Virus record (IMG/VR): IMGVR_UViG_3300047550_001153 | Location: 1-39,534 of that record | Direction: 5' to 3' (one strand) | Origin: a virus | Length of the DNA: 39,534 nucleotides | In this document: piece after piece, positions 1 through 39,534 of the stretch | How the letters are laid out: each line of letters begins with the position of its first letter | Position numbering within the stretch: position 1 is the stretch's first letter | Position numbers and translations under genes: made by a program | The notes under the pieces: generated by a model | Told to the model about the DNA's origin: nothing | Database searches by the model: none | The model's input: the letters and a program-made list of their open reading frames with translations, nothing else

Positions 1-127
1 CTTCGCTCTGACATCATCATCCCCGAGGTATTTACGCCTTACGTCATTGAGCAAACCACTCAGCGTGATGCCTTCCTGGCTAGCGGTGTGGTGCAGCCCA
101 TGGCGGAGCTGAATGCCACCGAGGGCG
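1..127. repeat. Terminal direct repeat, left copy
   Basis: Bases 1-127 are identical to 39408-39534, checked base by base. The reading frame of the major capsid gene continues exactly across the join. A 127-base overlap is a common assembler k-mer length, so this is most simply the overlap left when a circular or circularly permuted genome is written as a line. A true short terminal repeat is less likely because it lies within a coding region. Confidence 0.95.
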
Positions 128-1020
128 GTGATTTCATCAACGTTCCCTTCTGGAAAGCAAACCTTTCCGGCGACTTCGAGGTGCTGACCGATAGCTCCTC
201 CCTGACCCCCGGCAAAATCACTGCTGACAAGCAAGTCGGTGTGATCCTGCACCGTGGTCGCGCCTTTGAGGCTCGTGACCTTGCAGCCCTCGCTGCTGGT
301 TCCGATCCCATGGCTGCCATCGGCGCCAAAATCGCTGATTACATCGCTAACCAGCGTCAAAAGGATCTGCTGTCCTGCCTTGCTGGCGTGTTCGGTAGCC
401 TTGGCGCCACCTCTAGCTCGGCTGCTTTCTTCCCTCTGACCATCGACGGTGAATCGGGTGACACCCCGACCACCCTGTCGCCGCGTCATGTGGCAGAAGC
501 TAAGTCGCTGCTGGGTGATCAAGGCGACAAGCTGACCGCTATTGCTATGCACTCCAAGGTCTACTACGACCTGGTTGAGCGCAAGGCGATTGATTATGTC
601 AGCACCGCTGAAGCTCGCGGCACTTCTACCACTCAATCTGGCGGTTCGCTGATTGCTGCTTATGGCGGCAGCATCGAAGTTCCCACGTATTGTGGTCTTC
701 GTGTAATCGTGTCTGACGATGTGCAGACCGATGGCAGCGGTTCTACCACTGAATATGCAACCTATTTCTTCACCCAAGGCGCTATCGCCAGCGGTGAGCA
801 AATGGCGATGCAAACAGAGACAGACCGTGACATCCTCGCCAAGAGCGATGCCATGTCGATTGACCTGCACTACGTCTACCACCCCGTTGGTGCCAAGTGG
901 AGCGTGACCACAGTCAACCCCACCCGTGCTCAACTGGAGACCGTGGGTAACTGGTCGAAGGTGTACGAAACCAAGAATCTTGGTATCGTTCGCGCCACCA
1001 ACACCTCTAACTTCGATTGA
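1..1020 (+). CDS. Major capsid protein (3' part; start is at the other end of the window)
   Basis: Forms the icosahedral head shell. The frame is open from base 1; the true start is the ATG at 39399, giving a 342-residue protein when the ends are joined. The opening after the start (RSDIIIPEVF, then YVIEQTTQRDAF) and the later block MHSKVYYDLVERKAID resemble the Gp13-like/HK97-fold phage coat protein family. It lies just after the scaffold gene and before a decoration candidate and the head-tail connector, which is the standard place for a coat gene. No signal for a fused protease or scaffold domain is seen. Family assignment is from recall of sequence pattern. Confidence 0.9.
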   Translation, partial: LRSDIIIPEVFTPYVIEQTTQRDAFLASGVVQPMAELNATEGGDFINVPFWKANLSGDFEVLTDSSSLTPGKITADKQVGVILHRGRAFEARDLAALAAGSDPMAAIGAKIADYIANQRQKDLLSCLAGVFGSLGATSSSAAFFPLTIDGESGDTPTTLSPRHVAEAKSLLGDQGDKLTAIAMHSKVYYDLVERKAIDYVSTAEARGTSTTQSGGSLIAAYGGSIEVPTYCGLRVIVSDDVQTDGSGSTTEYATYFFTQGAIASGEQMAMQTETDRDILAKSDAMSIDLHYVYHPVGAKWSVTTVNPTRAQLETVGNWSKVYETKNLGIVRATNTSNFD

Positions 1021-1031
1021 GGTAACTGACC

Positions 1032-1445
1032 ATGCCTTCTTCCATCTTTGAGCTGACTTCTGACCTTTCGGTTCAGGAGATCGCACTCAGCAAGCACCCT
1101 GTAAAGGCTGCTGCTAACGAAGCAACCACCCTGACTGCAGCTGAATGCGTCAACGGTGTTGTGACCATGACCCCTTCTACGGGTCGTGCTCTCACCACTC
1201 CTACTGGCGCTGAGCTGAAGACCTACATCGGTGGTGCGCTGGAAATCGGAACTACTTTCGAACTGACTGTAGTTAACGTGGCTGCTGCCACTCATGCCAT
1301 CACCCTGACCGCTGCTGCTTCGGGTATTACCCTTGGCGGCGTGGCTGGCATGGCAACTGTGGCTGCCGCTACCAGCGCAAGTTACGTGTTTGTCTGCACT
1401 GCAGTGGGCACCCCTGCTTTCACCGTTTACCGCAAGGGCGGCTGA
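1032..1445 (+). CDS. Probable capsid decoration / head-fibre-like protein
   Basis: 137 residues, starting 11 bases after the capsid stop. The protein is rich in Ala, Thr, Val and Gly with alternating hydrophobic residues, as in an all-beta virion surface protein; the segment around residues 55-70 (ALTTPTGAELKTYIGG) is typical of small phage head-decoration or fibre proteins. Its position directly after the coat gene supports a head surface role. There are no catalytic motifs. A head-tail joining protein is the main alternative. The function is inferred from position and composition, not from a firm family match. Confidence 0.55.
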   Translation: MPSSIFELTSDLSVQEIALSKHPVKAAANEATTLTAAECVNGVVTMTPSTGRALTTPTGAELKTYIGGALEIGTTFELTVVNVAAATHAITLTAAASGITLGGVAGMATVAAATSASYVFVCTAVGTPAFTVYRKGG

Positions 1446-1448
1446 TAA

Positions 1449-1628
1449 ATGGGGTTGTTCGCTTTTAGGCGACGCCAGGAACGTGAGGCTGCTTCTAAGG
1501 AGGCAGCCTCTTTTCCTATTGCTGAGCCTGCACCTAAACTTGAAATGACGGAGCCACCCAACGATGGCAGTAGTAATCAACGCAACCGTAGGGTCGGCAA
1601 GCGCAAACAGCTACCTAACGCTGGCTGA
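1449..1628 (+). CDS. Small basic head-region protein (59 aa)
   Basis: Starts three bases after the decoration gene stop and reads 59 residues in a frame different from the next gene, whose first 65 bases it overlaps. The N-terminus MGLFAFRRRQEREAASKEA resembles a small Arg/Glu-rich protein often found between coat and connector genes in phages; the C-terminus is basic (RNRRVGKRK). No strong ribosome site is visible, so translation may be coupled to the upstream stop. Function unknown; it could touch packaged DNA or the connector. Confidence 0.6.
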   Translation: MGLFAFRRRQEREAASKEAASFPIAEPAPKLEMTEPPNDGSSNQRNRRVGKRKQLPNAG

Positions 1629-2127
1629 TGCCACAGCCATCATTGATGGCTTTGTTGAAGATGCTGACGTACAGCATTGGAACAGTGGCAACACTGATAG
1701 CCGTAACCGTGCATTGTTTACGGCAACGCAACGTTTAGATCGTGAGCGATTTTTAGGTGCTCGTGCTACCGATACGCAGGCACTGCAATGGCCGCGTACT
1801 GGTGTGCGGAAGCCGGACACGTATATCAACACCTACGCTGTAGGCTTCCCGTTTCGTATCACGACGGACTATTTTACGGATACAGAAATCCCAATCCAGA
1901 TCAAGTATGCACAGGTTGTGCTTGCCGTATTCCTGCATAGCAACACAGATGCTTTAGGGCTTAGCGGTCTGGAAGATTACAAAAACGTCAAGATCGGCAG
2001 CCTTGACGTGACGCCGAATGTTGATTTTGGAGCTGTTGGTGCCGATAAGGTGCCGCCATTGTTTGAACGATATTTGACCGGGCTTAGAATTAGTGGACCA
2101 GGCAACTTTGCAATTCGCCGGAGCTGA
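1564..2127 (+). CDS. Head-tail connector (adaptor) protein, DnaT-like family
   Basis: 187 residues. The opening (SASANSYLTLADATAII), the block RNRALFTATQRLDRERF and then ALQWPRTGV match the pattern of the phage family labelled 'DnaT-like ssDNA-binding' in protein databases, which in phage genomes sits between coat and neck genes and acts as the adaptor below the portal. Despite the database name, its position argues for a structural connector rather than a replication protein. The gene is followed three bases later by the next structural gene. Confidence 0.75.
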   Translation: MAVVINATVGSASANSYLTLADATAIIDGFVEDADVQHWNSGNTDSRNRALFTATQRLDRERFLGARATDTQALQWPRTGVRKPDTYINTYAVGFPFRITTDYFTDTEIPIQIKYAQVVLAVFLHSNTDALGLSGLEDYKNVKIGSLDVTPNVDFGAVGADKVPPLFERYLTGLRISGPGNFAIRRS

Positions 2128-2130
2128 CCC

Positions 2131-2691
2131 ATGCCACTTATCTCTCCTGCTGGTAACGATTCGGTCGCACGGCGCCGCAATGATGGCAGTTACTCGCTTG
2201 GCGTAGCTGGCACTGCATTTCGCAGTACGGCAACCATTACGCGCCCAAGTAATACCACCGCCTATACCGCTGGTGATGTGGTTGGCGATACCGGCGGCAG
2301 CGCGATCCTGACGCTCATTAATGCTGGCCCCAGCGGCGGCTTTGTAATCGTGCAAAGCGCTTCGCTGATTTTCAGCGACAGCAGTGTGCCGAGCGGCATG
2401 GGCGCATTCCGCGTTCACTTCTACTCAGCCAGCCCCACCGCTATCGCCGATAACGCCGCCTTCGACTTGGTAAGTGGCGAGCGTGCCACCTACATGGGCT
2501 ACATCGAACTGCCCACACCGCAGGATCTCGGCAGCACGATCTACACGCAAGTGGATTATCCGGGTCGTCTGCTCAAGCTCGCTGCAGCTAGCACCTCGAT
2601 CTTTGCCGAGATCGAAACCCGTGGCGCTTACACCCCCGTGAGTGCCAGCACCGTTGAACTCCGCATTAACACGTTGGAGGCTGGACTCTGA
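2131..2691 (+). CDS. Virion structural protein, probable beta-rich (186 aa)
   Basis: The opening (PLISPAGNDSVARRRNDGSY, then SLGVAGTAFR) is a pattern I recall from uncharacterised structural proteins of many phages. The middle (FRVHFYSASPTAIADNAAFD) fits a jelly-roll-like or carbohydrate-binding fold. The stop codon overlaps the start of the large adhesin gene (TGATG), suggesting coupled translation and perhaps a shared structure, such as the base to which the adhesin attaches. No catalytic residues are recognised. Role inferred from context. Confidence 0.6.
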   Translation: MPLISPAGNDSVARRRNDGSYSLGVAGTAFRSTATITRPSNTTAYTAGDVVGDTGGSAILTLINAGPSGGFVIVQSASLIFSDSSVPSGMGAFRVHFYSASPTAIADNAAFDLVSGERATYMGYIELPTPQDLGSTIYTQVDYPGRLLKLAAASTSIFAEIETRGAYTPVSASTVELRINTLEAGL

Positions 2692-5048
2692 TGCGCGGCT
2701 CTGCTGCTTTCCGCACCAGCGTTACCCCTGGTGGCGCACTAGCTGGACCGTGGGTACGCAACCCACTGTGGAACGCTGCCCGCAGTGTGCCGTCGCTGGA
2801 CCTGCGCTTTGCCGATAACAAGAGCCTCGTTGACGCCACCACCGGGCAGAACCTCGTCACCTTCACCCGCGCCAGTAGCGGCACCTACGTCGATAGCCAG
2901 GGTGTGATCAAGACGGCGACGACGAACTTGTTGCTGAGGAGTGAGGAGTTTGATAATGCGAGTTGGACAAAGGTGCGAGCAACTGTTTCCGCTAATTCAG
3001 TCGCAGCACCCAACGGAACACTCGCCGCAGACACTGGCATTGAAGATACTTCGGCTTCCACAACGCACAATCCACTGATTCAAGACGCAGCAATCGTCGC
3101 TAATGGTACATATACAGCTTCTCTCTACGTAAAGGCAAAAGAGCGTTCGCGTGGGGATATTTGGTTTTCAAGCTCTGATAGTGCTAATTACGTTGCGGCC
3201 AGTTTTAATTTAACCACTGGGACAATATCTGCTGCCAATGCCGGAACCGGATCTGGGGCGGTTGCAAGAATTGCAAACATTGGGGATGGCTGGTATCGAG
3301 TAAGCATAACTGGGTCAATCGGCGGCAACTTGACCACAGGGCGTTTAGTTTTGCGTCTTGCAGACAACACTGGAAGCATTGTTTACACCGGCGACGGCAC
3401 CAGCGGCTTATTCCTCTGGGGCGCCCAGCTAGAGCAGTCCAGCACGGTAGGCGAGTACATCCCCACCACCAGCACGATCAACAGCGCCCCACGCTTCGAC
3501 CACAACCCCACCACGGGCGAGAGCTTGGGGCTGCTGGTGGAGGAGCAGAGGACGAACCTGCTGCTGAGGAGTGAGGAGTTTGATAATGCAAGTTGGAATA
3601 GCAGTGCTGGGGCAAGGACTGTAACAGTCAACAGCATTGCCGCCCCTGACGGACTATTGACGGCCGATACAGTTACGGCGGATGGAACATTGGCAGCGCA
3701 TTTTGTATCGCAATCGGTAACTTTATCCGCGACGCCTCATGCGTACAGCGTTTTTGCAAAAGCTGGAACTAATAATTTTTTGCAGCTTCGCACCTTTAAC
3801 GCTTTTGGCGGGATGTGGGCTAATTTTAATTTGGCGACAGGACAGGTTGGCACAGTAGGCGTGACATCAGGCGCAACGCCTACGTCATCAATTCAAGCGT
3901 ATCCAAATGGCTGGTATCGTTGCACAATGGTATTCACTCCTGCTGCAACTACATCTTCTGTGAGTGCATACATTGTTAGTTCAGCCAGCGCAGGAGGCAG
4001 TGAAACAAACTCGCTTTCTACTACCGTTCACCTCTGGGGAGCCCAACTAGAAGCCGGCGCGTTCCCCACCAGCTACATCCCCACCACCACAGCAGCAGTC
4101 ACCCGCAGTGCTGACGTGGCCAGTATTTCGGAGCGTAACTTCGGGACGTTTAGGACGAATCTGCTGTTGAGGAGTGAGGAGTTTGGGACATCGTGGACTA
4201 GGTTCGGAACAACATCGCTAACAGAAAACACTTCCGTCGCACCAAATGGAACGACCACTGGCGATAACATTGCATTTACGAGCGCAAGCTCAGGCATATA
4301 TCAAGCTGTTTCAGGGTCTGCGTCAACGACCTACGTTTTTTCTGTTTGGATCAAATCAAGTACAAGCACCCAGGTTAGGGTTGTTATAAATACAAATCTT
4401 TCGGATCCCGTTATTCAAACCGTAACGGTTACCTCACAGTGGCAACGTTTTTCAGTTACCAAGACTACATCGGTTGGAACAAACAGTGTAACGGCGCAAA
4501 TCCAAGATAGCGGCAGCGGCGGTACGCAATTCGATCTCTGGGGAGCCCAACTAGAAGCCGGCTCCACCGCAACTGCTTACATCCCAACAACCACTGCAGC
4601 GGTGACGGTGTTTGAAAGCTCCTGGTATCGGCAGGATGAGGGGACGGTGTTTGCGTCTTCTTCTATTCTTTCTTCTAGTTACGTGGGCGGAGTTTTATGG
4701 GACATTGGCGCTGGTGGCGCATTTGGTACCACTGCTTATGCTAATTGGAACGGAACTCAATGGAACTTAAATCCAAATACTGCCCCATTGAATATAAGTT
4801 CTATTGTTACAACATCAGTGCTTGCCGCAAACGCTTCGGCGCTTAAAGCAAACGATTCGGTTATTGCCGCAAATGGTTTACTCGGCAATATTGACTCCTC
4901 TTGCTTAGTGCCGGCCAACCCTACCACTTTCTTAATCGGGAAAGGTGGCTGGAGCGGCGCCACTAATTATTTCAACGGCACCATCCGCCGCCTCACCTAC
5001 TTCCCAACCCGCCTTCCCAACTCCACACTTCAACAGATCACCCAATGA
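2691..5048 (+). CDS. Large modular adhesin with three repeated carbohydrate-binding-like modules
   Basis: 785 residues, translationally coupled to the gene before. After an N-terminal part (1-78) come three modules at about residues 79-263, 287-470 and 488-639. Each opens with TNLLLRSEEF and closes with LWGAQLE then a YIPTT motif, as in CBM4/9-like or galactose-binding jelly-roll domains of phage adhesins. A C-terminal segment (about 640-785) resembles a LamG/concanavalin-type domain. The module edges are nearly identical at DNA level while the interiors differ and are more AT-rich. It probably binds host surface sugars, as a head fibre or tail-side fibre. Exact place on the virion is unknown. 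Confidence 0.7.
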   Translation: MRGSAAFRTSVTPGGALAGPWVRNPLWNAARSVPSLDLRFADNKSLVDATTGQNLVTFTRASSGTYVDSQGVIKTATTNLLLRSEEFDNASWTKVRATVSANSVAAPNGTLAADTGIEDTSASTTHNPLIQDAAIVANGTYTASLYVKAKERSRGDIWFSSSDSANYVAASFNLTTGTISAANAGTGSGAVARIANIGDGWYRVSITGSIGGNLTTGRLVLRLADNTGSIVYTGDGTSGLFLWGAQLEQSSTVGEYIPTTSTINSAPRFDHNPTTGESLGLLVEEQRTNLLLRSEEFDNASWNSSAGARTVTVNSIAAPDGLLTADTVTADGTLAAHFVSQSVTLSATPHAYSVFAKAGTNNFLQLRTFNAFGGMWANFNLATGQVGTVGVTSGATPTSSIQAYPNGWYRCTMVFTPAATTSSVSAYIVSSASAGGSETNSLSTTVHLWGAQLEAGAFPTSYIPTTTAAVTRSADVASISERNFGTFRTNLLLRSEEFGTSWTRFGTTSLTENTSVAPNGTTTGDNIAFTSASSGIYQAVSGSASTTYVFSVWIKSSTSTQVRVVINTNLSDPVIQTVTVTSQWQRFSVTKTTSVGTNSVTAQIQDSGSGGTQFDLWGAQLEAGSTATAYIPTTTAAVTVFESSWYRQDEGTVFASSSILSSSYVGGVLWDIGAGGAFGTTAYANWNGTQWNLNPNTAPLNISSIVTTSVLAANASALKANDSVIAANGLLGNIDSSCLVPANPTTFLIGKGGWSGATNYFNGTIRRLTYFPTRLPNSTLQQITQ

Positions 5049-5353
5049 CCGCCATGACTGAAGAACTCACCACCGCCCCTACCCCGACGATGTTTCGTTT
5101 CCCGGATCGTCTTACTGCCTTGGCTGCACTTGATGCTGCTGGTCTTGTGCAGTTTGTCCCTGCCTCTCACGACCACGCCCTTGATGTAATCGGCACCATT
5201 ACGACCGGCGGCGAATACGACCCCGAGACTGGTGATGTCATCACTGAGCCCGTCACCCTTGATGGCTGGCACGTCAACTACCTGGGCGATGTACCTGAGG
5301 AGTGGCTGCAGTATGCGGTGGCTCCTGAAAATCCAGTTAGGGTGTGGGCATGA
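5045..5353 (+). CDS. Conserved phage protein of unknown function (102 aa)
   Basis: Starts with an ATGA overlap on the adhesin stop; a second ATG at 5057 is also possible. The pattern FRFPDRLTALAALDAAG, then a Gly-rich turn, then GWHVNYLGD and a C-terminal VRVWA is familiar from small proteins encoded beside phage tail or fibre genes, but no function is established that I know of. It may be an assembly factor for the adhesin. It has no membrane segment and overlaps the next gene by four bases. Confidence 0.6.
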   Translation: MTAMTEELTTAPTPTMFRFPDRLTALAALDAAGLVQFVPASHDHALDVIGTITTGGEYDPETGDVITEPVTLDGWHVNYLGDVPEEWLQYAVAPENPVRVWA

Positions 5354-5706
5354 CACTATCTGCACCGCTACGCAAGGTTGCCAGCAAAATCATGGCAAGG
5401 TTTGGCGGTGATGTAACGATTCGCGTTGTAACACCAGGCGCTTATAACACAACTACAGGCGCTATCACTGAAACTGTATCTGATACAGCCATCAAAGGTG
5501 TGCTTGAAAATGTAAGCGCCCGCGAAGTTAATGAGTTAGTGCAGGCTAGTGATAAGCGGCTTATTGTTGCCGCAGCAGATACAGCCACTGTTCCGAGCAC
5601 CGCTGATCGCGTAATAATTAACAGCATCAGCCATCAAATTATTCGCGTAGATACTATCGAACAGGATAATGAACCTATCACATACGAATTGATCTTGAGG
5701 ACATAA
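5350..5706 (+). CDS. Head closure (stopper) protein
   Basis: 118 residues from the ATG at 5350, which overlaps the previous stop as ATGA; a GTG six bases earlier would add two residues. The order FGGDVTIRV, GAITETVSDTAIKGVLENVSA, then a beta-rich C-terminus ending YELILRT fits the head-closure/stopper family that seals the connector and joins the tail. Neighbours (adaptor upstream, HK97 gp10-like and tail terminator downstream) give the expected order. Confidence 0.7.
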   Translation: MTLSAPLRKVASKIMARFGGDVTIRVVTPGAYNTTTGAITETVSDTAIKGVLENVSAREVNELVQASDKRLIVAAADTATVPSTADRVIINSISHQIIRVDTIEQDNEPITYELILRT

Positions 5707-5708
5707 AT

Positions 5709-6110
5709 ATGGCACGTCGCATTCGCCTCGATCAAATTGGTAGCTTTTCAACTGAAAAGTACGAACAGCTGCTGCGTGCGACTGTGTTTGAAACGGACAG
5801 CAGGTTAAAGCAGGAGAGCCCAGTCGATACTGGACGTTTTCGTCTTAGTTGGGCAGTTAGCGAACAGGGTACACCTGGCTACGATGCAGGACCGCAAACC
5901 AGCCCCACTGGGATCACTCCACCACGCAAGCTTGACTATCAAGTAGAAAAAGCTGGCAATATTTATCACATTCACAACAACTTGCCATACGCAGAAAGAC
6001 TGGCTAACGGTTGGTCAACTCAGGCTGCTGCAGGTTGGACTGATCGCATCGCCCGCGAGATGACAGCATGGGCTAAACAGCAAGCTGATCGCATCGGGAG
6101 GCAAGACTAA
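5709..6110 (+). CDS. Neck / tail-completion protein, HK97 gp10-like
   Basis: 133 residues. The motif SPVDTGRFRLSW followed by HIHNNLPYAERLANGWSTQA is diagnostic of the HK97 gp10-like family: a 'PVDTG' turn, a Tyr-containing block and a C-terminal helix. These proteins act at the neck in head-tail joining. It ends one base before the next gene begins (TAATG), so the neck and terminator genes are likely translated together. Confidence 0.8.
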   Translation: MARRIRLDQIGSFSTEKYEQLLRATVFETDSRLKQESPVDTGRFRLSWAVSEQGTPGYDAGPQTSPTGITPPRKLDYQVEKAGNIYHIHNNLPYAERLANGWSTQAAAGWTDRIAREMTAWAKQQADRIGRQD

Positions 6111-6535
6111 TGGCAGCCGTTAACCTCAATACCGTTCGTGCCACTGTTGAAGGGCGACTAGCAACTGAGCTGGCGTTGTCACCAGCTATCCCCGTTGTTT
6201 TTCACAATCAGCCATACATCCCAACACCGGGCAGTTCATGGGTGCAATGCCTAGTGAGCTTCGGCAACAACAATTACCTGACGATGGGTGGCACCACCGG
6301 CAGCAGCAATAGCGTTATTGGTGTGATCGTAGTAAACATCTTCACAGCCAAAGGCGTGGGACCGGGCGCTAACTACACCATTGGTAAAAGAATCCGCGAC
6401 CTTTACAATAGGGTCATCGTTAGCGGTGTTCATTTTGACCCGCCAACCGGACCCGAGGTGGTGGCCACGCCAGCTCCCGAGGGCTATTTCCAAACTCAGG
6501 TCAGAATGACCTTTGAAACCTTCGAGGATCTTTAG
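6110..6535 (+). CDS. Tail terminator protein, lambda gpU-like
   Basis: 141 residues. The segment SSWVQCLVSFGNNNYLTMGG, followed by a region on forming a tail-end ring and the C-terminal RMTFETFEDL, matches the gpU/DUF4128 type of tail terminator that caps the tail tube and sets the tail end for head joining. It sits directly before the tail-tube genes. Assignment rests on pattern and gene order. Confidence 0.7.
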   Translation: MAAVNLNTVRATVEGRLATELALSPAIPVVFHNQPYIPTPGSSWVQCLVSFGNNNYLTMGGTTGSSNSVIGVIVVNIFTAKGVGPGANYTIGKRIRDLYNRVIVSGVHFDPPTGPEVVATPAPEGYFQTQVRMTFETFEDL

Positions 6536-6537
6536 CC

Positions 6538-6954
6538 ATGGCTTTTTACCGAGGGCAGCAAGGCAGCGTCAAGTTTGACGATGCTGGTTCTTCTGCTGCA
6601 GCAATCGCTAGCACTCGTTCGTGGTCGTTGACCGTCGAGAAGGAATCGCTGGATACCACTGCACTGGGTGCTACTTACCGTGCAAATGTTGGTGGTTTGA
6701 TCAGCGGTAGCGGCACCTGTGAACTGCTCTACACCGCTAGCAGCGCCGATGAAACCAATGCGTTCATCGAGATGGTCAACTCTGCCACCGATCAAGGTGA
6801 AGCGCTGTTTGAGCTGTACCTCGATACCACCGGCACCAAAAAGATTAGCTTCGATGGCGTAATTACCTCCGCTGAATACTCGGCTACCGTGGGTGAAATC
6901 GAAGTGATCACCGTCAGCTTCGTAACCAACGGCGCTATCACCCTGGACATCTGA
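6538..6954 (+). CDS. Major tail tube protein, copy 1
   Basis: 138 residues. It starts MAFYRGQQGSVKF and contains VEKESLDTTALGATYRANVG and EYSATVGEIEVITVSF, the usual layout of a siphovirus tail tube subunit (gpV-like core without a C-terminal Ig domain). The next gene encodes a close paralogue of nearly the same length. Copy 1 has a Cys in its central part (SGTCELLY) that copy 2 lacks. Both probably build the tube; which one dominates cannot be told from sequence. Confidence 0.8.
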   Translation: MAFYRGQQGSVKFDDAGSSAAAIASTRSWSLTVEKESLDTTALGATYRANVGGLISGSGTCELLYTASSADETNAFIEMVNSATDQGEALFELYLDTTGTKKISFDGVITSAEYSATVGEIEVITVSFVTNGAITLDI

Positions 6955-6956
6955 TC

Positions 6957-7376
6957 ATGGCTTTTTATCGCGGCCAACAAGGCACTGTCTTTTTTGATAA
7001 AGCTGGCAGCGGTGGTCTTTCTGAGATTGCCGCCGTGCGTTCCTGGTCTATGACCGTGGAAAAGGAGTCGTATGATGCCACTGTTCATGGTGCAACCTAC
7101 CGCGCCAATGTCGGTGGTTTGATCAGCGGTTCTGGCACCATCGAGGTGATGTATGACGCGCCTGGCGCTGGTGACAAACTTGATCTGATCAAGGATGTCA
7201 ATCAAGCCACCGATGAAGCTGATGCAGCCGTTGAGCTGTACCTCGACGAAACTGGTGGTAAGAAGATCACAGGCACCATTGTGGTGACTAGCACCGAGTA
7301 TTCGGCTACTGTTGGCGAGATCGAAATTGTTACCATCAGTTTCGTGTCTAGCGGTACTCTCACCCTGTCTATCTGA
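6957..7376 (+). CDS. Major tail tube protein, copy 2 (tandem paralogue)
   Basis: 139 residues, two bases after copy 1. It shares the opening MAFYRGQQGTV, the block GATYRANVGGLISGSGT and EYSATVGEIEIVTISF with copy 1 but differs in surface regions (for example APGAGDKLDLIKDV against ASSADETNAFIEMV). The conserved core and changed exterior suggest an old duplication kept by selection. It could form a mixed tube or a special ring at one end of the tail. Its stop codon overlaps the start of the chaperone gene. Confidence 0.8.
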   Translation: MAFYRGQQGTVFFDKAGSGGLSEIAAVRSWSMTVEKESYDATVHGATYRANVGGLISGSGTIEVMYDAPGAGDKLDLIKDVNQATDEADAAVELYLDETGGKKITGTIVVTSTEYSATVGEIEIVTISFVSSGTLTLSI

Positions 7377-7732
7377 TGCCTGCATCACAACGCCCCGTTG
7401 ATTTGCTCACCGGGGCTTTTGATCTTAACCAGCGCCGTAAATTCAGCATCAAGAACGATGCTGGTGCAGTGGTGCTGGATTTGTACTTTAAGCCGATCAC
7501 TCGCGCTGACCGTAAGCGTGCAACAACGCTGGCAGGTTCTGACGAGGCGCTGGAGATCAGCACTCAGATGTTGTGCCAGATGGCAGAACTGGAGGATGGT
7601 ACTAAGGCTTTTGCTGCTGCTGATGCTGCCAAGCTGCAACGCGAACTGCCTGAGCGTGTGCTAAATGAACTTGAGCTGTTCCTGTTTGGAATCGGGAATG
7701 AGGAAGGTTTAGAGGAAGCAAAAAAAGACTGA
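7376..7732 (+). CDS. Tail assembly chaperone, short form (gpG-like)
   Basis: 118 residues, starting on the stop of the tube gene (TGATG). It is largely helical, contains the phrase YFKPITRADRKRA seen in gpG-type chaperones, and lies just before the tape measure as in lambda. The last codons before the stop run over seven A bases (7720-7726), a slippery site that lets some ribosomes continue into the frame ending at 7902. The short form coats the tape measure during tail assembly. Confidence 0.8.
   Translation: MPASQRPVDLLTGAFDLNQRRKFSIKNDAGAVVLDLYFKPITRADRKRATTLAGSDEALEISTQMLCQMAELEDGTKAFAAADAAKLQRELPERVLNELELFLFGIGNEEGLEEAKKD
7720..7726 (+). promoter_or_regulatory. Slippery heptamer for -1 frameshift
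   Basis: Seven A bases in the phase A AAA AAA relative to the gpG frame, followed by G, six bases from the zero-frame stop region. Slipping back one base puts ribosomes into a frame open to 7902. This matches the X XXY YYZ rule and the known gpG/gpGT arrangement of siphoviruses. Confidence 0.8.
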
Positions 7733-7902
7733 GCCAGGATAGCTGGCTCTTTTTCGAGTTCTTCCTGGCAACTGAACTTGGCATGACGGTTAGCAAGTTA
7801 CGAACTGAGCTGACCGATGCTGAGTTTGTTCATTTTGCGGCTTACTACGAACTGAAAGGCGAGCGAGAGAAGGAAGCTATGGATAAAGCACGGCGTCGAT
7901 AG
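7726..7902 (+). CDS. Tail assembly chaperone extension (gpT part of gpGT)
   Basis: Continuation after the -1 slip: 58 codons reading RLSQDSWLFFEFFLATEL, then GMTVSKLRTEL and EFVHFAAYYELKGEREKE, ending at TAG 7900-7902. The Trp-rich opening and 'W/F A A Y Y' block are typical of the T domain, which links the chaperone to tail tube subunits. The full fusion from 7376 would be about 175 residues. There is no convincing independent start for this segment. It ends nine bases before the tape measure start. Confidence 0.78.
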   Translation, partial: RLSQDSWLFFEFFLATELGMTVSKLRTELTDAEFVHFAAYYELKGEREKEAMDKARRR

Positions 7903-7911
7903 AATGAGCGT

Positions 7912-10155
7912 ATGGCAGTCTCCAACGTCGAGCTAAGGGTTGATGCGCGGCAGGCGCTTGACGCTCTGCGGCAGGTAAATAGTGCTGCTGGTCAAACCAG
8001 CACAGCAACCGATAAATTAAAGAATGCAGTTAATGGAAGCAATAACGCACTTGGCGCAACAAGAACTAGCGCAAGTCAAGCAGCGTCTAGCTTGAATAGT
8101 TTGGTCGGATCAGTATCAAAACTAGCCGCTGCATATTTAGGATTACGAACTGCACAACAAGCTGTGCAGGCTGGGATTCAGCGCGAGGAATCGTCTCGTC
8201 GGCTTACATTCTTAGCGCAAGGATATGGTGAAGTGGCACGTGCTCAAGATGCAGCAACACGCGCCGGGAAGCAATTTGGCTTGAGCGCCACTGAATCAAA
8301 TCAGCAGTTTGCTCAGTTATATGGCAGATTGCGTCCATTGAATGTCAGCCTTCAAGATATTGAAGCTGCATTTGTTGGATTTAATACTGCCGCAAAAGTA
8401 AGTGGAGCAACATCGGCTGAATCAGCTAGTGCGTTGCTGCAATTAACTCAAGCACTTGGCTCCGGAGTTCTTCGTGGTCAAGAGCTTAATTCGGTGCTTG
8501 AGCAAGCGCCTGGATTGGTTGTTGCTCTTACAAAAGAACTGGGGGCGCCAATTAGTGAGATTAGAAAATTAGCAGAACAAGGTGAGATTACAAGCGAGGT
8601 TGTAATTCGCGCGTTAAAACGGGCAGCCAGCGAAGGTGCTGACGAATTAAGTGCTGCAATGCAGGGTCCAGCACAGCAAGTCAAGAACCTTCAAAATGCT
8701 TTTGAAGATCTTCAAGTGGCTGCTACAGATGATTTGCTGCCTGCAATTATTGAAGCAATAAAGGGTCTCAAAGAATTGCTTATATCGCTTGGTCCCATTA
8801 TTCGGGGACTTGGTGGCATTGCAGCTCAAACCTTGGGCACTGTTGCAGATCTGATCAATGCAGCAACCAAGCCTCGGGCATTTGCAGCAGCTGCAGCAAT
8901 TCGAGGAGGGCGTCTACCACTTGCGGGTTTAGGTGGCATCAGTGGTGCGGAAGAATTGTTTAAGGGTACAAGTGGAACAGGTGGTGTTGGTCTGACTGGA
9001 TTGAAAGCAGAAGCGGCAGATCTTGCCAAACTACGCCGTCAGCCGGTCACAAAAGTATTGCTCGATTTAATGCAAGCTCGATTGGCTCGCATGGAAACTC
9101 CTGCAGTTCCAACCGGCGGCGGCGGCGACTTGAATTTATCTACTCGCCAGGGGACAGAATCAAAAGATGAAAAAAAAGCCAGAGAGCGAGCAGAACGCGA
9201 AGCCGAACGTGCAGCCAAGGCAGCCGCAGAAGAGCAGAAGCGTGTAGCCGAACTTATACGCGACCGCATGTTTGAGGCTGAAGTCCTCAAGACTAAATCT
9301 GAGCTGCAAGACAAAATTACTGCAGCCGAAACAGCAGGCGACGCAATGCTTGTAGCCCGATTAAAGGGCACAGAGCGTGAAATTGAAATCCAATCACGTT
9401 ACGCAGTAGAGCTTGCAAAAGAAACAAACGCACGAGCACAACAGGCAATCATTTACAAAGGACAGGTTGAGCTTGTTGCCAACCAACGCGATACGCAACG
9501 TGAGCTGAACGAACTGCAGCGCAAAGCAAATCAAGACAACTTCAACGCATTGCAGAAACACATTGAGCAGCAATATCAGCTAAACACGGGCGTTCAGCAA
9601 CAGCTCACCTTTGCGGAAAGTCTGGCTGGTACTCTTGGTCAAAGCATGACTTCTGCTTTTGATGCGTTGATTACAGGCGCGGATAATTGGGGCGAAAGCT
9701 TGAAACAGATCGCTTCCGGTGCCTTAGTTGATATTGCCAAACAGTTAGTAAAAATCTTCATCATTGAGCAGGCAATACAGGGCATCAAAAACTTCCTGAC
9801 TCCATTCAGTAGCGCAACACCGCTTGGTGCAGGTGGTGGAATGATTGGCAAGTTCGGAACGCTTGGTCCTAACTACGGCATCCCTCAGCGTGCAATGGGT
9901 GGCAGTGTTCGTGCCGGTCAGCCCTATCTCGTTGGCGAACGTGGTCCCGAGCTGTTTATGCCAGGTCGCAGCGGTGGCATTGCTCCCACTGGCAGCTTCG
10001 GTGGCGGTGCCAACATCGTCGTCAACGTCGATGCAGCTGGCAGCAGCGTTCAAGGCAACGATCAATCTGGCAGGCAGCTAGGTGCTGTTATTGGCGCTGC
10101 AGTGCAGGCAGAATTGGTTAAACAGCAACGCCCTGGCGGCTTACTGACTCGCTGA
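7912..10155 (+). CDS. Tape measure protein
   Basis: 747 residues. The N-terminal third holds the tape-measure domain (GKQFGLSATESNQQFAQLYG, ALGSGVLRGQELNSVLEQAP, then a block around residue 215 reading EITSEVVIRALKRAA). Residues about 400-560 are a charged helical coiled coil; hydrophobic stretches around 260-300 and 600-640 may enter the host membrane; the C-terminus is Gly-rich with GERGPELFMPGRSGG. At roughly 0.15 nm per residue it predicts a tail of about 110 nm, clearly long-tailed. It sits right after the chaperone frameshift gene. Confidence 0.9.
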   Translation: MAVSNVELRVDARQALDALRQVNSAAGQTSTATDKLKNAVNGSNNALGATRTSASQAASSLNSLVGSVSKLAAAYLGLRTAQQAVQAGIQREESSRRLTFLAQGYGEVARAQDAATRAGKQFGLSATESNQQFAQLYGRLRPLNVSLQDIEAAFVGFNTAAKVSGATSAESASALLQLTQALGSGVLRGQELNSVLEQAPGLVVALTKELGAPISEIRKLAEQGEITSEVVIRALKRAASEGADELSAAMQGPAQQVKNLQNAFEDLQVAATDDLLPAIIEAIKGLKELLISLGPIIRGLGGIAAQTLGTVADLINAATKPRAFAAAAAIRGGRLPLAGLGGISGAEELFKGTSGTGGVGLTGLKAEAADLAKLRRQPVTKVLLDLMQARLARMETPAVPTGGGGDLNLSTRQGTESKDEKKARERAEREAERAAKAAAEEQKRVAELIRDRMFEAEVLKTKSELQDKITAAETAGDAMLVARLKGTEREIEIQSRYAVELAKETNARAQQAIIYKGQVELVANQRDTQRELNELQRKANQDNFNALQKHIEQQYQLNTGVQQQLTFAESLAGTLGQSMTSAFDALITGADNWGESLKQIASGALVDIAKQLVKIFIIEQAIQGIKNFLTPFSSATPLGAGGGMIGKFGTLGPNYGIPQRAMGGSVRAGQPYLVGERGPELFMPGRSGGIAPTGSFGGGANIVVNVDAAGSSVQGNDQSGRQLGAVIGAAVQAELVKQQRPGGLLTR

Positions 10156-10157
10156 TT

Positions 10158-10505
10158 ATGGCAACCTTCCCTGCAGTTACACCTAGCTACGGCGCACAAA
10201 AGACCAGCCGTCCCGTCGTTCGTGTTACACGATTTGGTGATGGCTATGAACAACGCTTGACATTTGGCTTAAATCAAAATCCAAAAGAATGGAGTCTGAG
10301 TTGGCAAAATATCACAGAAGCCAATGCAGATACTATCGAAGCGTTTCTTGATGCTCGTGCTATTGATGGTGCAAGCTTTGACTGGACACCACCAGCAGAA
10401 GTTACCAGCTACAAATGGGTTTGTGCTGAATGGGACAAACAGATCAACTACACAGGTCGAGCAACAATTACAGCAACATTTCGGCAAGTATTTGAACCCT
10501 CCTGA
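10158..10505 (+). CDS. Minor tail protein, lambda gpM-like
   Basis: 115 residues. TRFGDGYEQRLTFGLNQNP, then WSLSWQNIT and the C-terminal GRATITATFRQVFEP match the gpM family of tail tip proteins. Gene order tape measure - M - L - K - I - J is exactly that of lambda. It overlaps the next start as TGATG-type coupling (stop ends at 10505, where the next ATG begins). Confidence 0.8.
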   Translation: MATFPAVTPSYGAQKTSRPVVRVTRFGDGYEQRLTFGLNQNPKEWSLSWQNITEANADTIEAFLDARAIDGASFDWTPPAEVTSYKWVCAEWDKQINYTGRATITATFRQVFEPS

Positions 10506-12139
10506 TGGCATACGCAGCTTGGACCGCTAGCACTGCTTACGTCGTCGGCGATGTTGTTCGCGCCACGACGGTGCCTGAAACGGGCTTGGTTTTTAAGTGC
10601 GTTGATGCCGGAAGTTCCGGCTCAACAGAACCTCAATGGCCACGACTGATTGCAATCTTCGACACGACCAGCGGCACCCGTGTCCAAGGTTATGTCGAGG
10701 ACGGCGGTGTTGTCTGGGCAGCAATCACGCAGTTTGCCGCAGATCTACAGGGCGTTGCTCCAAGCGGCATCATCGAATTATTTGTGCTGGAGACCTTTGC
10801 CAATCTGCATGGCTCAGCTAGCACCTACCGCTTTCACGCTGGTGCCAACGCCACGTCAACATACGGACAGGTGGTATTCGCGGGCAATACCTATCTCCGG
10901 TATCCCGTAGAAGCAACTGGATTTGAATACAACGGTCAAGGTCAACTTCCTAGACCAACACTGCGTGTTGCAAACCTTGTCAGCACTATCACGGCAATTT
11001 TGCAGGCGGTCAATACGTTTAACCCTGGCAATGACCTGCTTGGTGCAAAGGTCACACGCATCCGCACGTTAATTAAATACCTAGATGCAGCGAACTTTGA
11101 GGGTGGCATCAATCCTTATGGCACGCCAGACCCTACGGCTGAATTTCCACGTGACGAGTATTACGTTGCTCGTAAATCATTTGAGAACCGCGAGGTTGTT
11201 GAGTTTGAGCTAGCCGCTGTTTTTGACCTGCAGAATGTTCGCGCACCACGCCGCCAAGTCATCGCAAACATTTGTCCGTGGACCTATCGTGGTGATGGCT
11301 GTAACTATACAGGCGATTCCTATTTTGATCGTGACGATATAGCTGTAACAACTCTTGCGGCAGATGTATGCGGCAAACGACTGAGTAGCTGCAAGCTCCG
11401 TTTTGACACAGTAACCGTTAGCGCGAATGTGACATCAGGCAGCACAACAATGACGGGTCTTACGTTAAGTGAAGTACAAAAGACAAGTACAGGCAACAAA
11501 ATCACTGGATATGGATTACCTGCCGGAACAACAGTTGCAGCAAAAGATTTGACTGCACCCTACAGTCTTACACTTTCGCAAGCAGCAACAGCTACTAATA
11601 ATCCCTTTACGCGAACCGGAACGCTTGCGTCTAATGGTTTATCTATAACAGTCAGCAGTGCTACTGGCATCAAAAGCGGTGTTGCGGTGAGTGGCGTGGG
11701 TATTCCAGCAGGTACAAAAGTTGCATCGGTGAGTGGAACAACCGTCAACCTAAACATTGATTTTAATGATTTAGCTTGGGCAAGCGCAACAACTAAGTCA
11801 GTTACATATAAAGGCGCAGGTGGTGGCCTCTTTGGCGACGGACAGAAGCTATACCGCTTAGCAATGAGTAATACGAGTGGCATAAGCATTGGCGATTTGG
11901 TAGCAGGATCGGGCGTCGTCAAAGGAACAAAAGTTATTTACAGTAACGGAGCCTCGGAAGTTTTGGTCGATAAAGCACTACAAAAAGACAAAGGTGATAG
12001 CCTAAGTGCAACGTTCTATGTCCCTGTTACTTTTCTCCCGTCAACATATACTTTTACACCATCTAAAACGTACAGCATTCGCCCTAATGGCGAACTGCCA
12101 TTCGGTGGATTCCCTGGTGTTGGCGGCATCAATATATGA
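10505..12139 (+). CDS. Minor tail tip protein, lambda gpL-like, with two added domains
   Basis: 544 residues, over twice the usual gpL length. Residues about 1-75 look like a small sugar-binding module ([19 protein letters not shown]). The gpL core follows. Four cysteines that would hold the iron-sulphur cluster are C257, C266, C289 and C296. After C296 a Thr/Ser/Gly-rich, AT-richer insert of about 225 residues (with [18 protein letters not shown]-type beta repeats) precedes the terminal LPFGGFPG motif at 531-538. gpL joins the tail hub to the tip. The insert probably projects from the tip. Confidence 0.78.
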
Positions 12140-12846
12140 ACGTAACCGCTCGCGCTGCTGCCTTGGCACACGCCAAAACCGAAGTTCCCAACGAAAGCTG
12201 TGGGCTGCTGGTGGTTGTCAAAGGACGGCAGCGGTACATGCCCTGTCGCAACCTTGCTGCATCACCCGACTATTTCGTGTTGGATCCCGAGGGCTGGGCA
12301 GCCGCTGAAGACAAAGGTGAGATCGTTGGCATTGTCCACAGCCATCCGATCCTTGCGCCAACACCCTCGCAGGCAGACATGGTGGCGTGTGAAAAGTCCG
12401 GGCTGCCTTGGTACATCGTCAACCCTGTCTTGGAAACTTGGGGCGAGTGCAAGCCCTGCGGCTACAAAGCACCATTGATCGGCAGGCAGTGGGTTTGGGG
12501 CGTTACGGATTGCTGGACGCTGGCAAGAGATTGGTATGCCGAGCAGGGATTGCATCTCCGTGACTGGCCGCGTGATGTGCGTCCTGATGAGTTTGCTGCT
12601 GCACCCACTTTTGACGTGTGCTGGGCAGAAGCGGGTTTCCGCGAGCTACACCAAAACGAAGAGCTGAAAACAGGCGACTTTGTACTGATGGCAATCAACA
12701 GCCGTGGCTTGAATCACTGCGGCGTCTACCTCGGAGACCAAATCCTGCTGCACCATTTGCAAGGTCGCCTCTCTAGCCGTGACTTCTATGGTGAGTGGCT
12801 CCTATCATGCACAGGAAGGAGGCTGCGCCATGCTTCGCACAATTAA
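12136..12846 (+). CDS. Tail tip peptidase, lambda gpK-like (JAMM + NlpC/P60)
   Basis: 236 residues with an ATGA overlap on gpL. The N-terminal half is a JAMM metalloprotease: E20 in NESCGLL, H68 and H70 in VHSHP, S78 and D81 as the remaining metal ligands. The C-terminal half is NlpC/P60: C126 in [13 protein letters not shown] and H194 in NHCGVYLGD. Together they cut the cell wall peptide and process tail tip partners during assembly or entry. All key residues of both domains are present, so both should be active. Confidence 0.88.
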
Positions 12847-13447
12847 GCTCTACGGCAAGCTGGCTCAGTTTGTAGGAAAACGGGTACTACAAGCAGAAGT
12901 TCAAAACGCCGCCGAAGCCGTGCGTTTTCTGCTTGCCAACTTTCCCGGCTTGGATCATCACATGGCTGATCAGCACTACAAGGTGCTGGTGGGTGCTGAT
13001 GCTTTGACGCTGGATGAGCTGCATCATCCCAGCGGCCAACAAGAAATCAGGATCGTGCCTGTGGTTGCTGGTGCTGGGGGCAATGTCGGGCAAATTATAT
13101 TAGGTGTAGCCCTCGTTGCGGGGGCATTTTTGATTCCTGGTCTTGCTGCTGGCGCTGTGTTGAGTGGCGCACTTTCGTATGGCACTGCAGCCGCAATCGC
13201 AAATGTTGCAGTTTTTGGTGGTTTTTTAGGTGCAAGCCTTGTCCTTAATGGTGTCGCTGGGCTTCTTACTCCTACTCCAAGTCAACCAAAACTAGGCAAA
13301 GATTCAGACAACGACCCCAGCAAAAGTTACTTTTTTAATGGTGTACAAAATACAAGCAGACAAGGCTTGCCCGTACCCGTTATTTTCGGTGAAGTGATCA
13401 CTGGCTCGATCACCATTTCCGCTGGCATCGACATCGACGAGGAATGA
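12830..13447 (+). CDS. Tail assembly protein, lambda gpI-like
   Basis: 205 residues from the ATG at 12830, chosen because a strong ribosome site (AGGAAGGAGG, ending at 12822) lies seven bases before it; a longer frame from 12779 is less likely. The N-terminal ubiquitin-like part ([18 protein letters not shown]) is followed by two hydrophobic Gly/Ala-rich helices (about 90-165) and a conserved end ([15 protein letters not shown]) typical of gpI. It is needed for tip assembly and is probably not in the finished virion. It overlaps gpK by 17 bases and gpJ by 4. Confidence 0.85.
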
Positions 13448-16400
13448 TCATGGATGAACTCATCATTGGTGCTGGTGGTGGCGGTGGCAAAGGCGGCGGC
13501 TCCAAAGGAGAGGGTTATACGCCATCGGAAGACAAGGACACGCTTGAATCCACAGCGTATGCTTATGTGCTGGATCTTATCGGTGAAGGTGAAATTGAAG
13601 GTTTTGCCACGCCATCTAGCCTTGGTATTACGCGAGGCACATCTTTATACAATACAATCCTAAAAAAAGATATTTTCTTTAACGACACATCTTTGTTGCG
13701 GGAGCAAGCAAGCAACAGCGACGCGAATCCAGCAGCTTCTAGTTTTAATTTTAAACGCGCCTCTGTATATGCTAGATACGGAACAGAAAACCAATCCACG
13801 ATCAACGTATTCCCGAATGTTCAACGTGAATTTGCGGTAGGCGTTGAGATCGTAAAAAACCTGCCTTTAACACGGACTATCACAGATGAAGATGTCAACA
13901 AAGTTGGTATTACACTAACAATTCCGCTGCTTCAACGCTTTACAGACAAAGGGGATCTTGTAGGCAGCGAGTTATCTTTTCGCGTATTGCTGTCTGAGGA
14001 TGGCGGCGCTTTTTACGAAGCATACAAGCGCACGATAAAAGGCTTAACAAAAGATCCTTTTCCGTTTAATTTTGCGATCTCTCTCACTGGTAAAACTTTT
14101 CCGATTGATGTGCGCGTAGAGCGCGTTAGCGACGACTCCAGCAGTAGCAGAGAAAGTAGCTCACTTCAATGGACTGCGTACACAGAAATTATTACTGACC
14201 GTTTACGGTATCCATACAGTGCCTTAGTAGGCATCAAAATTTCTGCTGAACAGTTTAATAGTATTCCAACGCGCTCTTACCGTATTCGTGGGCGCAAAAT
14301 TCAGTTACCAAGCAATGCAACAGTCGATATTAAAACGGGTCGGGTTACCTACGCCGGTATCTGGAATGGTGCATTTGGTGCGGCGCAATGGTGCGCAGAC
14401 CCAGCGTGGTGCTTGTTTGACCTACTCCGTAATAGCCGCATGGGTTTTGGGGAGCACATCCAAACAGCCGACCTAGATAAATGGTCTTTCTATGAAGCGT
14501 CCAAATACTGCAATGAGCTAGTTCCAACAGGTTTGGGCAGCGCAAAAGAACCGCGCTTCCAGTGCAACGTCGTCATCCAAACACAGGAGGAGGCTTACAA
14601 CCTCATTAATCAGATGTGCTCGGTCTTCCGAGCAATGCCGTATTGGAGCACAGGCTCGCTCACGATTTCACAGGATCGTCCACAGGACGCAACCTTCCTG
14701 TTCACGATGGCGAACGTCACCGAAGCAGGCTTCAGTTACAGCGGAAGCGACACCAAAACTCGTCCAACAGCGGTCACCGTCAAGTATTTCGACACTAAAA
14801 CCACCCGCGATGTGGCATATGAGCTGGTCGAAGACGCAGACCTGATCGAGAAGTACGGCTACAACAACAGCCAGATCGATGCCTTTGCCTGCACCTCGCA
14901 AAGTCAAGCACGCCGCGTCGGCAAATGGGTTTTATACACCAGTCAGTACGAAACCGAAATCGTCACTTTTAGCACCAGCATTGACGCTGGAACAATTTGC
15001 CGCCCCGGTCAGATCATCGAAATTAGCGACCCAATGCGGGCTGGTGTTCGTCGCGGTGGACGAATTGCGAGTGCCACGACAACCGTTGTCACTGTTGACG
15101 ACAGCGCATCCACCGATATTCCGACCACCAACTCGCCCACGTTATCGGTGGTAATGCCCGATGGCACTTTAGAGACTCGCACAATTACCGGTGTTGCTGG
15201 TACTGCAATTACTGTTAGCCCTGCTTTTAGTCAGACACCGGCTGCTAATAGTGTCTGGATCGCACAGTCAACGGACATCCAGACATCAACGTGGCGTGTA
15301 CTCGGCGTCAGCGAACAAGAAGGCGGTTTGTATAGCGTTACCGCATTATCTTATAACGCCAGTAAATATGCTCTCATTGAACGTGATGAACCACTGGAGT
15401 CCAAGGATACAACTAACCTTAATGTTCTTTATGACGGACCCGATAATCTAACAGCAACAGAAGTCTTCTACGGAGACGATGGTGTTGCCAAGGTCAAAAT
15501 TGTTCTGAGTTGGGTAGCGATTGTCGGCATCACTACCTACCGTGTTCGCTACCGTTACGCCAATGACAACTGGACAGAAGATTTAATCACAAAAGTGGGA
15601 TACGAAATAATTGATACAAGAGTTGGCACATATAACGTAGAAGTGTACGCATTAAATAGTGCGTTGCTGCCAGGTAACCCGTCTATTTTGACATTTTCTG
15701 CTTCAGGAAAAACTGCTCCACCTGCTGCAGTCACAGGTGTATCTTTCATTCCGATCAGCGCCGATCGCGGCACAATTTCATGGACGCAATCTACCGAGTT
15801 AGATGTGACTCTTGGTGGCCGCGTAATTATCCGTCACAACGTAGCCTTGGTTGGTGCGGAATGGGATGCATCAACGGACATCATCAGTCCTGTAGATGGC
15901 GCAGACATCAGCGCTGAAGTTCCATTGCTGGAAGGTACTTATCTGCTGAAATTTGAGGATGATCTTGGCAATCGTTCTTTCACTGCAACAACGGTTGTTG
16001 TTGACCTGCCAGAACCGCAACCTCGTATCAATGTAACCACGTTTAATGAAGATACAACTACACCACCATTTGACGGCAATTCAACAGATATGGTTTACAG
16101 CCTAGAACTAGACGGACTTATTCTTGCCAGCGGTATTGATATTGATGATATGGCATTAGACGGCGACTTTGATGCCCTTACGGCGATTGACGCTGAGGGA
16201 GGTGTTGTTGATGTTGGTGAATATGAATTTGGCAGCAGTTTCGACATGCTGGGCAAATATGACGTTATGGCTAGTCGTCGTTTGGTTACTCGTCCTTATC
16301 TACCTGCATCGTTGTGGGACGACAGAACAGCCGAGATTGATACATGGCCACTGATCGACGAAGACAACCTTGACAAAGTAAATGCCGCGTTGTATGTCCG

Positions 16401-16812
16401 TACCACCGACGACGATCCTGCAGGTACACCGACGTGGAGCGAGTGGAAACAGCTAGTCAACGGCTTGATTCAAGGTCGAGGCTTTCAGTTCAAAGTGCAA
16501 GCCACCAGCTCTGACCCTGATCTAAACATCATCATTGAAGAGTTAGGTGCCAGCCTGGAATTGACGGCGCACACCGAGCAGTCGGGCACTATTGCCAGCG
16601 GCGCAGGCACGTACACAGCAACTTTTGCCAACGCCTTCTACCAAGCACCGAACATTGGAATCACGGCATTTAACATGGCGACGGGGGACTACTACACGAT
16701 CAGCAACGTGACTCGGACTGGATTCCAAGTAGTATTCAGGAACAGCGCCAACGCTGCTGTGGACCGTAATTTCACCTACACAGCCGTCGGTTACGGACGG
16801 GAGCTGCCCTAA
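13444..16812 (+). CDS. Tail tip attachment protein, lambda gpJ-like
   Basis: 1122 residues. The N-terminus (Gly-rich, then AYAYVLDLIGEGEIEGF) and the block RGRKIQLPSNATVD / FDLLRNSRMGFGEH are typical of the gpJ hub. Fibronectin-like beta domains follow at about 660-850; the C-terminal 200 residues are probably the tip that contacts the host. Composition shifts along the gene: AT-richer near 13600-14340 and after 15300, GC-richer between, suggesting mosaic exchange. Starts at ATG 13444 (overlap with gpI) or at 13450. Confidence 0.9.
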   Translation: MIMDELIIGAGGGGGKGGGSKGEGYTPSEDKDTLESTAYAYVLDLIGEGEIEGFATPSSLGITRGTSLYNTILKKDIFFNDTSLLREQASNSDANPAASSFNFKRASVYARYGTENQSTINVFPNVQREFAVGVEIVKNLPLTRTITDEDVNKVGITLTIPLLQRFTDKGDLVGSELSFRVLLSEDGGAFYEAYKRTIKGLTKDPFPFNFAISLTGKTFPIDVRVERVSDDSSSSRESSSLQWTAYTEIITDRLRYPYSALVGIKISAEQFNSIPTRSYRIRGRKIQLPSNATVDIKTGRVTYAGIWNGAFGAAQWCADPAWCLFDLLRNSRMGFGEHIQTADLDKWSFYEASKYCNELVPTGLGSAKEPRFQCNVVIQTQEEAYNLINQMCSVFRAMPYWSTGSLTISQDRPQDATFLFTMANVTEAGFSYSGSDTKTRPTAVTVKYFDTKTTRDVAYELVEDADLIEKYGYNNSQIDAFACTSQSQARRVGKWVLYTSQYETEIVTFSTSIDAGTICRPGQIIEISDPMRAGVRRGGRIASATTTVVTVDDSASTDIPTTNSPTLSVVMPDGTLETRTITGVAGTAITVSPAFSQTPAANSVWIAQSTDIQTSTWRVLGVSEQEGGLYSVTALSYNASKYALIERDEPLESKDTTNLNVLYDGPDNLTATEVFYGDDGVAKVKIVLSWVAIVGITTYRVRYRYANDNWTEDLITKVGYEIIDTRVGTYNVEVYALNSALLPGNPSILTFSASGKTAPPAAVTGVSFIPISADRGTISWTQSTELDVTLGGRVIIRHNVALVGAEWDASTDIISPVDGADISAEVPLLEGTYLLKFEDDLGNRSFTATTVVVDLPEPQPRINVTTFNEDTTTPPFDGNSTDMVYSLELDGLILASGIDIDDMALDGDFDALTAIDAEGGVVDVGEYEFGSSFDMLGKYDVMASRRLVTRPYLPASLWDDRTAEIDTWPLIDEDNLDKVNAALYVRTTDDDPAGTPTWSEWKQLVNGLIQGRGFQFKVQATSSDPDLNIIIEELGASLELTAHTEQSGTIASGAGTYTATFANAFYQAPNIGITAFNMATGDYYTISNVTRTGFQVVFRNSANAAVDRNFTYTAVGYGRELP

Positions 16813-17900
16813 TGGCACAACACGACTACATCATTGCTAACCAGTCAGGTGCTGGATTCCGTTCTGACCTGAACAACGCTCTAGCAGCGATCGTTAGCCA
16901 GAACAGCGGGGCTAGCGAACCCAGCACCACCTACGCCTATCAATTCTGGGCGGACACCACTGCTGGTCTACTGAAGCAGCGCAATGCCGCCAATAATGCT
17001 TGGGTTACGATCGGCACTTTAGGCACTGTAAATCTGGGTTTGCTTTCTGCCTCAGGCGGAATAATCACCGGAGACATAACCCTTAACGCCCAAAGCGATC
17101 TGCGTTTTGCCGATAGCGACAGCAGCAACTGGGTTGCCTTCCAAGCACCTGGAACTGTTGGCTCCAATGTCACTTGGACGCTGCCTGCAGCCGATGGCAC
17201 AGATGGTCAAAAGCTGAGCACCAACGGATCTGGTGTTTTGAGTTGGACGGCTAGTGCTCCAAACATTACTTACCTGACATCCGGCACAAGTGCCACGTAT
17301 ACGCCGACAACCGGCACCAAGGCGATCTACGTCGAAGTCGTTGGCGGCGGTGGCGGCGGTGGTGGCGGTCAAGGGAGTGCAACGGCAAGTACGGGATGCG
17401 TTGCTGGTGGCGGTGCTTCTGGCGCGTACTGCGCGAAGTTGATCACAAATATGAGTCAGACGTTTACTTACACAATAGGCGCTGGTGGTAATGGAGGTAC
17501 TGCAGGTAATAACGCTGGAGCAACTGGCGGAGCCAGCAGTTTTGCGGCGTCTGTCACTGGAACACTGACGGCAAATGGCGGCGGCGGATCCCAGGGTCGT
17601 CCAGCCGGTACCACAGTGATCGGAAACCCTGGATCAGCAGGAACAGCGTCAGGTGGAGACCTGAATGTTTCAAGCAACCGAGGCTCATCTGGCGCGTACC
17701 TAGGCGCCAATGTGCTTTCAGCGATTTCTGGCGGGGTGCCTGGTTTTTCCGCTGGCATTAGTAGCGTTTCAAACGCAACTGGAAGTACCAATACTGAGTA
17801 CGGTGGTGGTGGTGGTGGCGCAGTCATTGACTCCTCCGCTACCAACCGCGCTGGCGGCGCTGGTGCTGATGGCGTCATCCGCATCACGGAGTACTTCTGA
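16812..17900 (+). CDS. Tail fibre with glycine-rich C-terminal domain
   Basis: 362 residues. The N-terminus (IANQSGAGFRSDLNNALAAI, then YQFWADTTAGLLKQRNAAN) is an attachment module I recall from cyanophage and other marine phage fibres. After a collar (GQKLSTNGSGVLSWT) comes a domain very rich in Gly, with two runs (nine Gly near residue 177; six near 335), ending in GVIRITEYF. Gly-rich sandwich tips are known receptor-binding ends in T-even phage adhesins. Its stop overlaps the next start (TGATG). Confidence 0.82.
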   Translation: MAQHDYIIANQSGAGFRSDLNNALAAIVSQNSGASEPSTTYAYQFWADTTAGLLKQRNAANNAWVTIGTLGTVNLGLLSASGGIITGDITLNAQSDLRFADSDSSNWVAFQAPGTVGSNVTWTLPAADGTDGQKLSTNGSGVLSWTASAPNITYLTSGTSATYTPTTGTKAIYVEVVGGGGGGGGGQGSATASTGCVAGGGASGAYCAKLITNMSQTFTYTIGAGGNGGTAGNNAGATGGASSFAASVTGTLTANGGGGSQGRPAGTTVIGNPGSAGTASGGDLNVSSNRGSSGAYLGANVLSAISGGVPGFSAGISSVSNATGSTNTEYGGGGGGAVIDSSATNRAGGAGADGVIRITEYF

Positions 17901-18082
17901 TGAAAACTATTCACTACGATCCTGTCGCTAATCTCGTCATTAACGTCACCGTTGGCGAACCAGCTGCACCTGCTCCTGCTGGACTGGAATACATCGTTGT
18001 CGAAAACGATGTATATGTCGGACCTGGCTGCAAGCGTGCTGAAGACGGTACATATTACATGCCGACCGAGGAGGAGGAGTAG
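17900..18082 (+). CDS. Small acidic protein after the tail fibre (60 aa)
   Basis: Coupled to the fibre gene by TGATG. It contains IHYDPVANLVINVTVG and LEYIVVENDVYVGPGCK, a beta-rich layout common in small proteins encoded after fibre genes, and ends in a run of four Glu. The GAG codons of that run (18068-18079) also form a strong ribosome site for the next gene. Possibly a fibre assembly factor; function unknown. Confidence 0.6.
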   Translation: MKTIHYDPVANLVINVTVGEPAAPAPAGLEYIVVENDVYVGPGCKRAEDGTYYMPTEEEE

Positions 18083-18088
18083 TATTTT

Positions 18089-18340
18089 ATGGAGCGTCAT
18101 CTTGCTAGTGCAGGCGCAATTATTGCTGTGCTTACAGCAATCGTCGGCGCTACTGTTGCTATCGAGACGCGCTACGCTAAGTCTGCCGAAGTAAAAGCTC
18201 AGCTTGAGGACTATTACGCAAAGCAATTAAAGCTACGCGTTCTTGAGATTGACTTAAAAGCTGAGCCAACACCAGCAGATCGTGCGTTGAGGCAGTACCT
18301 TTTACAAGAGCTAAACAAAGGCAATGGCAGTTCGCGCTAA
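18089..18340 (+). CDS. Small membrane protein 1, lysis-cassette candidate
   Basis: 83 residues. One N-terminal membrane segment (about 6-25, AGAIIAVLTAIVGATVAI) precedes a charged helical tail (VKAQLEDYYAKQLKLRVLEID). The ribosome site GAGGAGGAGGAG lies in the end of the gene before. One-helix proteins with a charged tail just before an endolysin may be holins or inner spanins. No family is recognised, so the lysis role is inferred from position. Confidence 0.55.
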   Translation: MERHLASAGAIIAVLTAIVGATVAIETRYAKSAEVKAQLEDYYAKQLKLRVLEIDLKAEPTPADRALRQYLLQELNKGNGSSR

Positions 18341-18458
18341 GACTGGCACTGGACGTGTCGAGCATCAAGCAGGTAAGCCGAAAAAGACCCGACAGGGGCA
18401 AGGGCAAAATAGCCTGCCCAACCATGGCAGAAAAAAGACACGCGGACAGGGTAGTTAG
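18324..18458 (+). CDS. Small very basic conserved phage protein (44 aa)
   Basis: Too short for common ORF cut-offs. It overlaps the previous gene by 17 bases and reads 44 residues rich in Lys, Arg, Gln and Gly: TGTGRVEHQAGKPKKTRQG, then GRKKTRGQGS. I recall very similar short basic proteins in cyanophages and other phages. Basic character suggests nucleic acid binding or a partner of virion DNA; function unknown. Confidence 0.6.
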   Translation: MAVRAKTGTGRVEHQAGKPKKTRQGQGQNSLPNHGRKKTRGQGS

Positions 18459-18481
18459 TCTGTCTTTGTAGCTTTGCTGTC

Positions 18482-18733
18482 ATGGTTGAAATTATCGCTG
18501 CCGTAGCTGGCGCTTCTATTTCAGTGGCAGCAATGGGTGCTATGGGATTTTCGCGTAAATCTGATGAAGCACGTGATGCTGTAATCAGGCTGACATCAGC
18601 AGTGGAGCACATAGCAACACAACTAGAAGTGCTACATACGGATATTAAAGAAGATCGAAAGGAATTTTTTTCTAGGCTTAACACCGTTGAGCAAAGGGTC
18701 TCTAAGCTAGAAGTACGTCCGCCATCTTACTAA
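18482..18733 (+). CDS. Small membrane protein 2 with coiled coil
   Basis: 83 residues. A hydrophobic N-terminus (about 2-24, EIIAAVAGASISVAAMGAMG) is followed by a helical coiled-coil region (AVIRLTSAVEHIATQLEVL, then FFSRLNTVEQRVSKLE). This is the usual shape of a phage holin-like or spanin-like protein encoded before an endolysin. It has no lipobox. Role inferred from topology and position. Confidence 0.55.
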   Translation: MVEIIAAVAGASISVAAMGAMGFSRKSDEARDAVIRLTSAVEHIATQLEVLHTDIKEDRKEFFSRLNTVEQRVSKLEVRPPSY

Positions 18734-18735
18734 GC

Positions 18736-18873
18736 ATGGACCCTACAACTGCTGCTGTTATCGCAATCGTTATTGCTGCCGGCTCTGAAATTATCGCGCT
18801 GCTGCCGATCAAGGAAAATGGTTGGGTGCAGTTGATTGTAAAAGTATTGAAGATGCTGTTTCCGAAACGCTGA
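18736..18873 (+). CDS. Small membrane protein 3, holin candidate (45 aa)
   Basis: Short gene two bases after the gene before and one base before the endolysin. It reads MDPTTAAVIAIVIAAGSEII, then ALLPIKENGWVQLIVKVLKM and a basic end (LFPKR). Two hydrophobic helices and a basic C-terminus fit a small holin or a related phage membrane protein. Direct adjacency to the endolysin makes it the best holin candidate of the three small membrane proteins, though no family match is certain. Confidence 0.55.
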   Translation: MDPTTAAVIAIVIAAGSEIIALLPIKENGWVQLIVKVLKMLFPKR

Positions 18874-18874
18874 A

Positions 18875-19936
18875 ATGAGTGCTATTCAACTGCGTGATGC
18901 GGCCAAGCATTTCAAGCAGCTACCGCATCAGCTAGCAGCGTGGGATTGGCTACAAGAGCGCATCAGCAAAGAAACGCTAGAGCAGTTTGCTGAGCTGTAT
19001 CGCGCTGATCCTGTCGTTAAAGATCCGCTGCCTGCTGCATGGTTAGCGCCAGCATTGAAGATCATCAAGAAATGGGAGGGCTGCAGGCTAGAAGCCTATC
19101 GCTGTCCTGCTGGCGTACCAACCATTGGGTATGGCGCTACTAGGCTGGCGAATCGTGCAGTGCGGATGGGCGACAAGATCACACAGCAGGAAGCCGATCA
19201 AATGCTGGTGCATGAGGTTGAGAACCTGTTTGCGCCTGGTGTGTTTGAGCTGCTGCCTTTAGCGAAGAAATGGCGCGGTGAGCAGGTAGCAGCCATCGTT
19301 AGCTTTGCCTATAACGTCGGGCTTGGTGCACTAGAAGAAAGCACGCTGCGTAAGCGGATGCTGGCTGGTGAGGAGCCGAACAAGGTTGTAATCGAGGAGC
19401 TGCCGCGCTGGAACAAAGCAGGCAGCAAGGTACTTGAAGGGCTTGTTAACAGAAGAAAGGATGAGGTTGCGCTGTTTACCGGCGGTGCTGTACCCAAGCA
19501 GCAGGAGCCGTTGAAGCTGCGTCCTACATCACCGTTTAGCGTCAAGTTGACGCCGCATATTGCCATCGGTGAGTTTGCGCTTTACAAGGAAGAACGGCGC
19601 TTTGCTGCTGATTATCAGATCAAGACTGCTACAGAGCTGGCTGAGTTTCTGGAAAAGGTACGGGCACACTTTGGTGGCAAACCTGTGATCATTACGAGCG
19701 GCTATCGTCCGGCAGCTATTAATCGTATGGCTGGTGGCGCTAGCAGCTCAGAGCATCTGTACGACGCACCTGATGTAGGCGCTGTTGACTTTTACGTTCA
19801 GGGCGCTGATATTTACAAGGTGCAAGAGTATTGCGACAAGAACTGGGCGTACAGCGTAGGGTATGGCGCACCTAAGGGATTCGTACACCTAGGAATACGT
19901 AAAGGACGCCCTCGCGTTCGCTGGGTTTACGGCTAA
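18875..19936 (+). CDS. Two-domain endolysin: GH24 lysozyme + M15-type peptidase
   Basis: 353 residues. The lysozyme domain (about 55-205) has E68 in KKWEGCRLEAY, C77 in YRCPAG and T83 in PTIGYG, i.e. the E-8-C-5-T spacing of phage lysozymes, with Cys replacing the Asp of T4 lysozyme. The C-terminal domain (about 222-353) looks like a zinc D,D-carboxypeptidase of the M15 type: H294, D305 and H338 are likely zinc ligands (SSSEH, GAVDFY, FVHLG). It would cut both the glycan and the peptide cross-links of the host wall. No signal peptide; release needs a holin. Its stop overlaps the HNH gene stop on the other strand. Confidence 0.87.
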   Translation: MSAIQLRDAAKHFKQLPHQLAAWDWLQERISKETLEQFAELYRADPVVKDPLPAAWLAPALKIIKKWEGCRLEAYRCPAGVPTIGYGATRLANRAVRMGDKITQQEADQMLVHEVENLFAPGVFELLPLAKKWRGEQVAAIVSFAYNVGLGALEESTLRKRMLAGEEPNKVVIEELPRWNKAGSKVLEGLVNRRKDEVALFTGGAVPKQQEPLKLRPTSPFSVKLTPHIAIGEFALYKEERRFAADYQIKTATELAEFLEKVRAHFGGKPVIITSGYRPAAINRMAGGASSSEHLYDAPDVGAVDFYVQGADIYKVQEYCDKNWAYSVGYGAPKGFVHLGIRKGRPRVRWVYG

Positions 19937-20385
19937 AGCCAAGCCCAAGTAGTTCTTTGCTTGATGTGAGTAACTGCAGTAGGACTGACTCCGTATTCAG
20001 CTGCAATAATTTTTCTTTGTCGACTGTCACTTCTGATTGCTAAAACTTGTTCTTTTGTCAGTTTTGATTGGCCGTGGCGACTGCCGATTGGAGCCCTGCC
20101 ATGAGCTTCCGCATCTCTGCGATTTTGCTGAGATGTTCCGTCGTATAGATGATCCGGATTACAGCAGCGACGGTTGCCGCATTTGTGCAAAACCATTCCA
20201 GACGGCTCGCCATAAAAAAGGCGATATGTTGCCCGATGAGCAGCTTGAGCACCACCTAGTCCCCAGTTGCCATAACCAGGTGTTCCGCAACTACCCATCC
20301 ATTCCCAGCAACTACTTGGATGTTTGATTGCGACTTTGCGGCAGTAGTACTCCCAAGGCTCGCTAGCCCTTACAATGTGCCTCAT
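19933..20385 (-). CDS. Free-standing HNH homing endonuclease
   Basis: 150 residues from the inner ATG (20385), preferred because GAGG lies about nine bases upstream; an ATG at 20454 would add 23 residues. The HNH core reads YGNWGLGGAQAAHRATYRLF, GMVLHKCGNRRCCNPDHLYD and GTSQQNRRDAEAHGR, with all His/Asn and the two-Cys pair present. The C-terminal part (SKLTKEQVLAIRSD, then EYGVSPTAVTHIKQ) is a helix-turn-helix of the kind that helps homing enzymes bind DNA. It converges on the endolysin with stop codons sharing three bases. Probably a selfish gene rather than a phage function. Confidence 0.85.
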   Translation of the reverse strand: MRHIVRASEPWEYYCRKVAIKHPSSCWEWMGSCGTPGYGNWGLGGAQAAHRATYRLFYGEPSGMVLHKCGNRRCCNPDHLYDGTSQQNRRDAEAHGRAPIGSRHGQSKLTKEQVLAIRSDSRQRKIIAAEYGVSPTAVTHIKQRTTWAWL

Positions 20386-20461
20386 CAGCTCAGTCCTCGT
20401 GAGTTGGTCACGCTTCAGGGGTTGCAGCCCGCTGAAGCACCCAAATCTTAGCATTAGCGGT

Positions 20462-20629
20462 TTACTGATACTTCCGCTGCGCTAGCTGCAGCACATAGCA
20501 CTCACACAAGTGATAGTAAAACGCAGTCGCCTCATAATCACGCTTGAAGCGTCGCGTCATACCGACATAAGTAACCTCCCACACAGTGTCCCTGCCTGTA
20601 ACCATCTTTTCCAGTTTTGGTGGTTGCAT
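20462..20629 (-). CDS. Small conserved hypothetical protein (55 aa)
   Basis: Short minus-strand gene that fits between the HNH gene and the NblA-like gene. It reads MQPPKLEKMVTGRDTVWEVT, then YVGMTRRFKRDYEATAFYYH and ends ECYVLQLAQRKYQ. The aromatic, charged composition and codon use are gene-like, and an AGGG ribosome site lies eight bases before the ATG. No family recognised. It begins 33 bases from a gene on the opposite strand. Confidence 0.55.
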   Translation of the reverse strand: MQPPKLEKMVTGRDTVWEVTYVGMTRRFKRDYEATAFYYHLCECYVLQLAQRKYQ

Positions 20630-20661
20630 GTGGCTACCCTGCAGGAATACGCACTACAGCT

Positions 20662-21057
20662 ATGTCTTGGGGCGATTGGATGGTTGTAGAGTTCTCCATT
20701 GAAGAAGAACTGCAAATTGAAAGCCAAGCAAGAACTGTACTTCATTGTGGCAACGCCACTGAAGTAGCTAGGCTATGCTCCTCGCTGGTTAAACAGAACG
20801 CGTATTACAGCAAGCTATTACGTCAAGCGACAGGTCATATCGCACAACTAGAAATGGCAGCTTTCCTAGCGGAGGAAGCTAAATTACGGTCCGGGTCTGA
20901 TGGTTCGGATCAGTCTCATCAAGATGACACTCAGGACCGAAACCCGTTTCTAGAACCTCTGTTGATAGTCCTGTCGTTTGTTGTGTCTTGCGGCTTTGCC
21001 GTTCATCGTCTATTGCAGCGAGTGAAACCAACCAAGAATCCAACGACTCACGGCTAG
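20662..21057 (+). CDS. NblA-like small protein with C-terminal extension (tentative)
   Basis: 131 residues from ATG 20662 (20680 also possible). It is the only plus-strand gene in a 9-kb minus-strand block. Residues about 10-60 show two helices: EFSIEEELQIESQAR, then EVARLCSSLVKQNAYYSKLL and RQATG. The layout (acidic/hydrophobic first helix; second helix with aromatic pair and LL-R/K-Q near its end) recalls NblA, which triggers phycobilisome breakdown and is known in some cyanophages. A C-terminal extension after residue 73 contains a hydrophobic segment (FLEPLLIVLSFVVSCGFAV) and overlaps the antisense gene 20879-21214. An unrelated cyanobacterial small-protein family is the alternative. Confidence 0.5.
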   Translation: MSWGDWMVVEFSIEEELQIESQARTVLHCGNATEVARLCSSLVKQNAYYSKLLRQATGHIAQLEMAAFLAEEAKLRSGSDGSDQSHQDDTQDRNPFLEPLLIVLSFVVSCGFAVHRLLQRVKPTKNPTTHG

Positions 21058-21214
21058 GGGTTTTAGGCGCTAAACCTAGGAATTTACGCAGTGCTTTGAC
21101 ATCACGCACGATGATGCTGGCACCTGAGGAGTAGGCGATAAAAACACGCCCTGACCAGTCAACGTAGGTTTCGACGGATTGAAACCTGCTGATCGCCAGC
21201 CTATCCCGCTTCAT
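20879..21214 (-). CDS. Hypothetical protein (111 aa)
   Basis: Starts inside the end of the zinc-ribbon gene (14-base overlap). The N-terminal part reads FQSVETYVDWSGRVFIAYSS, then GASIIVRDVKALRKFLGLAP and DSWLVSLAAIDDE, mixed beta and helix, well formed; the last 40 residues are polar and low in complexity. Those last residues lie opposite the C-terminal part of the NblA-like gene, so the two genes overlap tail to tail by 179 bases. Function not recognised. Confidence 0.6.
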   Translation of the reverse strand: MKRDRLAISRFQSVETYVDWSGRVFIAYSSGASIIVRDVKALRKFLGLAPKTPSRESLDSWLVSLAAIDDERQSRKTQQTTGLSTEVLETGFGPECHLDETDPNHQTRTVI

Positions 21215-21443
21215 AAAACCTCCAGTTGATCATTGGTTTGCGCTTTTTGCCTTCGCAGTGCCAGGTCACAGTGCCTTTGATGGCGTACTGCTCAGGCTGC
21301 TGTACGGTATGAAAGCGATGCCCGCAGGCTACGCACTTTCTAGACCGCCAAAAGCTACGGTCATCAGCGCGTTCTGTTGTTGAAATATCTGTGATCTCAG
21401 AGCCACATTCAGGGCATGGCGGACCCATCCTGTTTGCGCCCAT
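21201..21443 (-). CDS. NrdR-like zinc-ribbon protein
   Basis: 80 residues, three bases after the sigma factor gene. A four-cysteine ribbon (PPCPECGSEITD, then SRKCVACGHRFHTVQQPE) has the C-x2-C...C-x2-C spacing and the following 'RF-T-E/Q' phrase of the NrdR N-terminal zinc ribbon. The ATP-cone domain of true NrdR is absent. It may bind DNA or the host polymerase. Being co-transcribed with the sigma factor suggests a role in transcription control, which is inference. ATG 21428 is an alternative start. Confidence 0.65.
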   Translation of the reverse strand: MGANRMGPPCPECGSEITDISTTERADDRSFWRSRKCVACGHRFHTVQQPEQYAIKGTVTWHCEGKKRKPMINWRFYEAG

Positions 21444-21446
21444 GGT

Positions 21447-22367
21447 TCAACCCCAACCCCAGATCAAGCTGGAGCTGCTGCTCTGTGTTGAAGGCTTTTT
21501 TGGCGGTCCCTTCCTTAGTATCAGCTTCATTTCGTTTTCAGCGATGTGAACTCGTCGTTTGGTTGTGTCTTGCGCGATGTTGAGGATCTTGGCGATGTCT
21601 CGCATGGATCGAGGTTGATTGTCTTTTAACCCGTGTCGTAGCTCGATGATCTGCCTGCTTAGATCGCTCATGTGATCTAACGCTTGGTGAACAGCTTCAA
21701 TCTTTGTGTCTTGCTCTAGGTCTTCGCCTACAGGATCATCGTGTGCAGCGATCATCTCGATGTAAGTGCTGGCTTCACCGGAGTTGTTGACCTGAGCATC
21801 AAGGCTGCCAGCATCGATAGAAGCTGCCAAGTAATCTTTCATTGCCCGTGGCGTGACGTTAGCCACTTCAGCACATTGTTCAATGCTTGGGTTAAATCCG
21901 TGCAGACGGTTGTGCTCTAGCGTGAAGGCTCGAACTTTACGCAACGCATCAGTTGCGCCGGTAGGCAGTTTGATGATTCGATCTTGTACTTGGATCGAGC
22001 GCATGATGCCTTGCCTGATCCACCAGTAGGCGTAGGTGCTGAACTTGTAGCCTCGTTCAGGGTCAAACAGTTCAACGGCACGAATCAAACCGATGTTGCC
22101 TTCCTGGATTAAATCTTGCAGGGTAAGGCGATTGGTCAGGTGTTTATATTTCTTGGCGACACCGACAACAAGGCGCAGGTTGCCTTGAATCATGCGCTGC
22201 TTTGCACGCTTACCAAGTTTGATGATCCGCTGCTCTGCTTTAGTTGGCTGATCGCTGCAAATCTCATCCATCCGCTTGATAGCGTGACCCAGCTCGATCT
22301 CCTCTGCGCCTGTTAGCAAAGGGATCTTGCCGATTTCATTGAGGTAATCGCGCAGCGTGTCAGACAT
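21447..22367 (-). CDS. Phage-encoded sigma factor, cyanobacterial sigma70 type
   Basis: 306 residues. Region 1.2 is at 3-33 (DTLRDYLNEIGKIPLLT), region 2 at about 60-133 (NLRLVVGVAKKY, DLIQEGNIGLIRAVELFDPE, KFSTYAYWWIRQGIMRSIQ), then region 3, and region 4 at about 230-290. Core binding and promoter melting parts are strongly conserved. Region 4.2, which reads the -35 box, has NIAQDTTKRRVHIAENEMK in place of the usual R-E-R-(I/V)-R-Q-I-E helix, so promoter choice may differ from the host's. A Ser-rich tail ends in WGWG. It should redirect host RNA polymerase to phage genes. No clear ribosome site; a terminator hairpin lies just before the start. Confidence 0.92.
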   Translation of the reverse strand: MSDTLRDYLNEIGKIPLLTGAEEIELGHAIKRMDEICSDQPTKAEQRIIKLGKRAKQRMIQGNLRLVVGVAKKYKHLTNRLTLQDLIQEGNIGLIRAVELFDPERGYKFSTYAYWWIRQGIMRSIQVQDRIIKLPTGATDALRKVRAFTLEHNRLHGFNPSIEQCAEVANVTPRAMKDYLAASIDAGSLDAQVNNSGEASTYIEMIAAHDDPVGEDLEQDTKIEAVHQALDHMSDLSRQIIELRHGLKDNQPRSMRDIAKILNIAQDTTKRRVHIAENEMKLILRKGPPKKPSTQSSSSSLIWGWG

Positions 22368-22373
22368 CAGGAC

Positions 22374-22398
22374 AAAAGAAAGGGGGCGGTTAGCCCCC
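22374..22398 (-). terminator. Rho-independent terminator between SSB and sigma factor
   Basis: On the minus strand a perfect 6-base-pair stem GGGGGC / GCCCCC with a five-base loop is followed by TTTCTTTT. It lies after the SSB stop and only seven bases before the sigma factor ATG, so it may end SSB transcripts and limit, or gate by antitermination, sigma factor expression. Confidence 0.7.
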
Positions 22399-22444
22399 GG
22401 GTAGGGTAGTGCAGAACTGGTCAGACTGCAAAGGCTGTTACAGC

Positions 22445-22783
22445 TCAGAAGGGCATGTCTGCATCGTCGGTTGCAGCCTTAGGTCGCGGGGGCAACGAGA
22501 AATCGTTGACTGCTACATCAAGTGATGCACCAGGGCTGCCATCTTTACGCTCAAACGTTTCGATGTAAGCCTGCCCGGTAACGGTGACTTGGCTTCCTTT
22601 GGCAAGGAAGTCGTCTACCACCTTGGCGCGTGGACCCCATACAGCACAGCGCAGGGCTGTTGTACGGTCTTCCCCTTTGACTTTTTTGTTCACCATCAGG
22701 GTGAAGTTGGCGACCTCACGATCACCAACGGTCTTGAGTTCAGGATCAGCGGCGAGATTGCCTACTGCGGTGATTTGGAGCAT
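22445..22783 (-). CDS. ssb: Single-stranded DNA-binding protein
   Basis: 112 residues. The OB fold is recognisable: MLQITAVGNLAADPEL, REVANFTLMVNKK, TTALRCAVWGPRAKVV, LAKGSQVTVTGQAYIETFE. The acidic tip ends DDADMPF, like the D-D-x-P-F tip that recruits repair and replication partners in bacterial SSBs. It covers single-stranded DNA in replication and in annealing by the recombinase encoded 200 bases upstream. The start overlaps the end of the preceding gene by 22 bases. Confidence 0.92.
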   Translation of the reverse strand: MLQITAVGNLAADPELKTVGDREVANFTLMVNKKVKGEDRTTALRCAVWGPRAKVVDDFLAKGSQVTVTGQAYIETFERKDGSPGASLDVAVNDFSLPPRPKAATDDADMPF

Positions 22784-22977
22784 GAGCCGAAGAACTTGGA
22801 AAGGATAATTGAAAGAGCTTGTTGCGCTGTGTACTGACGTGCCTGCATGAAGTGCTCTAACTGTGTCCGCAGATGCGGTGGCAGTAGTTCAAGATCAGCA
22901 GGGAGATGAGGCTTCATGGTGTTGCGTTGTGCTGCGTAAGCTGCTGCCATTTGCGCGTGCATCATCTCATCCGTCAT
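22762..22977 (-). CDS. Small hypothetical protein (71 aa)
   Basis: Lies between the Sak3-like gene and SSB, overlapping SSB. It is helical: MMHAQMAAAYAAQRNTMKPH, then LPPHLRTQLEHFMQARQYTA and QQALSIILSKFFG. The tight spacing and codon use support a real gene. The His/Met/Gln content and lack of known motifs give no function. It may act with the recombination proteins around it. Confidence 0.5.
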   Translation of the reverse strand: MTDEMMHAQMAAAYAAQRNTMKPHLPADLELLPPHLRTQLEHFMQARQYTAQQALSIILSKFFGSCSKSPQ

Positions 22978-22992
22978 GGCACTGTCGATGGT

Positions 22993-23691
22993 TTAGGTGG
23001 ACAGCCGCTCCTGAATAAACAGCAGGTGTTTAGGGAGCGTGATATGAGCCGTCATCAGCTCACCTTCTGGCACCGCAAACTCTTTGTTGAACTCCTTGAT
23101 GATCTTGTTGCGTTTAACAACAGGCTCAGCAGCTAACAGATCACGGATCGTCTTTAGATCTTTGTCTGTAATCGGGAGTTCTTCAGGGTCAAGCTCTGGT
23201 GCCGGTTCTTCCTTTGTAGCAGCGGCTGCAGGTTTAACTTTGGCAGGAGCAGGAGCTGTTACAGGCGGTGATATAGGCTCGCCTTTGGCTTCTTCTACTT
23301 CTTCTCGTGCCCATAGCTCATAGCCAAGGCTAAAGAAATAGGCTGCTGCAGCACATAACCCACGGCGGTGAGTATCAGTTAAAACGCGGCAGGAAACCTT
23401 GTCGAAGGCTACAGGTTGATTGCGGTGATCTTGACAGGGGTAAGGAAAGCAAACAGTTGATTCCCCGTCAGGACCACGGAAGTAACCCATGATGTAACCG
23501 CTGCCGTCTGGTGCTTTCCAAACATGGCTGCCGTTGTCGTCCTGCATTAAGGCGAACTGCCAACCAGGGGCGTTGTCGTGCAGGTGGTGTGCGATCCGTG
23601 CCCAGCTGACGTAATCGGCTGCGTAGGATCCAGTACCTTTGCGGAATACATCATCTTTGGTGATGACGCCCGCGAGGTTAGGGTAAGTCAT
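22993..23691 (-). CDS. Putative single-strand annealing protein, Sak3/DUF1071-like
   Basis: 232 residues. The N-terminal domain (about 20-135) has YVSWARIAHHLHDNAPGWQF, a GYFRGPDGESTVCFPY strand, then VLTDTHRRGLCAAAAYFFSL and GYELWAREEVE; this order matches the Sak3/DUF1071 group of phage annealing proteins. Residues 140-175 are an Ala/Pro-rich linker, and the C-terminus (KDLKTIRDLLAAEPVV) is a small helical domain. It probably anneals complementary strands, with SSB, RusA (4-base overlap) and the RecB-like nuclease. Family assignment is by recalled pattern. Confidence 0.65.
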   Translation of the reverse strand: MTYPNLAGVITKDDVFRKGTGSYAADYVSWARIAHHLHDNAPGWQFALMQDDNGSHVWKAPDGSGYIMGYFRGPDGESTVCFPYPCQDHRNQPVAFDKVSCRVLTDTHRRGLCAAAAYFFSLGYELWAREEVEEAKGEPISPPVTAPAPAKVKPAAAATKEEPAPELDPEELPITDKDLKTIRDLLAAEPVVKRNKIIKEFNKEFAVPEGELMTAHITLPKHLLFIQERLST

Positions 23692-24134
23692 GAGGCGTTA
23701 GGTGTAAGCGCAGTGAGCGTGATGACAGCACCAGGTTGTTCGTTTGCTGTGCAGTAACGCTTGGTTGCTGTCACAGTTACAACCTGCCGATCATCGTCAA
23801 ATAGAACACCTGTCAGGGCATCATTTGTTGATCTGACAAGCTTTTCAATGTCGCCGTTTCGGGCAGATGTGCAGTGCTGGGGGGCGGACGGGCGTAGTGC
23901 ATTCTTTTTCCCGTAGTGGGATGCTGGTCGAAGGAAGCGGAATACTACCGAAAGGGACATAGCTGGAGCGGTATCCCAGTTGGCAGGTTTGGCGGACAGG
24001 GCTGCGAACTTGACGTCTTGCCGCCATGGTTTGACATTCTTACTGGACTCCACCATTACACCGTTGCCCATGTGCCGCTTTGACCCTTGGGGCGCTGGCA
24101 GCCCATGGACGGTAAAGGTGATGGAATCGTTCAA
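23688..24134 (-). CDS. Holliday junction resolvase, RusA-like
   Basis: 148 residues. The opening VHGLPAPQGSKRHMGNG and the catalytic block NGDIEKLVRSTNDALTG, then VLFDDDRQVV are characteristic of RusA; the likely metal-binding acidic residues are D95, D105 and D114 or D115. It resolves four-way junctions formed in recombination and clears branched DNA before packaging. It overlaps the annealing gene by four bases and the next upstream gene similarly, so all are in one operon. Confidence 0.9.
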   Translation of the reverse strand: MNDSITFTVHGLPAPQGSKRHMGNGVMVESSKNVKPWRQDVKFAALSAKPANWDTAPAMSLSVVFRFLRPASHYGKKNALRPSAPQHCTSARNGDIEKLVRSTNDALTGVLFDDDRQVVTVTATKRYCTANEQPGAVITLTALTPNAS

Positions 24135-24442
24135 GATGTCATACGAAGCTGGTAGAAGACTGTCACATTCCGCTTAGCAAGTCCAGCGTCAATGTCTTGT
24201 TCTTTAATGGTGCGGATAGCGTGCTCAGCTTCCTTGCTGTGTTTGTAGGTATTGCGCTGACAGCGGATGTATCTAGCGTTATCGAATTCGTAGATGCCGT
24301 CGTCAGTTTGGTGCGCGTCTAGCTCGCCTAGTGCGATGGCACCTTCTAGTTGATCTTTGAGGAATTGCTCTCGTGCGTCTAGCTCCTCGCGTTCAGCACG
24401 CAGGTCGATGAGCTGATTGATGAGATCCTTAGCGGTAGTCAT
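24131..24442 (-). CDS. Coiled-coil hypothetical protein (103 aa)
   Basis: Overlaps both neighbours by four bases. Residues 1-37 form a charged coiled coil (LINQLIDLRAEREELDAREQ), followed by a small beta part (GIYEFDNARYIRCQRNTYK) and a helical part. The layout is similar to phage proteins that modulate host nucleases (Gp157-like), but the match is too loose to name. Its place between RusA and small early genes suggests a DNA metabolism accessory. Confidence 0.6.
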   Translation of the reverse strand: MTTAKDLINQLIDLRAEREELDAREQFLKDQLEGAIALGELDAHQTDDGIYEFDNARYIRCQRNTYKHSKEAEHAIRTIKEQDIDAGLAKRNVTVFYQLRMTS

Positions 24443-24621
24443 TGTGCGCGTTGTGCGGTGGGGCAGAGTAGCTGTTGTTGCTCGATGTACTGCAGGGTGA
24501 TACCTGCTGTGATGACTGCTGCTAGGCAGAAGAAAAAGGGCAGGCTGAGACGTAATGAAGGGCGGGAGTAGGAATCCATCAGGACGTACAGCCCGCGCTG
24601 TAGGCGGATAGTGCGTTTCAT
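24439..24621 (-). CDS. Small membrane protein (60 aa)
   Basis: Linked to both neighbours by 4-base overlaps, which supports it being a gene. A basic N-terminus (MKRTIRLQRGLY) is followed by one membrane helix at about 26-45 (LSLPFFFCLAAVITAGITLQ) and a Gln-rich tail. No family recognised. It may act at the host membrane early in infection. Confidence 0.5.
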   Translation of the reverse strand: MKRTIRLQRGLYVLMDSYSRPSLRLSLPFFFCLAAVITAGITLQYIEQQQLLCPTAQRAQ

Positions 24622-24827
24622 GCGGCGGTGATCCTGATGCGGTTGGTGAGATCTTGGATCAGGTCACGCCCGTAATCGCTGCCGGGATCGCTGCCGTAGC
24701 GGCGCAGGATGTCAGCAGCTAGTTCGATCAGCGTGTCGCCTAGCTCGTTGGTGATGTAGTCGTCGAGGTCGCTAGCGAGGTCGCGGGCTAGCTGTGTTTC
24801 CTCTGCGGCTGTGAGGTCGTAGGTCAT
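24618..24827 (-). CDS. Small acidic hypothetical protein (69 aa)
   Basis: Start chosen at ATG 24827 rather than a longer frame to 24947, because a 23-base element conserved with the next upstream gene ends exactly on this ATG and the extra N-terminus looks unnatural. The protein reads YDLTAAEETQLARDLASDLD, then DYITNELGDTLIELAADILR: acidic helices. Function unknown. Confidence 0.6.
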   Translation of the reverse strand: MTYDLTAAEETQLARDLASDLDDYITNELGDTLIELAADILRRYGSDPGSDYGRDLIQDLTNRIRITAA

Positions 24828-24847
24828 GGGACTGAATGCGCGTTGGG
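24825..24847 (-). repeat. Conserved start-codon element, copy B
   Basis: On the minus strand this is CCCAACGCGCATTCAGTCCC directly followed by the ATG of gene 24618-24827. It matches 21 of 23 positions of the element at 25064-25086. A 6-base-pair GC-rich hairpin (24854-24871) lies just before it. Possibly an operator or translational control site. Confidence 0.55.
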
Positions 24848-24853
24848 TGGTGT

Positions 24854-24871
24854 GCCCCCGTTGCCGGGGGC
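24854..24871 (-). promoter_or_regulatory. GC-rich hairpin before gene 24618-24827
   Basis: Perfect GCCCCC / GGGGGC stem with a six-base loop, ten bases after the stop of the membrane-HTH gene. There is no T-run on the minus strand, so it is not a standard terminator; it may stabilise RNA or regulate translation of the gene that follows. Confidence 0.45.
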
Positions 24872-24880
24872 TTGGGGACA

Positions 24881-25066
24881 TTAGGCGATAGCCCAGCGGC
24901 GGGCAGTGGATGGTGAGCAGTGCCAGTATTCGGCTACCTGCTTCCATGTCCAGCCGCGCTGGCGCTGTTCGTTGATGCGTTGTGCTTTTGACTTACTGAA
25001 GTGCCAGATCAGGAGCAGTGGCAGCAGCAGTAGGGCAAGGAGCCATACGGCGGTAGTGGTGATCAT
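24881..25066 (-). CDS. Membrane-anchored helix-turn-helix protein (61 aa)
   Basis: Residues 4-22 are one strong membrane helix (TTAVWLLALLLLPLLLIW); residues 30-60 form a helix-turn-helix (RGWTWKQVAEYWHCSPSTAR, then RWAIA). A DNA-binding domain this small on a membrane anchor is unusual. It is the first gene after a sigma70-like promoter (25113-25141). It may tether phage DNA or a host regulator to the membrane, or the helix-turn-helix may bind protein instead. No family recognised. Confidence 0.6.
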   Translation of the reverse strand: MITTTAVWLLALLLLPLLLIWHFSKSKAQRINEQRQRGWTWKQVAEYWHCSPSTARRWAIA

Positions 25067-25086
25067 GAGACTGAATACGCGTTGGG
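25064..25086 (-). repeat. Conserved start-codon element, copy A
   Basis: On the minus strand CCCAACGCGTATTCAGTCTC leads straight into the ATG of the membrane-HTH gene. Copy B at 24825-24847 differs at two positions only. Both are preceded by a GC-rich hairpin. No Shine-Dalgarno match lies within it. Confidence 0.55.
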
Positions 25087-25088
25087 CG

Positions 25089-25105
25089 TGAGGCTTGGTG
25101 CCTCA
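25089..25105 (-). promoter_or_regulatory. Hairpin at the predicted 5' end of the transcript
   Basis: TGAGGC / GCCTCA stem with a five-base loop, immediately downstream of the predicted start point of the promoter at 25113-25141. It would sit at the very 5' end of the mRNA, where such hairpins can protect against decay. Confidence 0.4.
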
Positions 25106-25112
25106 TGGATCC

Positions 25113-25141
25113 ATTATGGCACCAAAACGGGTGGAAAGCAA
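25113..25141 (-). promoter_or_regulatory. Sigma70-like promoter for the membrane-HTH to SSB genes
   Basis: Minus-strand -35 TTGCTT (25136-25141) and -10 CATAAT (25113-25118), 17 bases apart, in the gap after dCTP deaminase. The -10 context GTGCCATAATGG matches that of the rightward promoter at 28850, differing at one position of twelve. Confidence 0.6.
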
Positions 25142-25178
25142 GGGCGATCCACCCCTGAAACAAATTGAAAAGGACTGC

Positions 25179-25709
25179 TCAGCCCTGCTGGTCGAGCTGC
25201 TTCGACCCGGTGGTGATCGTGTCTTGGTTGTAATGCCCAACCTTGGCGTAGCTGATCACAGGCGGGTTGCTCATTCGCATAAACACCATCTGCCCGATCT
25301 TCATGTCGGGATACAGCGGCAGCGGCAGCAGCTGGCGACTGTTCTTCAGTTCCAATGTCAACACGCTGCCATGCCAGCCTGGATCCGCGTAGCCAGCGTG
25401 CAGGTTCTCGTATCCCTCTCGTGCACGGCTTGACTTGAGGAAGAACAAACCAGCAATGTTTTCTGGCATGTTGAACACCTCGATGGTCTGGGCAAGGATG
25501 AACTGTCCAGGCTTCAGCTCATAGGGATTCTCTGCAGTACGCCCTGCAATGCTGAGCGGACGCATGTCTAAGTTTTCTGCGGACTCGATCATGATCGTGT
25601 CGCCTAGCCGTAGGTCAAGGCTGGCGGGATTGATCAATGCCTCGTCATAGTTTTGCACCATGCCATCGGTGCAGAAGGCTTTGATCTCGTAGTCGCAGAG
25701 GATGGTCAT
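25179..25709 (-). CDS. dcd: dCTP deaminase (Dcd/dUTPase superfamily)
   Basis: 176 residues. INPASLDLRLG at 26-36, LKSSRAREG at 91-99, AGYADPGWHGSVLTLELKN at 105-123 and the C-terminal HYNQD block are the trimeric dCTP deaminase pattern; E120 is the likely catalytic glutamate. It converts dCTP to dUTP (possibly on to dUMP in bifunctional forms), feeding dTTP supply. The phage has no thymidylate synthase that I can see, so it relies on the host for the next step. The 84-base gap after it carries a new promoter. Confidence 0.87.
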   Translation of the reverse strand: MTILCDYEIKAFCTDGMVQNYDEALINPASLDLRLGDTIMIESAENLDMRPLSIAGRTAENPYELKPGQFILAQTIEVFNMPENIAGLFFLKSSRAREGYENLHAGYADPGWHGSVLTLELKNSRQLLPLPLYPDMKIGQMVFMRMSNPPVISYAKVGHYNQDTITTGSKQLDQQG

Positions 25710-25734
25710 CGTTTGATTAGAACAGAGCCTGAAT

Positions 25735-25947
25735 TTAGTTGATAGGGGACTTACAAGCGGAAGGCTGCTTACACGGTGCCTCTAAAAGGGAGAACGCACC
25801 CTCTGGAACCACACCGAGTCCTCGCTGGGAACCTGTAGCTTCATGCGCTTGGGAAGTTGCGGTCCACCAGTTAGCCCGACCAGTGGCATCCCCTACGCAG
25901 GCAGCAAGCCGAACAACGGGATCAGTTGCTCCGCTACGCCCCATCAT
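25735..25947 (-). CDS. Small hypothetical protein (70 aa)
   Basis: The ATG overlaps the previous stop (TGATG), the best reason to accept it. It reads MMGRSGATDPVVRLAACVGD, then ATGRANWWTATSQAHEATGS; the composition is unusual (Ala, Gly, Thr, two Trp). A plus-strand frame over the same bases is also open but has no coupling. No family recognised. It ends 25 bases before dCTP deaminase. Confidence 0.45.
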   Translation of the reverse strand: MMGRSGATDPVVRLAACVGDATGRANWWTATSQAHEATGSQRGLGVVPEGAFSLLEAPCKQPSACKSPIN

Positions 25948-26132
25948 CACTGCTCGTGGTAATGCCTTGAGGCGTCTAGCTGCCAGCAATACTCCAAGTA
26001 AGCAACTTGCCACTCGGCTTCACTGTCAAGCATGTACTGCTGCATCGGGCTAAACGTGATGCAGTCTTCTTTGGGAAGATGATCAAACAAAGCAAGGATG
26101 CGTTTAAACAGACGCCACAAAGCAAGCAGCAT
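25947..26132 (-). CDS. Small hypothetical protein (61 aa)
   Basis: Starts on the stop of the previous gene and ends on the start of the next. A hydrophobic, basic N-terminus (LLALWRLFKRILALFDHL) is followed by an acidic aromatic part (YMLDSEAEWQVAYLEYCW). The first helix is amphipathic rather than a clear membrane segment. Function unknown. Confidence 0.55.
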   Translation of the reverse strand: MLLALWRLFKRILALFDHLPKEDCITFSPMQQYMLDSEAEWQVAYLEYCWQLDASRHYHEQ

Positions 26133-26809
26133 TACTCTTGGTCCTTGTTGAAGTTGACAACCTCAGTTACAGCGCCCTTAAAGCCGTGGTAGTACAACAC
26201 GCCTTTGCGCTGCTCATCTGGGCAGAAGCATTCATAGCGAAGATCACGCACGATGTCAGTCAAAAGTGACAGAGCGTCATTCATTTGAAAGATCGCTGTC
26301 TCGTGGCAGGTTTCGCTGTCATCGTCGTACCAGTCACTCATGGCGCTAACCACAGTGCTCTGAATGACCTTGAGCTGCGTCTCGTACTTCTCTAGCCATT
26401 CACCCTTCAGCACCAAGCGTTGCAGCCTGTCTTGATGCATTTCTTTCTGCCGCTTTTCAGCGTCAATTTTGTTTTGATCCATGATCGGTGTAGTCAAAGT
26501 GCGCTCCTTGATAGCAGCTTGTGTTTCAGATGGTTGATTTGCCAAAGGCAAAGCCCAAGCGATAAGATCGTTGCCGTTTTGTGCAGGACCACGGATTGCA
26601 GCACGGATCGGGACGGTAGAAGGCACGACTGCCCACCAGTCCTCATGATCTGGCTCAAAAACCATCACATCAGCAAAGCCTTCAACTGGCGAGTGCATAA
26701 AGGCAGTTTTGCCACCTTGCTTCTTGCCGTTTTTTACGCTTTGCTCAAGGTTGCGCCAGCGATAGGGCACAGCCTCGATTGATTTTGGGTATTTGATCGT
26801 TTCGGTCAT
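26132..26809 (-). CDS. Hypothetical early protein (225 aa)
   Basis: The largest unassigned gene of the minus block. The N-terminal domain (1-100) has aromatic-rich strands (AVPYRWRNLEQSVKNGKKQG, FEPDHEDWWAVVPSTVP). The C-terminal half is a long charged helical region (RQKEMHQDRLQRLVLKGEWL) ending in an acidic domain with Cys and Tyr. No motif is recognised. It overlaps both neighbours by a few bases, so it is part of the early operon. Confidence 0.65.
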   Translation of the reverse strand: MTETIKYPKSIEAVPYRWRNLEQSVKNGKKQGGKTAFMHSPVEGFADVMVFEPDHEDWWAVVPSTVPIRAAIRGPAQNGNDLIAWALPLANQPSETQAAIKERTLTTPIMDQNKIDAEKRQKEMHQDRLQRLVLKGEWLEKYETQLKVIQSTVVSAMSDWYDDDSETCHETAIFQMNDALSLLTDIVRDLRYECFCPDEQRKGVLYYHGFKGAVTEVVNFNKDQE

Positions 26810-27015
26810 TGAAAGCCTTCTTCAAGGTCAACGGTGATGCCACATTCATCCCAAAGGCGAGCGGCATACAGCTTGCGGATCTCACGCACTTCACTTGCTT
26901 TAGCCCAGTTGCTATGGCGCATGAAATAGTGTTCGCGCTTAGTTTCCCATGTGTAGCCGGTGTAGATCAGCTCACCGGGAACAGATTTAACGGCACTGCG
27001 AAAGTTCAACGGCAT
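26806..27015 (-). CDS. Small hypothetical protein (69 aa)
   Basis: Linked to its neighbours by short overlaps. It contains SVPGELIYTGYTWETKREHY, then WAKASEVREIRKLYAARLWD and an acidic end (GITVDLEEGFQ). The fold is probably alpha/beta. No family recognised, but gene-like codon use and tight spacing support it. Confidence 0.6.
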   Translation of the reverse strand: MPLNFRSAVKSVPGELIYTGYTWETKREHYFMRHSNWAKASEVREIRKLYAARLWDECGITVDLEEGFQ

Positions 27016-27149
27016 CGTTCTGTGTTGTGCAGTAAACAGCGGTTGAGGTGGTCAGTCGGTGTAGACAGGTTGATGGCGTCTACGTCTGGACGTTTTGATA
27101 GCAACCAAAACAGCAGGCGTGTTTGCCAAGTCAGGTTGTAAGGGTTCAT
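27006..27149 (-). CDS. Small hypothetical protein (47 aa)
   Basis: A perfect AGGAGG (27157-27162) lies seven bases before the ATG, the best ribosome site in this block. The protein reads MNPYNLTWQTRLLFWLLSKR, then PDVDAINLSTPTDHLNRCLL. It overlaps the next gene by 10 bases and its start overlaps the stop of the frame before it. Function unknown. Confidence 0.6.
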   Translation of the reverse strand: MNPYNLTWQTRLLFWLLSKRPDVDAINLSTPTDHLNRCLLHNTERCR

Positions 27150-27286
27150 CGCTGAACCTCCTGTGTGCCGCTGTGGGTGCTGCCGTGATGCCCACTGGCT
27201 TCAATGCCGATCATGGCAAAGGCGGTCGCGGCAAACAAAAAGCAGATGAAGTTGTTGACGACGTTTAGCGTTTTAGTAGCTGTTCC
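27146..27286 (-). CDS. Possible small membrane protein, start unclear
   Basis: The frame ending at 27146 encodes TLNVVNNFICFLFAATAFAM, a good membrane helix, then a His/Ser-rich tail and EVQR, and its stop forms an ATGA overlap with the next gene whose ribosome site lies within it. But there is no ATG or GTG between the end of the gene before (27273) and the helix; only TTG codons or a start inside the upstream gene are available. Coordinates mark the part that looks coding. Confidence 0.35.
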   Translation of the reverse strand, partial: GTATKTLNVVNNFICFLFAATAFAMIGIEASGHHGSTHSGTQEVQR

Positions 27287-27458
27287 ACGCGTCCGCTTGC
27301 GGGACGTATTCGACGTGGAACGTTGCGCCCTCAATGCGGCAGGATCGACGGAGAATGTCGAGCTTGTCGTAGGCGACAGCTTCGAGAAATGCGGCAGTTC
27401 CAGTCGGGACGGTGCGTGTTCCAAGGTCATCGGTGATAGTGCAGAAAACTTCAAACAT
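27273..27458 (-). CDS. Small hypothetical protein (61 aa)
   Basis: Start placed at ATG 27458, four bases after the previous stop. It reads MFEVFCTITDDLGTRTVPTG, then TAAFLEAVAYDKLDILRRSC and ends VEYVPQADAWNSY. A regular mixture of strands and a helix suggests a compact fold. No family recognised. Confidence 0.6.
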   Translation of the reverse strand: MFEVFCTITDDLGTRTVPTGTAAFLEAVAYDKLDILRRSCRIEGATFHVEYVPQADAWNSY

Positions 27459-27462
27459 GAAA

Positions 27463-27621
27463 TTAGGCTTCGTTGTAGCCGTCAAACCATTCGCCATCCT
27501 TGCGGGTTTTAGGATCGCGGCACCACGCTTGTGCCTCCTCCAGTGTCAAGCCACGCTTGATGACGCGGTTGGGCTTGTCGATGTTGGGGTGGTAAAAGCG
27601 GATGATGTTGTAGGTAGCCAT
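27463..27621 (-). CDS. Small conserved phage protein (52 aa)
   Basis: Too short for common ORF cut-offs. It reads MATYNIIRFYHPNIDKPNRV, then IKRGLTLEEAQAWCRDPKTR and ends GEWFDGYNEA. I recall this pattern (I-R-F-Y, K-R-G-L-T-L-E-E-A-Q, C-R-D-P, W-F-D-G-Y) from small proteins in actinophages and other phages, always without a function. It fits neatly between its neighbours. Confidence 0.75.
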   Translation of the reverse strand: MATYNIIRFYHPNIDKPNRVIKRGLTLEEAQAWCRDPKTRKDGEWFDGYNEA

Positions 27622-27623
27622 AA

Positions 27624-27821
27624 TCAAGCTTCAAGTTGTGTTGCCATCCAGTAAGTGGGTGACCACACAGGGTCAGGTTGAATGGCATTAGTGCGTTTGC
27701 GCCAATCTTGAAACTCAATCAATGCTTCAAGATGTTCGCAGTCAGTAGGACAGGTAATTTCACCGCAATACAGTGCTTGACATGCAGTTGGGTAAAACCG
27801 TCCTGGGTAGTTTGTTTGCAT
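27624..27821 (-). CDS. Small Cys-rich protein (65 aa)
   Basis: First gene after the leader region 27822-27946. Four cysteines (ACQALYCGEITCPTDCEHLE) are spaced as a possible zinc knuckle, followed by a helix (ALIEFQDWRKRTNAI) and an aromatic end. It may bind nucleic acid or a host protein. No family name can be given with confidence. Confidence 0.65.
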   Translation of the reverse strand: MQTNYPGRFYPTACQALYCGEITCPTDCEHLEALIEFQDWRKRTNAIQPDPVWSPTYWMATQLEA

Positions 27822-27849
27822 TCAAATGTTTAGATGTGTTGTGTGTGTT

Positions 27850-27884
27850 GGGGGTTGATCGCAGCTCCGACCCCCGGCGAGCTG
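27850..27884 (-). ncRNA. Candidate pseudoknot in the 5' leader
   Basis: On the minus strand two 6-base-pair stems interlock: CAGCTC (27884-27879) pairs with GAGCTG (27867-27862), while GGGGGT (27875-27870), in the loop of the first, pairs with ACCCCC (27855-27850). Loop lengths of 3, 2 and 6 suit an H-type pseudoknot. It lies between a predicted promoter and the Cys-rich gene, so it would be in the mRNA leader. It does not match a riboswitch class I can recall. Confidence 0.4.
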
Positions 27885-27946
27885 ACCCTTATCTTGTCCA
27901 GGGCAGAGGATCCCGGGTCGTGCTATCGGGCTTGTGACCTGCCCAG

Positions 27947-27975
27947 ACCATAACAAGGAATCAATGGGTTTTCAA
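27947..27975 (-). promoter_or_regulatory. Sigma70-like promoter for genes 27821 down to 25179
   Basis: Minus-strand -35 TTGAAA (27970-27975) and -10 TATGGT (27947-27952), 17 bases apart, with TG one base before the -10 (extended -10). It lies in the 186-base gap between genes and would give a leader of about 120 bases that includes the pseudoknot candidate. Confidence 0.55.
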
Positions 27976-28007
27976 CTGGTTATGGGTGTGGTCACAATTT
28001 GTAAAGG

Positions 28008-28208
28008 TCAATCATGGCTGGCGTGCTTCATACCTGGAAAGGCGTCACCTTTGCTTTTGCCGCTTTTGCCTGCTCGCTTTCTTCCTTGAGTCTCATATCG
28101 AGCAATACTGTCAAGCCTTGCTTGCTTGGCAGCTTCTTGATAACCAGGCGGGCTCAAATCAGGTCGGTTTTGAAAAATGCTATCCCAATCAAGATCAGAG
28201 CTTGCCAA
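28008..28208 (-). CDS. Small hypothetical protein with TTG start (66 aa)
   Basis: Reads ASSDLDWDSIFQNRPDLSPP, then GYQEAAKQARLDSIARYETQ and a basic tail (GRKRAGKSGKSKGD). A stop lies nine bases before the TTG at 28208 and no ATG exists near, so TTG must be the start; the gene before ends seven bases upstream, allowing re-initiation. The basic tail suggests nucleic acid contact. It follows the RecB-like nuclease and may work with it. Confidence 0.6.
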   Translation of the reverse strand: MASSDLDWDSIFQNRPDLSPPGYQEAAKQARLDSIARYETQGRKRAGKSGKSKGDAFPGMKHASHD

Positions 28209-28214
28209 GCAGTT

Positions 28215-28838
28215 TTAGAACGGGCAGTTCTCTAGCTTAAATGCATCCCAGGCATCAACCCATGAACTCAAACACTCGTCTGGTTCATTTTGCAAAAGCT
28301 TGCAACGGTTTGGTCCTACAACAACCGTATAACACCAATCGACAGTAAGCCTTGGATGGTGATCAATCAGCATTGCAAGGTATCCACCAAGTTGTGTTTT
28401 GGCAGGTTGCCTTCTGTCAACAGCAGTTTCATTGCCCACTGTTTTAAGGTCGCCTAGTACAATCTTGCCATTTTGTGTTTGCAGTAAAAAATCAAAACTG
28501 CCGCCAACACCTTTACGTGCATCGCATAATCTATACTCAGCGGCTATTGTTTTACAGTCCTTGAATAACCAGCATTCTTGCAGTGCTTGTGTCCATTCAG
28601 GGTATTCTGTATCTGGTAAATTCTGCTGCAATAAAAGTGATTCACAAAAAGCATGAACAGCATTTCCGCGTGGTGCCCATAAATGCTGTGTTTCTTTGAA
28701 CCGCTGTTCTTGATAGGCATTGGTCTTGTTGGCGACCTTTGAAACACTGAACGGAAGCCACCGCCCTTTGTAGCGATACCGATGCAATCCAGGGTGAAAT
28801 TCCAGATCAGCGATAGGCTGCAGCACTTGCCGGACCAT
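28215..28838 (-). CDS. RecB/Cas4-like PD-(D/E)XK nuclease
   Basis: 207 residues. APRGNAVHAFCE (H62), AAEYRLCD (E101), GVGGSFDFLL (D116), VLGDLKTV (D130, K132) and the helix AKTQLGGYLAML (Q149, Y153) form the RecB-type exonuclease site, with all catalytic positions present. Lengths and motifs fit a small phage exonuclease that resects DNA ends so that the annealing protein (22993-23691) can pair strands. It is the first leftward gene from the divergent promoter region; its predicted mRNA would have a leader of only about six bases. Confidence 0.85.
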   Translation of the reverse strand: MVRQVLQPIADLEFHPGLHRYRYKGRWLPFSVSKVANKTNAYQEQRFKETQHLWAPRGNAVHAFCESLLLQQNLPDTEYPEWTQALQECWLFKDCKTIAAEYRLCDARKGVGGSFDFLLQTQNGKIVLGDLKTVGNETAVDRRQPAKTQLGGYLAMLIDHHPRLTVDWCYTVVVGPNRCKLLQNEPDECLSSWVDAWDAFKLENCPF

Positions 28839-28855
28839 GCACAGTGTGCCATAAT
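28827..28855 (+). promoter_or_regulatory. Rightward sigma70-like promoter
   Basis: -35 TTGCCG (28827-28832) and -10 CATAAT (28850-28855), 17 bases apart, about 30 bases before the RHH gene start. It begins inside the 5' end of the RecB-like gene. Its -10 shares five of six bases with the leftward promoter on the other strand. Confidence 0.6.
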
Positions 28856-28879
28856 AGCCCGGATTTCAATCCAAATCAA
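28851..28879 (-). promoter_or_regulatory. Leftward sigma70-like promoter
   Basis: On the minus strand -35 TTGATT (28874-28879) and -10 TATTAT (28851-28856), 17 bases apart. The -10 is the complement of the rightward promoter's -10, so only one polymerase can occupy the site at a time. Confidence 0.6.
28861..28872. promoter_or_regulatory. Candidate operator palindrome
   Basis: GGATT-TC-AATCC, perfect five-base arms with a two-base centre. It covers the predicted rightward start point and lies in the spacer of the leftward promoter. RHH repressors bind short palindromes of this size, and an RHH gene starts 12 bases away. Binding is inferred. Confidence 0.45.
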
Positions 28880-28884
28880 GTCCT

Positions 28885-29070
28885 ATGACAATCGGCAAGG
28901 CTATCAGCATCGCCATTGACCGCTCAATCCTGGATCGCATTGACCAACTGCAACCTTCGCACTTCACACGCAAAGCTTTTGTCAATCAACTGCTATTTGA
29001 GGCAGTTGAACAACGTTTTCGGTCTTTGACCGTCACAGAGCTCAATGCCCTGAAATCACAGGCAGAATAA
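28885..29070 (+). CDS. Ribbon-helix-helix regulator (61 aa)
   Basis: The N-terminal strand (GKAISIAIDRSILDRIDQL) and the helices (TRKAFVNQLLFEAVEQRFRS) are a typical RHH (CopG/Arc-like) fold. Being first in the rightward transcript, next to a palindrome between two overlapping promoters, it is the best candidate for the phage's early switch regulator. No other repressor is seen in the genome. A short 5-base-pair hairpin (GCAGT / ACTGC) follows the gene, without a T-run. Confidence 0.75.
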   Translation: MTIGKAISIAIDRSILDRIDQLQPSHFTRKAFVNQLLFEAVEQRFRSLTVTELNALKSQAE

Positions 29071-29126
29071 AAAACGCCCTGCAGTGGAGCAACTGCAAAG
29101 CGCCAAAATCCACAACAAAATCCTAC

Positions 29127-30014
29127 ATGAAAGCAGCTTCAAAATCAAGTGGCTTTGCTGTCATTCCGTATGGTTTGATGGATCAATGCCGTGACTATAA
29201 GGTGTGGGCAGTGTATGCAACACTGCATCGACACGGTTGGAACTCATCACAAGGATGCTTTGCATCGCTGACTACACTTTCAGATGAGACTGGTATTTCA
29301 CGAAAGGTAGTGCAACGATCATTGTCGTTGCTAGTTGAAACAGGCTGGATTTCCGTTGAACGCAGATACGGAATGACAGCCGTATATCACGTTCGTATTG
29401 ATAAAGAAATACCAAAGCGACCTAGGGCGAAAACGACCCAGGTCAAAAACGACCCAGGTCAAAAACGACCTAGGGGTCAGGTCAAAAACGACCTAAGTAC
29501 CCAGGTCGAAAACGACCTAGTAACAAGAACCCAAGAACAAGAACCCATTAACAAGAACCCATTAGTAAAGCTGCAAACGCGGTTTGCAGCGTCGTGTGAC
29601 AGCCCCTTGAACGGGGTTGGAACGGCTGCAATGCAGGGTGATGTGGCTGAGCTGGCTTTACCGGGCTTGGAGCCCGTCACAGGCACCGTTGAGCAGCCCG
29701 TGCGAAAAGCCCGCACCAAGGGGTCAGATGAGTTTGAACGGTTTTGGCAGCTTTACCTGTCAGCACCGATTCGGGCGAGCAGCCAATCCAAGCCCAAGGC
29801 ACTGGCGCAGTGGCAGAAAACGATCCGGTCTGAGCCCATTGACACCTTGTTCAATGCCTTGGAGAGTGAAATCGCTCATCAGCAATCAGCCGGTGATGCC
29901 TTTGTCAGTCCTTTGCCTGATTGTTTCCGCTGGTTGCGTGATGAACGTTATGCCACTGTGAATGAACGACCAGCAGGTGCTCAACACATCAACCATGAAC
30001 ACTACGTTTTCTGA
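29127..30014 (+). CDS. Replication initiator, lambda O-like, containing the origin
   Basis: 295 residues. The N-terminal winged helix domain (about 10-95) reads VIPYGLMDQCRDYKVWAVYA, SLTTLSDETGISRKVVQRSL and SLLVETGWISVERRYG, as in phage O-type and DnaD-like initiators. Residues 97-150 are encoded by iteron DNA (29417-29561). The C-terminal domain (about 200-285; FERFWQLYLSAP, CFRWLRDERY) probably contacts host replication proteins. Like lambda O, it should bind iterons within its own gene and recruit the host helicase. No phage helicase loader is recognised next to it. Confidence 0.8.
   Translation: MKAASKSSGFAVIPYGLMDQCRDYKVWAVYATLHRHGWNSSQGCFASLTTLSDETGISRKVVQRSLSLLVETGWISVERRYGMTAVYHVRIDKEIPKRPRAKTTQVKNDPGQKRPRGQVKNDLSTQVENDLVTRTQEQEPINKNPLVKLQTRFAASCDSPLNGVGTAAMQGDVAELALPGLEPVTGTVEQPVRKARTKGSDEFERFWQLYLSAPIRASSQSKPKALAQWQKTIRSEPIDTLFNALESEIAHQQSAGDAFVSPLPDCFRWLRDERYATVNERPAGAQHINHEHYVF
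29417..29521 (+). repeat. Iteron array 1 (candidate replication origin)
   Basis: Six copies of CGACCYA begin at 29418, 29434, 29450, 29466, 29489 and 29513; the first four are exactly 16 bases apart. Most include a GACC...GGTC inverted repeat and an A-run. Because 16 is not a multiple of three, copies are read in different frames, so the repeat is kept for the DNA and not the protein. Confidence 0.75.
29522..29561 (+). repeat. Repeat array 2 next to the iterons
   Basis: Three exact copies of AACAAGAACCCA begin at 29522, 29536 and 29550, 14 bases apart, again out of codon phase. They adjoin the iterons and are AT-richer. They may be the DNA-unwinding part of the origin or a second protein's binding sites. 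Confidence 0.6.
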
Positions 30015-30331
30015 TGGCGCTCAAACTTTTCGACTACGACAACCGCAACAAGTACGTCCACCAGGTTTTTGACAACAAGGAGCGGATCGCACCAAAGACT
30101 GTTTATCGTTTGGCAGGTTCACAGCATTTTGCTGAAACCGAGTTAGGTGATCCACGCTTCCACTACAGCCCAGTCGCTAGCGAGCACTGCATCGGCATGT
30201 ACGACGGTGATGGCTACTACTGCACCTACTGCCCACCAGTGGCGTCTCCTGGCGTTAAGGATCCGGTTGGCAGGTTCGTGAGGCATCCATGGGCACACGA
30301 GGAGCGCCAGCGGCAGGAGGCGTTCTCCTGA
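30014..30331 (+). CDS. Hypothetical protein (105 aa)
   Basis: Start overlaps the initiator stop (TGATG). It reads LKLFDYDNRNKYVHQVFDNK, then GSQHFAETELGDPRFHYSPV and MYDGDGYYCTYCPPVASPG with a C-x-x-C pair and a basic, Arg-rich end. In lambda the gene at this place is the helicase loader P, but this protein is too short and shows no match to it. Function unknown. Confidence 0.6.
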   Translation: MALKLFDYDNRNKYVHQVFDNKERIAPKTVYRLAGSQHFAETELGDPRFHYSPVASEHCIGMYDGDGYYCTYCPPVASPGVKDPVGRFVRHPWAHEERQRQEAFS

Positions 30332-30573
30332 TGGCTACGAAGCGTTTACAGCTCCTGTCCACAGAGCACGGTGCTCGTCAGCTCTTAGAACGCCTCATCG
30401 CCGCAGGACGCTGCACGCTGGAAGACCTAGACAACCCACCGCCCGGTCACCTGAACCCAGCCGCCTACCGCAACCTGCTACGCAACCCTGACCACGGCGT
30501 TGAGCCCAAGGTTCAGTTCACTGATCCACGGGACTTCCAGCCCGAACCCGCCGAAACCCCGCTTCCCTACTGA
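30331..30573 (+). CDS. Hypothetical protein (80 aa)
   Basis: Start at ATG 30331 (overlap TGATG with the gene before; AGGAGG lies upstream), not at the longer frame from 30289. It reads TKRLQLLSTEHGARQLLERL, then GRCTLEDLDNPPPGHLNPAA and a Pro-rich acidic end. No family recognised. Confidence 0.55.
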   Translation: MATKRLQLLSTEHGARQLLERLIAAGRCTLEDLDNPPPGHLNPAAYRNLLRNPDHGVEPKVQFTDPRDFQPEPAETPLPY

Positions 30574-30576
30574 CCT

Positions 30577-30921
30577 GTGAGCGAAAAACGCACTGCCGTC
30601 AAAGTCGGCTTGACCGCCGCCGAAAACGCACATATCACCCGCCAGGCTCAAGCCCTTGGCATGGATCGCTCCACACTCATGCGCCTACGGGCGCTAGGCG
30701 ACCCTGCAGTGGGCGCTGGGGGTTCCGTGGCTCCCTTGACCCTTAACGCGTACCACAGAGCCGTACAGGCTGCTCTGAGCGCGTCTCGTGGCTGTGCACC
30801 ACGCCCCATCATCGAAGCCATCGCTGCCGCCGTCTTGAACACCGTCTACAAACCCACCACCAATGTCCAAACGCAAACGCAAGCAAGCCAGCCCGCAAGA
30901 GCTGCTCACACTGATGGATGA
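30577..30921 (+). CDS. RHH/MobC-like small DNA-binding protein (114 aa)
   Basis: GTG start three bases after the gene before. The N-terminal part (RTAVKVGLTAAENAHITRQA, then QALGMDRSTLMRLRALG) looks like a ribbon-helix-helix of the type in MobC-like and plasmid accessory proteins. The remainder is Ala-rich helix with a Thr/Gln-rich tail. A role as an accessory of replication or a second regulator is inferred. Confidence 0.55.
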   Translation: MSEKRTAVKVGLTAAENAHITRQAQALGMDRSTLMRLRALGDPAVGAGGSVAPLTLNAYHRAVQAALSASRGCAPRPIIEAIAAAVLNTVYKPTTNVQTQTQASQPARAAHTDG

Positions 30922-31030
30922 GTACCTAACAGCCCTCTACCACCAGCACCATGACCCCCAGAGACCGCCTGAACTCGCTAATCGAATCTGCCGCCACATC
31001 TGTCCAACCGACCTTGGAAAACTTGTCTGA
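30863..31030 (+). CDS. Small basic hypothetical protein (55 aa)
   Basis: Not in standard ORF lengths. It overlaps the gene before by 59 bases and the next by 80, in other frames. It reads MSKRKRKQASPQELLTLMDE, then YLTALYHQHHDPQRPPELAN and RICRHICPTDLGKLV. The His/Cys content may bind metal. Both this and the overlapping 30951-31142 frame look coding; this one is slightly less certain. Confidence 0.45.
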   Translation: MSKRKRKQASPQELLTLMDEYLTALYHQHHDPQRPPELANRICRHICPTDLGKLV

Positions 31031-31142
31031 TGGCAGCGTCCGCGTTTGCATCGGCAGCACTTGCGGCACCGTCTCCTCCCATCACCTCGTCGAACCAAAA
31101 GTCAACCAGCTACGACGTGTTGCTGGCACTGTTGACGGCTAA
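30951..31142 (+). CDS. Small hypothetical protein (63 aa)
   Basis: Overlaps the gene before by 80 bases. It reads TPRDRLNSLIESAATSVQPT, then LENLSDGSVRVCIGSTCGTV and ends VNQLRRVAGTVDG, a helix followed by a beta part with two Cys. No family recognised. It is followed by a 44-base gap. Confidence 0.5.
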   Translation: MTPRDRLNSLIESAATSVQPTLENLSDGSVRVCIGSTCGTVSSHHLVEPKVNQLRRVAGTVDG

Positions 31143-31186
31143 CCATCATTCATTTACGCTAGCGCCACAATTATTCTCTACAGTTT

Positions 31187-31699
31187 GTGCCTTCAATCAA
31201 TAACCTCAAGGCTGACCATAAAAACGCCCGCAAGCGCACTGACCGCTCCGCTGAGCTAATCAAAGAATCCTTACAACGCTACGGCGCTGCGCGCTCCATC
31301 GTCATTGACGAGGAAAACCGCATCCTCGCTGGCAACGGCACCGTAGAAGGCGCCAAAGCAGCAGGCATCAAAAACGTCCGCATCATAGAAACTGATGGTG
31401 ACGAAATCATTGCCATCCGGCGCACTAACCTCACTGAAGAAGAAAAAGTAGGTCTTGCCTTGGCAGATAACCGCACATCTGATCTCAGCGAGTGGGATCA
31501 AGAAATGCTTCACAGGCTGTCGCAAGATCATGATCTCTCCCCTTGGTTTGAACAAGAAGATCTGTCAGCATTAGGTTTAGAATCCCCTGACTTTGATGCT
31601 GCTTCAGAAGATGATCAAGGACAGTTAGACAAGCTCGATAAAAAAGAAATCGATTGCACCTGCCCTGCTTGTGGTCATGAGTTCATCCAACAAATCTGA
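31187..31699 (+). CDS. ParB-like nuclease-domain protein with zinc ribbon
   Basis: 170 residues, GTG start. The ParB/sulfiredoxin domain (about 5-85) shows DHKNARKRTDRSAELIKESL, GAARSIVIDEENRILAGNGT and EGAKAAGIKNVRII; a helical part follows (LALADNRTSDLSEWDQEML). The C-terminus has a C-x-C-x2-C layout (DCTCPACGHEF) that may bind zinc. Such phage proteins usually sit beside DNA-modifying enzymes, as here with the Mom-like gene, which it overlaps by 23 bases. It probably guides or regulates modification. Confidence 0.8.
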   Translation: MPSINNLKADHKNARKRTDRSAELIKESLQRYGAARSIVIDEENRILAGNGTVEGAKAAGIKNVRIIETDGDEIIAIRRTNLTEEEKVGLALADNRTSDLSEWDQEMLHRLSQDHDLSPWFEQEDLSALGLESPDFDAASEDDQGQLDKLDKKEIDCTCPACGHEFIQQI

Positions 31700-32402
31700 T
31701 CTCAAAATTGACTGGGCTTCTCATGAAGCCGCAAAATATGCTTGCGAAAACTGGCACTACAGTCGCTGTCTGCCTGTTGGAAAACTTGTCAAGGTCGGTG
31801 CATGGGAAGATGGCAAATACATAGGCTGCGTCATATTTGGTCGTGGTGCAAACCACAATATGCTCAAACCATTCGGACTAAAACAAGATGAAGGCTGCGA
31901 GCTTGTCCGTGTTGCATTAAAAATGCATAAAACACCAGTTTCACGCATCCTTGCCATATCACTAAAATTTCTCAAAGCAAAATGCCCTGAACTAAGGCTC
32001 GTCGTCAGCTACGCAGATGCTGACCAGGATCACCACGGTGGCATTTATCAAGCAACAAACTGGATATACGATGGCCTGAAAAATCAAGGCACCATGGGAG
32101 CCTTTATCGTTAAAGGTAAAAAAATGCACCCTAAATCCGTCCACAGCAAAGGTGTAAAACAAACAATCGAACACGTCCGCAAATATCTTGACCCAAACGC
32201 ATCAATCTTCTACACACAAGGCAAACATAGATACCTCATGCCGCTAGATCAAAAAATGCGTGCTAAACTTGAACCGTTGGCTCAGCCATACCCCAAGCGC
32301 GAGAAGCAGGCGAACGTCGGGACCACCGACACAGCGGCGGAGCATCACCGACCCTCGCGCTCCAATTCCACTAATCAGGAGCTGGTTGATCATGCCAGCT
32401 AA
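31677..32402 (+). CDS. Mom-like DNA modification protein (GNAT-fold)
   Basis: 241 residues from ATG 31677 (GTG 31671 is possible). Blocks WHYSRCLPVGKLVKVGAWED (26-45), YIGCVIFGRGAN (48-59), CELVRVAL (74-81), VSRILAISLKFLK (88-100), RLVVSYAD (107-114) and GGIYQATNW (121-129) follow the Mom family of phage Mu and relatives, which convert adenine to N6-methylcarbamoyl-adenine and protect DNA from restriction. The H-Y pair (27-28), D114 and Y124 fit the family's key positions. The tail after 215 is polar and overlaps the terminase small subunit. Confidence 0.8.
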   Translation: MSSSNKSDLKIDWASHEAAKYACENWHYSRCLPVGKLVKVGAWEDGKYIGCVIFGRGANHNMLKPFGLKQDEGCELVRVALKMHKTPVSRILAISLKFLKAKCPELRLVVSYADADQDHHGGIYQATNWIYDGLKNQGTMGAFIVKGKKMHPKSVHSKGVKQTIEHVRKYLDPNASIFYTQGKHRYLMPLDQKMRAKLEPLAQPYPKREKQANVGTTDTAAEHHRPSRSNSTNQELVDHAS

Positions 32403-32715
32403 AGACACCACCAAAGTCCAGCAAGATATGCGAGTTAATCGCATTGCTAGACTCCTTTGCAATGGTGCGACACGCTCCGAATGCGTTCAATATGCAGCAA
32501 GTGAATGGGGGGTCTCATATAGGACAGGTGATAAATACATCGCTAAAGCACGCGAGCTGCTCCGTGCTGACTGGGAAATTGACCGCAAAACCTTTGTAGC
32601 TGAACTGCTAAGCCAGTTAGCATCACTCCAAAAGGAAGCCCGGAAGAGTAACCAGCCGCATGTTGCTCTCGGGTGTATCAATACTGCGGCACGCATTGCT
32701 CGGGTTTTTGAGTGA
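32392..32715 (+). CDS. terS: Terminase small subunit
   Basis: 107 residues from ATG 32392; a longer frame from 32260 runs over the Mom gene and looks non-coding. AGGAG lies upstream of the ATG. It contains RVNRIARLLCNGATRSECVQ, then YRTGDKYIAKARELLRADWE, a helix-turn-helix DNA-recognition part followed by oligomerising helices (FVAELLSQLASLQKEARKSN). It marks phage DNA for packaging and precedes the large subunit with overlapping stop and start. Confidence 0.8.
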   Translation: MPAKDTTKVQQDMRVNRIARLLCNGATRSECVQYAASEWGVSYRTGDKYIAKARELLRADWEIDRKTFVAELLSQLASLQKEARKSNQPHVALGCINTAARIARVFE

Positions 32716-34031
32716 GCATCCTTGACGCACTACCAGGCGGCACACTCCTAGATGAGCCTGTCCTCGTAGCGCCAGTCAAAGACTGGTCGTACCTTGCCGA
32801 CCAGCTTTATAACAGCCTCACTGATCCGCAGCGTGAAGTATGGGATAGCACCGCCCGCTTCAAACTGCTTTGCTCCGGGCGACGTTTTGGTAAAACCTAC
32901 CTTTGCATCGCACGGCTTGTTGCTTGGGCAGTCAGCAAGCCAGGCAGTCTGAACTGGTACGTCACGGCGAACTACCGGATGGCAAAGCAGATCGCATGGC
33001 GCCAGCTCAAAACCATGGTGCCCGCTGACATCTGCATCAAACGCAACGAATCAGAGCTATCAGTCGAACTGTCTAACGGCAGCATCATTGCCTTGAAGGG
33101 CGCCGAAAATGCTGACAGCCTGCGCGGCGTTAGCCTTTCAACCCTCGTCATAGACGAAGCCGCATACGTCAAACAAGACGCATGGGAAATGGTGCTGCGC
33201 CCGGCATTGTCAGACCAAGGCGGTCCAGCCTGGTTCATTACAACGCCTGCTGGCTTGAACTGGTTTCACGACTTATGGGAGCAAGCGCAGGATGAAGGTG
33301 ACTGGGAAACCTACAGCTACACCACAGTTCAAGGTGGCAACGTCCCGCCTGATGAAATCGAGGCAGCACGGCGCACGCTAGACGAACGCACATTCCGCCA
33401 GGAATACCTCGCCTCCTTTGAAACCCTATCCGGACGTGTCTACCCTGACTTCAGCGACGATAACGTCACTGACAATGCCAAAGACACCGGCGGAGAAATC
33501 TACTGGGGAACTGACTTTAACGTTAGTGTCATGGCTGGCGTTCTGGGCAGTCGCGTCGGTGACACTCTGCATATCTGGGATGAACTAGCCGTCAACCAGT
33601 CCAACACCGATGAAGTGTGCCAGCTCCTAAAAGCACGCTTCCCGGATCGCCGCATCATCGCCTACCCAGACCCGACAGGCTCCGCCAGGAAAACCAGCTC
33701 AGCCGGCAGAACCGACCACGACATCATCCGCCGCTACGGCTTCCAATGCGTTAGCCCCAAGGCGCCATGGGCAGTTAAGGACAAGATCAACGCAACCAAC
33801 TGGATGATTCGCACCGCTGACGGGCACCTAAAACTTTTCATCCACCCACGCTGCAAGCACACGATCAAAGCCCTGAAGAACGTGACCTACAAGCAGGGCG
33901 CAGACGATTACGTCATCGACAAATCAGCAGGCATCGAGCACTGGACTGATGGCTTGGGCTACCTGATCCTTGGTGCCTTCAATCCGCTGTACGAACGGGC
34001 TGGCAAAGGGACTGGCATTAGGGTATATTGA
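32712..34031 (+). CDS. terL: Terminase large subunit
   Basis: 439 residues, GTG start overlapping the small subunit stop. ATPase: Walker A CSGRRFGKT (54-62), Walker B LVIDEAAY (145-152) and the coupling motif ITTPAG. Nuclease: GTDFN (D268), YPDP (D320) and WTDGLGY (D413) provide the RNase H-like acidic triad. It pumps DNA into the head and cuts it. All catalytic residues are present. A terminator hairpin follows at 34200, so the early-right transcript ends after this gene. Confidence 0.95.
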   Translation: MSILDALPGGTLLDEPVLVAPVKDWSYLADQLYNSLTDPQREVWDSTARFKLLCSGRRFGKTYLCIARLVAWAVSKPGSLNWYVTANYRMAKQIAWRQLKTMVPADICIKRNESELSVELSNGSIIALKGAENADSLRGVSLSTLVIDEAAYVKQDAWEMVLRPALSDQGGPAWFITTPAGLNWFHDLWEQAQDEGDWETYSYTTVQGGNVPPDEIEAARRTLDERTFRQEYLASFETLSGRVYPDFSDDNVTDNAKDTGGEIYWGTDFNVSVMAGVLGSRVGDTLHIWDELAVNQSNTDEVCQLLKARFPDRRIIAYPDPTGSARKTSSAGRTDHDIIRRYGFQCVSPKAPWAVKDKINATNWMIRTADGHLKLFIHPRCKHTIKALKNVTYKQGADDYVIDKSAGIEHWTDGLGYLILGAFNPLYERAGKGTGIRVY

Positions 34032-34199
34032 TTCCAACGGCAAAGTCCCCTGCCGTGTATCGCTGTTGACCCGATCAGCAACTTCGGTCGCCTCGGCGCA
34101 ACACGATCAACTGAAGCTGAAGTCGGCAACACGGAAGACTGGTCTTTATCAGTCGCCGTCCCGAGGGATGATTCAGATTCACCTGAGTCGGGCAGGAGA

Positions 34200-34229
34200 G
34201 CCGTCACACCAGTGGCGGCTTTCTGTTTT
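34200..34229 (+). terminator. Rho-independent terminator after terminase
   Basis: Eight-base-pair stem GCCGTCAC / GTGGCGGC (one G-U pair) with an ACCA loop, followed by TTTCTGTTTT. It lies in the 236-base gap 34032-34267, the longest gene-free stretch in the genome, which otherwise holds a second small stem (ACGGCA / TGCCGT near 34037-34056) and a -10-like TATACT. Confidence 0.65.
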
Positions 34230-34234
34230 AGGGC

Positions 34235-34240
34235 TATACT
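34235..34240 (+). promoter_or_regulatory. -10-like element before the cyAbrB gene
   Basis: TATACT follows the terminator and is 28 bases before the cyAbrB start, in the context TTTAGGGCTATACT. A similar ATTAGGGTATATT lies at 34017-34029. No good host-type -35 is found at either, so if real they may be read by the phage sigma factor or another factor. Weak evidence. Confidence 0.35.
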
Positions 34241-34267
34241 CAGCAGCGTCCCGGTTTTACCCTACTA

Positions 34268-34609
34268 ATGCTCACCGGCTCCGAACTCATCGCCAAAGTC
34301 AAAGAATGCGGCGATATGAACAAGTCTGATCTCGTCCGCGAGTGTGGCTACGTCAAAGGCGACAAGCTCTGCTTCACCCAGTTCTACGAAGCACTGCTCG
34401 AAGCCAAAGGTTTTGAACTCAAGCCTGCTGCTAAGCGTGGTCGCAGCCTGACCTACAAAACCAAAGTGCAGTTCAACGGCAAACTGTCCATCGGTGAAGG
34501 TTACGTTCAGGAAATGGGCTTCAAACCTGGCGATGAGTTTGAGATCAAACTTGGTCGCAAGTCTGTTACCCTTTCCGCCGCTACCAGTGAACAACCTGTA
34601 GCAGCCTAA
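34268..34609 (+). CDS. Cyanobacterial AbrB-like transcription regulator (cyAbrB)
   Basis: 113 residues. The N-terminus (LTGSELIAKVKECGDMNKSD, then LVRECGYV) and the C-terminal AbrB DNA-binding part (YKTKVQFNGKLSIGEGYVQE, MGFKPGDEFEIKLGRKSVTL) follow host cyAbrB proteins, which control carbon/nitrogen balance and are nearly universal in cyanobacteria. It stands alone between terminase and portal with its own terminator/promoter-like region. It probably overrides or mimics the host regulator. Strong evidence for a cyanobacterial host. Confidence 0.88.
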   Translation: MLTGSELIAKVKECGDMNKSDLVRECGYVKGDKLCFTQFYEALLEAKGFELKPAAKRGRSLTYKTKVQFNGKLSIGEGYVQEMGFKPGDEFEIKLGRKSVTLSAATSEQPVAA

Positions 34610-34638
34610 ACTGATTCATAGCCTGCGCGATAAAACTG

Positions 34639-36087
34639 GTGTACTCCGGCTTCGCTCATTACGACCGCCAACTGACCAGTCGCGTCGCGCAGGTCAATGA
34701 TCCGAACGCTGCTTGGCGTAATCAAGAACCGCACTGGATCTTGATTGAAGACCTGATTGGCGGCACCTACGAAATGCGGCGCCGCCATCGCCGTTACCTC
34801 CCGCAGGAACCACGCGAGCAAGACGAAAGCTACGACAACAGGCTTGCTCGCTCTGTTCTTGCACCGTATTACGTCCGGCTAGAGCGGATGCTCGCTGGCA
34901 TGTTGACGCGCAAGCCGGTCAGGTTAAACGATGTATCTGATCTGGTCCGTGAACAACTATTTGACGTAGACCTGCTCGGTAACGACCTCAACGTCTGGAC
35001 CTATGAAACTGCACGCAAGATGGTGCGTTACGGGCATGTTGGCGTGCTTGTGGATGCACCTGCTGCTGGTGAAAACGGAAGACCGTATTGGGTCAGCTAT
35101 ACGCCGCGTGACATCCTAGGCTGGCGCACTGAGCTAAAAGATGGCGCCCAACAGCTGAGCCAGCTTCGCCTGATGGAAAAGGTGATCGTGGCTGATGGCG
35201 AGTACGGCGAGAAAGAGGTTGAGCAGGTTAGGGTGCTAACCCCTGGCGGCTTTGAGATCCACCGCCGCGACGAGAAATCAGGCGACTTCCAGATCCATGA
35301 CAGCGGCACCACAACGCTAGACGCTATCCCTTTCAGCGTTGCCTACGCTAACCGCGTCAACTTTATGGAATCACGCCCGCCGATGGAAGACATCGCGGAG
35401 CTAAACCTTAAGGCATACCAGATTCAATCTGATCTAGACAATCAACTGCACATCAGCGCCGTGCCGATGCTGGCATTCTTCGGCTTCCCATCTGCTGCCG
35501 AGGAAGTATCCGCCGGTCCTGGTGAGGCTATCGCCTTCCCATCAGAAGGGCGGGCAGAGTACATCGAACCCAGCGGCAACAGCTTTGAAGCGCAGTTCAA
35601 GCGTCTAGAGCAAATCGCTTACCAGATCAACGAGCTTGGTCTGTCTGCTGTACTCGGTCAGAAGCTATCGGCTGAAACTGCCGAGGCAAAGCGCATCGAC
35701 CGCAGCCAAGGCGACAGCACCATGATGGTGATTGCTCAGAACATGCAAGATCTGATCGACAACTGCCTCGTTTATCACGCGCAGTACCTCAACATCCCCG
35801 AGGCTGGTAGCAGCTACGTCAACCGCGACTTCCTAGGCTCGCGCCTTGAACCGCAGGAGATTCAATCCCTTCTGCAGCTTTATACAGCAGGCACCATCAC
35901 GCAGAAGACGCTGCTCGATCAGCTCAGTGAAGGCGAAATCCTTGGTGATGACTTCGACGTTGAAGAGGAGCTAGAAGCTACTCAAAACGGCGGGTTAATC
36001 GAGATGGCGCAACCTGAACCACGGGCAATGCAACAAATGCCTGAGGAATCGCCAGACGACGAAGACGAAGAAGAAATCCCGGCATGA
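34639..36087 (+). CDS. Portal protein, DUF4055 type
   Basis: 482 residues, GTG start. ESYDNRLARSVLAPYYVRLE, then ERMLAGMLTRKPVRLND and the long helix region (AELNLKAYQIQSDLDNQLHI, LGLSAVLGQKLSAETAEAKR) match the DUF4055 portal family. It forms the twelve-fold ring through which DNA passes. The C-terminal 30 residues are very acidic. It is followed by a MuF-like protein, as is common with portals. Confidence 0.85.
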   Translation: MYSGFAHYDRQLTSRVAQVNDPNAAWRNQEPHWILIEDLIGGTYEMRRRHRRYLPQEPREQDESYDNRLARSVLAPYYVRLERMLAGMLTRKPVRLNDVSDLVREQLFDVDLLGNDLNVWTYETARKMVRYGHVGVLVDAPAAGENGRPYWVSYTPRDILGWRTELKDGAQQLSQLRLMEKVIVADGEYGEKEVEQVRVLTPGGFEIHRRDEKSGDFQIHDSGTTTLDAIPFSVAYANRVNFMESRPPMEDIAELNLKAYQIQSDLDNQLHISAVPMLAFFGFPSAAEEVSAGPGEAIAFPSEGRAEYIEPSGNSFEAQFKRLEQIAYQINELGLSAVLGQKLSAETAEAKRIDRSQGDSTMMVIAQNMQDLIDNCLVYHAQYLNIPEAGSSYVNRDFLGSRLEPQEIQSLLQLYTAGTITQKTLLDQLSEGEILGDDFDVEEELEATQNGGLIEMAQPEPRAMQQMPEESPDDEDEEEIPA

Positions 36088-36094
36088 TGTAACC

Positions 36095-36370
36095 ATGCTG
36101 ATGTGGCTGATGATGGGTGCTTTCAAGAAACCACGCAGGCAACAGTTATCTTGCGTGCAGGGTCAGCTACCGCCTCCATTGTTTGCCATTGTCAGAGTGT
36201 CATGGTTTAAGCAGGGCAAAATCTATGCCGTAGAAGAAATGAACATCGAAGACGCTGGCGAAGACACAGGCGAAGCATTGCTAGGGCTATTCAAAGAAGC
36301 CCTGAAACAAGGCGCTGATGTTTACTCAATTACAACCTGTCATCCTGCTGATATTGGGATAGATCCGTGA
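36095..36370 (+). CDS. Hypothetical protein between portal and MuF (91 aa)
   Basis: Several Met codons near the start leave the true start unclear (36095 or 36110-36113). The rest reads FAIVRVSWFKQGKIYAVEEM, then an acidic part (EDAGEDTGEALLGLFKEALK) and TTCHPADIGIDP. No family recognised. Its stop overlaps the GTG of the MuF-like gene. Confidence 0.5.
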   Translation: MLMWLMMGAFKKPRRQQLSCVQGQLPPPLFAIVRVSWFKQGKIYAVEEMNIEDAGEDTGEALLGLFKEALKQGADVYSITTCHPADIGIDP

Positions 36371-37560
36371 GCACACCAGCTAGCCTCTACCGCAATGCCA
36401 TTGACCTAAACCGCTACAGCAACAGCGTTGCCAAGCAGATTGTAGTTTCCTATAACGACATCATCATTGATGCGGTCAATCAGCTACGCACCATTGATGA
36501 GCTGGCAGCACCTGTTAAAGCTGCCAGGTTGCGTGCAATTCTGGCGCAACTGAAAGAATCGCTTGGCACATGGTCTGATGCCAGCGTTACCACCATGGCA
36601 GGCGAGTTACAAGGTTTAGCCCTGTTGCAATCTGAGTTTGTCGAGGATCAGCTACGACGTGCCTTGCCCGCTGGTGCTCGCAGCGCAGTTAATACCGTAG
36701 AAATCAGCCCGCAGTTTGCTCAGTCAGTTGTCACGACCGATCCAACGCAGATCAACGTCGTAACACTGAGCGACGATCTATTCGCTGCTGTGCAGGGCGC
36801 ACCGCAAACATTCAGCCTGACTGCTGCAGATGGCGCAACTATCACGCTGCCAAATGGACAGGTTGTACAGAAAGCATTTCGTGGCATCGCTACAGATCAG
36901 GCTGAGCGGTTCTCACAGGTTGTACGGAGCGGCTTGTTAACAGGCGAACCAACGCCTGCTATTGCTAAACGCCTGATAGGCAACCTGCAGCTAGGTGAGA
37001 CTGGCAGCGTTAAACAAATTGCACAGAAAGGTGGCGAACTAACGCAGGCAACAGATAATCAGGTCATGACGCTAGTCCGTACCAGCGTCAATCAAGTAGC
37101 TAACGCCGCCAGCCAGCAGGTCTATGAAGCCAATCAAGACATCACTCAAAAGTATCGCTATGTGGCAACACTGGACGCCCGCACCAGCAGCATTTGTCGT
37201 GCATTGGATGGCAGAGAATTTGAATACGGCAAGGGTCCTACACCACCGCAGCATTTCAACTGCAGGTCAACGACCGTACCTGTAATTGACTACGAAAGGC
37301 TAGGTTTTGATCCACCACCGCCTGGCAGACGCGCCAGCATGGATGGCCCTGTCCCAGCTGACCTATCCTACGGTCAGTGGTTAGCTAAACAAGACGCCAC
37401 CACCAAGGCTGAAGTGTTAGGCAAAGAAAAGGTGCCGTACTTCAATATGCTTGTTGAAAAATATGGCGGCAAGGACGCCATCGCCAAGCTCGTCCGCGAT
37501 GATGGCAGCGAACTAACCTTGAAACAACTCAGGAGACGCTATGGAGCTGCCGAAAGTTAG
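36367..37560 (+). CDS. Head morphogenesis protein, MuF / SPP1 gp7-like
   Basis: 397 residues, GTG start. The C-terminal MuF domain has VRTSVNQVANAASQQVYEAN, then TLDARTSSICRALDGREFEY and PPQHFNCRSTTVPV with the conserved Cys/His positions. The N-terminal two thirds are helical. These minor capsid proteins enter the head with the portal and may be ejected with DNA. No toxin domain is attached at the C-terminus. Confidence 0.85.
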   Translation: MSTPASLYRNAIDLNRYSNSVAKQIVVSYNDIIIDAVNQLRTIDELAAPVKAARLRAILAQLKESLGTWSDASVTTMAGELQGLALLQSEFVEDQLRRALPAGARSAVNTVEISPQFAQSVVTTDPTQINVVTLSDDLFAAVQGAPQTFSLTAADGATITLPNGQVVQKAFRGIATDQAERFSQVVRSGLLTGEPTPAIAKRLIGNLQLGETGSVKQIAQKGGELTQATDNQVMTLVRTSVNQVANAASQQVYEANQDITQKYRYVATLDARTSSICRALDGREFEYGKGPTPPQHFNCRSTTVPVIDYERLGFDPPPPGRRASMDGPVPADLSYGQWLAKQDATTKAEVLGKEKVPYFNMLVEKYGGKDAIAKLVRDDGSELTLKQLRRRYGAAES

Positions 37561-37861
37561 ATACTATCTAGATGGACGTATTCATTCAGATTGGGTAGAC
37601 ATTGAATATGGTGAGGCTGTAATTACAGCACGTCTTCAGCTGTTAGAGGATGGCAGGATTGGCTGGGCTGACAAGTCGGGTTTAGAATTGACCCATCTGC
37701 CGCTGCCGTCGGATGGCGAAAAAACCAACCAAAGCCGAGAAGAAGATCGGCAAGGTGATGAGCGAGTACAAAGCCGGGAAGCTAAAAAGCGGCAAGCCGG
37801 GACCAGGAAAAGGACCAGTCGTAAAAAGCCGCAAGCAGGCGATAGCAATCGCACTGAGTGA
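37541..37861 (+). CDS. Small head-region protein with overlapping 3' end (106 aa)
   Basis: A good ribosome site (AGGAG, six bases before the ATG). The N-terminal 60 residues form a compact beta unit (VRYYLDGRIHSDWVDIEYGE, then AVITARLQLLEDGRIGWADK). The last half is very basic and polar and lies over the first 149 bases of the DUF6496 gene in another frame. The basic half may be a by-product of the overlap or a real DNA-binding tail. Confidence 0.6.
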   Translation: MELPKVRYYLDGRIHSDWVDIEYGEAVITARLQLLEDGRIGWADKSGLELTHLPLPSDGEKTNQSREEDRQGDERVQSREAKKRQAGTRKRTSRKKPQAGDSNRTE

Positions 37862-37901
37862 AGCTGGTAAGTCCAAAAAGCAAACCAAAGGCAAAAAGTA
37901 A
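37713..37901 (+). CDS. DUF6496-type small basic protein (62 aa)
   Basis: AEKKIGKVMSEYKAGKLKSG, then KSRKQAIAIALSEAGKSKKQ is the DUF6496 pattern: a Lys-rich helix, Gly-rich turn and an 'RKQAIAIALSEA' helix. These proteins occur widely in phages and bacteria and are thought to bind nucleic acid, but no function is proven. It ends on the start of the next gene. Confidence 0.75.
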   Translation: MAKKPTKAEKKIGKVMSEYKAGKLKSGKPGPGKGPVVKSRKQAIAIALSEAGKSKKQTKGKK

Positions 37902-38131
37902 TGGCAATCGGCATCGGCTCCCGCGTTAGCTGGGTTTACCAAGGCGTTCGCACCTTTGGCAGGGTGACTGGTATGGCAGGCAAGCGTGCCACCATCACTA
38001 CGCAAAGTGGCGGTCAGGTTGTCAGGCTGGCGCAGCCTGGTGATCCTGTCCTTGAACTCAAATCAGAATCAACAGGTGGCAAAGTTCTGAAGCTACGGTC
38101 TGAACTGCGCGAGGCTCCGCTAAAGAAATGA
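37901..38131 (+). CDS. Tudor-like small protein (DUF2945/HVA1-like, 76 aa)
   Basis: SRVSWVYQGVRTFGRVTGMA, then GKRATITTQSGGQVVRLAQP and a 'DPVLELKSESTGGKVLKLRS' block match the DUF2945 tudor-like family, small five-stranded barrels that often occur next to DUF6496 and DUF5872 proteins. Start and stop overlap its neighbours by one and four bases, so the three genes are one unit. Function unknown. Confidence 0.72.
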   Translation: MAIGIGSRVSWVYQGVRTFGRVTGMAGKRATITTQSGGQVVRLAQPGDPVLELKSESTGGKVLKLRSELREAPLKK

Positions 38132-38400
38132 TCACCTACCGTGGCGAGCAGTTTGACGGCTACAACAAGCCGAAGCGAACGCCAAAGCATCCGACGAAAT
38201 CACACGCGGTGCTCGCCAAGGAAGGTGACAAGGTAAAGCTGATTCGCTTTGGTCAGCAGGGTGTAAGCGGCAGCCCAGCCAAGCCAAACGAGTCCAAGGC
38301 AGCAGAGGCACGGCGAGCATCCTTCAAAGCCCGCCATGCTAAGAACATCGCTAAAGGCAAGATGTCTGCTGCGTACTGGGCTGATCGTGAGAAGTGGTAG
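38128..38400 (+). CDS. DUF5872-type protein (90 aa)
   Basis: YRGEQFDGYNKPKRTPKHPT, then KSHAVLAKEGDKVKLIRFGQ and ARHAKNIAKGKMSAAYWADR match the DUF5872 family found in many phages, usually beside portal and capsid genes. It is basic and may contact DNA or the prohead. The last 50 bases overlap a minus-strand gene, tail to tail. Confidence 0.78.
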   Translation: MITYRGEQFDGYNKPKRTPKHPTKSHAVLAKEGDKVKLIRFGQQGVSGSPAKPNESKAAEARRASFKARHAKNIAKGKMSAAYWADREKW

Positions 38401-38584
38401 CCTCTTGGCAATGAATCCAATCTTTTAATTCTGAAATATACCAACGCAGTTCTTGCGCTTTGGCAGCGTGCCAACCTGAACCACTCTGTCGATATAACTG
38501 CTCATGTCTGTCGATAGCATTGAGCACTTGTTTGATTAAAGGATTCCACGGCTCACGAATAGGAGTATTCCATTCGCGTGTCAT
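38351..38584 (-). CDS. Minus-strand small protein inside the head gene block (77 aa)
   Basis: Start at ATG 38584 (a TTG at 38593 is less likely). It reads MTREWNTPIREPWNPLIKQV, then NAIDRHEQLYRQSGSGWHAA and AQELRWYISELKDWIHCQE, strongly gene-like and familiar to me from cyanophages without function. The last 17 residues overlap the DUF5872 gene. It is the only leftward gene in the structural block, so it must have its own promoter. A perfect inverted repeat lies 10 bases before it. Confidence 0.65.
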   Translation of the reverse strand: MTREWNTPIREPWNPLIKQVLNAIDRHEQLYRQSGSGWHAAKAQELRWYISELKDWIHCQEATTSHDQPSTQQTSCL

Positions 38585-38594
38585 TAGTGCCAAG

Positions 38595-38611
38595 GCTGGT
38601 ACGATACCAGC
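38595..38611. promoter_or_regulatory. Inverted repeat between divergent genes
   Basis: GCTGGTA-CGA-TACCAGC, perfect seven-base arms. It lies between the minus-strand gene (start 38584) and the scaffold gene (start 38635), and could be an operator for both or an RNA hairpin in the scaffold leader. A second small stem (AAGCC / GGCTT, 38618-38630) follows it. Confidence 0.45.
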
Positions 38612-38634
38612 GTAATTAAGCCTGCGGCTTATCC

Positions 38635-39315
38635 ATGTCTGATGAAAACCAAACCCAAGAGCCTGCGGCTACTGGGGTTGATGCTGAAGCGTTGCAGCGC
38701 AGCGTAGAAGCTCTTGAGCGTAAAAACCAAGAACTGATCGCTGAACTACGCAGCGCCAAATCCAAAGCACCAAAGCTGCCGGATGGGGTAAACGTCGATG
38801 AGCTGCTCGAATTCAAACGCAACTACGAACAGCAACAGCTCGAATCACAAGGCAAGTATCAAGAGGCAAGGCAAGCTCTGGAGCAGCAGTTCCGCGAGGC
38901 GACGGCGGAGAAGGACAAGCGCATCTCAGAGCTTGAAGCCCGTGTCCGCGAACTTGAACTGCTAACGCCTGCGGTCAGCGCATTGGCTGACATCGTGCAT
39001 GATCCTGACTTGGTGATGAAAACTAAGCTCTCGCCAGACAAGATTGAGCGCGAAGCTGATGGCACTGTCGTGGTGGTAGACGGCTACCAGCGCACACCCG
39101 TTAGCGAGTGGGCAAAGCAAACCCTGCCAGCTTGGATGCAAAAGCAACCTAAGCCACAGGGCAGCGGCGCACCCGTTGGTCGCAGCAGTGGCGACGTACC
39201 AGCAGGCATCAAAAACCCCTTCCTGCCTGAATCTTTCAACCTCACCGAACAGTCACGCCTGTTCCGTACTGATCGTGATTTGTACGAGAAATTGAAAGTA
39301 GCAGCGGGACGTTAG
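38635..39315 (+). CDS. Capsid scaffold protein
   Basis: 226 residues directly before the coat gene. Acidic, with long coiled coils at about 15-45 and 60-110 (LQRSVEALERKNQELIAELR, EKDKRISELEARVRELELL), a central small domain (DPDLVMKTKLSPDKIEREAD) and a C-terminal helix (LFRTDRDLYEKLKVAAGR) that would bind the coat protein. This is the usual form of a separate scaffold that guides prohead assembly and leaves before packaging. An 83-base leader precedes the coat gene. Confidence 0.85.
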   Translation: MSDENQTQEPAATGVDAEALQRSVEALERKNQELIAELRSAKSKAPKLPDGVNVDELLEFKRNYEQQQLESQGKYQEARQALEQQFREATAEKDKRISELEARVRELELLTPAVSALADIVHDPDLVMKTKLSPDKIEREADGTVVVVDGYQRTPVSEWAKQTLPAWMQKQPKPQGSGAPVGRSSGDVPAGIKNPFLPESFNLTEQSRLFRTDRDLYEKLKVAAGR

Positions 39316-39398
39316 TATTTATGTGTTCGCTCGTGATGGCTGCGCCACGCTGAGCCGAGGGCTGCGCCCAAACCGTAAACCAATCTTGGAGACTTGTC

Positions 39399-39534
39399 AT
39401 GGCGACCCTTCGCTCTGACATCATCATCCCCGAGGTATTTACGCCTTACGTCATTGAGCAAACCACTCAGCGTGATGCCTTCCTGGCTAGCGGTGTGGTG
39501 CAGCCCATGGCGGAGCTGAATGCCACCGAGGGCG
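39399..39534 (+). CDS. Major capsid protein (5' part; continues at base 1)
   Basis: ATG at 39399 with GGAG ten bases upstream; 9 bases before the terminal repeat. It opens MATLRSDIIIPEVFTPYVIE and runs off the window, continuing in frame at base 1 when the repeat is merged. The 83-base leader between scaffold and this start holds two direct copies of GGCTGCGCC and a small GGGC / GCCC stem. Confidence 0.9.
   Translation, partial: MATLRSDIIIPEVFTPYVIEQTTQRDAFLASGVVQPMAELNATEG
39408..39534. repeat. Terminal direct repeat, right copy
   Basis: Right-hand copy of the 127-base sequence at 1-127. Merging the two copies gives a genome of 39,407 bp and restores one uninterrupted capsid gene. Confidence 0.95.

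Follow-up and report, generated by a model that had tools for sequence, protein, structure and literature searches.

A sigma-70 family gene behind an intrinsic terminator in a probable picocyanobacterial siphovirus genome

The sigma gene and its neighbours

The window, by which we mean the whole stretch of 39,534 nt that was analysed, closes on itself through a 127-bp end repeat and is therefore probably a complete, circularly closing genome of 39.4 kb. Its rightward genes are terminase, portal, head and tail genes and lysozyme, while the leftward genes are HNH, sigma, ssb, annealing protein, RusA-like resolvase, dCTP deaminase and exonuclease. As predicted from these genes the order is of the cyanosiphovirus type, and since, in addition, the nearest named DNA is that of KBS-S-2A (Synechococcus WH7803; 81% identity over 1 kb in the capsid gene), the host is probably a picocyanobacterium. 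The HNH endonuclease gene (19933-20454, minus strand, PF13392) lies at the convergent end, adjoining lysozyme. A Mom-family DNA modification protein is encoded in this cyanosiphovirus at 31671-32402 on the plus strand (PF25680, E=6.5e-47; phrog_1384) and is adjoined by a ParB-like/methyltransferase-like gene at 31187-31699. The features on which this report bears are collected in Table 1; in S-CBS3 an ssb gene is annotated near the place corresponding to that of the ssb-like gene.

Table 1. Positions of the sigma gene, its parts, the adjoining features and the candidate late promoter elements in the window
Feature	Position	Strand	Basis or remark
Sigma-70 family factor, 306 aa, ATG start	21447..22367	-	ORF, Pfam, phrog_351, NCBIfam
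Region 2 (core binding, -10 reading)	21978..22193	-	Alignment, Pfam
Region 4.2 recognition helix (residues 265-282), divergent	21522..21575	-	Alignment, conservation, model
3' tail, residues 287-306 (GPPKK...SLIWGWG), synonymous sites frozen	21449..21509	-	Codon conservation
NrdR-type zinc-ribbon protein, 80 aa	21201..21443	-	PF22811, 28.6 bits (cut-off 27.2)
Intrinsic terminator GGGGGCTAACCGCCCCC-TTTCTTTTG	22373..22398	-	Tail ends 5 nt before sigma ATG
ssb-like gene (ends DDADMPF)	22445..22783	-	Sequence; last gene ahead of terminator, upstream of sigma
Conserved -10-like element GCTATACT (the 34235 element)	34233..34240	+	27 nt before ATG of gene 34268-34609
Second candidate late -10, TACGAT	38600..38605	+	29 nt before scaffold-like gene 38635-39315

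A first-pass annotation had placed a phage sigma factor on this ORF, and its exact coordinates, start codon and length were confirmed. Regions 1.2, 2, 3 and 4 are all present. The Pfam domains Sigma70_r1_2 (49.3 bits, cut-off 22) and Sigma70_r2 (74.6 bits, cut-off 24) are over threshold and Sigma70_r4 (27.2 bits, cut-off 24.1) is barely above it, and with all three above the curated cut-offs the protein belongs to the sigma-70 family; it likewise belongs to phrog_351, RNA polymerase sigma factor (E=5.7e-68, residues 47-292). The earlier reading of regions 1.2 and 2 as similar to a host primary sigma factor is supported, both being of the host-core type. The best NCBIfam match is TIGR02997 (cyanobacterial RpoD-like; RpoD/SigA, group 1/2), but the score of 248.4 bits is below the curated 384.5 bits, and TIGR02997 is thus the nearest family without the window sigma being a member under the curated rule. 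An assignment to the ECF (group 4) factors does not fit because region 1.2 is present and the region 3 helices were aligned and modelled. T4 gp55 is a late sigma factor that lacks sigma region 4, from which the window sigma differs in having all regions from 1.2 to 4, region 4 being found both by Pfam and in the model. A Foldseek search with the model returned sigma factors as the best matches, with SigA of S. elongatus at the top, at low overall TM-scores of 0.34-0.39, which probably reflect a different placing of the domains in the free model.

It had also been claimed that phages rarely carry such a full sigma70-type factor. This does not hold, since 276 of 50,697 phage records match the window sigma in tblastn and putative sigma factors have been reported in 65 of 153 cyanophage genomes (PMC10452541). 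IMG/VR yielded 33 loci, some 30 of which have 53-93% identity, and no close prophage copy was found in 84,980 bacterial and archaeal genomes scanned with the same peptide patterns. The named homologues, at 37-41% identity, are those of S-CBS3 (rpsD4, 'group 2 sigma factor'), KBS-S-2A (RpoD), S-CBS1 and S-LBS1. All four have the domain layout of the window sigma and occupy a comparable place in the genome, distal in the leftward module, and in S-CBS1, S-CBS3 and S-LBS1 the gene is also close to the convergent lysozyme end. An R-E-x-[IV]-R-Q core is retained by region 4.2 of S-CBS1, S-CBS3 and KBS-S-2A but not by that of S-LBS1. Unlike the window clade, all four are without the terminator ahead of sigma and without the SLIWGWG/frozen 3' end described below, and an NrdR-type zinc ribbon beside sigma was not seen in them.

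Region 4.2 and the residues facing the promoter

The -35-reading helix of the window sigma is IAQDTTKRRVHIAEN. The usual RERIRQIE is absent, as the first-pass annotation had said, and the string that it quoted, AQDTTKRRVHIAE, is found at residues 265-277; phmmer alignments to solved sigma factors end at about residue 270, within this helix. At the positions of E. coli R584, E585, R588 and Q589 the window sigma has Q, D, K and R, and over the clade the residues at R584, E585 and Q589 are Q, K or R; D or E; and R, K or (Q), respectively. R584 and E585 read -31 and -33 in E. coli (PMC2613000), and conservation of R584, E585 and Q589 is high in the sigma70 of many phyla (PMC8407463). The R584/E585/Q589-type residues by which a cyanobacterial group 2 factor would be recognised are therefore replaced by Q/D/R, and the window sigma differs from the group 2 factors of TIGR02997 in its recognition-helix residues and in the T440 and H455 equivalents.

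Compared with 30 further sigma genes (one from a jumbo phage and 29 from bacteria or plasmids, the cyanobacterial ones being plasmid-borne in place of chromosomal), the clade is far more uniform everywhere but in the 4.2 helix-turn-helix. Identity in region 2.3-2.4 is 0.91 in the clade as against 0.65 among the cellular sigma factors and in region 1.2 it is 0.84 as against 0.38, whereas in the recognition helix it is 0.44 as against 0.55. When segments of 18 residues were slid along the protein, the clade was less conserved than the unrelated cellular factors in 16 of 267, and since all 16 start at residues 252-267 the difference in the -35 helix is more than chance. Among relatives of at least 78% identity, pN/pS of the helix is 0.10 and equals that of region 2; over the whole clade it is 0.58, the highest of the sigma domains. 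The helix thus looks lineage-specific rather than decayed because it is strongly constrained within close relatives and decay would not give a value of 0.10, and the simplest reading of this pattern would be a lineage-specific -35 contact. The hydrophobic pattern of the helix is intact in the alignment, and the predicted structure has an intact helix at 266-286 with pLDDT of about 83-85 up to residue 280.

The T440-equivalent in region 2.4 is Met and the H455-equivalent in region 3.0, just downstream of region 2, is Gly, both invariant in the clade. Because of these two residues the reading of -12 and of the extended -10 may be shifted too; a T440I change suppresses a T to C change at -12 (PMC2613000). 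The occurrence of Met at 440 in the non-cyanobacterial comparison factors is biased since the pattern WWIRQGIM had served to retrieve their loci. Between genes CATAAT is enriched 4.1-fold and perfect TATAAT, at 0.87-fold, is not; as orthologous sites entered the count more than once and no more than about four are independent, the enrichment taken together with Met at the T440 position is a lead and not a result. For TGNCATAAT the enrichment between genes of the clade is about 20-fold, and TATAAT shows none.

Candidate late promoters

Two TATA-like late elements, at 34024 and 34235, had been offered as possible targets of the sigma factor, and only the second can be kept. The letters at 34024 are the end of the coding sequence for the terminase C-terminus (GTGIRVY-stop), and the corresponding TATAYT-like letters in relatives encode Tyr. 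The 34235 element is kept in all 11 relatives examined, at an equal distance of about 27 nt from the next ATG in the relatives aligned, and the T, A, T and last T of its hexamer are invariant in nine thinned sequences. The sequence upstream of it is unrelated among relatives and consists in some phages of terminase coding DNA or of a terminator. It is correct, then, that this element has no host-like -35 box, in the sense that the -10 is conserved among relatives and the -35 is not; a -35 motif common to the late promoters of close relatives was looked for and not found, and no upstream activator site is conserved among relatives. Information at the -35 position is about 1.0 bit against a local mean of 0.47, and a weak -35 preference is conceivable. 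In the window a terminator-like hairpin follows the terminase gene (34200-34230, plus strand) and its T-run enters the conserved -10; some relatives have this hairpin and others do not. The second candidate, at 38600, is represented in several relatives by TACGAT, TACCAT, TATGAT or TATAGT at 29-30 nt and is weaker than 34235.

The weight that had been put on the missing -35 box as the mark of a special sigma factor is not justified. No -35 consensus is seen in cyanobacterial promoters (PMC3219970), and cyanobacterial type II promoters typically have a -10 without a -35 (PMC4181335), a pattern comparable to that at 34235. A -10-only pattern does not in itself call for a special sigma factor because cyanobacteria generally show no -35 consensus.

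For the same reason, changes in region 4 may matter little, and the sigma may be an ordinary group 2-like factor that boosts host-type transcription from about the same promoters and redirects the host RNA polymerase or metabolism. When the sigma factors of S-CBS2 and S-CBS3 were expressed in S. elongatus, growth and acetyl-CoA changed (Sawa 2019, reviewed in PMC10452541), which is consistent with such a role. We nevertheless regard it as unlikely, since the recognition helix is constrained within lineages and changed between them and since R584, E585 and Q589, so widely conserved elsewhere (PMC8407463), are not found in the window sigma. Somewhat less likely still is that region 4.2 is dispensable and drifting, the sigma working at -10-only promoters as T4 gp55 does without region 4. 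The invariant -10 core at 34235 below unrelated upstream sequence would agree with drift, as would the fact that over the clade no sigma domain is less conserved than this helix, but the helix is under as much constraint as region 2 among close relatives, its fold and hydrophobic pattern are preserved, and at 34235 the information at the -35 position slightly exceeds the background.

The terminator, the frozen 3' end and the proposed control of late genes

Two features that the first-pass annotation had missed, the terminator ahead of sigma and the frozen 3' element, are the stronger and more unusual findings at this locus. The terminator is perfect in every complete member, and in the window it is the strongest stop-transcription signal in the genome. 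A hairpin with a T-run is present ahead of sigma in every member with complete upstream sequence and is often the sole content from the ssb stop to the sigma ATG. Under strict criteria 19 records yielded 28 terminators as against 4 in shuffled copies; the one ahead of sigma was found in 17 genomes, the window included, and was missing only from G019, a record cut off inside the sigma gene, and from the more distant KBS-S-2A. Ten of these 17 genomes yielded no other strict terminator. The compact members leave no room for a promoter between terminator and ATG, and therefore the sigma mRNA must cross the terminator. The position of sigma directly behind a terminator suggests a gated switch to the late viral genes; none of the early ORFs of the window was recognised as an antiterminator gene.

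At the other end of the gene the last codons, AGC TCC AGC TTG ANC TGG GGY TGG, have synonymous sites that are almost wholly identical in 19 thinned sequences. This is the gene's top segment for synonymous conservation, at 0.64 over expectation (mean 0.15, sd 0.10; about 4.7 sd). The tail core, CAGCTCCAGCTTGATCTGGGGTTG at 21454-21477, is able to fold into a 9-bp hairpin, or into one of 11 bp if extended to 21449, and the 11-bp register is the more stable and takes in the GGGG that precedes the next start codon. At the DNA level the 25-nt core was found in 35 viral contigs, one copy in each and always at the sigma 3' end, and a looser tail pattern matched 20 other contigs. A signal in the SLIWGWG protein sequence alone was rejected, since the codons are frozen too, the model has no structure there and the DNA core occurs only at sigma 3' ends. 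In all contigs bearing the element a single codon separates the sigma stop from a small zinc-ribbon gene that starts with ATG or GTG; in the window this is an ATG, in frame. Stop readthrough to a fusion of sigma and zinc ribbon is unlikely because, while the frame is shared everywhere, TGA, TAA and TAG are all used. The downstream protein resembles the N-terminal zinc ribbon of NrdR, being above the Pfam cut-off, but differs from NrdR in having no ATP-cone match (TIGR00244 matched only profile positions 3-47 of 147) and in its length of 80 aa as against about 150.

The likeliest explanation of the frozen 3' end is that the hairpin would hide the next ribosome site and so couple translation of the two genes. 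Its main rival is that the element is a recombination joint for exchange of the zinc-ribbon module, or a DNA binding site, because different zinc-ribbon genes stand behind nearly identical sigma genes (loci L028 and L029), an exchange that also argues against a tight fit between sigma and zinc ribbon; the absence of any hairpin pair with changes on both sides and a folding energy that is not unusual (z -0.4 to -2.2) would suit it as well, but we think it improbable, since the next gene is in every case a small zinc ribbon, in the same frame and at an unchanged spacing, and the one-sided changes at variable positions, including those in the 3' arm, keep pairing in 98.6% of cells, a figure derived from the same sequences as the hairpin.

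The main idea of the first-pass annotation, putative host core binding with a possible new promoter choice, survives in a refined form that no longer includes rarity, the 34024 target or the weight on the missing -35. The phage factor would be of the cyanosiphovirus 'group 2/RpoD-like' type, with a host-like region 2 that would bind the host RNA polymerase core; the -10 element would be read much as by host sigma factors and the -35-facing helix would be lineage-specific. Sigma would be the distal regulatory gene of the leftward early operon, and the terminator before its start codon would delay and limit it, such that it is made only via readthrough or antitermination after the early genes. 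An RNA-level element in the sigma 3' end would couple its translation to that of the NrdR-type zinc-ribbon protein, and sigma, perhaps with this protein, would then drive late rightward transcription from promoters with a -10 and no conserved -35, such as 34235, with GCTATNNT-type sites as the expected late 5' ends. That a readthrough-gated late sigma factor is coupled translationally to a zinc-ribbon partner is, taken as the whole explanation, slightly favoured in our judgement. A stronger version, in which the -35-reading surface is retargeted from lineage to lineage while the -10 surface stays fixed, giving private late promoter sets to a terminator-gated factor tied by an RNA element to its zinc-ribbon partner, is put forward only tentatively.

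The sigma factors of T4 (gp55) and of phiEco32/7-11, like the one proposed here, switch RNA polymerase to late or middle promoters; the promoter layout of 7-11/phiEco32 has been described (PMC4331800). The Prochlorococcus siphovirus P-SS2 likewise has its own sigma-70 factors, proposed to modulate the host RNA polymerase (PMC2784084), and differs in that its group 2 sigma is proposed to read canonical sigma-70 promoters, in its genome of more than 100 kb and in a second (group 3) sigma. Late-gene control in cyanosiphoviruses appears to be unmapped in the literature consulted. The clade is a natural series with near-identical core and -10 regions and different -35 helices, which would make -35 specificity directly testable on host polymerase. 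Two concrete switches, a terminator right at a regulatory gene's start codon and the frozen putative coupling element, are testable as well.

Extended -10-like sites of the form TGCCATAAT, with C at -12, are present at 28847-28855 (plus strand) and 25113-25121 (minus strand) and are candidate early promoters. A 61-aa ORF at 28885-29070 (plus strand), without a Pfam or PHROGs match and possibly, by eye, a ribbon-helix-helix protein, has divergent promoter-like elements on one side and a leftward terminator (29104-29073) on the other.

Follow-up and report, generated by a model that had tools for sequence, protein, structure and literature searches.

A putative bidirectional promoter between the two early arms of a phage family, with a co-varying repressor-like gene at its side

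Introduction

Phage lambda has two separate early promoters, pL and pR, with cI lying between them; both are repressed by Cro, a helix-turn-helix protein, and iterons lie inside the O gene at ori. At immI of phage P22, the small ribbon-helix-helix (RHH) repressors Arc and Mnt act on divergent promoters and govern ant; the RHH fold is one strand and two helices in ~45 residues. The gene of an autorepressor usually lies directly downstream of the promoter that it controls. Some RHH proteins have other roles and serve as partition, relaxosome or antitoxin proteins.

Bidirectional promoters have been described in bacteria by Warman, Grainger and colleagues (PMC12825309; PMC10268837). In this work, positions -7 and -11 of the two -10 elements coincide in an 18-bp arrangement (PMC10268837). 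How bidirectional promoters are controlled has, according to PMC12825309, received little study; the same paper reports that AcrR is a repressor of both directions at acrA/acrR and that, at the five E. coli bidirectional promoters examined, basal firing was so low that polymerases did not compete.

Here we analyze a stretch of viral DNA of 39,534 nucleotides (IMG/VR record IMGVR_UViG_3300047550_001153; hereafter the window), in which a short gap separates a leftward exonuclease gene from a rightward gene for a small RHH-like protein. Judged by its sequence features, this gap qualifies as a bidirectional promoter as Warman and colleagues use the term, and it would thereby bring a phage case to a promoter type that is established in bacteria. 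What appears to be new is a phage family that keeps a joint promoter for its two early arms, accompanied by a co-varying, repressor-like gene.

Materials and Methods

Relatives were collected in two IMG/VR scans for the exonuclease, which returned 131 loci; contigs were repeated between the scans, and ~81 loci are distinct as judged by reading the lists. Five loci with less than 115 nt upstream (L039, L054, L106, L129, and L138) were excluded, and 127 sequences, including the window, were reduced to 40 representatives at 85% identity. Two of these, L050 and L096, are without an RHH-like ORF and were omitted, so that counts are given over 38 representatives, window included. L066 and L068, near-copies offset by one base, were kept separate. 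Layout groups (shared -10, staggered, and group B) were assigned by eye. Promoter weights were E. coli values, and the host of the phage is a predicted one.

Results

The original prediction, made from the letters alone, had placed overlapping divergent promoters in the gap, and these are present base for base (Table 1), with two 17-bp spacers and 5 bp of the -10 held in common. Each of the two matches the consensus at 9 of 12 bases, -11A and -7T are reciprocal in the overlapping opposite-strand -10 elements (28850-28856), and the two predicted starts are 18 bp apart. The palindrome GGATT-TC-AATCC likewise lies where it had been described, within the leftward spacer and spanning the predicted start of the rightward transcript. 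On this anatomy, 28827-28884 is probably a sigma-70-type promoter able to fire either way.

Table 1. Features of the window discussed in the text, with coordinates and strand (promoter elements and transcription starts are predictions)
Feature	Position	Strand	Remarks
NrdR-like zinc ribbon	21201-21443	-	Directly after the sigma gene; like the NrdR N-terminus, E 1.3e-6
Phage sigma-70 factor	21447-22367	-	Distal in the leftward run; regions 1.2, 2, and 4; Sigma70_r2 E 5e-21
Exonuclease	28215-28826	-	First leftward gene; PHROG 298 E 2e-16, and relatives
Putative bidirectional promoter (whole intergenic gap)	28827-28884		58 bp, from probable exonuclease start (GTG 28826-28824) to RHH-like start (ATG 28885)
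Rightward -35 TTGCCG	28827-28832	+	17 nt to -10
Second palindrome GCACA-G-TGTGC (GCACAGTGTGC)	28839-28849		Over the predicted leftward start; best of the gap, p 0.13
Predicted leftward transcription start	28844 +/- 1	-	From the -10 position; leader ~18 nt
Rightward -10 CATAAT	28850-28855	+	Preceded by TGn (extended -10; TG two bases upstream)
Leftward -10 TATTAT	28856-28851	-	5 bp common to the rightward -10
Palindrome GGATT-TC-AATCC	28861-28872		Possible part of an operator; not significant alone
Predicted rightward transcription start	28862 +/- 1	+	From the -10 position; leader ~23 nt
Leftward -35 TTGATT	28879-28874	-	17 nt to -10
RHH-like DNA-binding protein, 61 aa	28885-29070	+	First rightward gene; weak profile and structure matches
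O-like replication initiation protein	29127-30014	+	Second rightward gene; PHROG 270 E 1e-20
Iteron-like repeats in the initiator gene	29414-29561	+	5 of ~21 nt (CAGGTCAAAAACGACCCAGGT-like units), then 3 of period 14
NikA-like protein	30577-30921	+	PF21983 E 3e-5, 24.5 bits (family cut-off 27)
Mom-like DNA modification protein	31671-32402	+	PF25680 E 6.5e-47; adjoins the ParB-like protein
AbrB-like regulator	34268-34609	+	PF14250 E 1e-23; between terminase and portal genes

Taken by itself, the double promoter of the window is hardly beyond chance. Five promoter-like sites were found in 26500-31500 against 3.5 +/- 1.6 in shuffles, and the double pattern TTG-N20-YANNNTR-N20-CAA, which occurs once in the window, would be expected 0.31 times, and 26 of 100 shuffles contained it once or more. 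For the gap with 12 bp on each side, the shuffle p was 0.007 for the left promoter and 0.022 for the right. What takes the double promoter beyond chance is that it is kept in relatives.

In the ORF list, the exonuclease begins at ATG 28838. Because the relatives align mostly from residue 4-6 on, and because an in-frame stop codon, TAA, shortly precedes the aligned start in L007 and L011, the gene probably begins at GTG 28826-28824, and ATG 28838 is probably wrong. Sequences of the L046, L053, and L056 types have no ATG, GTG, or TTG at the aligned exonuclease start, and theirs is likely shifted or unusual.

The original prediction had named lack of conservation among relatives as one of the points on which it could fail. 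A small RHH-like ORF lies divergent from the exonuclease, across a gap of 47-68 nt, in 38 of the 40 representatives, and 18 of the 38 gaps (grouped by eye) have a shared -10 of the form YANNNTR. Within these 18, TTG stands at the rightward -35 at exactly 17 bp in 16, at the leftward -35 at exactly 17 bp in only 12, and a pyrimidine is found at the rightward -12 in every case. The outer -10 positions (-12, -11, and -7 for both strands) are constant across this group; the inner three bases vary (TAA, TTA, ATC, CCC, TCC, TAT, ACT, ATA, AAA, CAG, GCT, GAA). Twelve of the 38 gaps contain the double pattern in its strict 53-bp form, against a single hit elsewhere across 344,708 bases from these sequences. 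The putative bidirectional promoter is thus kept beyond chance in the phage family. Shuffles of single gaps, scored with the E. coli weights, gave p < 0.05 for the leftward promoter in 9 of 38 and for the rightward promoter in 16 of 38.

By the symmetry of the -10, a leftward TATTAT entails a rightward ATAAT; the independent evidence for the rightward promoter is therefore its -35 TTG, its -12 pyrimidine, and the TG before its -10, the last of which is present in the window, L006, L008, L015, and L024. This -35 TTG adjoins the exonuclease start codon, and a translational role might be conceivable. It is not a general feature of the start codon, however, since a TTG beside the exonuclease start is missing in all nine group-B relatives and in eight of the nine staggered ones.

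The shared -10 is missing in 20 of the 38 gaps, of which nine are staggered by ~8 bp, nine have another layout with TAGGAT and ACCCTA boxes, and two are unclassed. In the exonuclease tree, a single branch separates the staggered group from the rest, whereas neither of the other layout groups is set apart in this way: shared -10 and group-B layouts interleave, and the three groups together require eight changes. Such interleaving suggests that the promoter plus the RHH gene have been exchanged between phages. A search of bacterial genomes for relatives gave 11 pattern matches, none of them confirmed, and no prophage or host was found thereby; INPHARED held no near-identical phage DNA.

The genes on either side fit the recombination and replication arms first proposed, with an exonuclease (PHROG 298) leftward and a replication initiator (PHROG 270) rightward. 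The leftward run also encodes a dCTP deaminase-like protein, a weak Sak-like annealing protein, RusA, SSB, and an HNH nuclease. Top matches of its sigma factor are the rpsD4/RpoD genes of the Synechococcus siphoviruses S-CBS1, S-CBS3, and KBS-S-2A, and the phage is probably cyanobacterial. Rightward, the initiator is followed by a ParB-like protein, the Mom-like protein, terminase, and structural genes. The iteron-like repeats at 29414-29561 are a probable replication origin, the Mom-like protein may provide anti-restriction DNA modification, and the NikA-like protein may be a further RHH protein of the rightward arm. When one ORF downstream of the RHH gene was chosen in each of ten relatives, it was a replication initiator in seven; in the other three it belonged to PHROG 30286 (annotated as of unknown function), two of these having low-score primase/helicase or polymerase/primase matches. 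No match was found in the record, which may be incomplete, to Phage_integrase, Resolvase, or HTH_3, the last being the family searched for a lambda-type cI/Cro helix-turn-helix repressor.

The product of the adjacent rightward gene, predicted at the outset to be an RHH regulator, is RHH-like and likely, if not proven, to be a true RHH protein; the matches behind this are weak. In its model (pLDDT 83), residues 13-22 and 29-60 form helices, and the N-terminus before them is extended. Of the 22 family members, seven matched PHROG 4738, a "transcriptional repressor" (lowest E 1.4e-4; 0.046 for the window's own), four matched PHROG 876, and two matched VapB_antitoxin, the best at 0.0029 and below the Pfam cut-off. 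For the protein itself no Pfam family rose above its cut-off, Foldseek with the model gave nothing significant (E > 1), and the family alignment had no match among PDB sequences up to E 10. When 11 chains of solved structures were realigned, MazE-mt1 ranked highest (Z 4.7, rmsd 5.5, 58 aligned) and TraM second (Z 4.3, rmsd 2.0, 41 aligned), at Z values that are low in both cases; we take both to be RHH proteins.

Although the RHH and exonuclease genes both abut the gap, the gap DNA tracks the RHH gene only. With exonuclease distances held fixed, gap distances followed RHH distances (partial rank Mantel 0.28, permutation p 0.0005), whereas with RHH distances held fixed they did not follow those of the exonuclease (-0.17, p 1.0), values to be read in the light of partial Mantel tests overstating significance where sequences share ancestry. 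Divided by gap piece, the signal over all 38 was 0.28 in the middle 20 bp, 0.21 on the RHH side, and 0.14 on the exonuclease side; without the staggered clade, the respective values were 0.34, 0.13, and 0.22. This peak in mid-gap speaks against simple linkage, since linkage would place the signal beside the RHH gene. Because it is in mid-gap, over the -10, that co-variation with the RHH protein is greatest, the protein most likely shuts both arms together, as AcrR or lambda Cro would.

Palindromes in the gaps were considered as candidate operators. Singly, they reached p < 0.05 in only 5 of the 38 gaps. Considered together (32 of 38 relatives), palindromes over the -10 were enriched relative to shuffles (z 4.4), in part through the symmetry of the -10 itself, as were palindromes centered ~18-20 bp before the RHH start (z 3.6), shared ancestry weakening these statistics as it does the Mantel tests. 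The window's GGATT-TC-AATCC belongs to the latter position, ~19 bp before the RHH start. Relatives carry GGTGTA-N3-TACACC (L017, L021, and L034), CGGTTC-C-GAACCG (L108), or AGCGC-N7-GCGCT (L037 and L111). With up to two mismatches, GGATTTCAATCC has 7 matches in the window, its own two strands included, against 2.55 expected, and 7 were reached in 1 of 100 shuffles; four of the five other matches lie in the rightward late region. As a conserved operator, the exact GGATTTCAATCC was rejected, the sequence not being kept in relatives. Together with co-variation that is strongest over the -10 region, this tells against the palindrome as the operator that it had been proposed to be.

Discussion

We consider it reasonably probable that the gap is one bidirectional promoter whose two early arms undergo a timed, RHH-mediated shut-off, and that it does not choose between them. 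Polymerase would sit on one -10 heptamer (CATAATA) in either orientation. The leftward early operon would supply the exonuclease, the weak Sak-like annealing protein, RusA, and SSB, with the sigma factor at its far end; the rightward early operon would supply the RHH-like protein and then the O-like initiator with its iteron-like repeats. Early in infection, both directions would fire at modest rates. As the first rightward product, the RHH protein would accumulate, bind in mid-gap over the shared -10, and turn down both arms together, in the manner of Cro at pL and pR or of AcrR, and the phage sigma factor may take over later transcription.

The original prediction instead saw a mutually exclusive switch, in which polymerase bound in one orientation shuts out the opposite one, with the RHH protein deciding between recombination and replication. 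There is a precedent at soxS/soxR, where polymerase is confined to a single orientation by a regulator of the MerR family. Two such -10 elements cannot be occupied together, and steric exclusion is stated in PMC12825309; the same paper, however, reports negligible basal competition at the five E. coli promoters. Exclusion alone would make a poor switch, since basal firing at those five promoters is too low for mutual hindrance, and it loses its appeal as a regulatory principle. Moreover, both arms look like ordinary early lytic ones and their pairing is kept across the family, RHH co-variation peaks over the -10, where binding would block both directions, and nothing points to lysogeny, given that the record, which may be incomplete, lacks matches to Phage_integrase, HTH_3, and Resolvase. 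The idea that recombination or replication is chosen thus finds little footing, and we judge such a switch unlikely. Nor does the gap hold up as the whole decision circuit of a phage with no other visible repressor: besides the lack of those three matches, an AbrB-like protein, a NikA-like one (below its cut-off), an NrdR-like zinc ribbon, and a sigma-70 factor are also encoded.

These same putative regulators (sigma, AbrB-like, NikA-like, and NrdR-like) lend some weight to a reading in which the RHH protein is a replication or partition accessory, as are some of its kind, and control of the gap falls to the host or to a different phage regulator. Against this, the mid-gap co-varies with the RHH type, and the small gene lies directly downstream of the promoter, where an autorepressor would be expected; we regard such an accessory role as rather improbable. 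It is also quite unlikely that only the leftward promoter matters, the rightward one arising incidentally from the symmetry of the -10. A leftward TATWAT does supply -11A and -7T on the other strand free, and the leftward score is the higher one in the window, L006, L008, and L015. Symmetry does not account, however, for the rightward TTG at exactly 17 bp (16/18), the -12 pyrimidine (18/18), or the TG before the rightward -10 in the window and the four relatives named above, and the RHH and initiator genes need a promoter in a gap of just 58 bp.

Beyond the preferred reading of joint shut-off, we entertain a broader idea, though doubtfully: that the two early promoters of a lambda-like plan have collapsed into one polymerase site, the orientation of which would set the ratio of recombination/sigma to replication transcripts, and that the RHH gene plus the promoter core may pass between phages as an exchangeable specificity unit, resembling an immunity region that lacks cI. 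The 38 gaps offer a natural series in which promoter core and presumed repressor change together, and two questions could be put to them in a reporter strain: can a single repressor control both directions, and what determines how much each direction is transcribed relative to the other? Our searches of the open-access literature found no bidirectional promoter joining phage early genes and Cro and no RHH protein with a cyanophage promoter of this sort, either of which may be described elsewhere; they also found no start-site data for the early region of such cyanophage-like viruses.

Compared with the bacterial bidirectional promoters, the phage gap is alike in its opposite-strand -10 elements sharing -11A/-7T, its predicted starts 18 bp apart, and a -35 on each side; it differs in that both spacings are 17 bp, that the promoter fills the entire gap, and that it is kept in a family, its starts being predicted ones. 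At acrA/acrR of E. coli, too, a regulator gene lies on one side of a bidirectional promoter and both sides are repressed, as we propose for the phage, but AcrR is a TetR-family protein facing an efflux operon, whereas the phage has an RHH-like protein and early genes. Arc and Mnt of P22 share with the present protein their small size, divergent promoters, and probably the RHH fold, a likeness by description; they govern ant, in contrast to the exonuclease and replication arms here. Closer in gene order is the cultured phage S-CBS3 (NC_015465), where exonuclease gp43 and the RHH-like gp44, annotated only as a hypothetical protein, are divergent, a helicase adjoins gp44, and a sigma gene lies in the leftward run; its gap, as judged by eye, looks staggered and not shared, and its exonuclease has 39.5% identity. 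Unlike lambda, our phage has one shared promoter, an RHH-like protein in the place of Cro, and no cI-like gene found in the record. In both, nevertheless, recombination genes lie leftward and a small DNA-binding protein lies rightward, followed by an O or O-like initiator with internal iterons, and in this respect the early region looks like a compact version of lambda early control.

What the first reader, a model, noticed from the sequence alone, without database searches (positions are those of the whole stretch)
34268..34609. Phage-borne cyAbrB regulator
The protein keeps both the N-terminal part and the AbrB DNA-binding part of cyanobacterial cyAbrB, a global regulator of carbon/nitrogen metabolism. 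Its place in a separately controlled slot between terminase and portal suggests expression distinct from its neighbours. It may reprogram host metabolism without any photosynthesis gene.
Basis: partly seen in the sequence, partly recalled or inferred. Interest (0 to 1): 0.7.

Follow-up and report, generated by a model that had tools for sequence, protein, structure and literature searches.

The report
Phage copy of cyanobacterial cyAbrB regulator
A virus of Synechococcus/Cyanobium-type cyanobacteria carries a shortened, strongly conserved copy of its hosts' own DNA-packaging and gene-regulating protein cyAbrB at the head of its capsid gene block, which suggests that these viruses interfere with host chromatin control.

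Summary
Window 34268-34609 (+) encodes a 113-residue protein of the cyAbrB family (Pfam PF14250, E 1e-23), with the N-terminal cyAbrB domain and the AbrB-type C-terminal domain. It lies in a KBS-S-2A-like cyanosiphovirus between terminase and portal. It is a lineage trait: at least 200 IMG/VR contigs encode relatives, and the top 80 show cyAbrB flanked by terminase and/or portal. dN/dS is about 0.05-0.15. Slot copies are compatible with one clade, derived from Cyanobiaceae paralogues. No isolate phage searched has a full-length copy. Upstream, the gene is insulated in this phage by a covarying structured RNA ending in a terminator, and by a conserved leader with a -10-like TATACT. Downstream it is probably co-transcribed with portal (29 nt gap), so 'separately controlled' is only half right. 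Compared with host proteins, the phage version loses the acidic C-terminal tail and swaps DNA-binding-loop residues (N72 to K, K77 to E), while the N-domain stays closer to the host. I favour a regulator that joins or competes with host cyAbrB nucleoid proteins, possibly against silencing of the 52% GC phage genome; metabolic reprogramming is possible but untested. Function is inferred, not shown.

The parts
34268..34609 (+). cyAbrB-family gene, 113 aa, stop included
   Evidence: PF14250 E 1.1e-23; at least 200 viral relatives; dN/dS about 0.05-0.15
34268..34411 (+). N-terminal cyAbrB domain, residues 1-48, predicted helical; holds invariant Cys26
34439..34573 (+). AbrB-type (swapped-hairpin) DNA-binding domain, residues 58-102
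   Evidence: PF14250; AbrB, SpoVT and MazE lead the fold matches, Z 4-5 at most; the prediction of this half is weak
34232..34267 (+). conserved leader with -10-like TATACT at 34235-34240; presumed promoter of cyAbrB and the head genes
   Evidence: conserved with different upstream genes; conservation falls to background beyond -46; no -35 element found
34029..34229 (+). structured RNA that starts at the terminase stop codon and ends in an intrinsic terminator (stem 34196-34223)
   Evidence: z -3.95; covariation above 500 shuffles and slid controls; found in 14 viral contigs by pattern; no Rfam match
32712..34031 (+). terminase large subunit, left border of the slot
   Evidence: phrog_2 E 1.8e-45
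34639..36087 (+). portal protein, right border of the slot; probably co-transcribed with cyAbrB
   Evidence: phrog_145 E 9e-115; 79% identical to cyanophage KBS-S-2A

Best explanation
The gene is a genuine cyAbrB, captured from a Synechococcus/Cyanobium-type host and kept in one branch of KBS-S-2A-like siphoviruses as the first gene after a promoter at the start of the head-gene operon. The protein most likely folds as a swapped-hairpin AbrB-type DNA-binding dimer with a helical N-terminal domain. It probably acts by joining or competing with the host's own cyAbrB proteins: the N-domain stays host-like, while the DNA-binding loop is altered and the acidic tail is gone. The probable result is altered cyAbrB binding to DNA during infection, which would favour transcription of the lower-GC phage genome and secondarily shift host cyAbrB target genes. 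Shown: family membership, position, conservation, purifying selection, loss of tail, loop changes, insulated leader. Inferred: dimer, DNA binding, partner exchange, timing, outcome.
For: Family and fold. Same slot in the best 80 viral relatives while the terminase next to it alternates between two types. Presence by portal identity: 11/11 at 90% or more, 8/9 at 85-90%, 7/25 at 80-85%, 3/23 below 80%. dN/dS 0.046-0.147 for the nearer pairs. Slot copies form one side of a branch, SH-aLRT 99; 41 slot copies are compatible with one clade, p-AU 0.986. N-domain closer to hosts (72%) than C-domain (58%), while host paralogues show 87% and 84%. Acidic residues in the last ten: 0.6 in phage, 3.9 in Cyanobiaceae. 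Host cyAbrB2 binds long AT-rich tracts and IS elements, represses them, interacts with cyAbrB1, and is compared with H-NS (PMC11368403). Window 52% GC against 67% in Cyanobium loci.
Against: No experiment. Host is inferred, not known; marine Synechococcus may differ less in GC. The expected position in a late operon fits poorly with early anti-silencing. Host K77 is E in this clade, which could weaken DNA binding. Partner exchange is not tested here. Greater N-domain likeness could also come from recombination.
Confidence: 0.45

Rival explanations
1. Host-metabolism reprogrammer: the phage cyAbrB binds host cyAbrB target promoters and steers carbon/nitrogen and energy metabolism towards phage production.
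For: cyAbrB1/2 control carbon, nitrogen and energy genes in Synechocystis (PMC11368403, PMC13421787). Cys26 is invariant and probably matches the redox cysteine C34 of cyAbrB2 (correspondence inferred).
Against: Probably expressed with the late head genes; altered loop and missing tail argue against simple mimicry of the host protein.
Confidence: 0.25
2. Phage-own regulator: it binds the phage's conserved leader and tunes the head operon, with no host target.
For: First gene behind a conserved leader; AbrB-type proteins often autoregulate (own knowledge).
Against: Relatives without the gene still have a -10-like TACAAT before portal, so head genes do not need it. The N-domain stays host-like.
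Confidence: 0.22
3. Passenger cargo: one of several small genes that land in this slot, without a function under selection.
For: The slot also holds HNH-type endonucleases and other small genes, or nothing.
Against: Purifying selection, retention while the neighbouring terminase is replaced, conserved leader.
Confidence: 0.04

Closest known systems
Cyanobacterial cyAbrB family (PF14250; Synechocystis cyAbrB1 Sll0359 and cyAbrB2 Sll0822)
   Same: Both domains, invariant Cys26, most conserved AbrB-domain positions
   Different: Phage-encoded, about 10 residues shorter, no acidic tail, shorter loop after Tyr28 and shorter linker, K72 and E77 in the DNA-binding loop
Plasmid- or phage-borne H-NS family proteins and H-NS antagonists of enterobacteria (own knowledge)
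   Same: Mobile element carries a version of the host's xenogeneic-silencing protein that could join it or compete with it
   Different: Unrelated protein fold; no functional evidence here; cyAbrB's silencing role is itself recent and only proposed (PMC11368403)
Bacillus AbrB / SpoVT and MazE (SpoVT-AbrB domain proteins)
   Same: C-terminal half matches these folds, Z 4-5 at most
   Different: Sequence identity about 20%; N-domain is particular to cyAbrB; no toxin gene partner seen
Cyanophage KBS-S-2A, S-H1 and MED4-184 (isolate relatives of the window phage)
   Same: Portal 63-79% identical, same terminase-portal order
   Different: The slot holds other small genes or none; no cyAbrB

Membership tests
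cyAbrB (PF14250) | PF14250 domain above the curated cut-off | tested here: met
   83.6 bits against 25
cyAbrB (PF14250) | N-terminal cyAbrB domain ahead of the AbrB domain | tested here: met
   residues 1-48 align; invariant G4, L7, C26, G27, Y28, F39, A42, L43, A46, G48
cyAbrB (PF14250) | AbrB-type fold of the C-terminal half | tested here: met
   AbrB, SpoVT and MazE lead both fold lists, but Foldseek E is 0.12 at best and Z under 5; model confidence in this half is low
cyAbrB (PF14250) | Acidic C-terminal tail seen in cellular members | tested here: not met
   0.6 against 3.9 acidic residues in the last ten; it is a common trait of cellular members, not part of the Pfam definition, so it does not bar membership
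cyAbrB (PF14250) | DNA binding and interaction with other cyAbrBs | not testable with these tools
   needs biochemistry
phage moron (independent cargo gene) | Own promoter, own terminator, absent from close relatives at the same site | tested here: inconclusive
   Promoter-like leader and empty sites seen; the terminator lies upstream, none found between the gene and portal

The most novel reading that the evidence does not exclude
Cyanophages carry a cyAbrB-based anti-silencing strategy: full-length tail-less copies in siphoviruses, and the N-domain alone or fused to other modules in other cyanophages, all docking onto host cyAbrB nucleoid proteins through the N-domain to disarm xenogeneic silencing in cyanobacteria.
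Probability: 0.22. Interest if true: 0.8.

Novelty: new variant of a known kind. Interest (0 to 1): 0.52.

Why it matters
cyAbrB2 was only recently proposed to be an H-NS-like nucleoid protein of cyanobacteria that might defend against foreign DNA (PMC11368403). A phage lineage that keeps a modified copy under selection would be natural evidence for that role, gives a ready probe of cyAbrB partner exchange and DNA recognition, and adds a chromatin-level route to the known ways cyanophages control their hosts.

Tried and rejected
Rfam on the window and on the gap: nothing. PDB by sequence: one match at E 0.23, YabO. PADLOC: no match for this protein. RNA model R1 in 201 Cyanobiaceae genomes: weak hits of at most 35 bits, often several per genome, against 99-121 bits in phages; I take these for ordinary terminators and did not follow them. 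tRNA in the L006 cyAbrB-portal gap: looks tRNA-like but ARAGORN finds none. Toxin-antitoxin reading: no toxin-like partner seen. Integrated copies in Cyanobiaceae: portal matches in 12 of 300 genomes, the closest 55% identical. N-domain fold: no convincing PDB match in the list, but it was barely tested, as the tool warns. dN/dS pairs with L052 were dropped, since an indel shifts the register. A genome search centred on a locus id failed, and a first protein alignment failed on a stop codon.

Full report
Observation. The ORF at 34268-34609 (+) is real: ATG start, 113 residues. Pfam gives PF14250 AbrB-like at E 1.1e-23 over the whole profile. NCBIfam and PHROGs have no good model for it. Residues 1-48 match the N-terminal part and 58-102 the AbrB part of cellular cyAbrBs. 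It sits between a terminase large subunit and a portal protein. The portal is 79% identical to that of cyanophage KBS-S-2A, a phage of Synechococcus WH7803; the window is a 39.5 kb virus record.

How common. A scan of IMG/VR found 200 contigs encoding relatives. In the best 80, cyAbrB lies between a terminase relative and a portal relative wherever the contig reaches that far. The terminase itself comes in two types, roughly 79-97% or only 28-33% identical to the window's, so the gene stays while its upstream neighbour is exchanged. Searching by portal instead gives a denominator that does not depend on cyAbrB: the gene is in the slot in 11 of 11 relatives with portal identity of at least 90%, 8 of 9 at 85-90%, 7 of 25 at 80-85% and 3 of 23 below 80%. 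L178 (and its near-copies L346 and L350) looks like a loss: the bases GCAGCCTAA that end the window's cyAbrB are still there before portal while the rest is gone. Isolate relatives have other small genes or nothing in the slot, and other contigs have HNH-type endonucleases and further small ORFs there (naming by eye). So the slot is a cargo site in which cyAbrB is common.

Origin. In a tree of 118 proteins the 31 slot copies form one side of a branch (SH-aLRT 99), attached among Cyanobiaceae cyAbrBs. With 41 slot copies, including host-like forms L431-L437, the data fit a single clade (p-AU 0.986), although the quick free search had broken it up. The alignment is short and many forks are unresolved, so the exact donor is unknown. 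Cyanobiaceae themselves carry several cyAbrBs: 297 of 300 genomes match, with 1 to 14 copies. Across the phylum 40 of 98 sampled genomes have the family, mostly with two copies. Other viral contigs (L422-L430) carry more host-like copies with no terminase or portal of this lineage nearby, so independent captures are likely; I did not verify that all of these are phage.

What changed. dN/dS between the window and its nearer relatives is 0.046-0.147. Relative to Cyanobiaceae proteins, the viral copies lack the acidic tail (0.6 against 3.9 acidic residues in the last ten; net charge +4.2 against +1.5). In the DNA-binding loop, hosts have N72 (63/63) and K77 (50/63), and the main viral clade K72 (23/25) and E77 (24/25). 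By my own alignment to Bacillus AbrB, position 72 matches Arg15, a known DNA contact (own knowledge, not tested). Cys26 is the only cysteine invariant in the alignment; it is probably the counterpart of Cys34 of cyAbrB2, whose glutathionylation blocks DNA binding (PMC13421787). The N-domain is closer to hosts (72%) than the C-domain (58%), while among hosts both are similar (87% and 84%); the host-like slot forms L431 and L437 reach 98% in N and 70-76% in C.

Structure. AlphaFold with 19 sequences gives a fairly confident helical N-domain (block pLDDT 77-86) and a weak C-domain (mean 66.8 overall, pTM 0.40). The leading PDB matches are AbrB, SpoVT and MazE, aligned at residues 58-111, but none is significant on its own (best Foldseek E 0.12, best Z 4.9). 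No solved cyAbrB structure was found by sequence.

Control region. Between the terminase stop and cyAbrB lies a 200-nt structured RNA ending in a terminator. It folds with z -3.95. Over 10 distinct sequences 97.6% of cells pair and 26 cells show changes on both sides; no shuffle out of 500 reached the observed pairing, two-sided cells or covariation score, and slid controls are far lower. The structure came partly from these sequences, so the slid control leans in its favour. It is absent from Rfam, and a pattern scan of IMG/VR found 14 contigs with it; in those inspected it lies behind terminase, with or without cyAbrB. Many cyAbrB phages lack it and have only about 40 nt before the gene, so it is a second, optional cassette. 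The cyAbrB phages share a short leader, mostly with a TATACT-like -10 box; conservation drops to background beyond position -46. Relatives without cyAbrB have TACAAT about 30 nt before portal. I read this as a promoter at the start of the head operon with cyAbrB as its first gene. No -35 element was found at this box, and the phage has its own sigma factor.

Mechanism. The literature has cyAbrB2 binding long AT-rich tracts and insertion sequences, repressing them, interacting with cyAbrB1, and possibly defending against exogenous DNA (PMC11368403). The window is 52% GC against 67% for the Cyanobium-type loci that gave the closest cellular hits. A tail-less, loop-altered copy with a host-like N-domain is therefore best explained as a modifier of the host cyAbrB system. 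Whether the gain is relief of silencing, host metabolic control or head-operon regulation is open, and no step beyond the sequence has been shown.

Literature and databases. In the open-access library, searches for 'AbrB' with 'cyanophage', with 'phage' and 'Synechococcus', and with 'auxiliary metabolic gene' returned no title or abstract that describes this. I did not read every hit, and subscription papers are not held. Full-length cyAbrB was not found in 50,697 phage records by tblastn with the window's protein or two cellular queries, while N-domain-only matches were.

Noticed in passing
window 34029-34229; L004, L007, L022, L027, L034, L042, L062, L065, L178, L347: About 200-nt covarying structured RNA that starts at the terminase stop codon and ends in a terminator; no Rfam match; present with or without cyAbrB in the same phage group. 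Possibly a new RNA element.
   Followed up: partly
P-TIM68 AIR93619.1 (L162:3001-3159); Synechococcus phage B23 gp246 (L417:1114-1542); S-B28 QBP05844.1 (L418:1180-1740); L220, L224, L488, L489: The cyAbrB N-domain occurs without the AbrB domain in other cyanophages: alone (52 aa in P-TIM68, 79 aa in L220 and L224) or ahead of other sequence, including an ArdA-like antirestriction part in S-B28 (ArdA match weak, E 0.029 in Pfam, 8e-5 in PHROGs; N-domain match E 0.02-0.05).
   Followed up: partly
L336:3936-4328 (G167:C45): In a Cyanobiaceae genome, a contig with a related portal (55%) has a diverged cyAbrB (37%) on the opposite strand between portal and scaffold: a separate capture or move next to head genes.
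   Followed up: partly
L422-L430: Viral contigs of 14-83 kb with host-like cyAbrBs (70-82% to the host query, most with acidic tails) and no relatives of this phage's terminase or portal nearby; possible independent captures, phage status not verified.
   Followed up: partly
window 31671-32402 and 31187-31699: Mom-type DNA modification protein (PF25680, E 6.5e-47) next to a small ParB-like gene (naming by eye, no Pfam match) upstream of terminase.
   Followed up: no
window 21447-22367 (-): Phage-encoded sigma-70-type factor with regions 1.2, 2 and 4, which could read the unusual leader without a -35 box.
   Followed up: no
L006:2967-3171: tRNA-like sequence with a T-loop-like end between cyAbrB and portal; ARAGORN does not call it.
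   Followed up: partly
L001-L080 upstream of cyAbrB: Two terminase types, roughly 79-97% or 28-33% identical to the window's, alternate beside the same cyAbrB-portal-head block: terminase swapping at this junction.
   Followed up: no
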